Shown in pieces: positions 1 to 64,000 of a DNA stretch of 64,000 nucleotides (the stretch's first letter is position 1; each line of letters begins with the position of its first letter). Below the pieces are notes generated by a model. That model did no database searches and had not been told where the DNA came from. It saw only the letters and a program-made list of their open reading frames with translations. Made by a program: the position numbers and the translations under genes. Source of the DNA: an uncultured Opitutia bacterium (lineage in GTDB: Bacteria; Verrucomicrobiota; Verrucomicrobiia; Opitutales; Puniceicoccaceae); NCBI GenBank assembly GCA_913056175.1, contig CAJXLM010000010.1, forward strand, positions 1-64,000, written 5' to 3'.

Positions 1-108
1 CGCCGTCACCGCGCCCGCTGGGCCGGCGCACCGCGGGCGGTCCCCGTCGAGGAGGTCGACATCCCCCTCTGGGGTGCGCAGCCTTGGCGACGGACCATGC
101 TCAAGTAA
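1..108 (+). CDS. C-terminal end of an unidentified protein (5' truncated by window edge)
   Basis: The first 36 codons form an open frame that enters from the left edge and ends at TAA. Its codon usage resembles the real genes here (GTC GAG GAG GTC GAC ATC CCC CTC TGG). The readable tail ends in VPVEEVDIPLWGAQPWRRTM followed by LK. I do not recognise the family from this tail. The following 1.1 kb contains no continuation, so the gene ends here. An alternative is a chance open frame, since only 35 residues are visible. Confidence 0.5.
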   Translation, partial: RRHRARWAGAPRAVPVEEVDIPLWGAQPWRRTMLK

Positions 109-1247
109 GGTCTTCGGGGTCCCAAGAAGTCCCGGGGGTTTCGGGGTGTCTTGGGGCATCCGGGGCGTTATGGGTTCGCGGACATGGGAGCGCCTGTGGC
201 GCTGCAGGGGAGTGGGCAGAGCCCAGGGCAGGGGAGCGGGCGGGGGCCCGCGGCAGGGGATGGGCTCGGGTTTTTTTCGGGGAATTCAACCCTTGCTGTG
301 CCTTTCGGCGCTTTCCTGCTCTCCGCCATCGGGTCGGCCACCGATTGAAGCTGGCCACGGGCAATCCGTTCCTTTTCTTTCGTCCTGGCGTATCGTTCCT
401 TTTCTAAAAGCTCTGGCAGGTTTGGTTCCCCGCCTCGATACGCCGCCTTTTCTCACCGCGTCACTTAGCTCCCGGCATCGCTTCTTTCTTGCTGGGCATG
501 CGGCCTGTTTATGCTGCGCCCTGCGGTTCTCCCAGGATGTGCCTTCGGCTTATCGATGCCGCACTTTCTGCGTTTCCCTGCGCTTCGGTTCGGGGGGTGG
601 CGCGGGGAGGCGTGGGCTTCCGCGGAGTCTCTGGGGTCGGTGCATCGCGGGCTGGCGGGTATGGGATCGCTTGCGGCGTCGCAGGGGAGCGGGTTACGGC
701 CCCCGGCAGGGGGTAGGTTCGGGGTTGTCCGGGGAATTGGGTCCATGCTGCGCCTTTGAGCGCCCCCCTGCCCCGTCGCTGGCCCGTCGTTGGCGCTTCG
801 CCGCGTCTCGGCTCGAGGCGAGGGTGGGAGTGGGTTGGGCAACTTGGCCGAGTTCTGGGCAGGTGGGGGCGAATTGTCCTTTCGGGGGGTGGGATTGGAG
901 CGGGAAAGAGGGGGAGCGCGCGGGGCCCGTGAGAGGTTGCGCTGGGGACACGGTTTCCGTCGGTCGGACCGAGTTCGGTTCTTTCGAAGCCGGTCCCCTC
1001 GCGGTCGGGAGCTGTCCGGGCAAGGCAGGGCCGGCGCGAATCTCCGTCGACCGCTTTTTGTCTCCCATCGCCCCTCCGGCCCCTCGATCGTCGACGCGCT
1101 TTCCGGGGGCGGTCGGACGATCGCGAGGATCATTTTTTGGCCGGACGGGTTCCCGCTACGACCCGGGACATTCCCACCAACTCTTCCCTCCGATCCCAGC
1201 GACCCCCGATGGCCTCCGCCGGCGGCCTGTCTCCGCCGCTGGCCGCC
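109..1247. other. 1.1 kb region without a credible gene; degenerate internal duplication
   Basis: The open frames here have no recognisable protein features and overlap each other on both strands, as expected by chance in GC-rich DNA. Two stretches, about 205-320 and 677-770, look like diverged copies of one G-rich segment. Both contain a block like GCAGGGGAGYGGG, then GGCAGGGG-TRGG, then TTCGGGG-TT followed by CGGGGAATT and TGCTG-GCCTTT. A 12 bp direct repeat CGTTCCTTTTCT occurs at 367-378 and 394-405. Base composition is more T-rich around 360-560 than in the flanking genes. I see no RNA gene or terminator that I can defend. Confidence 0.5.
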
Positions 1248-2096
1248 TCAGGGCTGGCAGAGGATCGGGATCCGGCAGCGGCGGATGAGCTCGGAGGTGG
1301 TGCTGCCGATAAGGAAGCGGCGGAGGCGACCGTGCCCGTAGGCGCCAATGGCGAGAAGACCGATGGCTTCCCGCTCCACGTAGTCGGCGATGACATCCTC
1401 GGCGAGACCCGCGAGCATCTGCGGGCGCACGGAGAAGCCCGCCGCCTGGAGGCGCTCCTCGGCGGAACGGAGTCGTTCCACCGCCCGCTCGTCCCCGTCC
1501 CGCTCCTCGCTGACGAGGAGGAGGTGGAGGGGGAGGTCGTGCAGCCAGGTGGCCTCCTCCAGCCAGGCGAGAAGCTTTTCCCCGGTCGCGCTCCCGTCGT
1601 AGGCGACGGCGAGATTGCCCGGGGCGGAGAACTTCCGGTTCGTGACCAGGCAGGGCTTGTCCACCGAACGGATCACCCGCTCGAGGGTCGACCCGAGATG
1701 TTCGATGGCGTGCTCCGCCGACTCGCCGCGCTTGCCGAGGACGACGAGATCCCGCGGACCGGCCGCCTCCACAATGGTGTCCACGAGGAAACCGGTTCGC
1801 GTCTCGAATTCATAGGACTCCTCCCGGCCGTCCTCGGAAAGCGCTTGGCGGTCGCTCTCCTCGATGAGGCGGGCCTTCTCCTTCTCCGACTCCTGCAGGG
1901 TGCGGATCAGGTTCTGGTAGGGCTGCACGCCGATGCTCCCGCTCAGGTCCATGACCGCCGGCATCTCGAACCGGCGCAGGTCGGAGACGTAGAGGGCGTG
2001 GATCCGGGCGCTTGCCCGGCCGGCCGCCCAGGAAGCGTAGGAGCGGGCCTGGGCGGCGTAGCTGGAGCCGTCCGTGCAGTAGAGGAGTTCCCTCAT
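1248..2096 (-). CDS. Universal stress protein with two UspA domains
   Basis: The 282-residue protein is about twice the size of a single UspA domain. It opens with a beta strand-loop MRELLYCTDGSSYA, and the second half begins near residue 155 with NLAVAYDGSATGE, the usual start of a UspA fold. The C-terminal half carries the ATP-binding pattern G-2x-G-9x-G-S (GAYG...IGS near residues 251-266), and a looser version sits in the first half (GKRG...LGS). Proteins of this family act in the cytoplasm in stress survival, and the nucleotide-binding type can be adenylated or bind ATP. The start ATG overlaps the stop of glgC by 4 bp (ATGA), so it is probably translationally coupled to glgC. Confidence 0.9.
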   Translation of the reverse strand: MRELLYCTDGSSYAAQARSYASWAAGRASARIHALYVSDLRRFEMPAVMDLSGSIGVQPYQNLIRTLQESEKEKARLIEESDRQALSEDGREESYEFETRTGFLVDTIVEAAGPRDLVVLGKRGESAEHAIEHLGSTLERVIRSVDKPCLVTNRKFSAPGNLAVAYDGSATGEKLLAWLEEATWLHDLPLHLLLVSEERDGDERAVERLRSAEERLQAAGFSVRPQMLAGLAEDVIADYVEREAIGLLAIGAYGHGRLRRFLIGSTTSELIRRCRIPILCQP

Positions 2097-3373
2097 GCAG
2101 TGAGTTGGTAGCCGTCGGGCACCGTGCAGTTCTTCGGGACGAGGAGGACCCCGTCGCGGATGTAGAGGCCATCCCGGGAGTACTCCTCCGGGAGTCCCGT
2201 GGGATCGAGAACGACGTCCGCCCCGATGCGGGCGTTCTTGTCGATGATGGCGTGGCGCACCCGCGTGCGCGGGCCCACTCCGAGGGGAATCCGGTCGTCG
2301 CGGTCTCCTTGCTCGGGGTTCAGCTCGAAGAAGTCCGAGCCCATCATGACGACTTCCTCGAATTCACACCCCTCGCGGAGGATGGAGCGCACCCCGATGA
2401 CGGACCGGCGCACCCGGCACTCCGAGAGGATGCAGCCGTCCGCGAGCACGGTTTTCTCGAGGGTCGCCCCGTTCACCTTTGCGGCCGGCAAGTAGCGCGC
2501 CCGGGAGTAGACCCGGTTGCTCTCGTCGAAGAAGTTAAAGGGGGGCACGCGGTCGGTGAGCTGCAGGTTCGCCTCGAAGAAGGCGTCGATGGTGCCGATG
2601 TCTTCCCAGTAGCCGGTGAAGGGGTGGGCCTGGAGCAGGCCCTTCCCGAGCAGGCTGGGAATCAGTTCCTTCCCGAAGTCCGCATGGGGGGAGGCGAGCG
2701 CTTCCCGGAGGATCCTGCCGTTGAAGAGGTAGAGTCCCATGGAAGCCAGGCAGATGTCGCCGTCCGCCCCGGGTGCGAACTGGTCGCGCAAGTGGGGGGC
2801 CACGGTCAGGCCGGCGATCACCTCGGGGTCGGTGGGCTTTTCCACGAACTCCTCGATCCGCAGGCCCTCGTCCACCCGCATGAGACCGAGGCCAAACGCC
2901 TTCTCCGGGGGCACGGTGGTTGCCGCCACGGTGACGGCCGCCCCGCTCTCCACGTGGCGCTGGATCATCTCCCGGAAGTCCATCCGGTAGAGCTGGTCCC
3001 CGGCGAGGATCAGGAAGAGGTCGTCCTCCGAATCGCCGAAGTGCATGAGGTTCTGGCGAACGGCATCTGCCGTGCCCTGGTACCAGGCCTCGCCGGACTC
3101 GGTCTGCTCGGCCGAGAGGATATCCACGAAGCCCCCGCTGAAGGGGTCGAACTGGTAGGAGTATTGAATGTGACGGTGGAGGGAAGCCGTGTTGAACTGC
3201 GTCAGCACGAAGATCTCGTTGAGGCCCGAGTTCAGGCAATTGCTGATCGGAATATCGACGAGACGATACTTTCCGGCGAGGGGTACCGCCGGCTTGCAGC
3301 GTTCCTGAGTGAGCGGCCAGAGACGGGTGCCCCGGCCGCCCCCCATGATCACGCATTTGATTCGGGGAAGCAT
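2093..3373 (-). CDS. glgC: Glucose-1-phosphate adenylyltransferase (ADP-glucose pyrophosphorylase)
   Basis: This enzyme makes ADP-glucose and pyrophosphate from ATP and glucose-1-phosphate, the committed step of glycogen synthesis in the cytoplasm. The 426-residue length is typical. The N-terminus holds the nucleotidyltransferase signature GGGRGTRLWPLT (about residues 12-23) followed by KPAVPLAGKYRLVDIPISNC. FVEKPTDPEV is in the usual sugar-phosphate site. The C-terminal third has the hexapeptide-repeat beta-helix character (KTVLADGCIL, RSVIGVRSIL, HAIIDKNARIG). It is the first gene of a two-gene unit with the downstream stress protein and is divergent from glmS across an 82 bp gap. The close sequence run suggests the plant/cyanobacterial-like branch rather than the E. 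coli one. Confidence 0.96.
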   Translation of the reverse strand: MLPRIKCVIMGGGRGTRLWPLTQERCKPAVPLAGKYRLVDIPISNCLNSGLNEIFVLTQFNTASLHRHIQYSYQFDPFSGGFVDILSAEQTESGEAWYQGTADAVRQNLMHFGDSEDDLFLILAGDQLYRMDFREMIQRHVESGAAVTVAATTVPPEKAFGLGLMRVDEGLRIEEFVEKPTDPEVIAGLTVAPHLRDQFAPGADGDICLASMGLYLFNGRILREALASPHADFGKELIPSLLGKGLLQAHPFTGYWEDIGTIDAFFEANLQLTDRVPPFNFFDESNRVYSRARYLPAAKVNGATLEKTVLADGCILSECRVRRSVIGVRSILREGCEFEEVVMMGSDFFELNPEQGDRDDRIPLGVGPRTRVRHAIIDKNARIGADVVLDPTGLPEEYSRDGLYIRDGVLLVPKNCTVPDGYQLTA

Positions 3374-3455
3374 AACGCCGGAAACCTACTTGCTCCCCCG
3401 GACCAGTTCCAGCACGATCTCAGCGGTCTCACCCCTTTTTCGGATCATTCCCCTT

Positions 3456-5315
3456 ATGTGCGGTATTGTTGGCTACATCGGTTCCAAGGACGCGGGCCCC
3501 CTCCTTCTGCAGGGGCTGAAACAACTGGAGTATCGGGGCTATGACAGTGCCGGGATCGCCATCGGCTCCGCGGACCGAATCGAGCAGGTCCGCCGGGTCG
3601 GCCGGGTGGCCAACCTCGCGGGGGCCCTCGAGGAGGAACCCCTCCGCGGCTCCGCCGGGATCAGCCATACCCGCTGGGCCACCCACGGGAAGGTCACCGA
3701 GGAGAACGCCCATCCCCAACCGAGTTCCGACCACCGGTTTTCCCTCGTTCACAACGGGGTCATTGAGAACTTCGAGTCGATCCGCGCCTTCCTCCGCGAG
3801 CGCGGCTACCAGTTCCATTCGGAGACGGACACCGAGGCGCTCGCCAACCTCATTGCCTATCACTACGACAAGGAGCCGGCCGCCAGTCCGGACGGGCGGG
3901 AGAGCCACTTCCTCCGCTCCGTGCGCAAGGCCCTTCTCCACGTGGAGGGGACCTACGGGATCGCCGTCCTCTGCGCGGACGCTCCCGACCAGCTCGTAGG
4001 CGCCCGCAAGGGGTCCCCGCTCATCGTGGGGCTCGGTTCCGGTGAGAACTTCATCGCCAGTGATGTAGCGGCCCTCCTCGGGGCCACCCTCCAGGTGATC
4101 TACCTGAACGACGGGGAACTCGTCGAACTGACCCGCGACAGCTACCGGATTCTCAGCAGTGAGCGCGAGCCGGTCGACGCCGTCGTCCACGAGGTGGACT
4201 GGAAGATCGAGGACTCCCAGCTCGGCGACTTCGAGCACTACATGCTCAAGGAGATCTTCGAACAGCCCCAGGCCCTCGAGAACGCCCTCCGCGGGCGCAT
4301 CGCCGAGGACGGGAGCACCGCCAAGTTCGGGGGGCTGAACATCAGCCCGCGCGACCTCCGCCAGGTCGACCGGATCGTCTTCTGCGGATGCGGGACCGCC
4401 TGGCACGCCTGTCTCGTCGCCGAGCACCTCATCGAGCGCTACGCCCGCATCCCCGTGGAGGTGGAGTACGCCTCCGAGTTTCGCTACCGGAACGCTCCCC
4501 TCGACAAGGACACCCTCGTCTTCGTGATCAGCCAGTCCGGCGAGACCATCGACACGCTCGCGGCCCTCCGGGAGGCCCGGCGCAAGGGCTACCGCACCCT
4601 GGCCATCAACAACGTGGTCGGCTCGACCATCGCCCGGGAGACGGACGGGGGCATCTACCAGCACGCCGGTCCGGAAATCGGCGTGGCCTCGACGAAGGCC
4701 TTCACCTCCCAGCTCTTCCTCTCCTCCATGGTGGCCCTGCTCTTCGCCCGGCTCCGCGACATGAGCTTCAGCGACGGCTTCCGCTACATGGAATCGCTCC
4801 GCCGGCTGCCCGAGCAAGTGGAGCAGGCCCTCCGGATGAACGACTCCCTCCAGCGGGTCGGGCAGTGGCTGGCCGGTTTCGAGCACTGCCTCTTCCTCGG
4901 CCGCCAGCTCCTCTTCCCCATTGCCCTCGAGGGAGCCCTCAAACTCAAGGAGATCTCCTACATTCACGCGGAGGGCTACCCCGCCGCGGAGATGAAGCAC
5001 GGACCGATCGCTCTCGTCAGTGAATCCTGCCCCTCCCTCTTCCTCGTCAGCCAGGGGGAAGTCCTCCCCAAGGTCGTGGCCAACATGCAGGAGATCAAGG
5101 CCCGGGGCGGGCCCATCGTGGCCATTGCCACGGAGAGCTGCCAGCTGCCCGAGGGACTCGTCGACGAACGCATCACCATCCCGGACGCGGACGACCCGAC
5201 CCTGGCGATCCTCGCGACGATCCCCCTCCAGCTGCTCAGCTACCACGCCGCCCTCGCCCGGGGATGCGACGTGGACAAACCGCGCAACCTCGCCAAGTCC
5301 GTCACCGTGGAGTGA
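3456..5315 (+). CDS. glmS: Glutamine-fructose-6-phosphate aminotransferase (isomerizing)
   Basis: GlmS converts fructose-6-phosphate and glutamine to glucosamine-6-phosphate, the entry to UDP-GlcNAc for peptidoglycan and LPS. I place the start at the ATG that gives MCGIVGYIGS, because the N-terminal Cys2 must be exposed as the glutaminase nucleophile; upstream in-frame ATGs would bury it. The protein is 619 residues. Order: class II glutaminase domain (1 to about 240, with HTRWATHG and HNGVIENF), then two SIS sugar-isomerase domains (FCGCGTAWHA, ISQSGETIDT, HAEGYPAAEMKHGP), ending with the classical DKPRNLAKSVTVE. It lies alone on the plus strand, divergent from glgC. No glmS ribozyme-like leader is visible in the 82 bp upstream. 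Confidence 0.98.
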   Translation: MCGIVGYIGSKDAGPLLLQGLKQLEYRGYDSAGIAIGSADRIEQVRRVGRVANLAGALEEEPLRGSAGISHTRWATHGKVTEENAHPQPSSDHRFSLVHNGVIENFESIRAFLRERGYQFHSETDTEALANLIAYHYDKEPAASPDGRESHFLRSVRKALLHVEGTYGIAVLCADAPDQLVGARKGSPLIVGLGSGENFIASDVAALLGATLQVIYLNDGELVELTRDSYRILSSEREPVDAVVHEVDWKIEDSQLGDFEHYMLKEIFEQPQALENALRGRIAEDGSTAKFGGLNISPRDLRQVDRIVFCGCGTAWHACLVAEHLIERYARIPVEVEYASEFRYRNAPLDKDTLVFVISQSGETIDTLAALREARRKGYRTLAINNVVGSTIARETDGGIYQHAGPEIGVASTKAFTSQLFLSSMVALLFARLRDMSFSDGFRYMESLRRLPEQVEQALRMNDSLQRVGQWLAGFEHCLFLGRQLLFPIALEGALKLKEISYIHAEGYPAAEMKHGPIALVSESCPSLFLVSQGEVLPKVVANMQEIKARGGPIVAIATESCQLPEGLVDERITIPDADDPTLAILATIPLQLLSYHAALARGCDVDKPRNLAKSVTVE

Positions 5316-5338
5316 CGGGCCGCACCCCCGCGGACGAC

Positions 5339-6097
5339 CTAGGCCGGTCCCGGCCGGAGCCTGCGCAGCTTTGCCCAGAAGCTGCCCACCACCACCTCTC
5401 CCTGCACCTGCACGGGCGCAAAGGACTGCTCGCCCTGAACCCAGAGAAAGACGGCGGAGTCCTCGCTCTTTTCAAAGACTCCCCCGAGGGATCCGGTGGC
5501 CGGCTCGATGACGAGGGTGCGGAACGACCCCGCCGGCACCCTCTCCTCCTCCACCCCTTTCACCGTCACCGTCAGCGGGACGATCTTCTGGCCGTCCGTC
5601 ACCCGCAGCGGATAGGCCCCTTCCGGTCCCGGGCGGACCGCCCGGAAGGCGTACACCGCACCCACCGGATCGAGCACCCCGGCCTCCGGAAGCTCGAGGG
5701 GCTCCTTGGCCTTGCCCTCGTTCCGGTAAGTGGCGGTGCCTTCCTCCCAGTCGAAGACGATCTCCGCATCCCTCCGCGTCGGCCCCTCCCGCTTCTTTTC
5801 GCGGTAGTAGAGAGTCCGGCGGAGATCCTCGGAGACCCACGAGTCCAGCCGGGTGCGCACCTTGAAAAAGGCGTCCGCGAAGGCATTCGTGCGCGCTTCA
5901 AAGGAAAAGTGCCAAGCCGTCTCCCCCTCGATCTCCTCGAGCCCGTGCACGGTCAGCTGGGCCGACCCGACCGGCACGAAGCTCCAGAAGAGTTCGTACT
6001 CGAGGACCTCGCCGGCCCGGAAGGGAGGGTCCACGGGCTCGCCGCGGGCGATCAGCGCGGCGAGGAGGAGCGCAGGTAAACAGAGGAGACGAGCCAT
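5339..6097 (-). CDS. DUF3108 domain-containing secreted protein
   Basis: The protein is 252 residues from the ATG at 6097. That start exposes a clean signal peptide (MARLLCLPALLLAALIARGE), so I prefer it over a longer upstream start. After the signal, the FRAGEVLEYELFWSFVPVGS segment is typical of DUF3108 proteins, a beta-rich periplasmic or outer-membrane-associated family of unknown function. The body alternates beta strands (LRRTLYYREKKREG, DAEIVFDWEEGTATY) and contains the PAGSFRTLVIEP motif near the end. It is convergent with glmS, with only 23 bp between stops. No catalytic role can be assigned; structural similarity of the family to LolA/LolB-type barrels is possible but not shown here. 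Confidence 0.82.
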   Translation of the reverse strand: MARLLCLPALLLAALIARGEPVDPPFRAGEVLEYELFWSFVPVGSAQLTVHGLEEIEGETAWHFSFEARTNAFADAFFKVRTRLDSWVSEDLRRTLYYREKKREGPTRRDAEIVFDWEEGTATYRNEGKAKEPLELPEAGVLDPVGAVYAFRAVRPGPEGAYPLRVTDGQKIVPLTVTVKGVEEERVPAGSFRTLVIEPATGSLGGVFEKSEDSAVFLWVQGEQSFAPVQVQGEVVVGSFWAKLRRLRPGPA

Positions 6098-6214
6098 GGA
6101 AGGCAGCCTACCCGGTCGTCTTCCCCCGGACAACCGGGCCTCCCGAAAAGGCTCCCCGTCAACCCGCCTTTTCGCTTGTTTTCAAGGTGATGGCGCGCCC
6201 ACCATGCACGCGTC

Positions 6215-6589
6215 ATGACAGCGGCCGACTTCATCCCCGTCCTCATCCAAATCCTCCTCGCGATCGGGCTGGGCGGTGCCATCCTCACCGCCAGTGTGAT
6301 CTTCGGTCAACGGGCCCGCCGCAACCGCATCAAGGATACCCCCTACGAGTGCGGGATGCCGCCCGCCGGCCCGGGACGGACGCGGTACTCGGTGAAGTTC
6401 TACGTCACCGCGATGCTCTTCATCCTCTTCGACATCGAGGTCGTCTTCCTCATTCCCTGGATCCTCTCCTACCGCGAGTTCCTCGTGAATGGCATCCCCA
6501 TCATTGGGCCCATCGCCGTCTTCTTCGGGATCTTCATTCTCGGGCTGATCTATGAGCTGAAGAAGGGGGCCATCCAGTGGGAGAAGTGA
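6215..6589 (+). CDS. nuoA: NADH-quinone oxidoreductase subunit A
   Basis: This small membrane subunit of respiratory complex I is 124 residues with three transmembrane helices (about 7-27, 66-86 and 94-116). The conserved loop TPYECGMPPAG contains the subunit A Cys. FYVTAMLFILFDIEVVFLIPW is the family signature in helix 2; the run contains the conserved acidic pair D and E. The usual nuoB partner does not follow. Instead the diadenylate cyclase gene starts 41 bp downstream, so subunit A is separated from the rest of the complex in this genome, or this is a second copy. Upstream is a short spacer to the divergent DUF3108 gene. Confidence 0.93.
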   Translation: MTAADFIPVLIQILLAIGLGGAILTASVIFGQRARRNRIKDTPYECGMPPAGPGRTRYSVKFYVTAMLFILFDIEVVFLIPWILSYREFLVNGIPIIGPIAVFFGIFILGLIYELKKGAIQWEK

Positions 6590-6630
6590 AAGTCGGCACG
6601 AACGGGCGCCGCGCTTGAGTCGGGGCCGCA

Positions 6631-8001
6631 ATGAATCTCGACCGATTCATCACGGCCAACCGGATCATTGACCTCAGCAGCGACGACCTGACCGGAGCTC
6701 TCCGTGAGCTGATCGGCACCTGCGATTTCGAGGAGATCGCCCAGTACGGGAAGAAACGGCTCCTCCGGGAACTGCTCGACCGCGAGCAGACCATGACCAC
6801 CAACCTCGGCAACGGGGTAGCCCTGCCCCACCTGCGCCTTCCCCTGAAGCGCCGCTACCTGCTGGCCATCGGGCGCTGTCCCCGTGGATTGAGCCACGAG
6901 GGATCGGAGGATTACGCGGACATCCGCCTGGTGGTCCTGCTCCTCGCCTCGACGACCGCCCGCAACTACCTCAACGCCCTCTCCACCCTCGCGGGCACCT
7001 TCCAGGACCAGAACCAGGTCCGCCGCCTCGTGGAGGCGGAGGGCATCGTCTCCTTCCGCCGCGAGGTCCGCCGGATCCTCAGCGGCGAGTCCCGGCAACC
7101 CAGCGGGAAACCCACCCGCATCAACCGGCTCATCCTCCGGGAGGCCGAGAAGATCGCCAACGCCACGGGCTGCCGCTCCGTCCTCCTCTTCGGCGATACC
7201 TTTGCCGGGGGCATCGAGCTGACGGACAATTTCCAGTCGCAGCGCACCCTCCTGATCACCCGCTCCGGTGCCGAGTCCGTCGAGACCGAGGGCAAGGTCA
7301 GCGAGGTGCTCTCCATCCGCGCCTTTTCCGCGAACCGGATGTCCCAGCTGCGCTCGGCCATCCTCATCGGGCTGACCCGCGGCCTCCTCGCCCCCGACGA
7401 GCTGGTTTGCTGCGTGGGGGGGCTTCCCCAGAGCAACCGCTTCGACACCATCCTCATCGTCGACGTGGCCCGGGAGTTCCGGGCGCTCTTCTCCAGCCGG
7501 GAGCACGCGGTGCCCCCCACCCTGCCGCCCACCCTCCGGCCGGAAGTCCTCGAGCGGGTTCTCGCCATCGCCACCGAGCTCGGCATGGAGGGCCGGGAGG
7601 GGCGCAAGGTCGGCTGCCTCTTCGTCCTCGGGGATACCCAGAAGGTCCTCGAGTACTCCAAGCCGCTCGTGCTGAACCCGTTCCACGGCTACCGCGAGGA
7701 GGAGCGCAATGTCCTGAATCCCTTCATGGACGAAACCGTCAAGGAATTCTCCTCCCTCGACGGGGCCTTCATCATCCGCGGCAACGGGGTCATCGAAGCC
7801 GCCGGGACCCTTCTCCGCGCACCGGACTACCCGGACTTGCTCCCGAGCGGGCTGGGCGCTCGCCACGCCGCCGCCGCCGCCATCACCAAAAGCACCCGCA
7901 GCGTAGCCATCGTGGTCAGTGAGAGCACCGGGCAGGTCACCCTCTTCGCGGACGGCGATCTGGTCCCCCTGCTCGGGCATCCGCTCGGCGGGAATTTCTG
8001 A
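6631..8001 (+). CDS. Diadenylate cyclase (DisA_N/DAC domain) with N-terminal PTS IIA-like domain
   Basis: The 456-residue protein has three recognisable parts. Residues 1 to about 145 look like a PTS EIIA-Ntr/fructose domain, with GNGVALPHLRLP placing a conserved histidine at position 67, the usual phosphorylation site. Residues about 165-270 (RLILREAEKIANATGCRSVLL... FDTILIVDV) resemble the pyruvate-kinase C-terminal-like alpha/beta domain seen in archaeal DacZ. The C-terminus holds the cyclase motifs: DGA at 377-379 and GARH at 409-412, followed by SVAIVVSES. The family joins two ATP into cyclic di-AMP, a second messenger for potassium and osmotic control. In the second motif the usual RHR is RHA here. 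No membrane segment is visible, unlike CdaA. It follows nuoA by 41 bp and probably shares its transcript. Activity is inferred, not shown. Confidence 0.85.
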   Translation: MNLDRFITANRIIDLSSDDLTGALRELIGTCDFEEIAQYGKKRLLRELLDREQTMTTNLGNGVALPHLRLPLKRRYLLAIGRCPRGLSHEGSEDYADIRLVVLLLASTTARNYLNALSTLAGTFQDQNQVRRLVEAEGIVSFRREVRRILSGESRQPSGKPTRINRLILREAEKIANATGCRSVLLFGDTFAGGIELTDNFQSQRTLLITRSGAESVETEGKVSEVLSIRAFSANRMSQLRSAILIGLTRGLLAPDELVCCVGGLPQSNRFDTILIVDVAREFRALFSSREHAVPPTLPPTLRPEVLERVLAIATELGMEGREGRKVGCLFVLGDTQKVLEYSKPLVLNPFHGYREEERNVLNPFMDETVKEFSSLDGAFIIRGNGVIEAAGTLLRAPDYPDLLPSGLGARHAAAAAITKSTRSVAIVVSESTGQVTLFADGDLVPLLGHPLGGNF

Positions 8002-8065
8002 CGGATCGGCCGCGGGACCGGGGGGACGGGGATCCCTCCCACGGCGGCGGGCGCGCGCTTGCTGC

Positions 8066-8095
8066 TTGACGGCCCCCCTCCGACCTTGCTTACCT
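8066..8095 (+). promoter_or_regulatory. Probable sigma-70 promoter of rpmG
   Basis: TTGACG at 8066-8071 is followed after 18 bp by TTACCT at 8090-8095. The start of transcription would fall near 8102, giving a leader of about 28 nt before the rpmG ATG. Confidence 0.45.
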
Positions 8096-8129
8096 CTAGG
8101 TTTTTGCAGGTCCCCTCCTAGTCGGTCCC

Positions 8130-8306
8130 ATGCCCAGAGAAACCATCATCCTCGAATGCACCGAGGCGCGCGCCGAGAACCAGCGTCCCTCCCGCTACAT
8201 GTCCACGCGCAACAAGAAGACGCAGCCGGAGCGGGTCGAAAAGAAGAAGTACAACCCCTACCTCAAGCGCCACACGCTCCACAAGGAGCTGAAGAGCGCG
8301 AAGTAG
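8130..8306 (+). CDS. rpmG: 50S ribosomal protein bL33
   Basis: This 58-residue basic protein begins MPRETIILECTEARAENQRP and has the L33 signature RYMSTRNKK followed by YNPYLKRHTLHKELK. It is part of the large ribosomal subunit near the E site. Zinc-binding L33 has four cysteines; only Cys10 remains here, so this is a zinc-independent (C-minus) form. The gene stands alone between the diadenylate cyclase gene and a minus-strand small gene, with its own promoter-like sequence upstream. Confidence 0.95.
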   Translation: MPRETIILECTEARAENQRPSRYMSTRNKKTQPERVEKKKYNPYLKRHTLHKELKSAK

Positions 8307-8444
8307 AGGGGCCCGCCTTCGGGATTGAGTCAGCACCCTTCGGCGCGAGTAGCAGACCAAACCACGGGAAGTTTGTGCCGTTCGTGGCGCGAACTCATCT
8401 CGATCGCGCCCAGCGCTGATCGTTTCTATCTGGAACTCTGGACC

Positions 8445-8681
8445 TTACCGCCCCCGCGGAAGATGTTCCTCGCGCCGCGCGGAACGCCAGTAGTCGCGGT
8501 GCTTGCGGATCCAGTCGAGTAGAGCCCGCTCGAACCCGATGTCGGCCCCTGCCTTCTCGGACTCGATCCACTTGTGGCGCAGGATTTCCTCCCTCTCGGC
8601 CAGGAACTCACGGTACAGCGAGGACTGCCCTGCAAACGTTTCCGCTGGGCTCTTTTCCTCTTTCTCGGTTCCCTTCACCAT
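8445..8681 (-). CDS. Small conserved protein of unknown function (WIESEKAG motif)
   Basis: The 78-residue product contains SLYREFLAEREEILRHKWIE followed by SEKAGADIGFERALLDWIRKH. I recall the pattern HKWIESEKAG-DIGFE-AL-DWI-KHR-WR in many unrelated bacterial short hypotheticals; no function is known to me. It is charged and helical, with no signal or membrane segment. A TTGACA promoter-like box sits at 8717-8722 on the same strand, with the predicted transcript starting only about 6 nt before the ATG. It lies between rpmG and the mrp gene. Confidence 0.72.
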   Translation of the reverse strand: MVKGTEKEEKSPAETFAGQSSLYREFLAEREEILRHKWIESEKAGADIGFERALLDWIRKHRDYWRSARREEHLPRGR

Positions 8682-8693
8682 GCCAAGAGAAGC

Positions 8694-8722
8694 AATCTGT
8701 GTCTCCCAGTCAGGAATGTCAA
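8694..8722 (-). promoter_or_regulatory. Probable promoter of the small WIESEKAG gene
   Basis: On the minus strand TTGACA (8722-8717) is separated by exactly 17 bp from CAGATT (8699-8694). The expected transcript start is near 8687, about 6 nt before the ATG at 8681. Confidence 0.45.
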
Positions 8723-8749
8723 TCGCCCCAGTTGGAGGGTACGAAGTAC

Positions 8750-9841
8750 CTACGCGCGGGAGGCCAATCGTCCCTTGAGGGAGGCGGCAATCGCGTTGAA
8801 GGCCTCCGCACAGGGGAGATCGGGATCACTGAGAACGATGGGCACGCCCATGTCGCCACCCTCCCGGATCCGGCCATCCAGCGGCACCTGCCCGAGCAGG
8901 GGCACCTCCAGGTAGTCGGCCGTGGCCCGCCCCCCTCCTTCCCCAAAGAGGTACTGGCGCTCTCCCGTCGCCTCCTCGAGGAGGTAGGACATGTTCTCGG
9001 CCACTCCGAGCACGGGAACGCTCACCTTGTCGAACATGAGGGCGCCCCGCCTTGCCACGTTCACGGAGGCCGGCTGCGGGGTGGTCACGACCACGGCGCC
9101 CTCCAGGGGAACGGTTTGCACGAGGGAGAGCTGGGCATCCCCGGTTCCCGGGGGCAGGTCCACGAGGAGGACCTCGAGGTCACCCCAGGCGACATTCTGG
9201 GCGAACTGCTGGATGGTCTTCATGACCATTGGTCCGCGCCAGATCACCGGCGTGTGCTCATCGACGAGAAAGCCCATGGACATCACCTGGATGCCAAAGT
9301 TCTCCAGCGGTTGGATGAAGCCATCCTCCACCTCCGGCCGTTGGTTCACCCCGAGCATCAGGGGTACCGTCGGCCCGTAGATGTCGCAGTCCATGATCCC
9401 GACCGCCCCCTCCCGGCCTTCCGCCCGGAACTGGCGGTCGAGGGCACAGGCGAGGTTCACCGTGAAGGTGGACTTGCCCACCCCGCCCTTCCCACTGGCA
9501 ATGGCGATGGCGGAGCGCACCTTCTGCATGGGGTTGTTGCCGGCACCGGCCTCGGCCTCTCCGGCCGCGGACTTCCCGTCCTCACTGCCGCTGGCCTTCA
9601 CCGCCACCATGACCTCCGGTTCTTCCAGCCCCTCCACGGCTCGCAGGGCCTCCTCCACGGCCGCTTTCAGCCGGGGCGCCACCTCGGGATCGGAGGTCGT
9701 CAGGGCGAGGGACACGCGGGCCTTGCCGCCCTCCACTTCCACGGCCTTGACGAGGCCGAAGGAAACGATGTCCCGGCTGAAACCGGGGTAGGGAACGCCG
9801 GAGAGGGCTTCGCGGACGGTTTGCTCAGTGAGCTTTGCCAT
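8750..9841 (-). CDS. mrp: Mrp/ApbC-type Fe-S cluster carrier ATPase
   Basis: The 363-residue protein starts MAKLTEQTVREALSGV. Residues 1 to about 95 form a MIP18/DUF59-like domain. A P-loop ATPase domain follows, with the deviant Walker A GKGGVGKSTF, the DCDIYGPTVPLMLG switch region and DLPPGTGD. Members of this family bind and transfer [4Fe-4S] clusters to apo-proteins in the cytoplasm. An ATG four codons upstream (9853) is also possible. The typical C-terminal CxxC of Mrp proteins is not seen in the expected place (ENMSYLLEEATGERQYLFG), which is a variation found in some members. The gene is divergent from the TolB-like gene with promoter-like sequence between them. Confidence 0.9.
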   Translation of the reverse strand: MAKLTEQTVREALSGVPYPGFSRDIVSFGLVKAVEVEGGKARVSLALTTSDPEVAPRLKAAVEEALRAVEGLEEPEVMVAVKASGSEDGKSAAGEAEAGAGNNPMQKVRSAIAIASGKGGVGKSTFTVNLACALDRQFRAEGREGAVGIMDCDIYGPTVPLMLGVNQRPEVEDGFIQPLENFGIQVMSMGFLVDEHTPVIWRGPMVMKTIQQFAQNVAWGDLEVLLVDLPPGTGDAQLSLVQTVPLEGAVVVTTPQPASVNVARRGALMFDKVSVPVLGVAENMSYLLEEATGERQYLFGEGGGRATADYLEVPLLGQVPLDGRIREGGDMGVPIVLSDPDLPCAEAFNAIAASLKGRLASRA

Positions 9842-9930
9842 GAGACCCAGCATGCCCGAACGAAGGCGTGATGCAAAACCAGAAGGCGGGAAAGGACGGG
9901 GAAACCCGGCGGGCCTCCCGGCGAAAAGCG

Positions 9931-9960
9931 TTGACCTTGGGGGATCGGTGACCGCTATCA
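9931..9960 (+). promoter_or_regulatory. Probable promoter of the TolB-like gene
   Basis: TTGACC at 9931-9936 is followed after 18 bp by CTATCA at 9955-9960 (GCTATC if the spacer is 17 bp). The predicted transcript start, about 9967, coincides with the ATG at 9968, so the message would be leaderless or nearly so. Confidence 0.4.
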
Positions 9961-9967
9961 CACCCTC

Positions 9968-11167
9968 ATGCGAACCGGTGTGTTCTCCCTTGTCCTCCTC
10001 TTCCTCGGCTTGTCGGTGGTCGCCGCGCAGACGGCCACCCCCCTCGACCCGGTGACCCGGCGGGGAACCGGGGAGCGGCAGTTGACCATTGCGATTGAGA
10101 GCCCGGAGGAGCGCCTCACCGCCCTGGCCCGGCGGGCCTTCCGGCTGCACGGGGGCTTCCGGACGGTCTCCGGGGAGGGAGCCGACCCGGACCTGCGCCT
10201 CGACCTGCGTCCTTCCGGGGACCGGGCCGTCCTCTTCGCGGTGGAATCAAGCGCCGGCGGACTTCGCGGCACCGGGCGGGGGGACGATCTCGGGGAGGCC
10301 ACCGCGCGAGCGCTCGACGAGGTGGTCGAGGGGGTCCTCGGCACCCCGGGCTTCTTCGCCGGAACCATCGCCTTTGTCGGGGAGCGGGAGGGCAGCCGCC
10401 AGATCTTCGTTGGCGACATCCTCTTTCGGGAGGCCCGCCGCCTCACGGGGGGGCCGGCGGACTCCGTCTCGCCGGACCTCTCCCCCACGGCCCAGCGCCT
10501 TCTCTACACCACCTACGCCCGCAGCGGATTCCCCGACATCTACGAGATCGACCTCGCCACCCGGCGCTCCCGCCCCTTCGCGGACTACCGGGGCACCAAC
10601 ACCGGCCCCGCCTTCAATCGGCAGGGCAACCGCGTGGCCATGATCCTCTCCTCCAGCGGCAACGCCGAGCTCTACGTGGCCGACGCCAACGGGCAGAACC
10701 CGCGAAGGCTCACCGACAACCGCACTCTCGAGTCCGGCCCCAGCTGGTCCCCGGACGGGCGCGAGATCGCCCTCGCCTCCGACCGGCTGGGCAATCCCCA
10801 GATCTACCGGATTCCCGCCGAGGGGGGGGCGCTGCAGCGGGTCCCCACCGACATCAGCGGCTACTGCGCGGAGCCCGCCTGGAATCCACGGGAGCCCCGC
10901 CTGCTCGCCTTCACCGCGGCCACCTCCGGCGGCTTCCAAGTGGCCCTGCACGACCTCGCTAGCGGCGAGAGCCGCTTCCTCACCCAAGTCAGCGGCGACG
11001 CCATCGAGCCGGCCTGGCTGAACGACGGACGCCACCTCCTCTACACCCGGCGCCAAGGAGAGCGGACTCGGCTCTTCCTGCTGGACACCCACCGCCGGGA
11101 AAGTGTGCCCGTGCACAGCGCCGACTTCGGCAATTCGTCCCAAGCCGATTTCGTGTACCCCCGCTGA
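9968..11167 (+). CDS. tolB: TolB-like periplasmic beta-propeller protein
   Basis: The protein is 399 residues with an N-terminal signal peptide (MRTGVFSLVLLFLGLSVVAA) that would send it to the periplasm. Residues about 35-130 match the small N-terminal alpha/beta domain of TolB. The rest is a WD40-like/PD40 propeller: repeats near DSVSPDLSPTAQRLLYTTY, GTNTGPAFNRQGNRVAMI, SGPSWSPDGREIALASDR and AEPAWNPREPRLLAFT. In the Tol-Pal system TolB links Pal to TolA and helps outer-membrane constriction. No tolQ, tolR, tolA or pal is adjacent, so assignment to that system is by family only. The gene is convergent with tsf. Confidence 0.85.
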   Translation: MRTGVFSLVLLFLGLSVVAAQTATPLDPVTRRGTGERQLTIAIESPEERLTALARRAFRLHGGFRTVSGEGADPDLRLDLRPSGDRAVLFAVESSAGGLRGTGRGDDLGEATARALDEVVEGVLGTPGFFAGTIAFVGEREGSRQIFVGDILFREARRLTGGPADSVSPDLSPTAQRLLYTTYARSGFPDIYEIDLATRRSRPFADYRGTNTGPAFNRQGNRVAMILSSSGNAELYVADANGQNPRRLTDNRTLESGPSWSPDGREIALASDRLGNPQIYRIPAEGGALQRVPTDISGYCAEPAWNPREPRLLAFTAATSGGFQVALHDLASGESRFLTQVSGDAIEPAWLNDGRHLLYTRRQGERTRLFLLDTHRRESVPVHSADFGNSSQADFVYPR

Positions 11168-11205
11168 GAGGGAGCCTCGCCGGCGCTCGGAGCGCCTCCC
11201 CCTCA
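11166..11205. terminator. GC-rich hairpin between convergent tolB-like gene and tsf
   Basis: GGCGCT (11182-11187) and AGCGCC (11191-11196) form a 6 bp stem with a 3-base loop, flanked by the partly complementary GAGGGAG and CTCCCCCTC. There is no T-run, so intrinsic termination is uncertain. The rest of the 233 bp gap to tsf shows nothing else. Confidence 0.3.
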
Positions 11206-11400
11206 CCACGACTGTGGGACGGCGACCCGAGCGGAGCCAGTCCAGCCGAGTCGGCCCGCCTGCGCGAAAGGCGATCACAAGCGGACGGCGCGGTCGCTCT
11301 CCCTCTCCATCCCCGGCCCGCCGCAAAGCCACTGTGGGGCTCTGGGAGGCGTTTCCACGTTCCCGTCCGCCCCTCCCGTACGCCGCTGAGGGCGCCGCGC

Positions 11401-11991
11401 CTACTCGCCGAGTTGGAACCGGGCGAAGCGTCCGATGAGGATGTTTTCCCCGATCTTCGCAATCGACTCGGTGAGCAACTCCTGCACGGTCTGGTCGGGA
11501 TTCTTCACGAAGGGCTGCTCGAGAAGGCAGACGGAGCTGAAGTACTTGGCGAGCTTGCCCTCCACGATCTTCTGGACGGCCTGGGCCGGTTTCCCCTCCG
11601 CCTGCGAGGCGGCGATCTCCCGCTCCTTCTCGAGGACATCCTCGGGCACATCCTCCCGGCTCACGTAGAGCGGGGAGGCCGCGGCAATGTGCATGGCGAT
11701 GTCTCGTACCAGTTCGCGGAACTGGTCGTTCTTCGCCACAAAATCGGTCTCGCACTTCACCTCCACGAGCACCCCGACCTTGCCGCCGAGATGGATGTAG
11801 GATTCCACGAGCCCCTCGGTCGCCTCGCGGTCGGCCTTCTTCGCGGCCGTCGCCATCCCCTTTTTGCGGAGGATGGCAACCGCTTGCTCCGTGTCGCCGT
11901 TCGCCTCGACGAGGGCCTTCTTGCAGTCCATGAGCCCGGCCCCGGTCGAGGACCGCAGCTCGGCAACGAGATTCGCAGTGATTTCAGGCAT
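11401..11991 (-). CDS. tsf: Translation elongation factor Ts
   Basis: EF-Ts is the nucleotide exchange factor that regenerates EF-Tu-GTP. The 196-residue protein is a short form, as in many bacteria outside the Enterobacteria. It begins [20 protein letters not shown] and carries the canonical N-terminal [18 protein letters not shown] with the helix-loop [19 protein letters not shown]. The core has [16 protein letters not shown], and the C-terminus includes the [14 protein letters not shown] dimer-type segment. It follows rpsB by 63 bp on the same strand, the standard rpsB-tsf order. The chosen ATG removes a spurious 17-residue extension. Confidence 0.97.
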
Positions 11992-12054
11992 GGGTAAGTC
12001 CGCTGGAGGAACGCTGGGAGAAGAGGGAATAGACCGACACAAAACCCGGGCGGT

Positions 12055-12861
12055 TCAATTCGACCCGTCCGACTCGGGGGTGAAGCCCTCCGGCAGGGTG
12101 ACCTCGCCCTCGCTCTCTTCATCCCCGAATTCAGTCCGGGCAAAGACTGCGCTGGCCGCCCGCGGCACGGAGACCGACTCCCGCCCCTCGAGTCCGTCCT
12201 GGATGAACTCCACGAGGGTCTCCACGACGATCCGGATCGACTTGGCCGCGTCGTCGTTGCCGGGGATGGGATAGTCGGCGAGGCTCGGATCGCTGTTCGT
12301 ATCCACGAGCGCGATCACCGGAATCCCGAGGCGGTTCGCCTCCGCCACCGCGATCTCCTCGGTGCGGATGTCCACCACGAAGAGCGCGTCGGGCCGCTCG
12401 TTCAGGTCGATGATCCCCTCGAAGTTCCGCTTCATGCGGACCATTTCCCGCCGGATCGCCGAGCCCTCCTTCTTCGGGAGGCTCTGCAGGGATCCGTCCC
12501 GCTCCATCTCGAGGTAGCGCCGATACTTCTGCAGGCTGGTCTTGATCGTCGCGAAATTCGTGAGCATCCCGCCCATCCAGCGGTTCACGCAGAAGGGCAT
12601 GCGGGTCTCCGCAGCTGCCTCCCGGATGATCTCCTGGGCCTGCCGTTTTGTGCCGACCATGAGGATATTCTTCCCGTTGCGCACGAGGTCACGGGCAAAC
12701 TCTCCGGCCAGCTCCAGCCGCTCGTAGGTCTTCCCGAGATCGATGATCGAGATCCCGTGCCGATGAGCGTAGAGGTAGGGCTTGAAGTTCGGATTCCAGC
12801 GGCGGACCTGGTGCCCGAAGTGGACGCCGGCATCGAGAAGGTCTTTAGCAGTAATATTCAT
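12055..12861 (-). CDS. rpsB: 30S ribosomal protein uS2
   Basis: The 268-residue protein starts MNITAKDLLDAGVHFGHQVR, the family signature, with RRWNPNFKPYLYAHRHGISI next. Further matches are LMVGTKRQAQEIIREAA, VNRWMGGMLTNFATI and RPDALFVVDIRTEEIAVAEA. S2 is a late-assembling protein of the small subunit. The C-terminal tail after about residue 235 is acidic and longer than the core family. Long upstream open sequence in the same frame is a chance extension through a repeat region and leader. Two hairpins lie in its leader. Confidence 0.97.
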   Translation of the reverse strand: MNITAKDLLDAGVHFGHQVRRWNPNFKPYLYAHRHGISIIDLGKTYERLELAGEFARDLVRNGKNILMVGTKRQAQEIIREAAAETRMPFCVNRWMGGMLTNFATIKTSLQKYRRYLEMERDGSLQSLPKKEGSAIRREMVRMKRNFEGIIDLNERPDALFVVDIRTEEIAVAEANRLGIPVIALVDTNSDPSLADYPIPGNDDAAKSIRIVVETLVEFIQDGLEGRESVSVPRAASAVFARTEFGDEESEGEVTLPEGFTPESDGSN

Positions 12862-12871
12862 GACTGGCAGG

Positions 12872-12887
12872 CTTCCCACAGGGGAAG
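12872..12887 (-). promoter_or_regulatory. Hairpin in rpsB leader, proximal
   Basis: CTTCCC and GGGAAG (6 bp stem, 4-base loop) lie 11 bases upstream of the rpsB start codon, where a ribosome would bind. No clear Shine-Dalgarno sequence is present between hairpin and ATG. In E. coli rpsB-tsf is repressed by S2 through its leader; whether this hairpin does the same is inference. Confidence 0.4.
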
Positions 12888-12950
12888 AGGAAACGCGCGA
12901 AAACCGTAGAGAAAAGCCACGGAAAGCCTCCTCCGCAACCCCAAACCACT

Positions 12951-12968
12951 GAGGGAAACGCTTCCCTC
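12951..12968 (-). promoter_or_regulatory. Hairpin in rpsB leader, distal
   Basis: GAGGGAA and TTCCCTC form a perfect 7 bp stem with a 4-base loop about 90 bases upstream of rpsB. It shares the GGGAA/TTCCC core with the proximal hairpin, so the two arms could also pair with each other and give alternative folds. Confidence 0.4.
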
Positions 12969-13345
12969 TGCACCGATCCTCGGATCTCCCACAGGCCGCA
13001 AGGCGGAAAAGAACCACGGCGCCCTCATGGATGAACCGGAACCACCCCGAATCTCCGAAGAAACACCACAGAGGGCGCAGAGAGCACAGAGGGGAAGACA
13101 GGAGAAGACCGGCCGCCGACCCCGTCCTCCTCCTCACCCCCCATTCCCTCCGTGGTTTCCCTCCCTTCCCAGAGTCCCGCTCTCCATCCCCCCACGCGCC
13201 CGAGGAACACCAAGCCCCCTCCCCCTCTGTGTCCCCTGTGCCCTCTGTGGTGGACAACGAATCACCCGGAATCTCTGAAGAAACACCACAGAGGGCGCAG
13301 AGAGCACAGAGGGAAAGACGGGAGGAGACCGGCCGCCGACCAGCT

Positions 13346-13888
13346 ACAAGAATCGGCGGTCCGCTGTCCTCTTCGGGAAAGGACGCCCTGCGGATTCCTT
13401 GGCAGAGTCACGCAGGAAACAGACTCTCTGCATCTTCAGAGGACAAAGCGTTTCACTCCCTCCTTCAACCGACGGACGTTGAAGTTGAGAATCAGTCCGG
13501 TTTTCAGACCCGACAACCTCAGGTACGACAGCAACTGGGCCTCGTGGATGGGCTCGATGTTCTTCACGCTCTTGAGTTCGAGGATCAGCGTGTCCGCCAC
13601 CAGCAAGTCCACCCGGTAGCCACATTCCAGAGAGACCCCCTTGTACTGGACCGGCAGCGGCACCTGGCACGCGTGCTTGATCCCATTCAAGTCCAGTTCC
13701 CGGCTCAGGCATCGCTGGTAGGACGACTCGAGAAGGCCCGGCCCCAAAAATCGGTGCACCTCAATCGCACAACCTATCACCTTACCGGAAAGCAGATCCA
13801 CCGACATTGCTCCCAATCCGTAATCATCCAAAAGTCATCCTACCCGGATGGCGTTTGTACCCCAAAGAACTTTTTTCAATATAAACCG
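13346..13888. mobile_element. Putative insertion-like segment carrying the GxxExxY gene within repeat unit 2
   Basis: This stretch interrupts a repeat unit: left end features stop near 13345 and right end features resume near 13889. It holds the GxxExxY gene and about 80 bp flanks, including an AT-rich patch TTTTTTCAATATAAA just inside the right border that could hold the promoter on the minus strand. No transposase or target duplication is visible. Calling it mobile is inference from the arrangement. Confidence 0.4.
13436..13807 (-). CDS. GxxExxY family protein, PD-(D/E)XK nuclease-like
   Basis: The 123-residue protein (from ATG 13807; a TTG eight codons upstream is possible) carries the family motif LGPGLLESSY, with G24, E27 and Y30. 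It also has VDLLVADTLILELK, placing D67, E77 and K79 in the D-(x)n-ExK layout of PD-(D/E)XK nucleases. No function is established for the family. It sits alone, inside one inverted-repeat unit of the surrounding array, reading opposite to the flanking photolyase promoter-side mini-gene. Its codon use is less GC-biased than its neighbours, for example AAGTTGAGAATCAGTCC in antisense, which suggests transfer. Confidence 0.88.
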   Translation of the reverse strand: MSVDLLSGKVIGCAIEVHRFLGPGLLESSYQRCLSRELDLNGIKHACQVPLPVQYKGVSLECGYRVDLLVADTLILELKSVKNIEPIHEAQLLSYLRLSGLKTGLILNFNVRRLKEGVKRFVL

Positions 13889-14512
13889 CTCCGTGGTGAA
13901 CCGGAACCACCCGGAATCTCCGAAGAAAAACCACAGAGGGCACAGAGAGCGCAGAGAGAAAGACAGGAGGACACCGGCCGCCGACCCCTTCCTCCTCCTC
14001 ATCCCTCCCCCCTTCCCTCCGTGGTTTCCCTCCCTTCCCAGAGTGCCGCTCTCCATCCCCCCACGGACCCGAGGAACACCAAGCCCCCTCCCCCTCTGTG
14101 TCCTCTGTGCCCTCTGTGGTGAACAACGAACCACCCGGAACCTCCGAAAAAAACACCACAGAGGGCGCAGAGAGCACAGAGAGAAAGACAGAAGGAGACC
14201 GGCCGCCGACCCTATTCCCCTCCTCGCCCCGCCCCCCTGCCTCCGTGGTTTCCCTCCCTTCCCAGAGTCCCGCTCTCCATCCCCCCACGCCCCCGAGGAA
14301 CACCAAGCCCCCTCCCCCTCTGTGTCCCCTGTGCCCTCTGTGGTGAACAACGAACCACCCGGAATTTCCGAAGAAACACCACAGAGGACGCAGAGAGCAC
14401 AGAGGGAAAGACAGGAGGAGACCGGCCGCCGACCCCCTCCTCCTCCTCACCCCTCTTCCCTTCCCTCCGTGGTTTCCCTCCCCCCGCGCCGGGACGAAAG
14501 CCATGGCCGGCG

Positions 14513-14541
14513 TTGACAGCCCTTCCACCCGCCCGTTGAAT
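14513..14541 (+). promoter_or_regulatory. Promoter-like sequence of the Cys-rich mini-protein
   Basis: TTGACA (14513-14518) and TTGAAT (14536-14541) are separated by exactly 17 bp. The expected start of transcription, about 14548, is the A of the ATG, so the transcript would be leaderless. Confidence 0.45.
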
Positions 14542-14547
14542 TCCATC

Positions 14548-14697
14548 ATGGCGTGGTTTATCGGCATCGTAGTGGTTTTGGCCGTCGGCATCGGAATTTT
14601 CTACGCGCTCGGCGGCAAGAATTACGTCTGCATCCGGCGCAAGGATTGCTGCGGTGCCGGGTGTGGCTGCCTCTTCCCTAAGAAGAAAAAGGATTAG
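14548..14697 (+). CDS. Small membrane protein with Cys-rich, Lys-tailed C-terminus
   Basis: The 49-residue product has one membrane helix at about residues 3-21 and then a 14-residue stretch with five cysteines (C28, C34, C35, C39, C41), ending FPKKKKD. I do not recognise the family. The helix with positively charged tail predicts an N-out, C-in topology, with the Cys cluster on the cytoplasmic side; a metal or Fe-S ligand role is possible but unproven. A consensus-like promoter immediately precedes it and the frame is well preserved beside a repeat array. The upstream in-frame ATG at 14503 lies before the promoter boxes and is unlikely. Confidence 0.65.
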   Translation: MAWFIGIVVVLAVGIGIFYALGGKNYVCIRRKDCCGAGCGCLFPKKKKD

Positions 14698-14706
14698 CCC
14701 GCCGGC

Positions 14707-16260
14707 TCAGTCCGCTCCGGTCCCGCTCACTCCCACCGCCCGGCGATGGGCCTCCGCGGTCTGCCGGATTTCCTCCCGCTCTCCCTCACTCTTCCGGTCG
14801 AGATTCTTGAGCTGGAAGCCCATCCGCTGGTTGCCGCGAAGGGCGGACTCATTCCGGTCGAGGAAGTCCCAGTAGAGCGTGGTAAAGGGGCAGGCACCCG
14901 GGCCGGTCGCCTTCTTCGGATCGTACGGACACTGCCCGCAGCAGTTGCTCATCCGCTGCAGATACTTCCCGGTCGCGGCATACGGTTTGGAGGCCATCAC
15001 GCCCCCGTCCCCGTACTGGGACATTCCGAGCACATTCGGCAGCTCCACCCATTCCACCGCGTCGACATAGATCGCGAGGTACCACTCGTGGACTTCCTGC
15101 GGCCTCACCCCGAGAAGCAGGGCGTAGAGCCCGGTCACCATGAGCCGCTGGATGTGGTGGGCGTAACCGTAGCGCAAGGTCTGCCCCACCGTATCCCTTA
15201 GGCAGGCCATCTCCGTTTCCCCGGTCCAGAAGAAGGCCGGCAGCGAGCTCTTCGCCCCGAGGGCATTCCGCTCCCGGTACTCCGGCATGAATCGCTGGTA
15301 GATCCCCCTCACATACTCCCGCCAGCCGAGAATCTGCCGGATGAAACCCTCCACCGAGGCGAGGGGTGCCCGCCCCTCCCGGTAGGCCTCCTCGGCGGCT
15401 TGCACCGCCCGCCGCGGGTCGAGCAACTTGAGGTTCAGCGCGACCGAAAGGAGGGAGTGGTAGAGGAAGGGCTCACCGGACCAGATCGCGTCCTGCACCT
15501 CCCCGAAGCGGGGCAGCCGATGCTCCAGGAAATCGGTGAGGGCCTGCTCCGCCTCCGCCGGGGTCACCGGCCAGCCAAAGGTGTCGAGGTCGCCGGGATG
15601 ATCGGGGAAGTGCTCCTCCACCAGGGCGAGGACCTCCCGGGTGAGCGCATCGGGCTCCGGGCGGGCCGGGGTCGGCAGCTCGCCGGGCCCCTCCTTCCCG
15701 AAAGTGCCCCGGTTCTCCGCATCGTAGTTCCACTCTCCCCCCACCGGCTTGCCGTCCGCCTCCAGCAGGACGCCCTCTCGCCGGCGCATCTCCCGGTAGA
15801 AGTACTCCATGCGCAGCTGCTTCCGGCCGGAGGCCCACCGATCGAAGAAGTCCCGCGGACAGAGGAAATGGGGATCCTCGACGACTTCCAAGGTCTTCCC
15901 CGCCGCCTCCACGGTCCGCCGCAACTCCTCCTCCACATCCCACTCGCCCGGCTGGACGACCCGGACCTCCGCCGGGTCGTGCCGGCGCAGGCTCTCCGCG
16001 AGGACCGAACCGAGTGTCGCATCGTTCCCCGCATCCTCGAGGCGGGTGTACTCGAGGGGCCGACCCTCCGCGCGACGGTCCGCCGCGAAGTGGCGCATCG
16101 CCGACAGGAAGACGGCGATGCGCTGCCGGTGCGACCACACCTTGGTCGATTCGGCGGGGACCTCGGCCATCCAGAGAAGATCCTCCGCCGGGTCGAGGTC
16201 CTCCCGCCAGGCGCCCTCCGGCGAGAGCTGGTCCCCGAGCACGATGAAAAGACGGCGCAT
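14707..16260 (-). CDS. Fe-S cluster-containing photolyase (FeS-BCP / PhrB-type, likely (6-4))
   Basis: The 517-residue protein begins MRRLFIVLGDQLSPEGAWRE, typical of the cryptochrome/photolyase-related (DPRP) family. C353, C441, C444 and C457 match in spacing (88, 3, 13) the four [4Fe-4S] ligands of Agrobacterium PhrB (C350, C438, C441, C454); the cluster motif is CCGQCPYDPKKATGPGAC. FAD-domain features include FIRQILGWREYVRG and YGYAHHIQRLMVTG. Characterised members repair (6-4) photoproducts using FAD and a lumazine antenna. Its start lies 14 bp downstream of the stop of the class I photolyase, so the two are probably one operon. Confidence 0.93.
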   Translation of the reverse strand: MRRLFIVLGDQLSPEGAWREDLDPAEDLLWMAEVPAESTKVWSHRQRIAVFLSAMRHFAADRRAEGRPLEYTRLEDAGNDATLGSVLAESLRRHDPAEVRVVQPGEWDVEEELRRTVEAAGKTLEVVEDPHFLCPRDFFDRWASGRKQLRMEYFYREMRRREGVLLEADGKPVGGEWNYDAENRGTFGKEGPGELPTPARPEPDALTREVLALVEEHFPDHPGDLDTFGWPVTPAEAEQALTDFLEHRLPRFGEVQDAIWSGEPFLYHSLLSVALNLKLLDPRRAVQAAEEAYREGRAPLASVEGFIRQILGWREYVRGIYQRFMPEYRERNALGAKSSLPAFFWTGETEMACLRDTVGQTLRYGYAHHIQRLMVTGLYALLLGVRPQEVHEWYLAIYVDAVEWVELPNVLGMSQYGDGGVMASKPYAATGKYLQRMSNCCGQCPYDPKKATGPGACPFTTLYWDFLDRNESALRGNQRMGFQLKNLDRKSEGEREEIRQTAEAHRRAVGVSGTGAD

Positions 16261-16274
16261 CTCCCGGTCCCCCT

Positions 16275-17711
16275 TCAGCCCTTCACCTCGGCAAAGGCGG
16301 CCAACGCCCGCTGGCGCCCCGTCCGGTGGTCAATGATGGGCCGGGGATAGTCCCGGCCGAGCCGGAGCCCCGCCTGCCCGAGGACGGTCTCCGGGGCCTC
16401 CCAGGGCTCGTGCACATAGGCGTCCGGCAGCTCCCCCAGCTCCGGCACGTAGCGCCGCACATACCTCCCCGCGGGATCGAACTTCTTGCCCTGGGTCATC
16501 GGGTTGAAGACCCGGAAGTAGGGGGCCGCGTCCGCCCCGCAGCCCCCGCTCCACTGCCAGCCGAGGGTATTCGCGGCGAGGTCGGCGTCGACGAGGCAGT
16601 CCCAGAACCAGCGGGCGCCCGCCTGCCACGGCTGGAGGAGATGCTTCACGAGGAGCGAGCCCACGATCATGCGGACGCGGTTGTGCATCCAGCCCTCCTC
16701 GTAGAGCTGGCGCATGCCCGCGTCCACGATGGGATAACCGGTGCGCCCGGCCCGCCAGGCCTGCCGGGCTCCCGCGTCGTCCTCCCACGGGAAGTCGGCG
16801 AACTTTTCCCGGAGAGGCTCTTCCGGGGTCCGCGGGAAATGGAAGAGCACATGGTGGGCGAACTCCCGCCAGCCGATCTCCGCGAGAAAGGTCCGCGGGC
16901 CCTCCTCCCCCGCCCGGCCGGTCCGCTCCACCGCGGCCCAGACCTCCCGCGGGCCGATCGTGCCCCAGTGGAGGGCGGGGGAGAGCCGGGAGGTCCCGTC
17001 GGTGGCGGGAAGGTCGCGGTCGGTCGCGTAGGCATCCGCCCCCTCCGCCACGAAGCACGCCAGCTGCCCCCGGGCGGTTTCCTCCCCGATGGCCCAGTGA
17101 CCGGCCACCCGCTCCGCCCACGGATGGTCCGGCCAGAGGCCGAGCTCCTCGAGCGGGCCGGCGGGCAGGCCGCCCGCGGGGGCCCGCAGCGCTCCCCCGG
17201 GATCCTCCTCGGGGGCGTCCACCGGACGCCGGGACGCGCTCCGCCAGAAGGGAGTGAAGACCTGGAAGGGGTGGCCGGCCTGGGTGGCGATTTCGTGCGG
17301 CTCGAAGAGGAGGGCGCTGTTGAAGCTCTCCGCCTCGTGCCCGGCCGCCCGCAACCACTCCTTGATCCCGCGGTCCCGGGCGATCACCGCGGGCTCGTAC
17401 AATCGGTTCCAGTAGACCCCGCGGGCCCCGGTCTCGGCGAGGAGCCGCTCCAACTCCGCCCCCGCCGGCCCGCGCCGGCAGACGAGGTCGAGCCCGCGCG
17501 CGCGCAGGCTCGACCGGAGGGCCTCAAGGGCCCGGTGCAGGTAGACCCGGCCGGCCCCGCCGGGAGCCCAGTCCCCCTCCCCGGCCTCGTCCCACACGAA
17601 GACGGGAACGATGGGGGACCCGGTCGCCACCGCACGGGACAAAGCCCGGTTGTCGCCCAGCCGGAGGTCGCGGCGAAACCAGAGGAGAAGGGGGGCGGCG
17701 GCGCGATCCAT
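16275..17711 (-). CDS. phrB: Deoxyribodipyrimidine (CPD) photolyase, class I
   Basis: This flavoenzyme uses blue light to split cyclobutane pyrimidine dimers in DNA. The 478-residue protein has an N-terminal antenna-binding Rossmann domain starting LLLWFRRDLRLGDNRAL, with YWNRLYEPAVIARDR. The FAD domain follows, with GTSRLSPALHWGTI, WREFAHHVLFHFP, GYPIVDAGMRQLYEEGWMHN and WFWDCLVDADLAANTLGWQW, the standard dimer- and FAD-contact segments. It is the first gene of a two-photolyase unit. The 128 bp between it and the next minus-strand gene upstream region hold no gene. Confidence 0.97.
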   Translation of the reverse strand: MDRAAAPLLLWFRRDLRLGDNRALSRAVATGSPIVPVFVWDEAGEGDWAPGGAGRVYLHRALEALRSSLRARGLDLVCRRGPAGAELERLLAETGARGVYWNRLYEPAVIARDRGIKEWLRAAGHEAESFNSALLFEPHEIATQAGHPFQVFTPFWRSASRRPVDAPEEDPGGALRAPAGGLPAGPLEELGLWPDHPWAERVAGHWAIGEETARGQLACFVAEGADAYATDRDLPATDGTSRLSPALHWGTIGPREVWAAVERTGRAGEEGPRTFLAEIGWREFAHHVLFHFPRTPEEPLREKFADFPWEDDAGARQAWRAGRTGYPIVDAGMRQLYEEGWMHNRVRMIVGSLLVKHLLQPWQAGARWFWDCLVDADLAANTLGWQWSGGCGADAAPYFRVFNPMTQGKKFDPAGRYVRRYVPELGELPDAYVHEPWEAPETVLGQAGLRLGRDYPRPIIDHRTGRQRALAAFAEVKG

Positions 17712-17839
17712 CCCGCCAAGGGGGCGTCATGCCCGGCCAATTGCAAGCCCGCCCGGGCTTCCGGCAAGCCGGGCCGACGGTGCCGGTGGCCGGCGGAAGC
17801 GGGGGAACGGCGCCCCCGCTTCCCGACCCATGGGGTCCC

Positions 17840-18634
17840 CTACTGGACCTCGGCCGGCGGGTTGCGCAGGTAGCGCTCGGTGAAGAGATCCTCCCCGAGA
17901 TCGACCCCGTACTCCACGTCCTCGTACTCGAGCACGGTGAATCCCCCGCTCTCCTCGTCCGTCATCCGGGAGCGCACCACGGTCGGATGCCCGTCGATGG
18001 TCTCGACCTCCTCCACCGTGTAGGTCCGGTAGACCTCCCCGTTGGAGTCCCGGTACTCGGTTTGCACGGGCAGGAAGGTGTCCTTGTGGATGTAGGTGGT
18101 GTAGGAAGCGAACTCGACGTTCCCCGGATCCTTGGGAGTGCTCCGGAGGACATAGTAGGTGTCCGTGACCTCGACGAGCTCGTGCTCATCCTCTTCCGGG
18201 GCCCGGCCGGAGACGTCCTCGTAGAAGAAGTCCGAGCCCACGAAACTGGTCCGCTCGTCGCTCGCCGCGATCCGCCGGACGAGGTCGAGGGCGGGCAGGT
18301 AGAGCCAGCGGTCGTCGTCCGCGGTCGGATTCTTCCAGACGAGGAAGGCGGTCCGGCGGACGTCCGCGGGATCGAGGAAGAACACGTAGAAGCGCTGCTT
18401 GCCGAGATCCGCGCCCATGTCCCGGCGCAGGATGATCAGCTCGCGCTTCCGCTCCCGTCCCTGGCGGTCGGTGATGGTCATGGTGACCTCCGCCCGGCCA
18501 TCCTCCCCCTGGTAGTAGGAGGAGGCGGCGGCGCGGTCGGCCACTTCGTCGGCGGTGAGCTCCTCCGCGGCGAGCGGGCCGGCGAGGCCGGCCACCCCGA
18601 GGAGAAGGAGGGTACTGAGGAGGGTTCGCTTCAT
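17840..18634 (-). CDS. LolA-like outer membrane lipoprotein-sorting protein
   Basis: From the ATG at 18634 the protein is 264 residues with a signal peptide ([20 protein letters not shown] then LAAEE). It continues with LTADEVADRAAASSYYQGED, MTITDRQGRERKRELIILRR and LVWKNPTADDDRWLYLPALD, a pattern of the LolA_like family that commonly sits beside RND permeases. The second half has FVGSDFFYEDVSGR and YTVEEVETIDGHPTVV. The likely role is a periplasmic lipid or lipoprotein carrier working with the adjacent RND transporter; the substrate is unknown. Its start overlaps the RND stop by 4 bp. A much longer upstream frame through the RND gene is a shadow. Confidence 0.9.
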   Translation of the reverse strand: MKRTLLSTLLLLGVAGLAGPLAAEELTADEVADRAAASSYYQGEDGRAEVTMTITDRQGRERKRELIILRRDMGADLGKQRFYVFFLDPADVRRTAFLVWKNPTADDDRWLYLPALDLVRRIAASDERTSFVGSDFFYEDVSGRAPEEDEHELVEVTDTYYVLRSTPKDPGNVEFASYTTYIHKDTFLPVQTEYRDSNGEVYRTYTVEEVETIDGHPTVVRSRMTDEESGGFTVLEYEDVEYGVDLGEDLFTERYLRNPPAEVQ

Positions 18635-21009
18635 GACGAGGGGGGGTTCGAGGGAGAACGCTCCGCCGGGAAGGCCCGGCGGGCAAGGAGGGTGAGCAGG
18701 GCCGGCAGGAGCAGGAGCGTGGCCGCCCCCGCCACCACGAGGATCGACGAGATGAGATAGCCCACGGTCTGGTAGGGCACGAGCGGGGCCAGCAGGAGGG
18801 GCAGGAAGCCCACGCCCACCACGATGATATTCCGCGCGATGGCCCGGGCGGGTTCCCCGAAGACCGCGTCGACGCTCGCCCCCCAACTCGCGTGCTTCTC
18901 CCGCTTCTGCCGGCTCCGCGCGAGGAAATGGATGGCGTAGTCCACCGCCAGCCCGAGGCTCAGCGAGGAGAGCACGGCCACGGGCATGTCGTAGTCCTTC
19001 CCGATGAACCCGATGATCCCGTAGATCACCGCGATCGTCACGGTGAGGGGAACCATCGCGAGAAGGCCCCAGAGGAAGGACCGGAAGAGGACGACCATGA
19101 GCACGAGCACGACCACGAAGGCGGAGAGGAGCGCGCTGAGCATGCCCGCCACCATCTTGTCCTGCCAGACGACATTGATGTAGGTCAGCCCGAACCACTC
19201 GGGCTGGAGGGCCTGCGGAGGAGGATTCGCCGCGAGGTAGTCCTCCACCTCGCCGACGACCTCCAGCATGTCCTGGTTGTCCCCGCTCTTCAGCTGGAAC
19301 CAGAGCGCCGCCTCCGAGAAGTCGGGGGTCACGAGGTGGTAGACGTCGTCCGGCCGATGGCTGCTCTCGTAGGTCAGCACGGTCTGCGCGACCGCCGCGG
19401 AGGAGTCCGGCACCCGGAAGTATTCCTCCCCTCCCCCGAGCAGCTCGCGGTAGACGGTCTGCACGAGATCGGTGATCGACTGGGTCTTGCCGACATTGCC
19501 ACTGGCCTCCAGCGAGTCCTGCATCTCCCGCAGGTAGCGGAGCAGCTCCGGATCCTTGAAGGCGTCCGCCTCCTCCGCGCGCAGGTTCAGGTAGGCGGGG
19601 TAGGTCCCCGCGAAACGCTCGTTGAGGAGTTGGTCGGCCACCCGGATGCGGTGGTCCGGCTCGAACCACTTCACGGGATTGTCGTTGATCTGGATGCGGA
19701 GGATGCCCACCGCGGCCAGCCCGAGCAGGACCACCGCCACCGCCACGATGGTGCGCGGGCGCCGGTAGGTCACCCGGGAGAGCACCCGGAGGAGGCCGCG
19801 GGCCTCCTCGCCCTCCCCGGCCTCCTGGCGAAGGCCGTAGCCCTCGAGGCTGCTCTCCTTCATGAGGGCGATGTAGGCCGGGATGAAGAGGATGGTGAGC
19901 AGCCAGGCCACGATCACCCCGATGGCCACGAAGAGTCCGAAGACCTGCACGGGGGGGATCGGGGCGAGGACCAGCGAACCGAAACCGGCCGCCGTCGTCA
20001 GCGAGGTGAAGAGCATCGGCCGCCAGAGGGACTTGAGGGTCTCCCGCACGGTCTTCCCCCGGTCCCGGTACTGCGGGTACCGGTCGTAGAATTCGGAAAG
20101 GAAATGCACGGAGTCGAGGACCGCGATCGGCATGATGAAGATCGGGATCATCGAACTCATGATGTGGATGGTGTTCCCCGTCACCACGAGCAGGCCCATG
20201 GTGATGATCACGGAGAGCAGGGCCACGATCATCGGGGAGAGCACCAGCCGGAACTTCTTGAAGAAGAGGAGCAGGAGCACGAAAATCAACACCATCGCCA
20301 TCGGCGCGGAGATCGCCATCTGGATGAACATCTGCACGCCGAAGGTGTCATTGGCCACGGGCAGGCCGGTGATGTGGTACTCCTCGCCCCCGCTGTCCCC
20401 GAAGGAGTCGATCTTCGCGAGCAGTTCCTGCGAGATCCGGTGGCTCATGTCCTTCGACTCGATGGGGATGTAGAGAAGGAGGGATCGGCCGTCCGGCGCG
20501 ATGAGCGAGCCCTCGAACATGGGCAGGTTCAACAGCTTCTCCCGCACGGCGTCCGCCTCCGCCTGGGTCTGCGGGGGAGCCGGCATGAGCCAGTTGAAGG
20601 AGACCGCTCCGACCCCGGCCTGCTCGATGTTGTCCACGGTGGAGGGGGCGAGGATCTTGCTGCGGACCACCCCGTCGAGGGATTCCGCCGTCTCCACGAG
20701 CTCGTAGACGTGGGTGAGCACCTCCGGTGTGAAGACGCCCTCCTCGGTGCCCGGCCGGAGCACCCCCACCACGATCTGGTCGTGGAGGTCAAAACGGTCC
20801 TTGGCCTCCCGGTGGAACACCCGCGCGGGCTCGTCCGCCGCCAGCATGTTCTCCGGGTCCGTATCCACCCGGAGCGCCGGCAGCGGACCGCCCAGCTGCG
20901 GGAAGAGCGTCGGGACGGCCGCCAGCACCAGCAACAGCAGCGCCAACAGGCTGCTGAAACCGATGACGAACCAGGGACGCTTGAGGCCGAGGTCCGCGAC
21001 GGACTTCAC
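18631..21009 (-). CDS. RND superfamily (MMPL-type) exporter
   Basis: I start it at GTG 21009, overlapping the DUF2892 stop by 4 bp (GTGA), which gives [18 protein letters not shown] and a 792-residue protein. There are two halves, each with one N-terminal membrane helix, a large periplasmic loop, then a five-helix bundle: helices near residues 16-37, about 230-360, 430-450 and 640-780. The conserved [16 protein letters not shown] and [18 protein letters not shown] segments carry the membrane aspartates for proton coupling. Family members export lipids, hopanoids or siderophores. With the LolA-like protein it probably moves a hydrophobic envelope component. It lies in a three-gene operon under an ArsR-type regulator. 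Confidence 0.93.
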
Positions 21010-21239
21010 GAGTGCGCCTTCTTCCTGCCGCTGTCCGCCTCGAAGGCGCAGCCCGAGCGCACCCCCAGCTTCGCGAAGAAGATCGCTGCCGGGCAGAAAC
21101 CGGTGAAGGCCGCCTGCAGCATGTTGATCCCCACGAAGGTCGTCAGGAGGAGCCACCACGGGCTGAAGAGAACCGAGAGAAGGACGCTCAGGAGCACGAC
21201 GGTCCCGGCTACCACGAATACCATGCGATCAATGTTCAT
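21006..21239 (-). CDS. DUF2892 (YgaP-like transmembrane) protein
   Basis: The 77-residue protein starts [20 protein letters not shown], the usual start of DUF2892, with two membrane helices (about 6-27 and 28-50). [20 protein letters not shown] supplies the conserved CP motif and second Cys. Such domains form the C-terminus of the YgaP rhodanese and are often linked to sulfide or polysulfide handling. It is first in the operon with the RND exporter and is divergent from a SqrR/BigR-like gene; a palindrome lies between. An upstream ATG further into the intergenic region would remove the conserved N-terminus position and is unlikely. Confidence 0.88.
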
Positions 21240-21263
21240 AACGCCTTCCACCCTACCGGGCAC

Positions 21264-21306
21264 CAAAACATTAGCAAGCCCTAAATTAGGAATCTTGCAT
21301 GTTTTG
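21264..21306. promoter_or_regulatory. Nested palindrome, probable operator of the ArsR-type regulator
   Basis: CAAAACATTAGCAAG (21264-21278) is the inverse of CTTGCATGTTTTG (21294-21306), apart from an extra TA. Between them, CCTAAATTAGG (21280-21290) is a perfect 11 bp palindrome. The site sits in the 103 bp gap between the divergent starts at 21239 and 21343. It is AT-rich against a very GC-rich background. Repressors of the BigR/SqrR type bind AT-rich palindromes in such gaps. Confidence 0.7.
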
Positions 21307-21342
21307 GTTGACGCGGGGGCTGGGGGCACCGAGGGTGGCGTT

Positions 21343-21726
21343 GTGGCACAGGCACGGACAGGCGAGTGGGCGGGCACGGAGGTCTTCCCGGAAGCGGGGG
21401 ACCTCGTCCGGGCGGCGGAGACGCTCGGACTGCTCAGTCACCCGGCCCGCCTCAGCGTCCTCTGCCATCTCTCCACCGCCGGCCAGCTCAGCGTGGGGGA
21501 ACTCGTCGGCCGGATCGGCCTGAGCCAGTCGGCGGTCTCACAGCACCTCGCCAAACTGCGCCACGGGGGCCTCGTGGAAGGACTCCGCGAGGGGCAGACG
21601 ATCCGCTACCGGATCGCCCGCGAGGACGCGGCCCGCCTCCTCGAGACGCTCCACGAGCTCTACTGCGACCACCCGGGGGCCGCGGCGGGGGCGGATCCGG
21701 CCTCCGCCACGGCGGCGGGCAGCTGA
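21343..21726 (+). CDS. ArsR-family repressor of the SqrR/BigR/YgaV persulfide-sensing type
   Basis: With the GTG start at 21343 the protein is 127 residues. The winged-helix core reads [20 protein letters not shown], then [20 protein letters not shown] and [11 protein letters not shown]. Cys41 (in VLCHL) and Cys108 (in ELYCDHP) occupy the two places used by SqrR (C41 and C107) to form a tetrasulfide bridge with reactive sulfur. There are no arsenic or zinc ligand motifs in helix 3. It is divergent from the DUF2892-RND-LolA-like operon, with a nested palindrome between. The start is uncertain; an in-frame TTG at 21304 is possible. Sensing of sulfide is inferred from the cysteine positions. Confidence 0.85.
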
Positions 21727-21776
21727 CCGACCCCAGGCGGGAGCGAGCCTCTTGGCGGGACCCTCCCCTCCCGGGC

Positions 21777-22511
21777 CTACCACTCGTTCGGGTGGCGGGC
21801 GTGGAAATCGCGGGTGGGAAAATAGCGGCCGGGGCAGACGGTGTGGTTCCGGCCGTCGATCTCCCGGTGGACGGCGACGCGGGTCTGGTTCGGAACGAGG
21901 TCGCGGAGGTAGGCGACGAGGGCGTTAAGGGCGGCCACTTGCCGCGCGGTGGGCGGGTGGTTCTCGAAGTTCCCGACGAGGCAGATCCCGATCCCGCGCT
22001 CGTTGACCTCGTGACTGCTCACATGGCCCCCGTGCAGCTGGCGGAACCAGCGATCGCCCATCTCGATTTCCCCGTCCCCGGACTTCGACCCGTTGCCGAT
22101 CACGAAATGGTAGGCGAGCCCGTTGTGCATGCCGCGGCGCTTGTGGTAGTCCCCGTAGATCTGGGCGTTGCCGGTGTCCACGGCGCTGTGGTGCGCCACG
22201 ATGTACCGCCAGGTCCGCAGTCCTCCCCGCATCGGCTCGGAGGCCTGGCGCACGGGCAGGAGAAAGGCGCCGCCGGGCACCCGGAGGACCTGGCCCGTGC
22301 GGATCAGGTCACCCCGCAGGCCGTTGGCGCGCTGCAGCGAGCGCACGCTGGTGCCGAAGGAGTGGGCAATCCCGCTGAGGGTATCGCCCCGCTGGACCGT
22401 GTACGCGATGGATCCGTCCCCGGCCCGGGCGGCGTGGGGCAGGAGGAACGAGCCCCCGACCGCGGCGGCGGTGGCCGCGGGGAGGAGCCGACAAAAGGCG
22501 CGACGATCCAT
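21777..22511 (-). CDS. N-acetylmuramoyl-L-alanine amidase with LysM domain
   Basis: The protein of 244 residues starts with MDRRAFCRLLPAATAAAVGG, a signal with twin arginines that could use the Tat route. Residues about 36-82 form a LysM peptidoglycan-binding domain (YTVQRGDTLSGIAHSFGTSV). The catalytic Amidase_2/PGRP domain follows, with WRYIVAHHSAVDTGN (zinc His), YHFVIGNGSKSGDGEIEMG, ICLVGNFENHPPT and VHREIDGRNHTVCPGRYFP. It cleaves the bond between muramic acid and the stem peptide in the periplasm. It ends 50 bp from the ArsR gene stop (convergent) and lies 63 bp downstream of sufS. Confidence 0.93.
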   Translation of the reverse strand: MDRRAFCRLLPAATAAAVGGSFLLPHAARAGDGSIAYTVQRGDTLSGIAHSFGTSVRSLQRANGLRGDLIRTGQVLRVPGGAFLLPVRQASEPMRGGLRTWRYIVAHHSAVDTGNAQIYGDYHKRRGMHNGLAYHFVIGNGSKSGDGEIEMGDRWFRQLHGGHVSSHEVNERGIGICLVGNFENHPPTARQVAALNALVAYLRDLVPNQTRVAVHREIDGRNHTVCPGRYFPTRDFHARHPNEW

Positions 22512-22574
22512 CGGGGCGGAGTCAAGCGCGGTCGGGGTCGCCTGGCAAGGCGGAAGGCGGGGGGCCCGCGATCG

Positions 22575-23831
22575 TCAGCGGAGGATCCGCAGGGCCCGCC
22601 CGAGGCTCTCCCCGAGGGCCTCGACCTCCTCGAAGGTGTTGTAGAAGGCGAAGGAAGCCCGGGTGGTGGCGTTCAGCCCGTAGTACTCCATCAAGGGCTG
22701 GGTGCAGTGGTGCCCGGCCCGCACGGCGATCCCGTCCCGGTCGAGGACGGTGGCGAGATCGTGCGGATGCACGCCCTCGATAACGAAGGAGAGCACGGCC
22801 ACCTTGCGGCGGGCCTCGCCGATGATCCGGAGGCCGTCCACGGAGCGGAGGACCTCCGTCCCCTTGGCGAGGAGGGCCTGCTCGTGGGCCTCGATGGGAC
22901 CATGCCCGAGGGCCTCGGTGTAGTCGAGGGCCGCGGCCAGCCCGACGGCCCCGGCGATATGCGGGGTGCCGGCCTCGAAGCGGGCGGGCGGCGGGGCGAA
23001 AGTGGTCCCCGCGAAGGAGACCCTCTCAATCATGTCGCCCCCGCCCTGGTAGGGAGGCATCGCCGCGAGAAGTTCCTCGCGCCCCCAGAGCACGCCGATC
23101 CCGGTGGGACCGAAGACCTTGTGCCCGGAGAACACGTAGAAGTCGCAGCCGAGGGAGCCCACGTCCACGGGGAAGTGGGCCACCGCCTGGGCCCCGTCGA
23201 GGAGGACGGGGAGTCCGTGCTCCTTCGCCTCCGCCACCATCTCCTCCACGGGGTTGATGGTCCCGAGGGTGTTGGAGACATGGCAGAGGGCCACGAGGGC
23301 GGGATCCTCCGCGAGGGCCACCCGGAAGTCCTCCCGGTCCACCTCTCCCTCCGCGGTCACCGCCACCGGGCGCACCCGCAGGCCTTGCTCCTCCGCGAGA
23401 AGCTGCCAGGGCACGATGTTCGCGTGGTGCTCCATCTGCGTGAGAACGATCGTACGGCCGGGCTGGGCGCGGGGGCGCAGGAAGGAAGCGGCCACGAGGT
23501 TGATGCTCTCGGTCGCGTTGCGCGTGAAGACGACCTCCGCCGGGGAATGGGCCCCGAGGAAACGGGCCACCCGGCCGCGGGCCGCCTCGTAGGCGGCGGT
23601 AGCTTCCTCGCTGAGGAAGTGGACGCCGCGGTGGATGTTCGCGTAGGAGTGGGCGTAGAGGTGCTCGATGGCGTCGAGAACCGCCTGCGGCTTCTGCGTG
23701 GAGGCCGCGTTGTCCAGATAGCGCAGGGGTTTGCCGTACTTCTCGCGGGCGAGGATCGGGAACTCCTCGCGGACCCGGTCGACCGCGAGGGGGACCGGCA
23801 GGGTCGATGGGGAACGGTCGCTCACCCTCAC
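22575..23831 (-). CDS. sufS: Cysteine desulfurase, SufS type
   Basis: This PLP enzyme takes sulfur from cysteine, giving alanine and an enzyme persulfide for Fe-S cluster assembly. The 418-residue protein contains LRYLDNAASTQKPQAVLDAI, FTRNATESINLVA, the PLP lysine in VFSGHKVFGPTGIGVLWG and the catalytic Cys in RAGHHCTQPLMEYYG. The spacing marks it as the SufS/CsdA (group II) class rather than IscS. The start is a GTG (another GTG lies two codons on). The sulfur acceptor sufE lies 12 kb away on the other strand, and no sufBCD is in this window. Confidence 0.95.
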   Translation of the reverse strand: MRVSDRSPSTLPVPLAVDRVREEFPILAREKYGKPLRYLDNAASTQKPQAVLDAIEHLYAHSYANIHRGVHFLSEEATAAYEAARGRVARFLGAHSPAEVVFTRNATESINLVAASFLRPRAQPGRTIVLTQMEHHANIVPWQLLAEEQGLRVRPVAVTAEGEVDREDFRVALAEDPALVALCHVSNTLGTINPVEEMVAEAKEHGLPVLLDGAQAVAHFPVDVGSLGCDFYVFSGHKVFGPTGIGVLWGREELLAAMPPYQGGGDMIERVSFAGTTFAPPPARFEAGTPHIAGAVGLAAALDYTEALGHGPIEAHEQALLAKGTEVLRSVDGLRIIGEARRKVAVLSFVIEGVHPHDLATVLDRDGIAVRAGHHCTQPLMEYYGLNATTRASFAFYNTFEEVEALGESLGRALRILR

Positions 23832-23940
23832 AATCCAACCGGATTCGCCCCCCTTTGCAACGACGCGAGACGATTGGCGGACGGGGATCCTCCGGCGCGC
23901 GCGTGCCCGGCGGGGCCTCCGCGGCGCCCGCCGCCCCCCT

Positions 23941-25275
23941 TCAAAAACCGAAGGCCCGCATGGCCTCGACCACCCGCACGAAGCCTGCGGTGTTCGCCCC
24001 CGTGCGATAGTCGTCGGGATCGCTGTAGCGGCTGGCCAGCCGGCGACAACGGTCGTGGATGCGCTGGATGATCGCCTCGAGCCGCGCCTCCACCTCCGCG
24101 AAGGGCCACTGCTCGAGGGCCGCGTTTTGCTGCATCTCCAGCGCCGATACCGCCACCCCGCCGGCGTTGGCCGCCTTGCCGGGACCGTGGAGCACTCCTT
24201 GCTCCCGGAAGAACTCGAGGGCCTCGGTGCGGCAGGGCATGTTGGCCCCCTCGCAGACGAGGCGGCAGCCGTTCGCCACGAGGCGCTCGGCGTCGGCCCG
24301 GTCCAGCTCGTTCTCCGTCGCGCAGGGAAAGGCGAGGTCGGCGGGAAGGTCCCACACGCTCTGGCCGGGCCGGTACTCGGTGTCGCCGGAGCTGAGGGGA
24401 TAGGCGGAGAGCCGGCCGCGCTCGACTTCCTTGAGCTGCCGGAGGGTCGCGAAATCGATCCCGCCGGGCGCGTGCAGGGAGCCCTGCGAATCCGAGCAGG
24501 AGATGACCCGCACCCCGAGTTCCTCGAGCTTGCGGATGGTGTAGAGGGCCACGTTGCCGGCCCCGGAAACCACCGCGGTCTTCCCCTCGAGGGAATCCCC
24601 CCGGGCCCGCAGCATGGCCTGGGCGAAGAAGACCACGCCGTAGCCGGTGGCCTCCTTGCGCACGTGCGAGCCTCCCCAGGAAGCCGACTTGCCGGTGATG
24701 ACCCCGAGCTCGTAGCGGTTCACGAGCCGCTTGTACTGCCCGAAGAGGTAGCCGATCTCCCGCTGGCTCACCCCGATGTCCCCGGCGGGAATGTCCGTCT
24801 GCTCGCCGATGTGCCGGTGCAGCTCCGTCATGAAACTCTGGCAGAAGCGCATGACCTCGTGGTCGGACCGGCCCCGCGGATCGAAGTCCGATCCCCCCTT
24901 GGCCCCGCCGAGGGAGAGCCCGGTCAGGCTGTTCTTCAGGATCTGCTCGAAGGAAAGGAAGCGGACGATGTCCAGGCTGACGCTGGGGTGGAAGCGGAGT
25001 CCGCCCTTGAAGGGGCCGAGCACGCTGCTGAAGCCTACGCGGTAGCCGCGGTTCACCCGGATCCGCCGGTCGTCGTCCTGCCAGGTGACCCGGAAGAGGA
25101 ACTGGCGCTCGGGCTCGCAGAAGCGCTCGAGGAGATTGAGTTCCTCGATCTCGGGATACTCCCCGAGGAGCGGCTCGAGGGTCGGGAGGATCTCCCCGGC
25201 CGCCTGCAGGAAGACGGGGTAGCCGGCGTTGCGGGACCGGACGCGGTCGAGGGTCTCTTCGAGGTAGGGATGCAT
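23941..25275 (-). CDS. gdhA: NADP-type glutamate dehydrogenase
   Basis: The 444-residue enzyme reductively aminates 2-oxoglutarate to glutamate. Its length and motifs are those of the hexameric NADPH-dependent type: KGGLRFHPSVSLDIVRFLSF with the active-site KN region, SLTGLSLGGAKGGSDFDPRG, HIGEQTDIPAGDIGVSQREI and GKSASWGGSHVRKEATGYGV. The Rossmann domain has VVSGAGNVALYTIRKLEE. It begins MHPYLEETLDRVRSRN and ends VVEAMRAFGF. It is in the long minus-strand gene run, 109 bp upstream of sufS, with no clear regulatory element in between. Confidence 0.97.
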   Translation of the reverse strand: MHPYLEETLDRVRSRNAGYPVFLQAAGEILPTLEPLLGEYPEIEELNLLERFCEPERQFLFRVTWQDDDRRIRVNRGYRVGFSSVLGPFKGGLRFHPSVSLDIVRFLSFEQILKNSLTGLSLGGAKGGSDFDPRGRSDHEVMRFCQSFMTELHRHIGEQTDIPAGDIGVSQREIGYLFGQYKRLVNRYELGVITGKSASWGGSHVRKEATGYGVVFFAQAMLRARGDSLEGKTAVVSGAGNVALYTIRKLEELGVRVISCSDSQGSLHAPGGIDFATLRQLKEVERGRLSAYPLSSGDTEYRPGQSVWDLPADLAFPCATENELDRADAERLVANGCRLVCEGANMPCRTEALEFFREQGVLHGPGKAANAGGVAVSALEMQQNAALEQWPFAEVEARLEAIIQRIHDRCRRLASRYSDPDDYRTGANTAGFVRVVEAMRAFGF

Positions 25276-25308
25276 GGCGGTGGGCGGCGGTCTCGGGTCT
25301 CCCCTCCC

Positions 25309-25800
25309 TCAGGGGCTGCGGTCCTCCACGCCGCCGCCCATGCGGACGATCTCGTCGTACTCCTCCTTTTCCACGGGGGTGATGGAGAGGCGGTTCCCCT
25401 TCTGGAGGATACGCAGGCCGGCGAGGTCAGCGTTCTCCCGCAGCGCCTTCAGGGAGACGGGCTCGCGGAGATGGCCCCGGTAGGCGACGTCCACGAGCAT
25501 CCAGCGGGGATTCTCCGGGTCTGACTTCGGGTCGTAGTAGGCCGATTCCGGGTCGAAGGCGGTCGGGTCCGGATAGGCCCCGGAAACGACTTCCGCCAGC
25601 CCGACCACCCCGGGGACGGGACAGTTCGAGTGGTAGAAAAGCACGGCATCCCCCACCCGCATCCGGTCCCGCAGGAAGTTGCGGGCCTGGTAGTTGCGGA
25701 TCCCGTCCCACGGCTCGGTCTGCCCGGGCCGGGCGGCGAGATCCTCGAGGGAAAAGGTCTCCGGCTCGGACTTCATCAACCAGAATTGGCAGTCGCTCAT
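25309..25800 (-). CDS. EVE domain-containing protein
   Basis: The protein, 163 residues, is essentially one EVE domain. It starts CQFWLMKSEPETFSLEDLAA and continues with PWDGIRNYQARNFLRDRMRV, VLFYHSNCPVPGVVGLAEVV and PRWMLVDVAYRGHLREPVSL, all family-typical. EVE domains have a PUA-like fold and are thought to recognise modified bases in DNA or RNA. It ends 33 bp upstream of gdhA on the same strand and starts 31 bp after the SDR gene. No restriction or defence partner is next to it. Confidence 0.94.
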   Translation of the reverse strand: MSDCQFWLMKSEPETFSLEDLAARPGQTEPWDGIRNYQARNFLRDRMRVGDAVLFYHSNCPVPGVVGLAEVVSGAYPDPTAFDPESAYYDPKSDPENPRWMLVDVAYRGHLREPVSLKALRENADLAGLRILQKGNRLSITPVEKEEYDEIVRMGGGVEDRSP

Positions 25801-25831
25801 GGCGGCGGAGGATGGCAGCGGGACGGGGTGC

Positions 25832-26719
25832 TTACAACCGTAGCTCGCCGTACCCCTCCCGGAAGCTGGGGTAGCGCGGCTCCCAGCCGAGGGTCTCCCG
25901 GATCTTGTGGTTGAGGATGCGGCGGTTGGGGGACTCGCCCCGCGCGTTCACGCGCATCCGCCGGCCGCGGGCGCTCTCCGGATCGAAGCGCGGGGGCTCC
26001 CGGCCGAGCCGTTCGCTCAGCCAGCGCACCATCTCCTCCTTCGGGGAGGGCTCGTTGTCGCACAGGTTGAAGATTTCCCCGGCGGCGGCAGGGTGATCGC
26101 TGACGGTGTGGATCGCCCCGACGATGTCCTCGAGGTGGATCATGTTGAGGTAGACATCGCCCCGCCCCGGGAGGACCTCCGCCCCGTCCCGAAGGAGGTC
26201 GAGGAGATAGTGGCGGTGCGGACCGTAGATCCCGGCGAGGCGGAGAATGGTCGCGCGCGGGCCGACGAAGGGGTCGCGCCGCAGGAGCTGCTCGGAGGCG
26301 TGGACAACTTGCCCGGTCGGGGAGAGTTCGCCGCCCCCGGCCATGTCCTCGGTCACCTCCCGCCCGTCCGCGAAGGGGTAGACCCCCGTCGAGCTGGTGT
26401 AGATCATCCGGCCGGCCCCGCCCCCACTGGTCCAGTTGAGGAGCGAGCGGTTCCCCCCGAGATAGGAGCGCTGGTAACCCTCGAGACCGCCCCCCGCCGC
26501 GGCCACGCAGTTGAGGAGCACCTCCGCGTCGCCGGGAACCTCGTGGTGCCAGTCCGCACTCTCCACGCGGGCCACTACGGGATGGAAGCGGGGGCCGAGC
26601 AGCTTTTCCAGGGTCGCCTGGTTCCGGCTCACCGCCCAGACCTCGTGGCCCTGCTCAAGCCAGTCGCGGGCTACTTCCGAGCCCACGTAGCCACAACCGA
26701 GAATGATGCGCCGACCCAT
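25832..26719 (-). CDS. NAD(P)-dependent epimerase/dehydratase-like SDR protein
   Basis: From the ATG at 26719 the 295-residue protein starts MGRRIILGCGYVGSEVARDW, a Rossmann GxGxxG variant. Further SDR features are MIYTSSTGVYPFADGREVTE and ILRLAGIYGPHRHYLLDLLR. YxxxK is replaced by HASEQLL at the expected site, so classical dehydrogenase activity is doubtful. This places it with the atypical extended SDRs such as YeeZ. NLCDNEPSPKEEMVRWLSER is a common C-terminal feature. It begins 4 bp after the Na+ symporter stop, so they are probably co-transcribed. Confidence 0.82.
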   Translation of the reverse strand: MGRRIILGCGYVGSEVARDWLEQGHEVWAVSRNQATLEKLLGPRFHPVVARVESADWHHEVPGDAEVLLNCVAAAGGGLEGYQRSYLGGNRSLLNWTSGGGAGRMIYTSSTGVYPFADGREVTEDMAGGGELSPTGQVVHASEQLLRRDPFVGPRATILRLAGIYGPHRHYLLDLLRDGAEVLPGRGDVYLNMIHLEDIVGAIHTVSDHPAAAGEIFNLCDNEPSPKEEMVRWLSERLGREPPRFDPESARGRRMRVNARGESPNRRILNHKIRETLGWEPRYPSFREGYGELRL

Positions 26720-26723
26720 GATG

Positions 26724-28193
26724 CTAACGGGAAACCGCCGGGACGCGGGGGCGCCCCAACCAGAACGCGATTCCATAGGTCAGGGCGGCGTTGAGCAAGG
26801 GAATCCATGTCCAGCCGAGCGGCCAGTCCGCCAGCTCGATCCCCGCGAGGAGGACTGCCGAGACGAGGGCACCCGTCAGCATGGCCACGAGATTGCCCCG
26901 ATCGTCACCGCGCGGAGCCCGGGTGGTCAGGCCGAGGAGGAAGACCCCGAGGAGGGAGCCGTAGGTGATGCCGACGATCTTGAAACCGAGCCACACGAAG
27001 CTCTCCCGGTAGCCGGCGAGGCCGAGGGCCAGCCCCGCGAGGAGAAGACCGGCCACGAGGATGCCCACCCGTGGCGCCCGCACCGACTGGCGCCAACGGG
27101 GACCGAGGAGGTCGTAGAGGGCGGAGGAACTGAGCGCGTTCACCGCGGAGTCGAGGCTGCTCATGGCGGTCGCGAAGATGCCCACGAGGAGGAGGCCCTT
27201 CAAGCCGGCCGGGGCCGACTCCGCGATGAACCAGGCGAACACCTCGTTGGCCCCGAGCTCCGCTGGCGGTCCCCCGCCGGCGAGGGCCGGTCCGGCCACG
27301 GCCAGGGCCACCCCGGTGAGCAGGAAGACCGCGGCCACCGGGATCCCGAGGAAGCCGCTCAGGACCACGCTCCACTGCGCCCGCCCGGTACTCCGGCAGG
27401 TGAGCATGCGCTGGGTGAGGTCCTGGTCGCACCCGAGGGCCGCCGTGGTCAGGACGAGGCCGTTGAGGACGGCGAGGTAGACGACATTCCAGTCGCTCCA
27501 CCAGCTCTCCCCCTCCCGCGGGGTCCACTGGATCCAGCGCAGCTGCCCGCGCTCACCGGCCGCACTCCAGAAGGCCTCCCAGCCCCCGGCCGCCTGCACG
27601 AGGAAGAAGAGAGCGGCCAAACCGCCCCCGATGAAGACGAGGGCCTGTACGCAGTCCGTCCAGATGACGGCCCGGATTCCCCCGGCGGCGGTGTAGAGGA
27701 GGGCCACCCCGGTAAAGAGGACCACCGCCCAGAAGAGGGGCACCCCGAAGAAGAGGGACAGCCCGGTCGCCGCGAGGAGCAGCCGGATCGCCGAGGCATT
27801 CAGCCGGGAGAGGAGGAAGAAGACGGCCGCGGTCCGGTGGGTGCCCCCGCCGAACCGCCCCGCGAGGTACTCGTAGATGGAGACGACCCGCGCGCGGTAG
27901 AAGGCCGGCAGGAAGAGAAAGGCCACGAGGAAGCGGGCGGCCAGCGAACCGATCCCGAACTGGAGGTAGCCGAGGTTGCCCCCGTACCCCGTCCCGGGCA
28001 CGCCGAGGAAGGTGACCGCGCTGATCTCGGTGGCAGTGATGGAGAGGAGGACGGCCGGCCAGGGGACTTGCCGGCCGGCCAGGAAGAAGTCGCGGGTGTC
28101 CCCCCGCCGGCGCGAGGCCCACCATCCCCCGAGGGCGATCGCCAGGAAATACCCGGCAATGATCCACAGGTCGGGAGCCGCCAGCGCACTCAT
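26724..28193 (-). CDS. Sodium:solute symporter (SSS family)
   Basis: The integral membrane protein, 489 residues, has about 13 helices. It starts WIIAGYFLAIALGGWWASRR after MSALAAPDL. The family signature regions are visible: RRRGDTRDFFLAGRQVPWPA, ITATEISAVTFLGVPGTGYG, and the core AVIWTDCVQALVFIGG with nearby AMSSLDSAVNALSSSALYDL. SSS members use the sodium gradient to take up sugars, amino acids or organic acids; the substrate cannot be told from sequence alone. It begins 6 bp downstream of the alpha/beta hydrolase gene and is followed by the SDR gene. Some members of this branch carry sugars or sialic acid. Confidence 0.93.
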   Translation of the reverse strand: MSALAAPDLWIIAGYFLAIALGGWWASRRRGDTRDFFLAGRQVPWPAVLLSITATEISAVTFLGVPGTGYGGNLGYLQFGIGSLAARFLVAFLFLPAFYRARVVSIYEYLAGRFGGGTHRTAAVFFLLSRLNASAIRLLLAATGLSLFFGVPLFWAVVLFTGVALLYTAAGGIRAVIWTDCVQALVFIGGGLAALFFLVQAAGGWEAFWSAAGERGQLRWIQWTPREGESWWSDWNVVYLAVLNGLVLTTAALGCDQDLTQRMLTCRSTGRAQWSVVLSGFLGIPVAAVFLLTGVALAVAGPALAGGGPPAELGANEVFAWFIAESAPAGLKGLLLVGIFATAMSSLDSAVNALSSSALYDLLGPRWRQSVRAPRVGILVAGLLLAGLALGLAGYRESFVWLGFKIVGITYGSLLGVFLLGLTTRAPRGDDRGNLVAMLTGALVSAVLLAGIELADWPLGWTWIPLLNAALTYGIAFWLGRPRVPAVSR

Positions 28194-28199
28194 CGCCCC

Positions 28200-29084
28200 T
28201 CAGGCCGCCGCCGACGCCAGAAAGGAGCGGATCCGGTCGCGCAGTTCCCGCCCGGCGTCCTCGAGCAGGTAGTGCCCGGCCTGCGGGCGCTCCTCGACCT
28301 CCGCCCGCGGAAACCGCCGCTGGAATTCGCGGAGGAAACGGCCGCGGAAGCAGAAGTCGGCGAGACCCCAGGCGAGCAGGCACGGCTTGTCCCGCAGCCG
28401 CGCCAGATTTTCCCCGCAGGCCTCCAGGGTCGCGTAGGAGGGATGGGAGGGCCGCATGGGAATGTCCGCCACGAACTGGGCGATCGCCGCCCGCCGGTCC
28501 GGCGTGCCGTAGGGGAGGAGGAAGCCCTCCGCCACCGCCTCGGGGAGCGGATGCTCCACGGCCATGCGGATCGCCGCCCGCGCGAAGAGGTTGTGCCGGA
28601 TCATGAGGTAGCGCCCGAGCAGCGGTGTGCGCACCGCCCGGATCTGCCAGGGCATCCAGCCGAAGGGGAAGGCGGCCGTGTTCAGGAAGACCAGCCCGCG
28701 CACGCGCTCGGGCTGGCGCCCGGCCACGGTCGCCCCGATCGCCCCCCCCCAGTCGTGGGCCACGAGGAAGTACTCCTCCACCCCGAGTTCCGCCAGCGCC
28801 CGCTCGAGATGGGCCGCGTGATCGGCGAGCCGCTGCGGGCTGGGCTGCCGGTCGGAGAATCCGCAGCCGAGATGGTCCGGGGCGATCCAGCGGAATCCGG
28901 GATGCCCCGCCTCCGCTATCAGGTCGCGGTAGAAAAAGGACCAGGTCGGATTTCCGTGCAGGCAGACCACCGCGGGACCCTCCCCGTGGTCCACGACCGA
29001 CAGCTCCCCCGGGCCCACCGGCACCCGGCGGGGACGGAAGGGATAGAGCAAGCGGAGGGTGGGCGGGAGCTCGGCAGGGTCCAC
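28200..29084 (-). CDS. Alpha/beta hydrolase, haloalkane dehalogenase / OleB-like
   Basis: The 294-residue protein (GTG start) has an alpha/beta-hydrolase core: VVCLHGNPTWSFFYRDLIAE with the oxyanion HGNPTW, then FLVAHDWGGAIGATVAGRQP, where aspartate replaces serine as nucleophile, and QAGHYLLEDAG with the catalytic His. The Asp nucleophile and the HGNPTWSF motif are seen in haloalkane dehalogenases and in OleB, the beta-lactone decarboxylase of long-chain olefin synthesis. No oleA, oleC or oleD gene is nearby. Between these two, the sequence does not decide. It is upstream of the symporter by 6 bp. Confidence 0.85.
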   Translation of the reverse strand: MDPAELPPTLRLLYPFRPRRVPVGPGELSVVDHGEGPAVVCLHGNPTWSFFYRDLIAEAGHPGFRWIAPDHLGCGFSDRQPSPQRLADHAAHLERALAELGVEEYFLVAHDWGGAIGATVAGRQPERVRGLVFLNTAAFPFGWMPWQIRAVRTPLLGRYLMIRHNLFARAAIRMAVEHPLPEAVAEGFLLPYGTPDRRAAIAQFVADIPMRPSHPSYATLEACGENLARLRDKPCLLAWGLADFCFRGRFLREFQRRFPRAEVEERPQAGHYLLEDAGRELRDRIRSFLASAAA

Positions 29085-29154
29085 CCGGAAATGCTGGGAG
29101 GTTCGCCAGCGTCCGGGCGAGGTGAAAAGTCCGGGAACGGGGGCCGGGAAGCCC

Positions 29155-29538
29155 TCAGTTCTCGAGGATCTCCACCTCGTAGCCGTCCGGGTCGGTCAGG
29201 AAGGCCATCTTCCGGCCGCCGGAGGTGAATTGCTCCCGCCAGTCCTCCGGCCAGATCTCGATGCCCTCCTCCTCGAGCCGGCCACAGTACTCGACGATGT
29301 CGTCCACCCCGATGCAGGTGTGCATGAGGTCCTCGGGGAACTCGACCCGGAAGTCGGGGGAGTAGGTCAACTCGAGCTCGTGCTCATTCCCCGGAAGGGA
29401 GAGGAGGACGATCTGGTTGCCGGCCGGGCTCTTGTCGTTGCGCTTGCGCACCTCGAAGCCGCAGGCCTTGCCGTAGAAGTCGATGGAGCGCTCGAGGTCG
29501 CTCACGCGGATACGGGTATGCAGGAACCGGGTGCTCAT
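29155..29538 (-). CDS. gloA: Lactoylglutathione lyase-like VOC protein (glyoxalase I)
   Basis: This 127-residue VOC-fold protein begins RFLHTRIRVSDLERSIDFYG and ends GRKMAFLTDPDGYEVEILEN, as glyoxalase I enzymes do. The conserved metal ligands are His8 (FLHTRI), Glu (NEHELELTYS), His (MHTCIGVDD) and Glu near the end (YEVEILE). It isomerises the hemithioacetal of methylglyoxal and glutathione or a related thiol to the lactoyl thioester. It is on the minus strand, 67 bp downstream of the IMPase-like gene and 71 bp upstream of the hydrolase. Confidence 0.9.
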   Translation of the reverse strand: MSTRFLHTRIRVSDLERSIDFYGKACGFEVRKRNDKSPAGNQIVLLSLPGNEHELELTYSPDFRVEFPEDLMHTCIGVDDIVEYCGRLEEEGIEIWPEDWREQFTSGGRKMAFLTDPDGYEVEILEN

Positions 29539-29604
29539 CGCCCCATTGGACCCGCTTCGCCGACTTTCCTCAAGGGAAGAACGGGCCGACGGCAGCGGGT
29601 TCGT

Positions 29605-30450
29605 TCAGTCGGCGGGCGACGCCGATCCACGACTGCCACCGTCCCCGTCCCCGAAGGCCGCCCGCAGGACCTCCACGGTAGCCGGAAGTCCCCCGCAGTA
29701 GGGCACGGAAGCAGCGTCGGCACGGAAGGAGCGGAGCGGCAGGGGGGAATCCGCAAGGAATTCCCAGGCGAGCCCGCGCGCCTCCAGCAGCGGCAGCACC
29801 GCCGCGATGTCCCAGATCCGCACCCGGAAATCCACCACCCCGGCGAACTGGCCGAGGGCCACGTAGGCACCCTCCATCGTGCTGGAGCCGAGGTTGCGGA
29901 AACGGTGGGCGGTGAGGAAGGGGGCCAGCCCGGCGAGCCTCTCCGCCGGCACGGGGAAGGACAGGGCAAGGGGCCAGTCGCCCCCGGGTTCGGCGGAAAG
30001 GGCGGGGGCCGGCCGGTCGTCCTCCCACAAGCCGTGTCCGCGACCGCCGTGCAACAGGCGGTCCTCGGCGTGGTCATAGACCCAGCCGTAGACGGGCCAG
30101 CCGTCCTCGAAGAGGGCCACGGAGATCGCGCAGACGGGAAAGCCAAGGGCGTAGTTGTTCGTTCCGTCGATGGGATCGACTACCCAGGCAAAACGGGAGC
30201 GGAGGGCCTGCTCCCCGGCCTCTGCCTCCTCGGTGCAGAAGTCATCCCCCGGAAAAGCCTCCGCCACCGCCTCCCGCAAGCGCCGGGAGAGGGCCAGGTC
30301 CGCCTCCGTCACCCGACTGCGGTCCGCCTTCCACTGGCTGTCCACCCGACCGTGCGACTCCCGGAACAAGCTCCGCTGCGCGGCCACGAAGCGGTAGCCG
30401 GCCTCCCGGCGGACGGCCCGCTCCGCCGACTCCGCCGCCTCAGCGGCCAT
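29605..30450 (-). CDS. Inositol monophosphatase family protein
   Basis: From the ATG at 30450, the protein has 281 residues. Motif A is WVVDPIDGTNNYALGFPVCA and motif B is RIWDIAAVLPLLEARGL; EE in DDFCTEEAEAG contributes to the first metal site. These are the lithium-sensitive phosphatase signatures (inositol-1-phosphate, fructose-1,6-bisphosphate or 3'-phosphoadenosine-5'-phosphate as substrates). The substrate here is not known. Its start overlaps the end of the class III aminotransferase by 11 bp, so the two are translated together. An earlier possible start would overlap it further. Confidence 0.9.
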   Translation of the reverse strand: MAAEAAESAERAVRREAGYRFVAAQRSLFRESHGRVDSQWKADRSRVTEADLALSRRLREAVAEAFPGDDFCTEEAEAGEQALRSRFAWVVDPIDGTNNYALGFPVCAISVALFEDGWPVYGWVYDHAEDRLLHGGRGHGLWEDDRPAPALSAEPGGDWPLALSFPVPAERLAGLAPFLTAHRFRNLGSSTMEGAYVALGQFAGVVDFRVRIWDIAAVLPLLEARGLAWEFLADSPLPLRSFRADAASVPYCGGLPATVEVLRAAFGDGDGGSRGSASPAD

Positions 30451-31711
30451 CGGAGTCGCCGCCCTCCCCGGCCGCACAGGCGGCGAAGGCTTCCTCCGCC
30501 ACGGCCACCGCCGCATCGATGCTCGCCTCGTCGTGGGCCGCGCTCAGGAACCAGTTGTGGTGCGGGTGGAAAAAGGCTCCCCGGCGGACGGCCGCCGCGC
30601 AGAACCGCTGCAACTCCCGCAGGTCATCGTCCCCTTCCAGCCAAGGATAGGGAGCGGACGGCGGCCCGGTCATCCGCAGGGTGCGGCCGTGCCGCCGCGC
30701 GGCCGCTTCCAGGCCGGCCCCGAGCCGCTCGCCCATCGCCCGGATCCGGTCGGGCACCCGGTCGCGCTCGAGAATCCGCAGGGTCGCCAGGGCGGCCGCC
30801 ATCGACTCGGGATTGTTCCAGTAGCTTCCGGTCAGGAAAACCCGGCCCGCAGCCGACCGCAGGGAGTCCCGGCCGACCGCCGCCGCGAGGGGATACCCAT
30901 TGGCGATCGCCTTGCAGTAGCAGGCGAGGTCCGGCTCGAAACCGACCACGCGGTGCGAGCCGCGTGCGTCGAGCCGGAATCCCACCCGGATGTCGTCGAG
31001 CACGAGGACCGCGCCGTACCGCTCGCAGAGGGCCTGCATCCCGGGCAGGAAACCCTCCGCCGGCCACACTGAGGGTGCGAATCCGGGGTGGTGGTAGGGG
31101 GTCGTGAAGACGGCCGCCACCTCGTCCCCGTGCTCCCGGAAAAGGGCCTCCAGCGACTCGAGGTCGTTCCAGCGGTAGCGGTGGACGTGCCGGCGGTCCT
31201 CCTCGATCAGCCCGCCGTAGCCGGGCGTGCACCACGCGTCCACGCCGTGGTAGGCGCCCTCGAGGAGGAAGACCTTCTTCCGGCCGGTGGCCTCCCGGGC
31301 GACCTGCAGGGCCCAGGTGGTCACATCCGAGCCGTTCTTCGCGAAGACCGCCCAGTCCGCGCAATCGATCCGCTCGGTGAGGAGTTCCGCCAGCTCCACC
31401 ATTATCCGGGAGGGCTGGTTGTGGACCCGGCCGCGCGCCCGTTCCCGCTCCGCCGCCTCCTCCACCTCGGGGTGGGCATGGCCGAGCACGATGGGCCCGT
31501 AGCCACACATGAAGTCGAGGTACTCGTGCCCGTCCACGTCCCGGAACCGGCAACCGTAGGCCTCCTCCGAGAAGTAGGGAAAGACCCCGGGCAGGCCGGC
31601 CGCCGGGGCGGTGTGCCCGTACTGGCCCCCGGGAATGACCTCCGCCGCCCGCGCAAACCACGCCCGGGACTGGGCGAGGGACGGGGAGGCGGGCGGGAGC
31701 TCCGTAGCCAT
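30440..31711 (-). CDS. Class III aminotransferase, glutamate-1-semialdehyde aminomutase-like
   Basis: The 423-residue protein starts MATELPPASPSLAQSRAWFA and has EVIPGGQYGHTAPAAGLPGV, similar to the HemL start. FMCGYGPIVLGHAHPEVEEA, FAKNGSDVTTWALQVAREAT, LVLDDIRVGFRLDARGSHRV and the PLP lysine in ACYCKAIANGYPLAAAVGR are class III features. True HemL lies at 36.4-37.7 kb, so this is a paralogue with another substrate. HemL has an SGTEANM motif; the NGSDVTTWA here differs. It partners with the IMPase-like gene (11 bp overlap), suggesting amination of a sugar or cyclitol-type compound. Confidence 0.87.
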   Translation of the reverse strand: MATELPPASPSLAQSRAWFARAAEVIPGGQYGHTAPAAGLPGVFPYFSEEAYGCRFRDVDGHEYLDFMCGYGPIVLGHAHPEVEEAAERERARGRVHNQPSRIMVELAELLTERIDCADWAVFAKNGSDVTTWALQVAREATGRKKVFLLEGAYHGVDAWCTPGYGGLIEEDRRHVHRYRWNDLESLEALFREHGDEVAAVFTTPYHHPGFAPSVWPAEGFLPGMQALCERYGAVLVLDDIRVGFRLDARGSHRVVGFEPDLACYCKAIANGYPLAAAVGRDSLRSAAGRVFLTGSYWNNPESMAAALATLRILERDRVPDRIRAMGERLGAGLEAAARRHGRTLRMTGPPSAPYPWLEGDDDLRELQRFCAAAVRRGAFFHPHHNWFLSAAHDEASIDAAVAVAEEAFAACAAGEGGDSDGR

Positions 31712-31721
31712 GCGCACTTCC

Positions 31722-32477
31722 CTACTCCGGGTCCGGGAAGAGTGCAAGGAAGGGCTCGGGAAGAGCGGCCTCCGCCCGGAGGAGCTCGCCCCCGACCGGG
31801 CACTCCAACCGGTAGGCGTGCAGGTAGAGGCGGTCCCCCGCACCCTCCCTCCCCTCCCGGAAGCGCTTGTTCGCCCCGAAGTCCCCGTAGAGCCGGTCGC
31901 CGAGCAGGGGAACCCGGTGGCGCGAGGCCTGCACGCGCAGCTGGTGGGTCCGCCCGGTGAGGGGACGCAGGGAAAGGAGGGTGAGCGGGAGGGGATGGCG
32001 CCGGAAGGCGAGTTCCCGCCCCTCCGTGACCGCCTCCTGGCCCCCGCCCCGCACGACCTGCACGCGGAGGTCCCCCTCCCGGGTTTTCACCCGCCGCAGC
32101 TGCTCCCGCCAGCGGAACTCCCGCCGCTCCGGCCGGCCCACCCCCACCGCCCGGTACTCCTTGCGCACCTCCCCGTTCTCGAAGGCCTCCCGGATCCGTT
32201 CCGCCCGCCTTCCCCGGGCCAGCAGGAGCACGCCGGAGGTCGGCCGGTCGAGACGGTGGCAGAGGATGAGGGACTCCGCCTCCCCGGGACCCCAACGATA
32301 GCCCTGCCGGTCCGGCTCCCAGGCCGCCCGCAGGAGCGCCTGCGGGTCCCGGCCCGCGCGGTTCGGATGGGAGAGCACGCCGGCCCCCTTGTCCACGGCC
32401 ACCCAGTCCGGCCCGCCCGCCACGGTCCGCACCCGCGGGTGCCAGGGGAGCTCGTGCCAGCCGCAACGCCCGCTCAT
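31722..32477 (-). CDS. RluA-family pseudouridine synthase
   Basis: The protein is 251 residues from the ATG at 32477. It has the RluA motif SLILCHRLDRPTSGVLLLAR with the catalytic aspartate, then EKEYRA-like RKEYRAVGVGRPERR, PLTGRTHQLRVQASRHRVPL and GDRLYGDFGANKRFREG. It isomerises a uridine to pseudouridine in rRNA or tRNA; the target is not predictable. No S4 domain precedes it, so it is the short form (RluA/TruC-like). Start and TonB-like stop overlap by 4 bp. A longer frame reaching 32720 overlaps the neighbour and is spurious. Confidence 0.9.
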   Translation of the reverse strand: MSGRCGWHELPWHPRVRTVAGGPDWVAVDKGAGVLSHPNRAGRDPQALLRAAWEPDRQGYRWGPGEAESLILCHRLDRPTSGVLLLARGRRAERIREAFENGEVRKEYRAVGVGRPERREFRWREQLRRVKTREGDLRVQVVRGGGQEAVTEGRELAFRRHPLPLTLLSLRPLTGRTHQLRVQASRHRVPLLGDRLYGDFGANKRFREGREGAGDRLYLHAYRLECPVGGELLRAEAALPEPFLALFPDPE

Positions 32478-33577
32478 CGGTAGTGGAAGGTGATCTCCAC
32501 CTCGGTCTGCCCGCCGAGACGCTCGCGCATCGATGCGGTCCACTCGCCGTAGGGCGCCCGCCCGTAGATCGCGTCGAGGCAGATGACGGAGGCGAGATCC
32601 CCGGCGGTCGAGTCGGTGATGCGGACATCGGTGATCGAGCCGGAGGCGTCCACGGTGAAAACGGTGTCCACCCGCGAGAAGTTCGTGCTCACCTGCACCT
32701 CCCGGATGAGCCGGAACCACTCCTGCTGGATCGCCTCGAGCATCCGCTGGGTGTAGGCCCCGTAGTCTGTCACCCGGGAGTCCACGGAGAGCCGGCCCCG
32801 GCGGGGCGCGCTTGCCTCCGAGCGGTTCAGGGGGGCCTCAAGGACGTCCGCCCCCACCCGTCGCCGGGGCAGGGGCTGGGCCTCCCGTCCCCGGGGCGCC
32901 GGCTCGGCGGCCGCGGTCTCCTCCCTGGGCTCCGCCGGGCGCTGCGGCTCGCCCCCGCCGGGCCGGAGGTCGAGGACCTTCGGGACCTCCTCCTCCGCGG
33001 GAGCGGGCTCGGGTGGATCGGGCTCGCCCTCCACCGGCTCGGGAATCTCCACGCCGGGCCCGGTCACCGGCGGCTCGACCCACTCGGGAAGTTCCCTCTC
33101 CCGCGGGGGCAGCGGCCTGCCGGGGGCCTCCGCCGGCGCGGGCGGAACTTCCACCTCGGGAGGGGTGGGCTCGGCCGCGGGAGAACCGTAGATCCCGGGC
33201 TCAAGAGGCTCGGGCGCCTCCCCGCGGGGAACGATGGTCTGGCTCTCCACCTCGCTGTCCCGCTGCGGGGCCGGCGCCTCCGCCGGCGGTGCCGGCTCGG
33301 GCTGCGCCGCCTGCTGGTCCCGGGTACTCTCCTGCACGGTCGGGTCCGGAGGATTCTCCGGCACCTGCGGATTTGCCTCCACGAAGCGCACGAGGGTGAC
33401 GGGCGGTGGGGAGGGGGTCGCCTCCGCCGCTGCCCGCTGCTCGGCGAGAACCGCCGTCCGGCTGAATTGATAGGCCACCCCCGCGTTTACCAGCATGGAA
33501 ATCACCAGGGCCACGATCCAGATGAGCCAGGGGGCCCGCCGCCCGCGGCGGCCGAGATCCTCGAGGTAGTCGGTCAT
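32474..33577 (-). CDS. TonB/TolA-like envelope protein with Pro/Glu-rich linker
   Basis: The protein of 367 residues has one helix at about 17-38 (LIWIVALVISMLVNAGVAYQ), a cytoplasmic N-terminus and a periplasmic remainder. Residues about 50-270 are a proline-, glutamate- and alanine-rich linker. The C-terminal domain from about residue 280 (AYTQRMLEAIQQEWFRLIRE and VDASGSITDVRITDSTAG) resembles TonB C-terminal domains and ends ERLGGQTEVEITFHYR. It probably spans the periplasm to energise or anchor an outer-membrane partner. No exbB/exbD or tolQ/R is next to it; it lies between maf and an RluA-like gene with 4 bp overlaps on both sides. Confidence 0.82.
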   Translation of the reverse strand: MTDYLEDLGRRGRRAPWLIWIVALVISMLVNAGVAYQFSRTAVLAEQRAAAEATPSPPPVTLVRFVEANPQVPENPPDPTVQESTRDQQAAQPEPAPPAEAPAPQRDSEVESQTIVPRGEAPEPLEPGIYGSPAAEPTPPEVEVPPAPAEAPGRPLPPRERELPEWVEPPVTGPGVEIPEPVEGEPDPPEPAPAEEEVPKVLDLRPGGGEPQRPAEPREETAAAEPAPRGREAQPLPRRRVGADVLEAPLNRSEASAPRRGRLSVDSRVTDYGAYTQRMLEAIQQEWFRLIREVQVSTNFSRVDTVFTVDASGSITDVRITDSTAGDLASVICLDAIYGRAPYGEWTASMRERLGGQTEVEITFHYR

Positions 33578-34230
33578 GGCGCGCCCGGAAAACCTCGCCG
33601 CTCCCCGGGCTCCGCGCAAGCGGACGGGGGCAGGAGGACCGGATCATGGGCTCGCAGGAGGGCCCGCACCTCCGTGAGCGGCAGGCCGATGACGTTGTCG
33701 CGGGCACCCGCGACTTCCTCCACGAGGAGCGCTCCGTGCTCCTGGAGGGCATAGCCGCCGGCCTTGTCGAGCACCTCCACGCGGCGGAGGTAGTCCTCAA
33801 TGACGGCCTCGCCAAGCGTGCGGAAACGCACCCGGGTGACCGCGCGAGCGACCGCCCGCGGGCCCCCGCCCGCCGGGCAGAGGCAGAGGCCGGTGTGCAC
33901 TTCGTGGACCTGACCGGAAAGGCGGCGCAGCATCCGGCGGGCCTCCGCGGGATCGGCCGGCTTGCCGAGGGCCTCCCCGGCGAGCACGACGAGGGTGTCC
34001 GCCCCGAGCACGCTCTCCCCGGGACAATCGCGGGCGACAGCCTCCGCCTTGAGGGCCGCGTTCCTCTCCACGAGGACCGCCGGCTCCGCCGAGCCGGGAG
34101 CGGCCTCCTCCACCCGCGCCGGCCGGACGACATGCGGGATTCCCGCCGCCTCGAGAAGGTCGCGCCGCCGGGGGGAGGCCGAGGCGAGCACGAGCACGCG
34201 CGGGGGGGCTTCCTCCGGGTCGGTGTTCAC
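33574..34230 (-). CDS. maf: Maf-like nucleotide pyrophosphatase
   Basis: The 218-residue protein (GTG start at 34230) begins RVLVLASASPRRRDLLEAAG, the Maf signature. ERNAALKAEAVARDCPGESV, GADTLVVLAGEALGKPADPA and RRVEVLDKAGGYALQEHGAL are the other conserved segments, with the catalytic aspartate in GADT. Maf proteins hydrolyse non-canonical nucleoside triphosphates (for example dTTP, UTP or m7GTP analogues) and affect cell division. No ATG occurs near the N-terminus, so GTG is chosen. The stop overlaps the TonB-like start by 4 bp. The gene is divergent from nadE (112 bp). Confidence 0.92.
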   Translation of the reverse strand: MNTDPEEAPPRVLVLASASPRRRDLLEAAGIPHVVRPARVEEAAPGSAEPAVLVERNAALKAEAVARDCPGESVLGADTLVVLAGEALGKPADPAEARRMLRRLSGQVHEVHTGLCLCPAGGGPRAVARAVTRVRFRTLGEAVIEDYLRRVEVLDKAGGYALQEHGALLVEEVAGARDNVIGLPLTEVRALLRAHDPVLLPPSACAEPGERRGFPGAP

Positions 34231-34341
34231 GCTTCGATGCTTGCGGGACGGGCTCCGCCGGGGAAAGGTTTTTTCCGGGTCGGGTGATCCGGATGATCCG
34301 GGCGGGAGCCGCCGCCCCGTCTCGCCCCCCCTCCTCCTCCC

Positions 34342-35973
34342 ATGCGCATCGGCCTCGCCCAGATCAATACGACCGTCGGGGATCTCCCGGGAAACCGCGA
34401 CCGCATCCGCACGGCCTACGACCAGCTGGTGGCCGCGGGGGCCGAGCTGGTCCTCACTCCGGAACTGGCCCTCTCCGGCTACCCGCCCCGCGACCTGCTC
34501 TTCCGGGCGGGCTTCCTCGAGGACTGCCGCGACGCGCTGGAGGCGCTGGTCGCCACCACGGGGGAGGTCCCCCTGCTGGTCGGACTGCCCGTGCCCAACG
34601 AGGGGGCCGGCCGGCCGGTCCGCAATGCCGCGGCCTGGTGCGAGGGGGGCCGGGTCCGCCACCTCCTCGCCAAGAGCCTGCTCCCCACCTACGATGTCTT
34701 CGACGAGGACCGCTACTTCGAGCCGGCCCCGGCTCCCGCCGAGCCGATCTCCTGCCGTGGCCAGCGGATCGCGGTGACCATCTGCGAGGACCTCTGGTAC
34801 GGCCAGGCCGACCACCGCTACGCCCGCCAGGCGGACCCGCTGGAGGCTCTCCGCTCCTCCGCGCCGGATCTGGTCCTCAACCTCTCCGCCAGCCCCTGGC
34901 ACTTCGGCAAGCAGGAAGTCCGCGGGGAAGTGCTCCGCCGTACGGCCGCCACCCTCGGCGTGCCGGTGGTCTACGCCAACAGTATCGGCGGCAACGATGA
35001 GCTGATCTTCGACGGCCGCAGCCTTTGCGCCGGTCGGGATGGTGCCGTCCACGAGGTCGGTCCGGCCTTCGCCGAGGGCACCCCGCTCGTCGACACGGAG
35101 GACCCCGCGGCCAGCGCCCTCCCGCCCCCGGAACGGCTCGCCGAGGTCCATGGCGCCCTCGTCCTGGGGATCCGCGACTACCTCGGGAAGACGGGCTTCC
35201 CGCGCGCGCTGGTCGGCCTCTCCGGGGGAATCGACTCGGCCGTCACCATGGCCCTCGCGGTCGACGCCCTCGGGGCCGACCGGGTCCGCGGGGTCGCCCT
35301 GCCCTCCTCCATCTCCAGCGCCCACAGCGTAAGGGACGCCGCCGCCCTCGCCGCCAACCTCGGCATCCGCTACGACGAGATTCCCATCGCGGGGCTGGTC
35401 GGGGCCGCCGAGGATGCCCTCGCCGGGCTCTTCGCGGGGACCGAGCCGGGCATCGCCGAGGAAAACATCCAGTCGCGCGCCCGCGGGCTCCTCCTCATGG
35501 CCCTGAGCAACAAGTTCGGCGACCTGCTCCTCACCACGGGCAACAAGAGCGAACTGGCCGTCGGCTACTGCACGCTCTACGGGGACATGGCCGGGGGACT
35601 CGCCGTGCTCTCCGATGTGCCCAAGACGCTGGTCTACGAGTTGGCCCGCTACCTCAACCGCGACGGCGAGCGCATCCCCGTCGCCACCATCGAGAAGGAG
35701 CCCTCCGCCGAGCTCCGGCCCGACCAGCGCGACGTCGACTCGCTCCCGCCCTACCCGGTCCTCGACCGCATCCTCGAGCTGGCCATCGAGGAGCGCCGCA
35801 GCCGGGAGGCGATCGTCGCCGAGGGCTTCCCGTCGGAAACGGTCCGCGACATCCTCGCGAAGGTCGACCGCAACGAGTACAAGCGCCAGCAGGCCGCCCC
35901 GGGCCTGAAGATCACCCCACTCGCCTTCGGCATTGGACGCCGGATTCCGATTGTGCAAAAGTACCAACCATGA
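34342..35973 (+). CDS. nadE: Glutamine-dependent NAD+ synthetase
   Basis: The 543-residue enzyme makes NAD+ from deamido-NAD+, glutamine and ATP. The N-terminal nitrilase-type glutaminase (1 to about 250) has the E-K-C triad: [33 protein letters not shown] and [12 protein letters not shown]. The synthetase domain starts near residue 275, with the P-loop [20 protein letters not shown] and [20 protein letters not shown]. The end reads [20 protein letters not shown]. The ATG overlaps nothing upstream, while its stop overlaps sufE by 4 bp. It heads the nadE-sufE-hemL group. Confidence 0.98.
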
Positions 35974-36431
35974 GGACGATCCAGGAAAAGAAGGACGAGC
36001 TCCTCGAGACGCTCGAGCTGATCGGGGACGAGCAGGAGCGACTCGGCTACATCGTCGACCTCGGCAAGGAGGCCGCACCCATGCCGGAGGAGTACCGGCA
36101 GGATACCTTCCGGATCGAGGGTTGTGCCTCCAACCTCTGGATGTTCCCGAGCTACGAGGAGGGCCTCTGCCACTACCGGGTCGATTCCGACTCGACGATC
36201 ACCCGGGGCATCGCCGCCATGCTCGTCGCCCTCTACGACGGGCACCCGCCCGGGGAAATCCTCGCGCATCCGCCCGACTTCCTCCAGGAGGCCGGGGTGC
36301 CCCAGCTCCTCTCTCCGAACCGCCGGAACGGGCTCACCAACCTCTCCGGCAAGCTCATGGACTACGCCCGCCTCTGCCAGGAGCAGTACGGGTCCGCCCC
36401 CGCCCCGGCCGTGGGCAAGAGCCCGGAATGA
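35970..36431 (+). CDS. sufE: SufE-family sulfur acceptor
   Basis: This 153-residue protein starts [20 protein letters not shown] and carries [20 protein letters not shown], then [20 protein letters not shown] with the conserved sulfur-carrying Cys (RIEGCAS). It accepts persulfide from SufS and passes it to the SufBCD scaffold. [20 protein letters not shown] ends the domain; a short disordered tail follows. It overlaps both nadE and hemL by 4 bp. Its partner sufS is 12 kb upstream on the other strand. Confidence 0.93.
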
Positions 36432-37711
36432 GCTCCGCCGACCTCTTCACCCGCGCCCGCCAGGTCATTCCGGGCGGGGTCAACTCCCCGGTGCGCGCCT
36501 TCCGCTCGGTGGGCGGCACCCCCTTCTTCACGGAGTCCGCGGACGGCCCGTACCTGCACACGGCCGACGGCCGGGAACTCGTCGATTTCGTCTGCACCTG
36601 GGGACCGGCCATCCACGGGCACAACGACCCGGACATCCGCGCCGCGGTCGCCGCCGCCCTCAGCGGGGGCACGAGCTTCGGGACGCCCTGCCCGGACGAG
36701 GTCCACATGGCCGAGGCGGTGGTCGGGGCGGTGCCCTCGGTCGAGAAGGTCCGCATGTGCAACAGCGGTACGGAGGCCAACATGTCCGCCCTCCGGCTGG
36801 CCCGCGGCTTTACCGGACGCGACAAGGTGATCAAGTTCGCCGGGTGCTACCACGGCCACGTCGACTCCCTCCTCGTCGCCGCGGGCTCGGGAGCCCTCAC
36901 CCTCGGACAACCGGACAGCGCGGGCGTCCCCGCCGCCTTTGCCGCGACCACCCTGGTCTGCCCCTACAATGATCCGGCAACGGTCCGCGCGGTCTTTGCC
37001 GAGCACGGGCCGGAGATCGCCGCGGTCATTGTCGAGCCCTACCCGGCCAACTGTGGCTTTGTCCTCCCCCGCGCAGGCTTTCTCGGCCTGCTCCGCGAGC
37101 TCACCGCCGAAAACGGCAGCCTGCTGATTTTCGACGAGGTGATGACGGGCTTCCGGCTGGCCCGGGGCGGCGTCCAGGAGCTGGAGGACCTCCGGCCGGA
37201 CCTCTCCGCCTTTGGCAAGGTCATCGGCGGGGGACTCCCGGTGGGGGCCTTCGGGGGCCGCGCCGAGATCATGGACCACCTCGCCCCGGACGGACCGGTC
37301 TACCAGGCGGGCACCCTCTCCGGCAACCCGCTGGCCATGGCCGCCGGGCGCGCTTCCCTCGCCAAGCTGGAGGACCGGGAAACCTACGAGGCACTCGACG
37401 CCTCCGGCCAACGGATCGCCGAGGCCCTCCGCGCGGAGGCCGACGACCTCGGCTACCCGCTCTGCGTCCACCAGTGTGGCTCCATGTTCTCCGCCTTTTT
37501 CGGCACGGAGAGAGTCGAGACCTTCGACGAGGTCAAGGAGGCCGACACGGAGCGCTTCGCCGCCTTCTTCCACGCCGCCCTCCAGCGCGGGGTCTACCTG
37601 CCCCCCTCCGCCTTCGAGACCTGCTTCCTCAGCACCCACCACACGGGCCCGGTGCTCGACCGCGCGATCACCGCGCTCGCCGAGAGCCTCCGGGAGGCGG
37701 TCCGCGGCTGA
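36428..37711 (+). CDS. hemL: Glutamate-1-semialdehyde 2,1-aminomutase
   Basis: HemL converts glutamate-1-semialdehyde to 5-aminolevulinate in tetrapyrrole synthesis. The 427-residue protein has the standard opening [20 protein letters not shown], with [76 protein letters not shown] and the PLP lysine in [20 protein letters not shown]. It overlaps sufE by 4 bp. A 69 bp gap separates it from the copper ATPase. Confidence 0.98.
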
Positions 37712-37780
37712 GCCCACCCGTGCCGGCGCGGCTGGGCTCGCCCGGTCCGCGGGCCCGGCCGAGCCGCCGGATCCTTTCCC

Positions 37781-40084
37781 ATGAGTGACTGCTGCCATTC
37801 CGGAGCCGGGGCTTCCTCCAGCGCCCCCTCCAATCCCTCCCCCAAGGCCCGCTACTTCTGCCCGATGTGCCCGGGCGTGGAATCGGACGAGCCGGGCTCC
37901 TGCCCGCAGTGCGGCATGGATCTCGAGCGCAACCCGCTCGCCCGGCGCACAGTCTGGACCTGCCCGATGCATCCGGAGGTCGAGCGCGACGAGCCGGGAG
38001 CCTGCCCACAGTGCGGCATGGACCTCGAGCCGACGGGCACCCCGGACACGGCCGCCGAGGAAGAGGAGGAGCGCGCCATCCGCAGCCTGGGAAGGCGAAC
38101 CCTCGCCGGGGCAGTCCTCTCCCTGCCGGTCTTCCTCCTCGCGATGCTCCCGATGGTGCCGGGCCTTCCCCTGCCGGCCTGGTTCGAGTCCCCGGTTCGC
38201 CCCTGGGCCGAGCTGGTCCTGACCACCCCGGTGGTCCTCTGGGCGGGCAACCTCTTCCTGGTCCGGGGCTGGCAGTCCCTCCGTACGCGCCACTGGAACA
38301 TGTTCACCCTGATTCTCCTCGGAGTCGGGGCCGCTTACCTCTCCAGTGTGGTCAGCGTGCTCTTCCCGGGGATCTACCCGGAAAGCTTCCGCCAGGACGG
38401 GGAACCACCGCTGTATTTTGAGGCCGCCGCGGTCATCACCACCCTGGTCCTCTTCGGACAATGGCTGGAGGCCCGCGCCCGCCGCCGTACGGGCCAGGCC
38501 CTCCGCGGCCTCATGGACCTCGCCGCCGCCACCGCCCGACGGGTGCTCCCGGACGGGTCCGAGGAGGAGGTCCCGGTGGAACGGGTGCAGACGGGCGACC
38601 GCCTCCGCGTCCGCCCGGGCGAGAAGATTCCGCTGGATGGAATCCTCCTCGAGGGACAATCCCGGGTGGATGAATCCATGCTCAGCGGCGAACCAATCCC
38701 GGTCCGCCGCGAGGTCGGCGACGAGGTCATCGGGGGAACGGTCAACCAGGAGGGGGGCTTCCTCCTCGAGACGACCGCGGTCGGGGAGGACACGGTACTC
38801 AGCCGCATCGTCCAGCGGGTCGCCGAGGCCCAGCGGAGCCGGGCCCCGGTCCAGAACCTGGTCGACCGGGTCGCCGCGGTCTTCGTCCCGGTGGTCGTCG
38901 CCATTGCCCTCCTCGCCTTCCTCGCCTGGGCCCTCCTCGGCCCGCAGCCCTCCCTGCTCTACGCCACGGTGGCCGCGGTCTCCGTCCTGATCATCGCTTG
39001 CCCCTGCGCCCTCGGACTGGCCACGCCCATGTCCATCATGGTCGGGGTCGGGCGCGGGGCACGGCAAGGCATCCTCATCCGCGATGCCGAGGCCCTCGAG
39101 CGCGCCGAAAAAGTCGAGGCTCTGGTCACCGACAAGACGGGCACCCTCACCGAGGGACGACCGGAAGTGGTCGCCCTCCGCCCGGAGGAGGGGGTCTCCG
39201 GCGAGGACCTGCTCGGGGCCGCCCTCGCGGTGGAACAGTCCTCCGAACACCCCCTCGCCCGCGCGGTCGAGGCGGCCGCCCGGGAACGCGGCTTGCGGGC
39301 CACCACCGCCACGGGCTTCCAGTCTACCACGGGCTACGGGGCCGAGGGAGAGGTCGGCGCGGACCGGGTTCGGGTGGGCCGGCGCAAGTTCGTCGAAACC
39401 GCCACGGGCTCGGTCCCGGAGGCCACCGCGGAGCAAGCCGAGGAGGACCAGCAGCAGGGACGAACGGTCATCTGGGTCGCCCGCGGCCCCCGCTTGCTCG
39501 GGACCCTCGCGGTGGCCGATCCGGTCAAGGAATCCGCCCCGGGCGCTGTCCGCGAGCTCCAGGCCATGGGCATCCGTTTGGTCATGGCCACGGGCGACCA
39601 GGATGGCACCGCCCGCGCCGTCGCCAGCCGGGTCGGACTCGACGAGGTCCGTGCCGATGTCGACCCGGCCGAAAAACAGGCCATCGTCCGGGAACTCCAG
39701 GACGAGGGTCTCCGGGTCGCCATGGCGGGCGACGGGATCAACGACGCCCCGGCCCTCGCCGCCGCCGACGTCGGCATCGCCATGGGCAGCGGGACCGACA
39801 TCGCCATGGAAAGTGCCGGGCTCACTCTGGTCCACGGGGACCTCCGCGGGGTTGCCACCGCCCTCCGGCTCAGCCGGGCCACCCTCCGCAACATCCGGCA
39901 AAACCTTTTCTTCGCCTTCGCCTACAACGCCCTCGGGATCCCCATCGCCGCCGGCGTGCTCTACCCGGTCCTCGGCCTCCTCCTCAGCCCCATGATCGCC
40001 GGCACCGCCATGGCCTTCAGCTCCGTCTCCGTCCTCTCCAACGCTCTCCGCCTCCGCCACACCCCTCTCCAGCAATCGTCCTGA
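37781..40084 (+). CDS. copA: Copper-translocating P1B-type ATPase
   Basis: The 767-residue pump exports copper with ATP. The N-terminus has Cys/His-rich pieces: MSDCCHSG, then two copies of a short heavy-metal-binding motif ([20 protein letters not shown] and [20 protein letters not shown]). About eight membrane helices start near residue 105. The transport motif is [20 protein letters not shown], with CPC. The phosphorylation site is [14 protein letters not shown] and the hinge is [20 protein letters not shown]. The tail [14 protein letters not shown] follows the last two helices. No copper-sensing regulator is adjacent. It ends just before the repeat array. Confidence 0.96.
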
Positions 40085-40319
40085 TCGGGCCGCAAGGGCG
40101 CGCCGCCCGGGAGAAAATCCTTCCCTCCACAGCCCCCAAACGCTCGCCCAACCCATCCGGCTCCAACTCGCCGAGAGCCCTCCGAAAGAAGGGTCCCGTA
40201 CCCTCGGGCCCACCACTTCCCCAAAGGAAAAAGCTTGGCCTTCGCTTATCACTCCTGCCTGTCCTGATTTCACACCCGGCCTCTGGAAAAATCCTCCGTC
40301 CCCCACCCCCCCCTCCCAT
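40085..40319. other. Gene-free spacer between copA and the tandem array
   Basis: This 235 bp spacer shows no gene. Sequence is less GC-rich (CCCAAACGCTCGCCC, GGAAAAAGCTTGGCCTTCGC) and loses similarity to the repeat units to its right. I see no terminator. Confidence 0.35.
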
Positions 40320-42500
40320 CGCCCCCTTCACCCCCCCCAAAAAACCCCTTCCTCGTAAGCGGATTCCCCTCCCTCCGCGCCCCCTCCATAGGGCTCACCA
40401 AACGGATTTGGACGGTCTGTCCCCCATAATCCCCCAAACGGCCGACCCACGCCCCCTCCCTCCTCTCCCCCGCTCCAACCCCCTCCCCAGCCCCCAGCAG
40501 GGCGATTCTGGCGGTCTGTCCCTCGTAATTTCGGCAATTGGGGGACCCGCTTCCCTTTTTCCTCCCCGTACCAGGTGAACGGACCTTGCCCCCCTCCGCT
40601 CCACCCCGCGGGACCGCGGGAGATTCCCGGGCAACTGCATCGGGGCCAAGGCTGGCAATGGGGTGTCTTACTTTGGGACCCTGCACCCCTCACGCCCCCT
40701 CCCGCAATGGTTCTCAACACCTCAAAAGCCCCTCCCCTCCCCGCAAGCGGATTCCCCTCCACCCCGCTCCCCTCCAAGCCCCCCACAGGCCTCACCAAGC
40801 GGATTTGAACGGTCTGTCCCTCGTAGTCCCCGCAGACAGCCGACCCACATCCGTTCCCTCCGAGCCTCCGCTCCAGCCGCCTCCCCAACCGGCAGCAGGG
40901 GCGACTTTGACGGTCTGTCCCCCATAATTTCTCCAGTTGGGGGACCCGCTTCCCTTTTTCGGCCCGCACCGGGTGGACCGATCCTGCCCCCCTCCGCTTC
41001 GCGGGACCGCGAGAGATTTACGGGCAAACGCAGCGGGGCCGGGGGGTGGCGGTGGGGTGCTTTTCTCGGGGATCCCGCCCCCCACACGCCCCCTCTCGCA
41101 ATCGTTCTCACCAACCAAAAGCCTCGGCCCGTCCCGCAAACGGATTCCCCTCCCTCCGCTCCCCTCCAAGCCCCCTCCATAGTGCTCACCAAGCGGATCT
41201 AGACGGTCTGTCCCCCGTAATCTCCCAGACGGCCGACCCCACGCCCCCGCTTCCCCGCTCCAACTCCCTCCCCAGCCCTCAGCAGGGCTGATTCTGGCGG
41301 TCTGTCCCCCATAATTTCCCCAGTTGGGGGACCCGCTTCCCTTTTTCGGCCCGCACCGGGTGGACCGATCCTGCCCCCCCCGCTCCGCGGGACCGGAGGA
41401 GATTCCCGGGCAAACGCATCCGGTCGGGGGGTGGCGATGGGGTGCTTTTCTCCGGGATCCCGCCCACACACACACCCTCCCGCAATCGTTCTCACCACCC
41501 CCAAAGCCCCTCCCCTCCCCGGAAGCGGATCCACTCCGCTCCCCTCCAAGCCCCCCCACAGACCCCAGCAGGGCTGATTCTGGCGGTCTGTCCCCCATAA
41601 TTTCCCCAGTTGGGGGACCCGCTTCCCTTTTTCGGGCCCGCACCGGGTGAACGGATCCTGCCCCCCCCGCTCCGCGGGACCGGAGGAGATTCCCGGGCAA
41701 ACGCAGCGGGGCCGGGGGGTGGCGGTGGGGTGCTTTTCTCGGGGACTTCCGCCGCCCATGCGCCCCTTCCCGCAATGGTTCTCACCACCGGGAAAGCCTC
41801 GCCTCACCCCGCAAACGGATTCCCCTCCCTCCACTCCCCTCCAAGCCCCCCACAGACCCTACCAAGCGGATTTGGACGGTCTGTCCCCCGTAGTTCCCGC
41901 AGACGGCCGACCCACCTCCGCTCCCTCCGCTCCCCCGCTCCAACTCCCTCCCCAACCGGCAGCAGGGCTGATTCTGGCGGTCTGTCCCCCATAATTCCCC
42001 CAGGTGGGGAATCCACTTCCCTTTTTCCGCCCCGAACCAGGTGAACGGATCTTGCCTCCGCTCCGCCCCGCGGGACCGCGGGAGATTCCCGGGCAAACGA
42101 AGTGGGTCCGGGGGGTAGCGGTGGGGTGCTTTTCTCGGGGATCCCGCCCATCCACACGCCCCTCCTGCAATCGTTCTCACCACCCCAAAAGCCCCTCGCC
42201 GCTCCGTAAACGGAAGTCCCTCCCTCCGCTCCCCTCCATAGCGCTCACCAAGCGGATCTAGACGGTCTGTCCCCCGTAATCTCCCAGACGGCCGACCCAC
42301 GCCCCCGCTTCCCCGCTCCAACTCCCTCCCCAGCCCTCAGCAGGGCTGATTCTGACGGTCTGTCCCCCATAATTCCCCCAGGTGGGGAATCCACTTCCCT
42401 TTTTCCGTCCCGAACCAGATGAACGGATCTTGCCTCCGCTCCGCCCCGCGGGACCGCGGGAGATTTACGGGCCAGCGAAGCGGGTCCGTGGGGGAGGTCT
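40320..42500. repeat. About six degenerate tandem repeats of 385-400 bp with GGTCTGTCCC motifs
   Basis: Eleven copies of GGTCTGTCCC occur near 40414, 40513, 40811, 40912, 41206, 41299, 41584, 41878, 41978, 42265 and 42357. They alternate between type A (GACGGTCTGTCCCCCGTAAT then GACGGCCGACCCAC) and type B (GGCGGTCTGTCCCCCATAAT then CCCCAGTTGGGGGACCCGC). In type B, GTCCCCC and GGGGGAC form a hairpin around the AT-rich core. The unit around 41582 has lost its A part, leaving a 286 bp unit. Each unit also shares CGGGACCG-GGGAGATTCCCGGGC and GGTGGGGTGCTTTTCTC. No credible gene is present; open frames repeat the motif in each frame. Confidence 0.85.
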
Positions 42501-42608
42501 GGATGGCTTACCGGATGGGGTTCTCGTTCGGTTGGGCTGGTGGGACGTTTTTCACGGGGTGGGGGTGGGAAGAGGGGAGGGAGTCCGTGGGAACTTCGGG
42601 GAGCGGAG

Positions 42609-42659
42609 GCGTTCCTCCCGGACGGACCCGGAAAAGTCTTGCCCCTCCTTTTTTGCAAT
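42609..42659 (+). promoter_or_regulatory. AT-rich promoter-like region before the His-rich gene
   Basis: Within this region, a TTGCCC box is followed after 17 bp by TATTAC, in the AT-rich stretch TTTTTTGCAATACTATTACA. It is the clearest AT-rich island beside the repeat array. The transcript would start about 60 bp before the ATG at 42727. Box assignment is tentative. Confidence 0.3.
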
Positions 42660-42726
42660 ACTATTACATATTCCACCACGGAGGTTCGCCGAGCGGCCTC
42701 TTGCGAAAACCACCCCTCCCCCTCCC

Positions 42727-43065
42727 ATGAATGATTCCCAGGAACCCCACGAATCCGCCCACCGGGACCATCTCCACCAGGCACAGGAGCACTACCGCTG
42801 GCGGCAGGAGCACATGGAGGCCTTGGCCCTCCTGAAGCAGGCCGAGGCCGTCCTCTTCGCGCACGAGGCGCGCATTCTTGCCCACGAGGCGGAGATCGCG
42901 CGTCACGAGGAGCAGATCGCTCACGGAGCGGCCCATGCCGAGGCGCCCCCCGAGGACGAGCACCGTCGGTTTGCCGAGACCCACCGGGCTGGCGAGGAGC
43001 ATCACGAGGCACTCCTCGAGGCGATTCGGGCTCTCGCCCTTCATTTGCCGAGAGCCGGGTCGTAG
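42727..43065 (+). CDS. His-rich predicted coiled-coil protein
   Basis: The 112-residue protein has 16 histidines, many glutamates and alanines, no cysteine and one lysine. Residues 50-70 form a regular seven-residue pattern with His-Glu at the same heptad position: HEARILA, HEAEIAR, HEEQIAH. The whole middle reads as one long helix that should make a coiled coil with a histidine seam. There is no signal or membrane segment. The composition suggests binding of a metal such as Ni, Zn or Cu, or pH-dependent assembly; that is inference. Short heptad His/Glu proteins of this general type are seen elsewhere, with no function known to me. It lies between the repeat array and uppP, alone. Confidence 0.65.
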   Translation: MNDSQEPHESAHRDHLHQAQEHYRWRQEHMEALALLKQAEAVLFAHEARILAHEAEIARHEEQIAHGAAHAEAPPEDEHRRFAETHRAGEEHHEALLEAIRALALHLPRAGS

Positions 43066-43301
43066 CCGATCGGCGCGCCGACGAACGGCAACCGCCTTCC
43101 GGGGCACGCGGACAGGGGCCCGGGCGGAAGGCGGAGCTTGGAGGAGGCGGCCGCCTCGGAACGGCCGGGTCGGGCACCGCGGTCGTCGGTCAGGATGCCG
43201 GGTCCACCCCCGGATCGGGTCGGAGGTCGGCTAAGGAATTGCCAGCCGATTGGTCCCGGCCTTTTCCTGCCGGGCGGCGTTGTCGTCGCCCACCGCTCTC
43301 C

Positions 43302-44117
43302 ATGGCCCTGCACACTCTTCTCCTCCTCGCCGTGGTCCAGGGGATCACGGAATTTCTTCCGGTTTCCTCCTCGGCCCACCTCATCCTCCTGCCGGACCTG
43401 ACCGGCTCGGAAGACCAGGGCGTGGCCATCGACGTGGCGGTCCATGTAGGGACGCTCGGGGCGGTCTGCCTGTATTTCCGCCGGGAAGTGGGCTGGCTCG
43501 TCCGCGGACTCGGGGAAGTCCTCACCGGTCGTTTCGGGGGTCCGGCGGCCCGCTTTTTCCTGCTTCTCGTCCTGGCCACGATCCCGGTGGTCCTCGGCGG
43601 GGCGGTCCTCTACTTCACCGGCTGGATCGACGCGCTGCGCTCCCTGCGGGTGATCGGGTGGACCATGCTCGGCTTCGGGATCGTTCTCTACCTCGCCGAC
43701 CGTAACCGGAAGAGGGACCGCCGGGAGCGGGACTGGACGACCTGGGATGCCCTCGTCATGGGCCTCTGGCAGGCGATCGCCCTGATCCCGGGCACCTCCC
43801 GCTCCGGAGCGACCATCACCGCGGCCCGCATCCTCGGATTTGGCCGGGAGGACGGGGCCCGGCTGGCCATGGTGCTGTCGATCCCCACCATCACCGCCTC
43901 CGGGGTCCTCCTCGCCGGGGATGCGGCCCGGCTGGCCGACTGGCGGCTCCTCGGCCAAGGGGCCCTCGCCGCTCTCTTCGCGTTTGTCGCCGCCTATCTC
44001 GCCCTCGCGCTGATGCTCTTCTTTCTCCGGACGACCTCCTTCACCCCCTACGTGATCTACCGGGTCCTCCTCGGCGGGCTTCTCCTCGGGATCAGCTACA
44101 CCGGGGGTGGGGGCTGA
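43302..44117 (+). CDS. uppP: Undecaprenyl-diphosphatase
   Basis: The 271-residue membrane enzyme regenerates the undecaprenyl-phosphate carrier lipid for envelope synthesis and gives bacitracin tolerance. It starts MALHTLLLLAVVQGITEFLP, followed by VSSSAHL and the acidic IDVAVHVGTL. The phosphatase-like motif is WQAIALIPGTSRSGATITAA, with the active Arg, and PTITASGVLL. About eight membrane helices are visible. An upstream in-frame ATG (43239) would add a basic tail and is less likely than 43302, which starts at the first membrane helix. It precedes the tRNA-Gln gene. Confidence 0.96.
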   Translation: MALHTLLLLAVVQGITEFLPVSSSAHLILLPDLTGSEDQGVAIDVAVHVGTLGAVCLYFRREVGWLVRGLGEVLTGRFGGPAARFFLLLVLATIPVVLGGAVLYFTGWIDALRSLRVIGWTMLGFGIVLYLADRNRKRDRRERDWTTWDALVMGLWQAIALIPGTSRSGATITAARILGFGREDGARLAMVLSIPTITASGVLLAGDAARLADWRLLGQGALAALFAFVAAYLALALMLFFLRTTSFTPYVIYRVLLGGLLLGISYTGGGG

Positions 44118-44126
44118 GGGCCGCGC

Positions 44127-44155
44127 TTGACCCGCGACCGCAAAAACGCTCTCCT
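44127..44155 (+). promoter_or_regulatory. Promoter-like boxes upstream of tRNA-Gln
   Basis: TTGACC (44127-44132) with a 17 bp spacer to TCTCCT (44150-44155). The start would fall near 44162, about 8 bp before the mature tRNA end. Confidence 0.35.
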
Positions 44156-44169
44156 CTCGGTGTCACCAC

Positions 44170-44243
44170 AGGCCCGTGGTGTAATGGTAGCACACCAGGT
44201 TTTGGTCCTGTTTGTCGGGGTTCGAATCCCTGCGGGCCTGCCA
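44170..44243 (+). tRNA. tRNA-Gln (anticodon TTG), CCA encoded
   Basis: The acceptor stem is AGGCCCG with CGGGCCT. The D arm is GTG/CAC with TAATGGTAG in the loop. The anticodon arm is CCAGG-TTTTGGT-CCTGT with TTG in the middle; its first pair is a C-T mismatch, and the other four pair. The T arm is CGGGG-TTCGAAT-CCCTG. The discriminator G is followed by CCA in the DNA. Confidence 0.93.
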
Positions 44244-44253
44244 CCGACGGCTT

Positions 44254-44988
44254 TCAGTCCTCCGTCTCGGTGACGAGGGTACCAATCCGTTCGCCGAGGA
44301 CGGCTTGCCGGATATGGCCCTCCCCGGCGAGGGAGAACACAAGGATGGGCATGCGGTTGTCGAGGCAGAGGGAAAATGCGGTCGAGTCCATCACCTGGAT
44401 GCGCTTCCGGAGAGCCTCGAAGAAGTCGAGGGTCTCGTAGCGAACGGCGTCCGCGTGCTGGCGGGGGTCCTTGTCGTACACCCCGTCGACGTTGGTCGCC
44501 TTGAGGATGATATCCGCCTCGATCTCACTGGCGCGCAGGGCCGCGGTGGTGTCCGTGGAGAAGTAGGGATTCCCCGTGCCAGCGGCGAAGATGACAATCC
44601 GGCCCTTCTCGAGGTGTCGCTTGGCGCGGCGAAGGATGAAGGGCTCGGCGATCTTTTCCACGGGGATCGCACTCTGCACCCGCACCTGCAGGCCGAGCTT
44701 CTCCAGCACATCCATGAAGGCGAGCCCGTTGATGACCGTAGCCAGCATCCCCATGTAGTCGCCGGTGGTCCGGTCGACCCCGCGCTTTTCCCCGGTCAAT
44801 CCCCGGAAGATGTTGCCCCCCCCCACGACGATCGCGACCTCCGTCCCCATCTCGTGGACCTCCCGGATCTGCCGGCCGATGGCCTCCAGTTTGGGAGGAT
44901 CGAAGGGCTCCCCCGTGTCCGGGTTCTGCAGCGCTTCTCCGCTGAGCTTGAGGACGATGCGGCGGTAATGGGGGGAAGGATTCTCCAT
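44254..44988 (-). CDS. pyrH: Uridylate kinase
   Basis: UMP kinase phosphorylates UMP to UDP for nucleotide and cell-wall synthesis; in bacteria it is a hexamer regulated by GTP and UTP. The 244-residue protein starts [20 protein letters not shown], with [60 protein letters not shown] and [20 protein letters not shown], all family hallmarks. [20 protein letters not shown] follows. The start ATG, rather than a longer frame, matches the family N-terminus. The 3' end faces the tRNA-Gln gene. A promoter-like pair lies just upstream. Confidence 0.97.
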
Positions 44989-45003
44989 CGGCTTGGGCCG
45001 TAG

Positions 45004-45032
45004 GCAGTAGTGGAACGACTCGGCAGGGTCAA
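45004..45032 (-). promoter_or_regulatory. Probable promoter of pyrH
   Basis: On the minus strand TTGACC (45032-45027) is followed after 17 bp by TACTGC (45009-45004). The predicted start is about 8 nt before the ATG at 44988. Confidence 0.4.
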
Positions 45033-45110
45033 CCAAGCGCCCCGGTTGCACCGATTTTCGCGATTCGGGCTTGAATCCGGAAGCCGTTCGGGTTTTCCTC
45101 CTCGCTTTGC

Positions 45111-45186
<76 letters not shown>

Positions 45187-45602
45187 CTCGCCCTCTCAGT
45201 GCTTGGTAAGGTGTCGGACGTGCCCAACTTCCCGGGTCCTTTGTCCGCAGTGAAGCGGTGCGGCGCCCCGTTCCCCACCGGGGCTTGGAGACACGAACTG
45301 GGAGTCGGGATCCCGTTTTCCTAGGCGGAGGTCGGCGCGAGTTCTCCATCCTTTCGGCCGAGGGCAGCCCACCTCCAAAGGCTGGGCGCACCGCTCCAAG
45401 GCAGAACCCCGCCGGGCGACCGTGCTACCGCCACCCGTTGCCTTCTGCTCCCACCGCCGTTGCTGCTCCCCGGATTCCCTGGTTCCCCCGCAGAGGCGGA
45501 CGGCCCGCCGTTCGGGCGATGGGAAAGACAGGATGCTTCCCCGTTTCCAACCCTCATCTCTACCGCAAGAGGTTCCCGAGGCCCGCTTTCCGCCAGAGAA
45601 AA
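45187..45602. other. 416 bp interval between tRNA-Glu and tRNA-Pro
   Basis: I see no convincing gene. Open frames in this interval have no family match and contain runs typical of translated non-coding DNA. No repeat or hairpin stood out. Confidence 0.4.
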
Positions 45603-45679
45603 TGGTCGGGCCGACTGGATTTGAACCAGCGACCCCTACACCCCCAGTGTAGTGCGCTACCAGACTGCGCTACGGCCCG
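45603..45679 (-). tRNA. tRNA-Pro (anticodon GGG), CCA encoded
   Basis: On the minus strand the acceptor CGGGCCG pairs with CGGCCCG. The D arm contains GCGCAGTCTGGTAGCGC. The anticodon arm is CTACA-CTGGGGG-TGTAG with GGG in the middle. The T arm includes GGTTCAAATCC. Discriminator A and then CCA are encoded in the DNA. Confidence 0.95.
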
Positions 45680-45800
45680 TACCAGACTTCACGGTGTCCC
45701 GGAAAGCCCGGGTCCCGCAAGCGAAATCCGCGGCGGGCTCCCGCCGCCCGCCCGGGAAATGCGGTTGCGAGGAGGCCAGAGATGGCCGACCCTGCGGGCC

Positions 45801-46415
45801 GTGGCGCGGAAAACCAACGGCCGGCTCTGGGCCGAACACCTCCAGGGCAACTCCCGCCCCTCGGCTGCGCAGGTGCCGGTGGCCCGCCCTCGCCAGCTCC
45901 GGCGGAACCTCGTCGTCCTCGGAGTGGATCCCAGCCTCCGCGGGACGGGTATGGCGGTCCTCGAGGTGCGCGGGGGACGCTGCCGCCTCTGTCACTCCGA
46001 GGTTTTCCGTCTCCACCGTTCCACCCCGGAGACCACCTGCCTCGGCCAGCTGGCTGTGCGCACGGAGGAACTGCTCGGCGCCTTTCCCGTGGACACCGCC
46101 GCCGTGGAGGAGGCCATCTACGTGCAGAACTACCAGACGGCCCTCACCCTCGGCGCCGCCCGGGGGGCCATCCTCAGTTCCCTCGCCCGGGGTGGGCTCT
46201 CCATTCACGCCTACCCTCCCCTCCGGGTGAAGCAGGCCCTCGTCGGCTTCGGCCGGGCCAGCAAGGAGCAGGTCCGCCGGACCCTCGGCCAATGGGTGGA
46301 GGGTGCCGATGAATCCCTCACCCTCGACGAGTCCGATGCCCTCGCCCTCGCCCTCTGCCACTGGTTGACCGGCACCCCCGACGAGACCCCCGAGGTCTCC
46401 CGCGAGGATGCGTAG
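45801..46415 (+). CDS. ruvC: Crossover junction endodeoxyribonuclease RuvC
   Basis: RuvC cuts Holliday junctions during recombination. From GTG 45801 the protein has 204 residues. A basic N-terminal extension of about 38 residues (VARKTNGRLWAEHLQGN) precedes the catalytic core LVVLGVDPSLRGTGMAVLEV, with the first Asp, then AAVEEAIYVQNYQTALTLGA with the Glu, and the C-terminal LDESDALALALCHWL with the acidic pair. Other in-frame starts (for example GTG later, before the core) would give a shorter, more typical protein; I recall similar extensions in Opitutae homologues. The stop overlaps crtI by 8 bp. Confidence 0.9.
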   Translation: MARKTNGRLWAEHLQGNSRPSAAQVPVARPRQLRRNLVVLGVDPSLRGTGMAVLEVRGGRCRLCHSEVFRLHRSTPETTCLGQLAVRTEELLGAFPVDTAAVEEAIYVQNYQTALTLGAARGAILSSLARGGLSIHAYPPLRVKQALVGFGRASKEQVRRTLGQWVEGADESLTLDESDALALALCHWLTGTPDETPEVSREDA

Positions 46416-47868
46416 TCTCGTCCTCGGCGGCGGCCTCGGGGGACTCTCCGCGGCGATCCACCTGGCCCAGCGCGGCCACGAGGTGACCGTCCTCGAGCGG
46501 AATGACCACGCCGGCGGCAAGTGCGATCGCCACGAGGAGGACGGCTTCCACTTCGATATCGGACCCTCCGTGCTCACCCTCCCCTTCGTCCTCGACGAGC
46601 TCTTCGCCGCCGCCGGCCGCCGCCGGGAGGACTTCCTCAGCCTGCACCCGGTGGAGCCCGGGTGCACCTATTTCTTCGCCGACGGGACTCGCTTCGACGC
46701 GCCCGGCAGCGCGGAGGCCATGGAGGAGGCCATCGCCCGGACTTTTCCGGGCGAGGAGCGGGGGTTCCAGCGGTTCTGGAAGCACGCCGAACGCCTCTGG
46801 AAGGTTAGCGGCCCCGCCTTCCTCTTCCATCCGCCGGGCCCGCGGGCCCTGCGGGACATCCCCTACCCCCGGGCGGTCCGGGCGCTCCCCGACCTGCTTC
46901 CCGTGCCCATGGGCCGACGCCTCCGGCACTTCTTCCGGGATCCGCGGCTCGTCCAGCTCTTTTCCCGCTTCGCCACCTACAACGGATCGGACCCCGCCCG
47001 CACCCCCGGTACCTTCAACGTGATCGCCTACGCGGAACTCGCCTTCGGCTCCTGGCGCTGCGAGGGGGGCATGAGGGCGCTCGTCGACGCGCTGGTACAG
47101 CTGGCCGCGGACTGCGGGGTGGAGTTTGTGTACAACTGCGAGGCCGAGAGGATCCTCTTCGACCGGGCGGGGCGGGTGCGGGGCGTGCGCACCGCCGCGG
47201 GCGAGGAGATCGCCGCCGACCGGGTCGTCTGCAACCAGGACGCGGTGAGCGCCCGCAATGGCCCGCTGCTCGCCGAGCATCCTCGCGCCCGCCGCCTCCG
47301 GGTGCCCGCGGGCGAGCCGTCCAGCAGCGGCTTTGTCCTGCTCGTGGCGCACGAGGGCACCCGGGATGACCTCTCCTGCCACAACGTCTTCTTCCCGGCC
47401 GACTACGGCCGGGAATTCCGCGAGCTGTTCCGGAGCCCCCAACCCCTCGGGGACCCCACCCTCTACCTGTCCCGCCCCTCCAGTCTCGATCCGGCCCTCG
47501 CCCCCGCCGGGGCCGAGGGGTGGTTCGTCCTCGTGAACGCGCCCAGCCTGGCGGGCTTCCAGGCCTGGAAAGAGGAGGACTACGCTGGCTTCCTCCTGGA
47601 ACGCCTGCAGGAGCGGGCCGGGCTCGACCCCTCCCGGGTCCGCTGGCACCGGGCCCACGGGCCCTCTCTCTACCGGGAGCGCTACCGCTCCTGGGAGGGC
47701 ACCCTCTACGGGCTCAGCTCGAACACCCTCCGCCAGGCCTTCCTCCGGCCGGCCAACCGCCTGCCCGCCGCACCCGGGCTCTCCTTCGCGGGAGGATCCT
47801 CCCATCCCGGCGGAGGCATCCCCCTCGTCCTGTTGAGCGGCCGCTTCGCCGCGGAGGCGGTGGCCTGA
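46408..47868 (+). CDS. crtI: CrtI-type carotenoid (phytoene) desaturase
   Basis: The 486-residue protein is a flavoprotein amine-oxidase-like enzyme. It opens with the FAD-binding LVLGGGLGGLSAAIHLAQRG, then LERNDHAGGKCDR and FDIGPSVLTLPFVLDEL. The end, LSFAGGSSHPGGGIPLVLLS followed by GR, is the CrtI signature. The family inserts double bases in phytoene or C30 analogues to make coloured carotenoids; whether it acts on C40 or C30 cannot be told. It overlaps ruvC by 8 bp, and an outer-membrane protein follows. No crtB is in the window. Confidence 0.92.
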   Translation: MRSLVLGGGLGGLSAAIHLAQRGHEVTVLERNDHAGGKCDRHEEDGFHFDIGPSVLTLPFVLDELFAAAGRRREDFLSLHPVEPGCTYFFADGTRFDAPGSAEAMEEAIARTFPGEERGFQRFWKHAERLWKVSGPAFLFHPPGPRALRDIPYPRAVRALPDLLPVPMGRRLRHFFRDPRLVQLFSRFATYNGSDPARTPGTFNVIAYAELAFGSWRCEGGMRALVDALVQLAADCGVEFVYNCEAERILFDRAGRVRGVRTAAGEEIAADRVVCNQDAVSARNGPLLAEHPRARRLRVPAGEPSSSGFVLLVAHEGTRDDLSCHNVFFPADYGREFRELFRSPQPLGDPTLYLSRPSSLDPALAPAGAEGWFVLVNAPSLAGFQAWKEEDYAGFLLERLQERAGLDPSRVRWHRAHGPSLYRERYRSWEGTLYGLSSNTLRQAFLRPANRLPAAPGLSFAGGSSHPGGGIPLVLLSGRFAAEAVA

Positions 47869-47881
47869 AGGATTGCCGCCT

Positions 47882-48952
47882 TTGCGCCCCCATCCCCCCA
47901 CGCCCTCCCTCCTTCTCTGCGCCGGAACGGCCCTGCTGCTCGGCAGCCCCCTGCAGGCGGACGACGGGGGTGCGGGCCCCGGGGACGAGCAGCCCCCGCC
48001 CGACTACCGCGAGCAGGGAGACCTGCCGGTGGAGGCACCGGCGGAGGACGGCCTCCTCACCGGGGACGGCTTCCACTTTCTCGAGGACTTCAAGAACGAG
48101 GTCTACAAGGACTTCGCCAAGGCCACCCGCTGGCTCGACCGCACCCTCGCCCGCAATGTCACCGCCGAGGAGGACTACGGGCGCAACCGCATCACACTGA
48201 CCCCGAGCCTGACCTACGAGACCGGCCACCGGACCCGCTGGAGCCACGACCTCGGCATCCGGGCGGACATCCGCCTCTCGCGGCTCCAGAAAAAGCTCCG
48301 GCTGGTCGTGAACAACGAGGAGTTCGGCGCCCTCCCGGAGTCGGACAAGGCGGAGACCGAACAGGACTTCCGGGTCGGGCTGGCCCGGCAGATCGGCCAG
48401 CTCATCGACACGAGCATCGGCGCCTCCGGGATCAACCCGCCCACCGGCTACGCCGAGGGCCGCTGGGGCACGGGGGGGCGGCACCGCGACTGGCTGGGCT
48501 CCGTCCAGCTGAAGGCCTACTACCGCACGGACTCCCGCGGACTCGGCACTTCCGGAAGCCTCGGCTGGGGGCGCTGGTGGGACCGGATCCAACTGCGGAG
48601 CTCCACCGGCTACCGCGCGGACCACCAGACGAGGGACGAGGTGACCTGGGCCTCCTTCTACTCGCTCGGTTACGTGGACCGGCTGATCGGGCCGGAGGAG
48701 CCCCGCCCGCTCGTCTCCCCGTCGAAGGTCGCCCGTGGCTACGATCTCGGCTACCGCATCTCGGGCAACCTCACCACCGCGCCCACCGTGGCGGGTCACC
48801 AGATCGTCGCTCACTACAAGCAGCCCATCCGCAGGAACTGGATCTTCTACACGCTCTCCCCGGAGGTCCGCTGGCAGGAGAATCAAGACTGGCAGGCGGA
48901 CTTCCGTTTCCAACTGAGCCTGCAGATCCTCATCTGGGGGCTTTCCCGGTAG
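47882..48952 (+). CDS. Predicted outer-membrane beta-barrel protein, unknown function
   Basis: I start it at TTG 47882, which has AAGGA 9 bp upstream; a TTG at 47873 has no room for a ribosome-binding site. The protein is then 356 residues, with a signal peptide (LLLCAGTALLLGSPLQA). After an acidic, proline-rich stretch, the rest is alternating aromatic beta strands (RITLTPSLTYETGHRTRWSH, GSVQLKAYYRTDSRGLGTSG, NWIFYTLSPEVRWQENQDWQ), ending in an aromatic LIWGLSR rather than the usual terminal Phe. I do not recognise the family. It begins 13 bp after the crtI stop. Confidence 0.75.
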   Translation: MRPHPPTPSLLLCAGTALLLGSPLQADDGGAGPGDEQPPPDYREQGDLPVEAPAEDGLLTGDGFHFLEDFKNEVYKDFAKATRWLDRTLARNVTAEEDYGRNRITLTPSLTYETGHRTRWSHDLGIRADIRLSRLQKKLRLVVNNEEFGALPESDKAETEQDFRVGLARQIGQLIDTSIGASGINPPTGYAEGRWGTGGRHRDWLGSVQLKAYYRTDSRGLGTSGSLGWGRWWDRIQLRSSTGYRADHQTRDEVTWASFYSLGYVDRLIGPEEPRPLVSPSKVARGYDLGYRISGNLTTAPTVAGHQIVAHYKQPIRRNWIFYTLSPEVRWQENQDWQADFRFQLSLQILIWGLSR

Positions 48953-49001
48953 CGAGGGTCAGCCCGGCCGGGCGGGGCGCCCGCCCATGGCCTTCGGGGC
49001 C

Positions 49002-50189
<1,188 letters not shown>

Positions 50190-50332
50190 GGCGACCTGGT
50201 CCAGTGCTTGAAACAAGAAGGGCTAATCCGGTTCCAAGCCGATGTCAAAGACGGGTCCCGCTCGGGGGCCCGGAAAAATCCCGCCGCGTTCTCTTGTTGC
50301 CCCACCCGACCCCCTCGCCGAAAAACAATTCC

Positions 50333-51478
50333 ATGCAGCCGATGCCAGCAGTCTTCGCCCTCGAGGACGGGAGCGTGTTCTCCGGGACGGGGTTCGGGGC
50401 GACCGGGACCGTGACCGGCGAGGCCGTCTTCAACACGAGCCTGACCGGGTACCAGGAAATCCTCACCGACCCCTCCTACCGCGGCCAGATCGTCACGATG
50501 ACGGCCCCGCAGATCGGGAATTACGGCATCAACCCGGAGGACTCCGAGTCCGACCACCCCCAGGTGAGCGGTTTCGTGGTCCGGGAGATCAGCCCGATCG
50601 CCAGCAACTGGCGCTCCGTGCAGACCCTGCCCGACTACCTCGCCGCGGCCGGCATCCCCGGGATCAGCGGGGTCGACACCCGCGCCCTCACCCGGCGGAT
50701 CCGGTCGGCCGGCGCCATGAAGAGCTGCCTCTCCGTCGGGGAGATCGGGGCGGAGGAGGCGGTCGAGCGCGCGCGGGCCTGGGCCGGGCTGGTCGGGGTC
50801 GACTACGTGCAGGAGGTCACCCGGACCGCCGCGGGCCCCTGGCACGGCCCGGAGGGTCAACTGCCGGAGCGGTCCGTGGACCGCCCGCGCTACCGGGTCG
50901 CCGCCATCGACTACGGGGCAAAGGAGTCCATCTTCCGCCGGCTGGCCTCCTACGGCTTCGAGGTGGTTGTCTTCCCGGCGCGGGCCACCCCCGCGGAAAT
51001 CGCGGCGGTGGAGCCGGACGCGGTCTTCCTCTCCAATGGTCCCGGCGACCCCGCCGCGGTCGGGTACGCCCACGAGAACGTACGCGCGCTGCTCGAGGAG
51101 TACCCGACCTTTGGCATCTGCTTTGGCCACCAAGTGATCACCCACGCCCTCGGCGGGGAGACCTTCAAGCTGAAGTTCGGCCACCGCGGGGGAAACCAGC
51201 CAGTCAAGGACCTCGCCACCGGCCGGGTCATTATCACTTCCCAGAACCACGGCTTCGCCACCGTGCCGGAGTCGCTGAAGGGCCGGGCCGAGGTCACCGA
51301 GATCAACCTGAACGACGACACCGTCGCCGGGCTGCGCCTGCGCGACAAGCCGGTCTTCTCCGTCCAGTACCACCCTGAGGCCGGCCCGGGCCCCCACGAC
51401 GGGGAGGACCAGTTCGAGAAGTTCTACCGGATGGTGGACGAAGCCCGGAAGGGCCGGGTGGCCTCGGCCGCGGACTGA
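50333..51478 (+). CDS. carA: Carbamoyl-phosphate synthase small subunit
   Basis: CarA splits glutamine to feed ammonia to the large subunit CarB for pyrimidine and arginine synthesis. The 381-residue protein (ATG 50333) has the N-terminal domain with VFALEDGSVFSGTGFGATGT and VFNTSLTGYQEILTDPSYRG. The class I glutaminase domain has LSNGPGDPAAVGY, the nucleophile Cys in TFGICFGHQVITHALGGETF and the His-Glu pair in VQYHPEAGPGPHD. The start is divergent from kamA (143 bp). carB is not in the window. Confidence 0.97.
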   Translation: MQPMPAVFALEDGSVFSGTGFGATGTVTGEAVFNTSLTGYQEILTDPSYRGQIVTMTAPQIGNYGINPEDSESDHPQVSGFVVREISPIASNWRSVQTLPDYLAAAGIPGISGVDTRALTRRIRSAGAMKSCLSVGEIGAEEAVERARAWAGLVGVDYVQEVTRTAAGPWHGPEGQLPERSVDRPRYRVAAIDYGAKESIFRRLASYGFEVVVFPARATPAEIAAVEPDAVFLSNGPGDPAAVGYAHENVRALLEEYPTFGICFGHQVITHALGGETFKLKFGHRGGNQPVKDLATGRVIITSQNHGFATVPESLKGRAEVTEINLNDDTVAGLRLRDKPVFSVQYHPEAGPGPHDGEDQFEKFYRMVDEARKGRVASAAD

Positions 51479-51611
51479 TCCTCCCCGATCTGACCGCTCC
51501 CCGGCAGGACTTCCCGGGCTCCCCGCTCCCCGGACAAACCGCTCGCGCGGCGTCCCCGCCGATGCGATTCCCCGCTTGCTCGCCGCAGCGAGGCGACGCC
51601 CGAACCGCGGG

Positions 51612-52871
51612 CTAAGCTCCCGGCCGACGGAAGACGAGCGAGCCGTTGTGGCCCCCGAATCCGAGGTTGTTCGTCACCGCAACGCGCACGTCCCGCTGCA
51701 CGGCCCGGTTCGGCGCGCAGTCGAGGTCGCAGTCCGGATCGGGCTCCTCGTAGTTGATCGTGGGGGGGATCCAGCCGGTCTCGATCGCCTTGCAGCAGGC
51801 CGCCGCCTCCACTCCCCCGGCGGCCCCGAGGAGATGGCCGGTCATCGACTTGGTGGAGGAGAGAATGAGTTCCTTCGCGTGTTCCCCGAACACCTTCTTC
51901 ACGGCCAGCGTCTCGAACTTGTCGTTGTAGGGGGTCGAGGTGCCGTGCGCGTTGATGTAGTCGACTTCCTCCGGCCCGACTCCTCCCTCGTCGAGGGCGT
52001 ACTGGAGGGCTTCCCCCAGACCCTTGCCCTCCGGGTCCGGCATCGTGATGTGGTGGGCGTCGCAGGTGGCCGCGTAGCCGACAATCTCCGCGTAGATGCG
52101 GGCCCCGCGCCGACGGGCCCCCTCTTCCGTCTCGAGGATGAGAACACCGGCTCCCTCCCCCATGACGAAACCGTCGCGCTTCTTGTCGAAAGGGCGGCTC
52201 GCCCTCTCCGGCTCGTCGTTGAAGTGGGTGCTCATCGCCTTCATCGAGCAGAAGCCGGCATAGCCCAACCCGGTGATCGCCGCCTCGCTGCCCCCGGCCA
52301 CCATGACATCCGCCCGGCCACTCCGGATCATGTGGAAGGATTCACCGATGGCGTGGGCGCCCGTCGCGCAGGCACTGACAATCCCGAAATTCGGCCCGCG
52401 GGCCCCGATCTCGATCGCGACCACCCCAGAGGCCATGTCCGCGATGAGGGCGGGAATCATGAAGGGGGAAACCTTGCGCGGACCCCGCTCAAAGAGGACT
52501 CGCGACTGCTGCTCGATCGTTTCCATGCCCCCGATGCCGGAGCCGATGAGGACCCCGATGCGGGCCGGATCCACCGCCTCCGGGTCGAGGGATCCGTCCG
52601 CCAGCGCCCGGCGGGTCGCCGCCACCGCAAACTGGGTGTAGCGGTCGTTGCGGCGGGCCTCCTTCGGGTCCATGTAATCCGACGGGTCGAAGTCGTTGAC
52701 CTCCGAAGCCACCTTGCAGGTGTACCCTTCCGAATCGAAACGGGTGATCGGCCCCAGCCCGGAACGACCGGCCACCAAGGAATCCCAGAAGGATTCCACC
52801 GTGTTTCCGAGGGAGCTGATCACCCCGATCCCGGTGACTACGACCTTCCGGTTCTGCTGGGGGGATGGCAT
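51612..52871 (-). CDS. fabF: 3-oxoacyl-[acyl-carrier-protein] synthase II
   Basis: The enzyme, 419 residues, elongates acyl-ACP with malonyl-ACP in fatty acid synthesis. It begins VVVTGIGVISSLGNTVESFW. The Cys-His-His triad is in GIVSACATGAHAIGESFHMI, INAHGTSTPYNDKFETLAVK and STKSMTGHLLGAAGGVEAAA. A GTG six codons upstream is less likely. It is the last gene of fabG-acpP-fabF; acpP ends 36 bp upstream. Between its stop and carA is a 133 bp gap. Confidence 0.97.
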   Translation of the reverse strand: MPSPQQNRKVVVTGIGVISSLGNTVESFWDSLVAGRSGLGPITRFDSEGYTCKVASEVNDFDPSDYMDPKEARRNDRYTQFAVAATRRALADGSLDPEAVDPARIGVLIGSGIGGMETIEQQSRVLFERGPRKVSPFMIPALIADMASGVVAIEIGARGPNFGIVSACATGAHAIGESFHMIRSGRADVMVAGGSEAAITGLGYAGFCSMKAMSTHFNDEPERASRPFDKKRDGFVMGEGAGVLILETEEGARRRGARIYAEIVGYAATCDAHHITMPDPEGKGLGEALQYALDEGGVGPEEVDYINAHGTSTPYNDKFETLAVKKVFGEHAKELILSSTKSMTGHLLGAAGGVEAAACCKAIETGWIPPTINYEEPDPDCDLDCAPNRAVQRDVRVAVTNNLGFGGHNGSLVFRRPGA

Positions 52872-52907
52872 GGCGTCACCGGGTGCCACGCAGGCACCCT
52901 CTCCGCT

Positions 52908-53162
52908 CTAAGCGCACTTACCCTTGATGTACTCGATCACGCTGCCGACGGTCTGCAGCTTCTCCGCGTCCGCTTCGGGGATTTCCCCCTCAATGACGTC
53001 CTTGAATTCCTCCTCGAAGGCCATGATCAACTCCACCGTGTCGAGGGAGTCGGCCCCGAGGTCGTCCAGGAACGACGCCTCCGGCTTCACCTGCTCCTCG
53101 TTCACGTTGAGCTGATTGACGATGATTTCGACGACGCGGTCTTCGATCGATTTGTCTGCCAT
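52908..53162 (-). CDS. acpP: Acyl carrier protein
   Basis: The 84-residue protein carries the growing acyl chain on a phosphopantetheine attached to Ser in the motif [20 protein letters not shown]. The acidic helices ([20 protein letters not shown]) are typical of ACP. The ATG at 53162 has GGAGAA upstream. It lies between fabG (37 bp) and fabF. Confidence 0.97.
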
Positions 53163-53199
53163 TGGGAAATTCTCCGTTGTTGAGGGAACGGTTGGCAAA

Positions 53200-53928
53200 T
53201 CAAATCACCATACCACCGTCAACGGTAAAGACCTGCCCGGTGATGTAGGCGGCCTCCGGGCTGCTCAGGTAACCGACCATCGAGGCGATGTCCGCCGGCG
53301 TGCCCATCCGCTTGAGGGGGATCAGCTTGAGGATCGTACCGCGGGTTTCCTCCCCCAGCTCACTGGTCATGTCCGTCTCGATGAAGCCGGGAGCCACCGC
53401 GTTCACGGTGATGGAGCGCGCCGCCAGCTCCTTCGCGAGGCTCTTGGTCAGCCCGATCATCCCGGCCTTGGCCGCCGCGTAGTTGGCCTGGCCGGCGTTC
53501 CCGGTGAGACCGATGACCGAGGAGATGTTAAGGATCCGGCCGAAACGCTTGCGGGTCATCGGGCGGACGAATGCCCGCGTCATGTGGAAACAGCTGTCCA
53601 GATTGGTGCGGAGGACCTCGTCCCACTCGGACCCGTCCATGCGGATGAAGAGGTTGTCCCGGGTGATGCCCGCATTGTTCACGAGAGTGTCGACGTAGCC
53701 GTGCTTCCCGAGGACCTCCTCCCCCAGCGCGGCGACCGCCCCCGCATCGGCCACGTCGCACCCGTAGGCCTCGGCCACGCCCCCGGCGGCCTCCACCGCC
53801 GCCACCGCCCGGCCCGCCGACTCCGTGGAGCGGGCGACGCAGAGCACCCGCATCCCCCGGCGACCCAGTTCCTCCGCGATCGCCAGCCCGATCCCCCGGC
53901 TGGCCCCGGTCACCAATGCCGTACGCAT
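53200..53928 (-). CDS. fabG: 3-oxoacyl-[acyl-carrier-protein] reductase
   Basis: FabG reduces 3-ketoacyl-ACP with NADPH. I use the ATG at 53928 ([20 protein letters not shown]), which yields 242 residues, near the family length and with AGAG upstream; the ATG at 53949 gives 249. The Rossmann [42 protein letters not shown] (Ser, Tyr, Lys) and [14 protein letters not shown] are in place. It is the first gene of the fabG-acpP-fabF group on this strand. Confidence 0.95.
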
Positions 53929-54089
53929 TTCACTCTCTTCGTCACTCATAGCCGCGTACCCTGTGGCCCGGGCCCGTCGAGTCCAACCCGGATTTCCGCG
54001 CCCCCTCCCAGGGATTTCTGCTCCGTCTTCCCGTCCTTGCCTTGCCCCGCCCGCGCCGCTCCCCTCTACCGGGAATCCACCCCCCACGC

Positions 54090-54827
54090 ATGACTTCCGT
54101 AAAACTCCAGAAATTCATGGCCGAAACCGGTCTCTGCTCCCGCCGCGAGGCCGAGAACCGCATCCGCGAGGGGCGGGTGGAGGTCGACGGCGAGACCGCC
54201 ACGATCGGTGACCGCATCGACCCGGACGCCGCCCGCGTCCGCGTCGACGGCCGGATCCTCCGACCCCGCCAGCAGGCCCACCGCACCCTCGTGGTCAACA
54301 AGCCCCGCCGCTGCGTCTGCACGCACCGCGACCCCCACGCCGAGCGCACCGTTTTCGACCTCGTCCCCCCCTCCCTCCGGGACGACCGCCTCCTCTGTGC
54401 GGGACGACTCGACAAGGACAGCGAGGGGCTGGTGGTCCTCTCCACCGACGGCGACCTCGTGCAGCAGCTCGCCCACCCCACCGGCCGCATCGTCAAGCGT
54501 TACCGCGTCCGCGTGCAGCGCCCGCTGGAAGAGGGGGACATTCCCAAGCTCCTCCGGGGCCGCACCGTCGAGGGGGACTGGCTGCAGTTCGACCGGGTGG
54601 TCCTCCTCCCCAGCAACTCCCACCCGGGCTGCGAACTGGAGGTCCACCTCTCCCACGGACGCAAGCGGGAAATCCGCCGCCTCCTCCAATCCTTCGGATA
54701 CCTCGTGAAGCGCCTCGAGCGCTTCCAGATCGGGGGCTACCGCCTGCGGGGCCTCGCCCGGGGGCAGGTCCGGCCGCTCCGCGGGCCGGAAATAAAACGA
54801 TTGTTGGCCCCTCCCCGCTCTTCCTAG
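54090..54827 (+). CDS. RsuA/RluB-family pseudouridine synthase
   Basis: The 245-residue protein starts MTSVKLQKFMAETGLCSRRE, an S4 RNA-binding domain (about 3-65). The catalytic domain has LLCAGRLDKDSEGLVVLSTD, with the active aspartate, then HPTGRIVKRYRVRVQRPLEE, HLSHGRKREIRRLLQSFGYL and KRLERFQIGGYRLRGLARGQ. It modifies a uridine in rRNA, probably 23S (RluB-like) or 16S (RsuA-like). An SH3-like gene begins 9 bp after its stop. Confidence 0.92.
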   Translation: MTSVKLQKFMAETGLCSRREAENRIREGRVEVDGETATIGDRIDPDAARVRVDGRILRPRQQAHRTLVVNKPRRCVCTHRDPHAERTVFDLVPPSLRDDRLLCAGRLDKDSEGLVVLSTDGDLVQQLAHPTGRIVKRYRVRVQRPLEEGDIPKLLRGRTVEGDWLQFDRVVLLPSNSHPGCELEVHLSHGRKREIRRLLQSFGYLVKRLERFQIGGYRLRGLARGQVRPLRGPEIKRLLAPPRSS

Positions 54828-54836
54828 GATCCATCT

Positions 54837-56084
54837 ATGCAGCGATGGTTGGCCTACACGGCGGGGGCTTTCCTCCTCGCCTGGACCGGGGGACTCGTCG
54901 AGGTGCGCGCCGACATCGAGATTCTCTACCTCGAGCCGACTACCTCCTCGCCGGTCCTCAGCACGATCTCCACCGAGTCCGAAGACTTCCGGCGGTCCGA
55001 GGTAGTCGCGGGCACGGGCGGCTGGCGCCGCGTTGCCCGCACGGACAGCTACTCCGGCTTCATCCGGGAGGAGGCCCTCGATGCGGGGGGAGAGGTCCGG
55101 CCGGGCACCCCGGTCTACCTGACCCCTTCCGCGAATGCCGCGGAACTCACCACGGTCGCCGCGGGCGATGAGGTCCGGGTGAACTTTGTCGACGACTGGA
55201 CGGAGATCAGCATCCGCAAGTCCATCCCGGGCTTTGTCCGGCCGAGCGCGGCCCCACCCACCGAGGGCTTCCTCCCGCCGCTCATGGAGGAGGTGGCGCC
55301 GGCCGTCGCCGCGGAGGAGGCCGCGCCCGAACCCGCCCCGGCGGCCACCGAGCCCGGGCCGGAAATTGTTCCGGACGACACCGAAACGGTTGCGGTCGAT
55401 CCGCTGGAAGCGGGAACCCCCGAGGGGGAAGAGCGGGAGACCACGGAGATCGTGTCCGTCCTCCCGGCGGAGGAGGCCGCCGGGCCTCCCGCAGACGATG
55501 CGCCCGTCCCGCCCCCGGCCGCGCCAGCTCCTCCCGAGCCACCCATGGCCGACCCCGTCGAGGAAGTCACCGTGATCGAGGAAACAGTTTCCACCGCGGA
55601 GCCCCCTTCCCCCGAGCCGGCCCCGGCCGCCGAGGACGCGGCCGGGATCCCCGCGCGCATGGAGGCCGCCGTCGTGGAGGAGGCCGCCACGGCCCTGCCC
55701 CCGGAAGTCCCGGTGCGCATCCTCCCGGTCGACCGTAGCCTCCCGACCCGGCCGGCCGAAGCCGACGCGAGCCGGGCGGCACCCGACCGCCAGCCCGTTC
55801 CCGTCCGCGTGGAGCGAAGGGTGCCCGCGCCACCCTCCGACATCCTCCGCACCTTCCGCGGCCGCCTCGAATTGAACCGCAGCACCCTCGGAGTCGCCCG
55901 GGAGTTTCGCCTCCAGCTGGTCAACTCCCGCGGCCGCCGCATCGCCTTCATCGACGACTCGGAAGTGGCCAGCGCCAGCTGGATCGACCGCATCGGCGAG
56001 CGCGTCCGCGTGATCGGGGCGGCCAGCCCCAGCTCCGGGGCCCGCCGCTTCGTGATTCGGGCGGTCAACATCATTCCCTGGTAG
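54837..56084 (+). CDS. Secreted protein with two SH3-like domains, acidic Pro-rich linker and C-terminal beta domain
   Basis: The 415-residue protein has a signal peptide (MQRWLAYTAGAFLLAWTGGL). Residues about 25-80 and 85-140 are each SH3-like in appearance (EILYLEPTTSSPVLS, GWRRVARTDSYSGFIREEAL, then GTPVYLTPSANAAEL and DDWTEISIRKSIPGFVRPSA). Residues about 150-330 are Glu/Pro/Ala-rich. The C-terminal part (FRGRLELNRSTLGVAREFRL, then RIGERVRVIGAASPSSGARR) is a compact beta domain. I do not know a function. It may bind the cell wall with the SH3 parts. It lies close behind the pseudouridine synthase and before folD. Confidence 0.8.
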   Translation: MQRWLAYTAGAFLLAWTGGLVEVRADIEILYLEPTTSSPVLSTISTESEDFRRSEVVAGTGGWRRVARTDSYSGFIREEALDAGGEVRPGTPVYLTPSANAAELTTVAAGDEVRVNFVDDWTEISIRKSIPGFVRPSAAPPTEGFLPPLMEEVAPAVAAEEAAPEPAPAATEPGPEIVPDDTETVAVDPLEAGTPEGEERETTEIVSVLPAEEAAGPPADDAPVPPPAAPAPPEPPMADPVEEVTVIEETVSTAEPPSPEPAPAAEDAAGIPARMEAAVVEEAATALPPEVPVRILPVDRSLPTRPAEADASRAAPDRQPVPVRVERRVPAPPSDILRTFRGRLELNRSTLGVAREFRLQLVNSRGRRIAFIDDSEVASASWIDRIGERVRVIGAASPSSGARRFVIRAVNIIPW

Positions 56085-56138
56085 AGCCGGCCCCGCGCCG
56101 GTCCGCTCCCGCTCCCACCGCTGTACCCCCGCCTCCCC

Positions 56139-57026
56139 ATGGAACTCCTCGACGGTAAATCCCTCGCCTCCACCCTCACCCAGGAACTCGCCGACCGCGT
56201 GGCCGCCCTCCCCGGAGCCCGCCGGCCCAAGGTCGCCTTCGTCCGCGTCGGCGAGGACCCGGCCTCCGTCTCCTATGTCCGCAAGAAGGAGCGGACCGCC
56301 GCCGAGGTCGGGATCGAGAGCGAACTCCACGTCTTCCCGGACGACATCGCCAAGGACGATCTCTTTGCCGAGGTGGACCGGCTCAACGCGGACCCCACAG
56401 TCGACGGCATCCTCATCCAGTCTCCCCTCCCCGGCCACATTCCCGACGAGGAGGCCTTCGACCGGGTCGATCCCTCCAAGGACGTCGACGGCTTTCACAA
56501 GGTGAACCTCGGCAAGCTTGTCCAGGAAGATCCCACCGGCTTCGTCGCCTGCACACCCCGCGGTATTCTCACCCTGCTCGACCGCTACGGCATCGCCATT
56601 CCGGGCAAGCGGGTCGTCGTCGTCGGGCGCAGCCTCATCGTCGGCAAGCCGCTCGCCCTCCTCTTTCTCCGCCGGCAACAACTCGGCAACGCCACCGTCA
56701 CCGTTTGCCACTCCCGCACCCCCGACCTCGGCGAGGTGACCCGCCAGGCCGACATCCTCGTCGCCGCGGTCGGCCAGCCCCGCATGATCGACGCCTCCAT
56801 GGTGCGACCGGGCGCGGTGGTGGTCGACGTCGGCATCAACCGCGTGCCGGACGCGTCCAAAAAGTCCGGCCACGCCCTCGTCGGGGATGTCGACTTCGAC
56901 AGCGTCCAGCCCCTCTCCGGCCCGATCACCCCGGTGCCCGGAGGCGTGGGTCCGCTCACCGTGGCCATGCTCATGGAAAACACCCTGCAGGCGTACCAAC
57001 TCCACGAGGGGGTCCACCCGGCATGA
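56139..57026 (+). CDS. folD: Methylenetetrahydrofolate dehydrogenase / methenyltetrahydrofolate cyclohydrolase
   Basis: FolD interconverts methylene- and 10-formyl-tetrahydrofolate with NADP+. The 295-residue protein has the catalytic YVRKKERTAAEVGIESELHV, with the Lys, then GILIQSPLPGHIPDEEAFDR, DVDGFHKVNLGKLVQED, the Rossmann VVVVGRSLIVGKPLALLFLR and the C-terminal GPITPVPGGVGPLTVAMLME. It begins the folD-RDD-proC group and overlaps the RDD gene by 4 bp. Confidence 0.97.
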   Translation: MELLDGKSLASTLTQELADRVAALPGARRPKVAFVRVGEDPASVSYVRKKERTAAEVGIESELHVFPDDIAKDDLFAEVDRLNADPTVDGILIQSPLPGHIPDEEAFDRVDPSKDVDGFHKVNLGKLVQEDPTGFVACTPRGILTLLDRYGIAIPGKRVVVVGRSLIVGKPLALLFLRRQQLGNATVTVCHSRTPDLGEVTRQADILVAAVGQPRMIDASMVRPGAVVVDVGINRVPDASKKSGHALVGDVDFDSVQPLSGPITPVPGGVGPLTVAMLMENTLQAYQLHEGVHPA

Positions 57027-57631
57027 CCGAGCCGGGACCGGAGTCAGACCGCCTCTCCGAGGAGCCCACCGACCCCACCGACCGCGGGGACACCTCCGTT
57101 CCCGCCGGGCTTCCCTCCCGGCTCGCCGCCCTCCTCCTCGACCTGATCCTCCTCCTGCTCCTCTTCACCTTCTTCGTTACCCAGGTGGTCTTCCCGGTCT
57201 GGTTTCCGGGCATGACCGGGGAGCTCCTCGATGCCTGGGAACACTTCCAGGACACCGGGGAAGTCATGCCCGAGGACGAGCGCCTCCAGCGTGCGCTCAA
57301 CACGATCAACCTGATCTCCTTCTTCCTCTTCTTCCTCTACTTTGCCTTCGTCCCCCGCCTCGCCGGGGGCGGCACCCTCGGGCAGCGGGTCTTCAACCTC
57401 CGTATCGAGAACTCCGACCGGGGCGGTCCCGCCAACCAGGCGGGCCTCGTCGTGCGCGCGGTCATCAAGACGATGTGCCTCCAGGTGCTCTTCCCGCTGC
57501 TCACCCTCCTCTTCCTCCTCGCCCTGACCAATCCCCGTCGCCGCACCCTCCACGACCGCTTCGGCCACACCGTCGTAGTCCGCGGGCCGGCCTTCCGCCG
57601 GGACCACTCCGCCGATTCCTCCCCGTCATGA
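57023..57631 (+). CDS. RDD family membrane protein
   Basis: The 202-residue protein opens with a charged stretch, then the family motif LPSRLAALLLDLILLLLLFT, with Arg and two Asp-like acidic positions in the first helix. Three helices are visible (about 35-58, 95-112 and 140-170). LAGGGTLGQRVFNLRIENSD and NPRRRTLHDRFGHTVVVRGP match the RDD end. Some RDD proteins are sodium-proton antiporters or signal transducers; the role here is unknown. It overlaps both folD and proC by 4 bp. Confidence 0.88.
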   Translation: MTEPGPESDRLSEEPTDPTDRGDTSVPAGLPSRLAALLLDLILLLLLFTFFVTQVVFPVWFPGMTGELLDAWEHFQDTGEVMPEDERLQRALNTINLISFFLFFLYFAFVPRLAGGGTLGQRVFNLRIENSDRGGPANQAGLVVRAVIKTMCLQVLFPLLTLLFLLALTNPRRRTLHDRFGHTVVVRGPAFRRDHSADSSPS

Positions 57632-58446
57632 ATTCCGATCTCCCTCCCCTCTTCTTCCTCGGTGCCGGGCGGATGGCCGGTGCCATGGTGCGCGGCCTCC
57701 TCGCCGCCGGAGCGATCTCCCCCGACCAAATCGTCTGCAGCGGCGGGCGCGGCCTCAGCGCGGAGGCTCTCGCCGCGGAGACCGGGATCCGCCGGGAGAC
57801 CGATCCCCTCACCGCCCTCGCCGCCAGCGAGGTCCTCGTGCTCGCCTGCAAGCCCCACCAGCTCGACGAGCTTCCGCCGGAACTGGCCGCCACCACCGCG
57901 GGCAAGCTGGTCGTCTCCGTGCTCGCCGGCATCCCCCTCGCCCGCCTCCGCCAACGGGCCCCACAGGCCCGCAACCTCGTGCGCACCATGCCGAACACGC
58001 CTTCCCGCATCGGGGAGGGCATGACCGCCTACGCCATGGACGAGCCGCTCACTTCCCACGACGAGGGCATCGTACGGGCCCTCCTCGAGCCCCTCGGCAA
58101 GGTCCTCCCCATCGCCGAGAGCCATCTCGACGCGGTCACCGCAATCAGTGGGAGCGGGCCCGCCTACGTCTTCGAGTTCACCCGGGCCCTCGCTGCCGCC
58201 GGGGAGTCCCTCGGTCTGGAGCCCGCCGACGCCGCCCGCCTCGCCCGGCAGACGGTGATCGGGGCGGCCGGGCTCCTCGCCCAGCGCAGCGGATCCCCCG
58301 CCGCCGAACTGCGCGACGAGGTGGCCTCGCCGGGGGGAACCACGGAGGCCGGCCTGCGCGCGCTCGAGGAAGCCGGCCTCGAGGAGGCCCTCCGCCGCAC
58401 GGCCACCGCCGCCCGCGACCGCAGCCGGGAACTCTCCGCCGGCTGA
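57628..58446 (+). CDS. proC: Pyrroline-5-carboxylate reductase
   Basis: ProC makes proline from pyrroline-5-carboxylate with NAD(P)H. The 272-residue protein has LFFLGAGRMAGAMVRGLLAA, the Rossmann start, LACKPHQLDELPPELAA, NLVRTMPNTPSRIGEGMTAY and the C-terminal AISGSGPAYVFEFTRALAAA and EVASPGGTTEAGLRALEEA. It overlaps the RDD gene by 4 bp and leads into hldD after 39 bp. Confidence 0.97.
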   Translation: MNSDLPPLFFLGAGRMAGAMVRGLLAAGAISPDQIVCSGGRGLSAEALAAETGIRRETDPLTALAASEVLVLACKPHQLDELPPELAATTAGKLVVSVLAGIPLARLRQRAPQARNLVRTMPNTPSRIGEGMTAYAMDEPLTSHDEGIVRALLEPLGKVLPIAESHLDAVTAISGSGPAYVFEFTRALAAAGESLGLEPADAARLARQTVIGAAGLLAQRSGSPAAELRDEVASPGGTTEAGLRALEEAGLEEALRRTATAARDRSRELSAG

Positions 58447-58485
58447 GCGGGGCTGTCGGCCGCCGCCTTCCCCCACCCCTCCGTC

Positions 58486-59496
58486 ATGGCCGAGGCCCAC
58501 ACCGAGCTCCCCGCCGGTTCCGTCGTCGTCACCGGGGGCGGCGGCTTTCTCGGCAGCGCCCTCCTCTGGGAGCTGAACCGCCACGGCTACGAGAACCTCC
58601 TCGTGGTCGACGAGTTCGGCACGGGCGACAAGTGGAAGCACCTCCGCGGCCTCCGCTTCCTCGACCTGCTCTCCCCGGAGGAATTCCTCCACCATTTCAC
58701 CCGGGATCCCGCCCTCGCCGCCACCGTCGGCACGGTCTTCCACCTCGGGGCCTGCTCCGCCACCACCGAGCGGGACATGGATTACCTCCTCCGCAACAAC
58801 TACGCCTACACCCGCGACCTCTGCGCCGCCGCCCGCCGGGCCGGCTGCCGGTTCGTCTACGCCTCCTCCGCCGCCACCTACGGGAACGCCACCGGCCACC
58901 AGGACGAGGATCCGGCCACCCTCGACGACCTCCGCCCGCTCCATCCCTACGGCTACTCCAAGCACCTCTTCGACCTCCACGCCCACCGCGCGGGCTTCCT
59001 CAGCGAGATCGTCGGGCTGAAGTACTTCAACGTCTTCGGGCCCCACGAGGACCACAAGGGCGAGATGCGCAGCATGGTCCGCAAGGCCTGGGAACAGGTC
59101 CGCGCGGAGGGCCGCCTCCGGCTCTTCCGGAGCCACCGTCCGGAGTATGGCGACGGGGAACAGGAGCGCGACTTCCTCTATGTGAAGGACGCCGTCCGCA
59201 TGACCCTCCACCTCGCGGCAACGCCCGCCGCCGGCGGACTCTACAACCTCGGCTCCGGGCAAGCCCGCACCTGGCGCGCCCTCGCCCGGGCGGTCTTTGC
59301 CGCCCTCGGCCGGGAGGAACGCATCGAGTTCATCGAGATGCCACCGGAGATCCGCGACCAGTACCAGTACTCCACCCGCGCGGAGATCGGCCGCCTCCGC
59401 GCCACCGGCTACACCGCCCCGGTCACCCCGCTGGAGGACGCGGTCGCCGATTACCTGCAGAACTACCTCGAACCCGGACGCTCCCTCGGCGCATGA
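58486..59496 (+). CDS. hldD: ADP-L-glycero-D-manno-heptose 6-epimerase
   Basis: The 336-residue SDR enzyme makes ADP-L-glycero-D-manno-heptose for the LPS inner core. It opens VVVTGGGGFLGSALLWELNR, then DEFGTGDKWKHLRGLRF, FHLGACSATTERDMDYLLRN, SAATYGN, YGYSKHLFDLHA (YxxxK) and the diagnostic LKYFNVFGPHEDHKGEMRSM, plus RDFLYVKDAVRMTLHL. This indicates an LPS-bearing outer membrane. The stop overlaps xth by 4 bp. Confidence 0.95.
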   Translation: MAEAHTELPAGSVVVTGGGGFLGSALLWELNRHGYENLLVVDEFGTGDKWKHLRGLRFLDLLSPEEFLHHFTRDPALAATVGTVFHLGACSATTERDMDYLLRNNYAYTRDLCAAARRAGCRFVYASSAATYGNATGHQDEDPATLDDLRPLHPYGYSKHLFDLHAHRAGFLSEIVGLKYFNVFGPHEDHKGEMRSMVRKAWEQVRAEGRLRLFRSHRPEYGDGEQERDFLYVKDAVRMTLHLAATPAAGGLYNLGSGQARTWRALARAVFAALGREERIEFIEMPPEIRDQYQYSTRAEIGRLRATGYTAPVTPLEDAVADYLQNYLEPGRSLGA

Positions 59497-60284
59497 CCAC
59501 CACCCCGTCCCCCACCCTCCGCCTCCTCTCCTGGAACGTGAACGGGCTGCGCGCCTGCCTGAAGAAGGGCTTCGCGGAGACCATCCGCGCGGAGGACCCC
59601 GATGTCCTCTGCCTGCAGGAAACCCGGCTCGGCGCGGACCAGCCCCCCGAACTCGACCTGCCGGACCTCCCCCACCGCACCTTCCACTCCGCGGACAAGC
59701 CGGGCTACGCCGGCACGGCCCTCCTCGCCCGCACGGCACCCCTCGCCGTGGAGACGGACGCCGCCGGTGCCGCCCTCGCCGGGGAGGGACGCCTCCTCGC
59801 CGCCGAGTTCGCCGACCACTACGTCGTCACTGCCTACGTCCCCAACTCCCAGGACGGGCTCCGCCGGCTCGACTACCGCTGCGGGGTCTGGGAACCGGCG
59901 GTGCGCTCCTACCTCGCCCGGCTCGCCGACCACAAGCCGGTCCTCTACGGCGGCGACCTGAATGTCGCCCACCGGGAGATCGACATCGCCCGCCCGGCCA
60001 ACAACCGGCGCTCCGCCGGGTTCACCGACGAGGAGCGCGCCGAGATGGACCGATTGCTCGAGAGCGGCTTTCTCGACTCCTTCCGCGTCTTCCACCCGGA
60101 CGAGCCGGGGCGGTACTCGTGGTGGAGCTTCCGCGCCAAGTCCCGCGAGCGGAATGTCGGCTGGCGGTTGGACTACTTCCTCGTCTCCGCCGATGCCCGG
60201 GAGCGCCTGGTGGACGCCGAGATCCTCGACACCCTCCACGGCAGCGACCACTGCCCGGTCCGGGTCGAGTGGCGGGTGGCCTGA
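59493..60284 (+). CDS. xth: Exodeoxyribonuclease III / AP endonuclease
   Basis: The 263-residue DNA repair enzyme cleaves at abasic sites and removes 3' blocks. It begins LRLLSWNVNGLRACLKKGFA, then PDVLCLQETRLGADQPPELD with the metal-binding Glu, VLYGGDLNVAHREIDIARPA with the Asp-Asn pair, and LDTLHGSDHCPVRVEWRVA with the terminal Asp-His. YSWWSFRAKSRERNVGWRLD is in the expected place. It overlaps hldD by 4 bp. Its 3' end faces the glycosyltransferase gene (19 bp). Confidence 0.97.
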   Translation: MTTTPSPTLRLLSWNVNGLRACLKKGFAETIRAEDPDVLCLQETRLGADQPPELDLPDLPHRTFHSADKPGYAGTALLARTAPLAVETDAAGAALAGEGRLLAAEFADHYVVTAYVPNSQDGLRRLDYRCGVWEPAVRSYLARLADHKPVLYGGDLNVAHREIDIARPANNRRSAGFTDEERAEMDRLLESGFLDSFRVFHPDEPGRYSWWSFRAKSRERNVGWRLDYFLVSADARERLVDAEILDTLHGSDHCPVRVEWRVA

Positions 60285-60303
60285 ACGGGGGAGCACGATC
60301 CCT

Positions 60304-61848
60304 CTACGGGGAGGGCACGGACGGCCACTCCTCCCCGCCAACCGACAGCACGCGCAGGGGGAAGGGTCCCGGGCCGGACTCCCCCGACCCCTCCGCCCCG
60401 GCTGGGACGAGGAGCCGGCTCTCCGGCAGCGCGCCCTCCCCCCCTTCGCGGAGACCGGCCAGTCTCCGCAGGACCGGCGGGGGCGCCGCGGACGCCGGGT
60501 CGGACCAGAGGAGAAGGGCACCGGCGGGCGGACCACCCTCCCCCGACCCTCCGCGGGGACGCGGACCCTGCGGCGCCACGAAGAAGCTCTCCGGGAAGAA
60601 GCGCCGGAAGTTCCCCGCGAGATAGCCGTCCTCGGCGTACCACAGGGGGGGGATCCCGTACTCCGCCCGGATCTCCGCGGCCGCCTCCGCGAAGGGCTGG
60701 TGGTGGCGGCTGGGCGTCCACCCGGCCACCCGCGCGGTCATCGTCGCGAGGACGGTCGCCGCGAGCACCCCGCTGGCCAGCGCGAACCGCCGGAGCACGG
60801 GGAGGGGCGGCACCCGCCGGTACACTCCCACGACGATCCAGAGGGGCAGGAAGAAGAGGAGGGGCTGGAACCAGCGGTCCTTGAAGTGGGTGGATCCGCT
60901 CAGGAGGACAAGGAGGAGGGCCACGCCGAGGCTGGCGAGGACGAGCCGGGCGAGAAAGGGTCCCGCCCCGGGCCAGCCGCGTTTGGCGAGGGGAAGGGGT
61001 TCCCCGGAGTGGCCCCAGCGCCGGAGGATCCACAGGTAGAGGGCGGGCAGGAGGAGGAGGCCGGCGTAGAGGAGGAGGGCCCAGCCGAAGGAGCGCACGC
61101 CCGCCCAGGCGTCCCCGGGGAAGGTGTAACCGCCCCCCGCCGGCTCGAGCTTGTGCAGGCTGCCGGTGATTCGCTCCCACGCGAAGAGACCCCCGACCAC
61201 ATAGGGCAGCACGAGCAGGGCGAGCACGCCGAGGGTGAGGAGAAAGGACTTGCGCAGCACGACCCTCCGCATCCCCGCGGTCGCCAGGGAGGCGAGGAGG
61301 AGCGCCGCCCAGAAGAGGGCGTAGTTGTACTTGCTGAGGAAACCGGCCGCGAAGAAGACGCCGAGGAGGAGATACCCGCCCGCGGTCGGCCACTCCCGCA
61401 GGCGGGCGAGAGCCCAGAGGGTGCCCGCGGCGATCGCGGTCACCAGCACGGTATGGGTGAGGTCCCGCTGGGATTCCCAGGCGAGCTGGGGGATCCAGAG
61501 GAGGAGGAAGACGGCCAGGCCAGCCGCGGCCACGGACCCGCTCCAACGGCGGGCCACCGCGAAGACGGAGAGGTAGGTCCCGGCGAGGAGGAGGTTCTTC
61601 AGGAGGGCCAGGCCCACGATTCCGGGCCCGGTCACCGCGAAGACGAGCTTCTGCAACCAGGTGTAGAGGGGGGGCTGCGGGCCGTAGATGAGCTGCCAGC
61701 GCTGGGTGAGCACCATCTGCTCAGCCTCGTCGAGCTCCAGCCCTGTCGAGAAGGCCACCCGGAGAAGGAACTGCAGGAGGAAATAGCCGGCGATGGCGGC
61801 GGGCACCGCCCGGCCCATCCAGGTCTCCACGCGACGCCGGGGTTCCAT
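60304..61848 (-). CDS. GT39-type (ArnT/PMT-like) membrane glycosyltransferase
   Basis: From ATG 61848 the protein has 514 residues; GTG 61863 (5 codons earlier) would make a 4 bp overlap with pabC. It has about 10 helices, the first at about residues 12-30. The conserved external acidic site is STGLELDEAEQMVLTQRWQL, and YGPQPPLYTWLQKLVFAVTG matches the family motif after it, followed by LLLAGTYLSVFAVARRW. Such enzymes move a sugar from a lipid-linked donor to a periplasmic acceptor. The last 120 residues form a soluble part with low similarity. The substrate is unknown. Confidence 0.88.
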   Translation of the reverse strand: MEPRRRVETWMGRAVPAAIAGYFLLQFLLRVAFSTGLELDEAEQMVLTQRWQLIYGPQPPLYTWLQKLVFAVTGPGIVGLALLKNLLLAGTYLSVFAVARRWSGSVAAAGLAVFLLLWIPQLAWESQRDLTHTVLVTAIAAGTLWALARLREWPTAGGYLLLGVFFAAGFLSKYNYALFWAALLLASLATAGMRRVVLRKSFLLTLGVLALLVLPYVVGGLFAWERITGSLHKLEPAGGGYTFPGDAWAGVRSFGWALLLYAGLLLLPALYLWILRRWGHSGEPLPLAKRGWPGAGPFLARLVLASLGVALLLVLLSGSTHFKDRWFQPLLFFLPLWIVVGVYRRVPPLPVLRRFALASGVLAATVLATMTARVAGWTPSRHHQPFAEAAAEIRAEYGIPPLWYAEDGYLAGNFRRFFPESFFVAPQGPRPRGGSGEGGPPAGALLLWSDPASAAPPPVLRRLAGLREGGEGALPESRLLVPAGAEGSGESGPGPFPLRVLSVGGEEWPSVPSP

Positions 61849-61859
61849 GCGGTTCCCGT

Positions 61860-62684
61860 TCACGCCTCCGCGAGAAGGGCCTCCCGCAGCGGGGCCGCCG
61901 GGTCGTGGCGGGGCTCCCAGGGGTGTCCCTCGATCTCGCGGACGGGCACGAGGGGAAGGAGGGCGTTGGAGAGGTAAACGGCCTCCGCCTCCCGGAGATC
62001 GGCCACCCGCACGCGCGCCTCCCGTGCGCGCAAGCCGCCCGCCCCTCCCCCCGCCCCGATCCGCAGGAGCCGCTCCCGCACGACACCCGGCAGCGCCCCG
62101 GAAGACAGGGGCGGAGTCTGCAGCTCGCCCTTCCGCCAGACAAAGAAGTTGCTGAGGGCTCCCTCCACGATCTCCCCGGAACGGGCGAGAAGGGCCTCGT
62201 CGTAGGCGCGGCTGCGGGCCTCCCGGTGGGCGAGGAGATGGGCCACGTAGTTGCCGTCCTTCCACGCGCTCATCGGGGAGAATCCGGGGTGCGGCATGCT
62301 CGGGAAACAGGTCCGCAGCGAAGGGGGCACCACTTCCACGCGCGGCTCGGGACGCAGCCGGAGCAACCAGTCCATCCGCCCCCGGCCGCGGTGCAGGGAG
62401 AGTCGGGCGACTCCGGCCGGGAGCTGGTTGCGCTCGGCGAGCTGCTCCGCGGCCCGGGCGATGACCCCGCGTCCGGGAGCGGGACCGAGCCCCATGGCGG
62501 TCGCGGTGCGGGCGAGTCGCTCCCAGTGGTCCTCGAGGAAGCGCAGCTTCCCGCCGGTCCACGCCATGGTCTCGAAGCAATTGTACCCGTAGAGCCAACC
62601 GTCCGAGAGGGGATCGACGGGGATGGGGCCGTTCTCGCGCAGTTCCCCGTTCCAGACGATCCAGGCTTCGTCCTCCCCGCTCAT
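61860..62684 (-). CDS. pabC: Aminodeoxychorismate lyase (class IV aminotransferase)
   Basis: The protein, 274 residues, releases pyruvate from 4-amino-4-deoxychorismate to give 4-aminobenzoate. It has the class IV layout: ETMAWTGGKLRFLEDHWERL, SLHRGRGRMDWLLRLRPEPR, the PLP lysine in SAWKDGNYVAHLLAHREARS, EIVEGALSNFFVWRKGELQT and LPGVVRERLL. D-amino-acid or branched-chain aminotransferases are close relatives, so the call rests on the neighbour pabB, which overlaps by 4 bp. Confidence 0.9.
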   Translation of the reverse strand: MSGEDEAWIVWNGELRENGPIPVDPLSDGWLYGYNCFETMAWTGGKLRFLEDHWERLARTATAMGLGPAPGRGVIARAAEQLAERNQLPAGVARLSLHRGRGRMDWLLRLRPEPRVEVVPPSLRTCFPSMPHPGFSPMSAWKDGNYVAHLLAHREARSRAYDEALLARSGEIVEGALSNFFVWRKGELQTPPLSSGALPGVVRERLLRIGAGGGAGGLRAREARVRVADLREAEAVYLSNALLPLVPVREIEGHPWEPRHDPAAPLREALLAEA

Positions 62685-64000
62685 CCGGCCACCCTCCGGT
62701 CGTGGGCGCGGGCGGGATCCACGGCCGCCCAGCCGGCCGCCGCGAGGAGGCGCTCCGCCTTGTTCAGGGTCTCCTCGTACTCCGCCGCGGGATCGGAGTC
62801 GGCCACGATTCCCGCGCCCACGCCGAAGGAGAGGGAATCGCCCTCCTTCTCGAGGGTACGGATGGCAATGTTCGTGTGAATCTGGCCGTCCGCCGAGAGG
62901 CAACCGATCGTCCCGCAGAAGGCCCGGCGGGGCGAGGGCTCGAGGGCCGCGAGAATCTCCATGGCCCGCAGCTTGGGAGCCCCGGTGATCGAGCCGCCGG
63001 GATAGGTGGCCGCGAAGAGTTCCGGCCAGCCGACCCCGGCCCGGAGCTCGCCGCGCACGCGGCCGACGAGGTGGTGGACGGAGGCGAAGGATTCGATCGC
63101 GAAGGGCCTTTCCGCGCGCACCGTGCCCGGCCGACAGACCCGCCCGAGATCGTTGCGCTCCATGTCCACGATCATGAGCAGTTCGGCCTGCTCCTTCCGG
63201 TTGCCCCGCAGCTCCCGGGCAAGCTGCCGGTCGCGGGCGGAATCGGCCGAGCGGGGACGGGTTCCCTTGATGGGCCGGGTCTCCACGGGGCCGCCGAGCC
63301 GCCCGGTGAGGAACCACTCGGGCGAGCTGGAGAGGATCTGCCGGGGGCCGGTGTCGAGATAGGCGGCCGCCGGGGCGGGGTTGGCCTCCCACAGGCTCCG
63401 AAACAGGCCGACCGCCGATCCGCGGTGCTCCCCCTGAAAACGCTGCGCAAGGTTCACCTGGTAAATGTCCCCGGCGGCAATCCACTCCTGGGCCCGCCGC
63501 ACGCGCGCCTCGTAATCCGCCCGCCCGAGGTCGGAGGTCGGGAGGGTCGCCGGCTCCCCCTCACGGGAGAAGTCCCCCGGCTCCACGGGAACGGGCCGTT
63601 GGGCCACCGCTTGGACCTCCTCCACCCAGGCGTCGAGCTGGTCGGCCTCTCCCCGGACGACAGCGAGGGTGGTGCCGCGGTCCCCGTCGTGGAGAAGGAA
63701 GCGGTCGTACCAGCCCCACCAGCCGGCGAGCGCGAGGGGTGCCTCCGGGGGATAGCCGGGCACACGGCCCGCATACTCGAAGTGCCCGATCGCCCCGCCG
63801 GCAAAGGGTAGGTCGGCCCGCGCGGGGACCGCTCTTTCCGCCGTCCAGCGGGCGAGGCGCTCGAGGAGGTTGCCGTCCGCCGCGGTGGCCCACTCCGCGG
63901 GGCCCCAGGAGAGGAGGATCCCGCGCCGCTGGTGCGTCCCTCCTCCCGCGGGAAGCCGCAGGAGGACGGGGTGGGACCGGTCGGAGGCCCTCGCCAGCCA
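62681..64000 (-). CDS. pabB: Aminodeoxychorismate synthase component I (5' end beyond the window)
   Basis: The frame reads open to the right edge, so the first part of the gene is missing; 439 residues are visible. PabB with PabA converts chorismate and glutamine to aminodeoxychorismate for folate. Signatures are AGDIYQVNLAQRFQ, LDTGPRQILSSSPEWFL, RPIKGTRPRSADSARDRQLA, LLMIVDMERNDLGRVCRPGT and TYPGGSITGAPKLRAMEILA, shared with anthranilate synthase TrpE. The pairing with pabC supports PabB. Stop and pabC start overlap by 4 bp. A shorter ATG start at 63763 would lose the N-terminal domain visible before it (PFAGGAIGHFEYAGR). Confidence 0.93.
   Translation of the reverse strand, partial: WLARASDRSHPVLLRLPAGGGTHQRRGILLSWGPAEWATAADGNLLERLARWTAERAVPARADLPFAGGAIGHFEYAGRVPGYPPEAPLALAGWWGWYDRFLLHDGDRGTTLAVVRGEADQLDAWVEEVQAVAQRPVPVEPGDFSREGEPATLPTSDLGRADYEARVRRAQEWIAAGDIYQVNLAQRFQGEHRGSAVGLFRSLWEANPAPAAAYLDTGPRQILSSSPEWFLTGRLGGPVETRPIKGTRPRSADSARDRQLARELRGNRKEQAELLMIVDMERNDLGRVCRPGTVRAERPFAIESFASVHHLVGRVRGELRAGVGWPELFAATYPGGSITGAPKLRAMEILAALEPSPRRAFCGTIGCLSADGQIHTNIAIRTLEKEGDSLSFGVGAGIVADSDPAAEYEETLNKAERLLAAAGWAAVDPARAHDRRVAG

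Follow-up and report, generated by a model that had tools for sequence, protein, structure and literature searches.

The 64,000-nucleotide stretch of DNA analysed here (hereafter the window; contig CAJXLM010000010.1 of an uncultured Opitutia bacterium) carries a gene for a diadenylate cyclase (DAC) whose product joins a PTS EIIA domain, a DacZ_P domain and a DAC catalytic domain in a single polypeptide (Table 1). The boundaries of the open reading frame are exact, with an ATG at 6631 and a stop codon at 7999–8001.

Table 1. Position and supporting evidence of the features at the DAC locus (window coordinates).
Feature	Position	Strand	Evidence and remarks
nuoA, complex I subunit A	6215..6589	+	PF00507, E 1.7e-29; 41 bp upstream of DAC
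Diadenylate cyclase gene, EIIA–DacZ_P–DAC, 456 aa	6631..8001	+	ORF reading, Pfam; sole DAC in genome
PTS EIIA-2 (EIIA-Ntr-like) domain, residues 38–137	6742..7041	+	PF00359, PtsN profile match, Foldseek
Codon of His67, putative phosphorylation site in GNGVALPH	6829..6831	+	Alignment to PtsN phospho-His motif
DacZ_P, probable sensor domain, residues 165–284	7123..7482	+	PF21755, E 8.4e-10
DAC catalytic domain, residues 318–443; DGA 377–379, RH 411–412	7582..7959	+	PF02457, E 2.7e-23

All three Pfam matches of the window DAC exceeded their curated cut-offs in hmmscan, with PTS_EIIA_2 (PF00359) reaching an E-value of 3.9e-15 and 56.5 bits against a cut-off of 27, and DAC (PF02457) 82.3 bits, also against a cut-off of 27. 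Solved PtsN/EIIA-Ntr chains matched a 40-member family profile (E 2.9e-13), as did CdaA chains, and in the profile search His67 aligned with the phospho-His motif of the solved PtsN/EIIA-Ntr proteins. An AlphaFold model of the protein had a mean pLDDT of 79 and a pTM of 0.50, so that its domain folds are usable and the relative placement of the domains is unreliable. The EIIA fold reaches approximately residue 150, past the end of the Pfam match, and the best Foldseek matches of the model were EIIA-Ntr 2a0j (E 6.6e-9) and many CdaA structures. The initial annotation had read a 456-residue protein with EIIA-Ntr-like, DacZ-like and DAC domains, a conserved phospho-histidine position at His67, and the two DAC motifs at 377–379 and 411–412. 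Comparison of the N-terminus with the EIIA profile and structure prediction, which it had proposed, bear this reading out, and the motifs are where it had placed them.

Upstream of the DAC gene, nuoA directly precedes it on the same strand not only in the window but in 26 of 37 loci across the order, with a gap of 3–154 bp. Because nuoA keeps this place so widely, the two genes are likely to be co-transcribed, and a respiratory or energy link of the DAC via nuoA is possible. Elsewhere in the window, a tandem universal stress protein gene (1248–2096, reverse strand) has glgC-like and glmS-like genes nearby; nucleotide binding is a property of some Usp proteins.

The three-domain EIIA-DAC was present in 30 of the 35 relatives searched, and the family profile matched 271 of 307 Opitutales genomes, mostly at full length, with a minority of weak or partial matches. 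Among GTDB contigs we found 462 related stretches; the 80 that were kept were nearly all titled Opitutia, Opitutales or Verrucomicrobia, and the named records with an EIIA-DAC were from Opitutales, Puniceicoccaceae, Cerasicoccus, Coraliomargarita and other Verrucomicrobiota. Outside Opitutales, full-length matches were confined to f42, f48 and f91, families from other classes of the phylum in which His67 is present, and other orders of the same class gave weak matches only, to separate EIIA genes. In Opitutales the EIIA–DacZ_P–DAC protein is thus the usual form of DAC, and it is the predicted sole c-di-AMP synthase of the window bacterium and of most members of the order. A few Opitutales genomes hold a second, shorter DacZ_P-DAC protein without EIIA (L180:3738–4637; L261), which in G201 occurs beside the full-length one. 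An apparent gene fission in G494 was rejected, as the DAC piece runs up to the end of the available contig sequence and an assembly break is likelier. One GTDB contig titled 'Pseudomonadales bacterium' (L067) carries an Opitutales DAC; it shares its binning project with the near-identical L066 and is probably mislabelled.

Use of the name DacD for a class of bacterial DACs reportedly goes back to Corrigan & Gruendling in 2013. The representatives listed for this class are Lacunisphaera, Puniceicoccaceae, Coraliomargarita, Opitutae and Verrucomicrobia (Braun et al., 2019, PMC6741144). As these are the same organisms that carry the EIIA-DAC as their DAC, the Opitutales protein is very likely the uncharacterised DacD class, an assignment made by shared organisms and not by sequence comparison. 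Given this assignment, its architecture is very likely already known. Our literature search found no paper on an EIIA-fused DAC, and no function, PTS partner or phosphorylation of DacD was described in the literature examined, the scope of which ended short of the class-defining paper of Corrigan & Gruendling (2013) and of 'All DACs in a row' (Galperin, 2023).

Each part of the protein resembles a known system and departs from it. Archaeal DacZ/CdaZ has the same order of DacZ_P and DAC, and the corresponding equivalog model NF041371 matched residues 237–445 of the window DAC with 122.6 bits against a cut-off of 430. However, archaeal DacZ has no EIIA, and its operon partner in haloarchaea is mscS2 (PMC6741144), whereas nuoA stands beside the window DAC. 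With EIIA-Ntr/PtsN the window EIIA shares the fold, the phospho-His motif, the lack of a transport partner among those found and an expected regulatory role; in contrast to PtsN, it is fused to a DAC, has Tyr113 for the second His and has an EI partner without a GAF domain, and the window protein scored 39.1 with the PtsN equivalog TIGR01419 (cut-off 138.7). CdaA (DacA) shares the catalytic fold and motifs, but it has N-terminal membrane helices and the motifs RHR and SEE where the window DAC has soluble-type domains, RHA and SES.

Residue conservation was counted over 230 aligned family rows. Position 67 is His in 188/230, and where EIIA proteins have their second active-site His, the family has a near-invariant Tyr113 (Tyr in 201/230). 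Asp377, Gly378, Arg411, His412 and Ser430 of the catalytic domain are unchanged in all rows covering them (229/230), which include rows from reduced genomes of 0.7–1.1 Mb. Ala379 of the DGA motif gives way to Cys, Gly or Ser in 23 rows. Position 413 is Ala in 187/230 and otherwise mostly Ser, Thr or Met, so that the motif reads RHA, not RHR, and Ser432 takes the place of the last Glu of SEE throughout the family (SES). The window protein lacks the third Arg of the DAC motif GxRHRxA and has only the first Glu of SEE. It had been suggested in the initial annotation that RHA for RHR may alter activity; the substitution is real, but it occurs throughout the family, and we rejected it as a peculiarity of the window protein.

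The window genome encodes an EI (G000:C48, 601 aa; PF05524, PF00391 and PF02896) with an intact GGQTGHT active site, in which the domain search found no GAF domain, and an HPr (G000:C17, 97 codons) with GIHARP and a Ser46-like NAKS motif. The EIIA of the DAC is the only EIIA_2 domain in this genome. The only other EIIA found is an EIIA-man, part of a DhaM-type EIIA-HPr-EI fusion adjoining a DhaL-like gene, and among the 35 relatives EIIA-man was found in this genome only. EI and HPr occur together with the DAC's EIIA as sole EIIA_2 in 16/35 relatives. In 14/35, EI, HPr and an intact His67 are present and the DAC carries the sole EIIA among the two types searched (EIIA_2 and EIIA-man), and G032 has EI, HPr and its sole EIIA_2 in a DAC that is without the His. 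Across the order EI was found in 271 of 307 genomes, and those without it belong mostly to families with genomes of 0.7–1.1 Mb. One genus with EI and mostly without a DAC match (f20, g21) has a free EIIA with an intact PH motif, located between P-type ATPase and adenylosuccinate-synthase-like genes (L184:3367–3921). In f17, a PII (GlnB-type) gene lies approximately 2.6 kb upstream of the EIIA-DAC gene (L031:5537–5872).

We asked whether His67 or the whole EIIA domain was lost where EI is absent, using the DACs of EI-less genomes and, as a conservative choice, those of divergent EI-bearing ones. Among EI-less lineages, His67 is replaced by Tyr in f27/g226 (7 genomes) and in part of f7/g229, by Asn or a degenerate site in f101, and in f25 and f26 (g221, g234) the EIIA domain has been deleted outright with the DAC intact. 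Losses in EI-bearing lineages left the domain in place: His67 became Tyr in f4 and Ser, Cys or Asn in f20/g46, and was lost in one genome of f17. Some EI-less reduced genomes retain His67 (genus g8 of f7, G028 and G031). G531 and G537, in which His67 is kept and no EI was found, were rejected as further such cases: they are 86–89% complete and their genus mates G233 and G502 have EI, so that their own EI was probably missed.

Loss of the His or of EIIA was associated with absence of EI at the level of genomes, with relatedness ignored (Fisher p = 1.3e-6), and at the level of genera (p = 0.004). A tree built from the DacZ_P and DAC domains placed 5 of the 10 losses on the 18% of branch length that is EI-less and 5 on the other 82% (binomial p = 0.02), so that the rate of His loss per branch length was approximately 4.7-fold higher where EI is absent. 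This enrichment is as expected if His67 is a PTS phospho-acceptor in most members. As DacZ_P has diverged to the same extent as EIIA in lineages without EI, part of the signal reflects general relaxation, and we do not claim an EIIA-specific acceleration of rate. With this and the exceptions in both directions, the concentration of losses in EI-less lineages gives moderate support, at the level of sequence, to the view that His67 is useful mainly when EI exists. None of the genes compared had lost its DAC domain while retaining EIIA; as the DAC is kept without EIIA and the reverse was not observed, the DAC looks like the indispensable output.

On balance we think it probable that c-di-AMP synthesis by the window DAC is controlled by the PTS, with the protein as terminal acceptor of a regulatory, non-transport PTS. 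EI would take phosphate from PEP and pass it by way of HPr to His67. Dimerisation or activity of the DAC would then depend on whether EIIA is phosphorylated, probably in combination with a ligand or dimer contact in DacZ_P, and c-di-AMP output would track the PEP:pyruvate ratio. The domains and motifs, the order-wide fusion, the presence of EI and HPr in the genome and the association of loss with EI all support PTS control; the loss of His67 in some EI-bearing lineages, its retention in some EI-less ones, the equal divergence of DacZ_P and the Tyr in place of the second His speak against it, as does the lack of an identified c-di-AMP receptor, including the riboswitch in 34/35 relatives. The initial annotation had named carbon or nitrogen status as the input. 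The relay upstream that this calls for is present, but an EI without GAF lacks the glutamine-sensing arm of a PtsP-type PTS-Ntr, so that PEP/pyruvate is the likelier input and nitrogen status was rejected as the main one.

Downstream, the pathway probably serves K+ and osmotic homeostasis, by analogy with the roles of PtsN and c-di-AMP in K+ control. K+ systems are targets of PtsN (PMC11808508, PMC9239096), which in its unphosphorylated form inhibits the K+/H+ antiporter YcgO (PMC11808508), and c-di-AMP is a signal for the availability of K+ (PMC8822347). A c-di-AMP riboswitch was rejected as the output, as it was absent in 34/35 relatives; an Rfam search of the window returned tRNAs only. Finely balanced, and offered tentatively, is the wider proposal that the whole EI–HPr chain in Opitutales could be a dedicated relay with one endpoint, a c-di-AMP synthase under direct PTS phosphorylation control, with that control released at each loss of EI.

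An unlikely though serious alternative is that EIIA works independently of phosphorylation, as a regulatory or docking module for HPr, a K+ transporter or another partner in the manner of unphosphorylated PtsN, and that the His is ancestral and used only sometimes. This would account for the EIIA domains kept without the His in f4, f20/g46 and f27/g226, for the His kept without EI in f7/g8, G028 and G031, and for Tyr113. It fits poorly with the higher rate of His loss where EI is absent, with the conservation of His67 in 188/230 rows and with the persistence of EI and HPr in many genomes that have no other EIIA of the searched types.

We consider it very unlikely that the signal flows the other way, with c-di-AMP synthesis or ligand binding by DacZ_P setting the phosphate held by EIIA and the DAC thereby regulating the PTS. 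The fused EIIA does face an EI/HPr pair for which no transport EIIs of the searched types were recognised, but the DAC motifs stay when EIIA is lost or deleted, and the opposite loss was not seen. The smallest probability of all falls to a catalytically dead DAC, in which case the protein would be a nucleotide-sensing PTS component only. Here the departures from CdaA and DisA, RHA for RHR and SES for SEE, are the argument in favour; yet these hold across the whole family, the protein is the only DAC in its genome, and the five catalytic-domain residues above are invariant even in reduced genomes.

New here are the EI and HPr with intact sites, the DAC's EIIA as sole EIIA of the searched types in 14/35 relatives, the association of His67 or EIIA loss with absence of EI, and the position of nuoA upstream in 26/37 loci. 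The reading we prefer, PTS control of the DAC, would place c-di-AMP signalling in Opitutales directly under the influence of energy or carbon status. The control of DAC enzymes is a standing question, and the output of the orphan EI/HPr systems of Gram-negative phyla is often not known; if PTS control is true, the fused EIIA-DAC would answer both for one order, and PtsN and c-di-AMP, each known on its own as a regulator of K+ homeostasis, would be joined in one polypeptide. Natural H67Y, H67S and EIIA-deleted variants exist for comparison.

Further along the window, at 13039–14482, there are five copies of a 131-nt element with 66–92% identity to the reference copy. The element has inverted arms (CACCACAGAGG...CCTCTGTGGTG), and its copies lie approximately 220 bp apart, with one larger gap.
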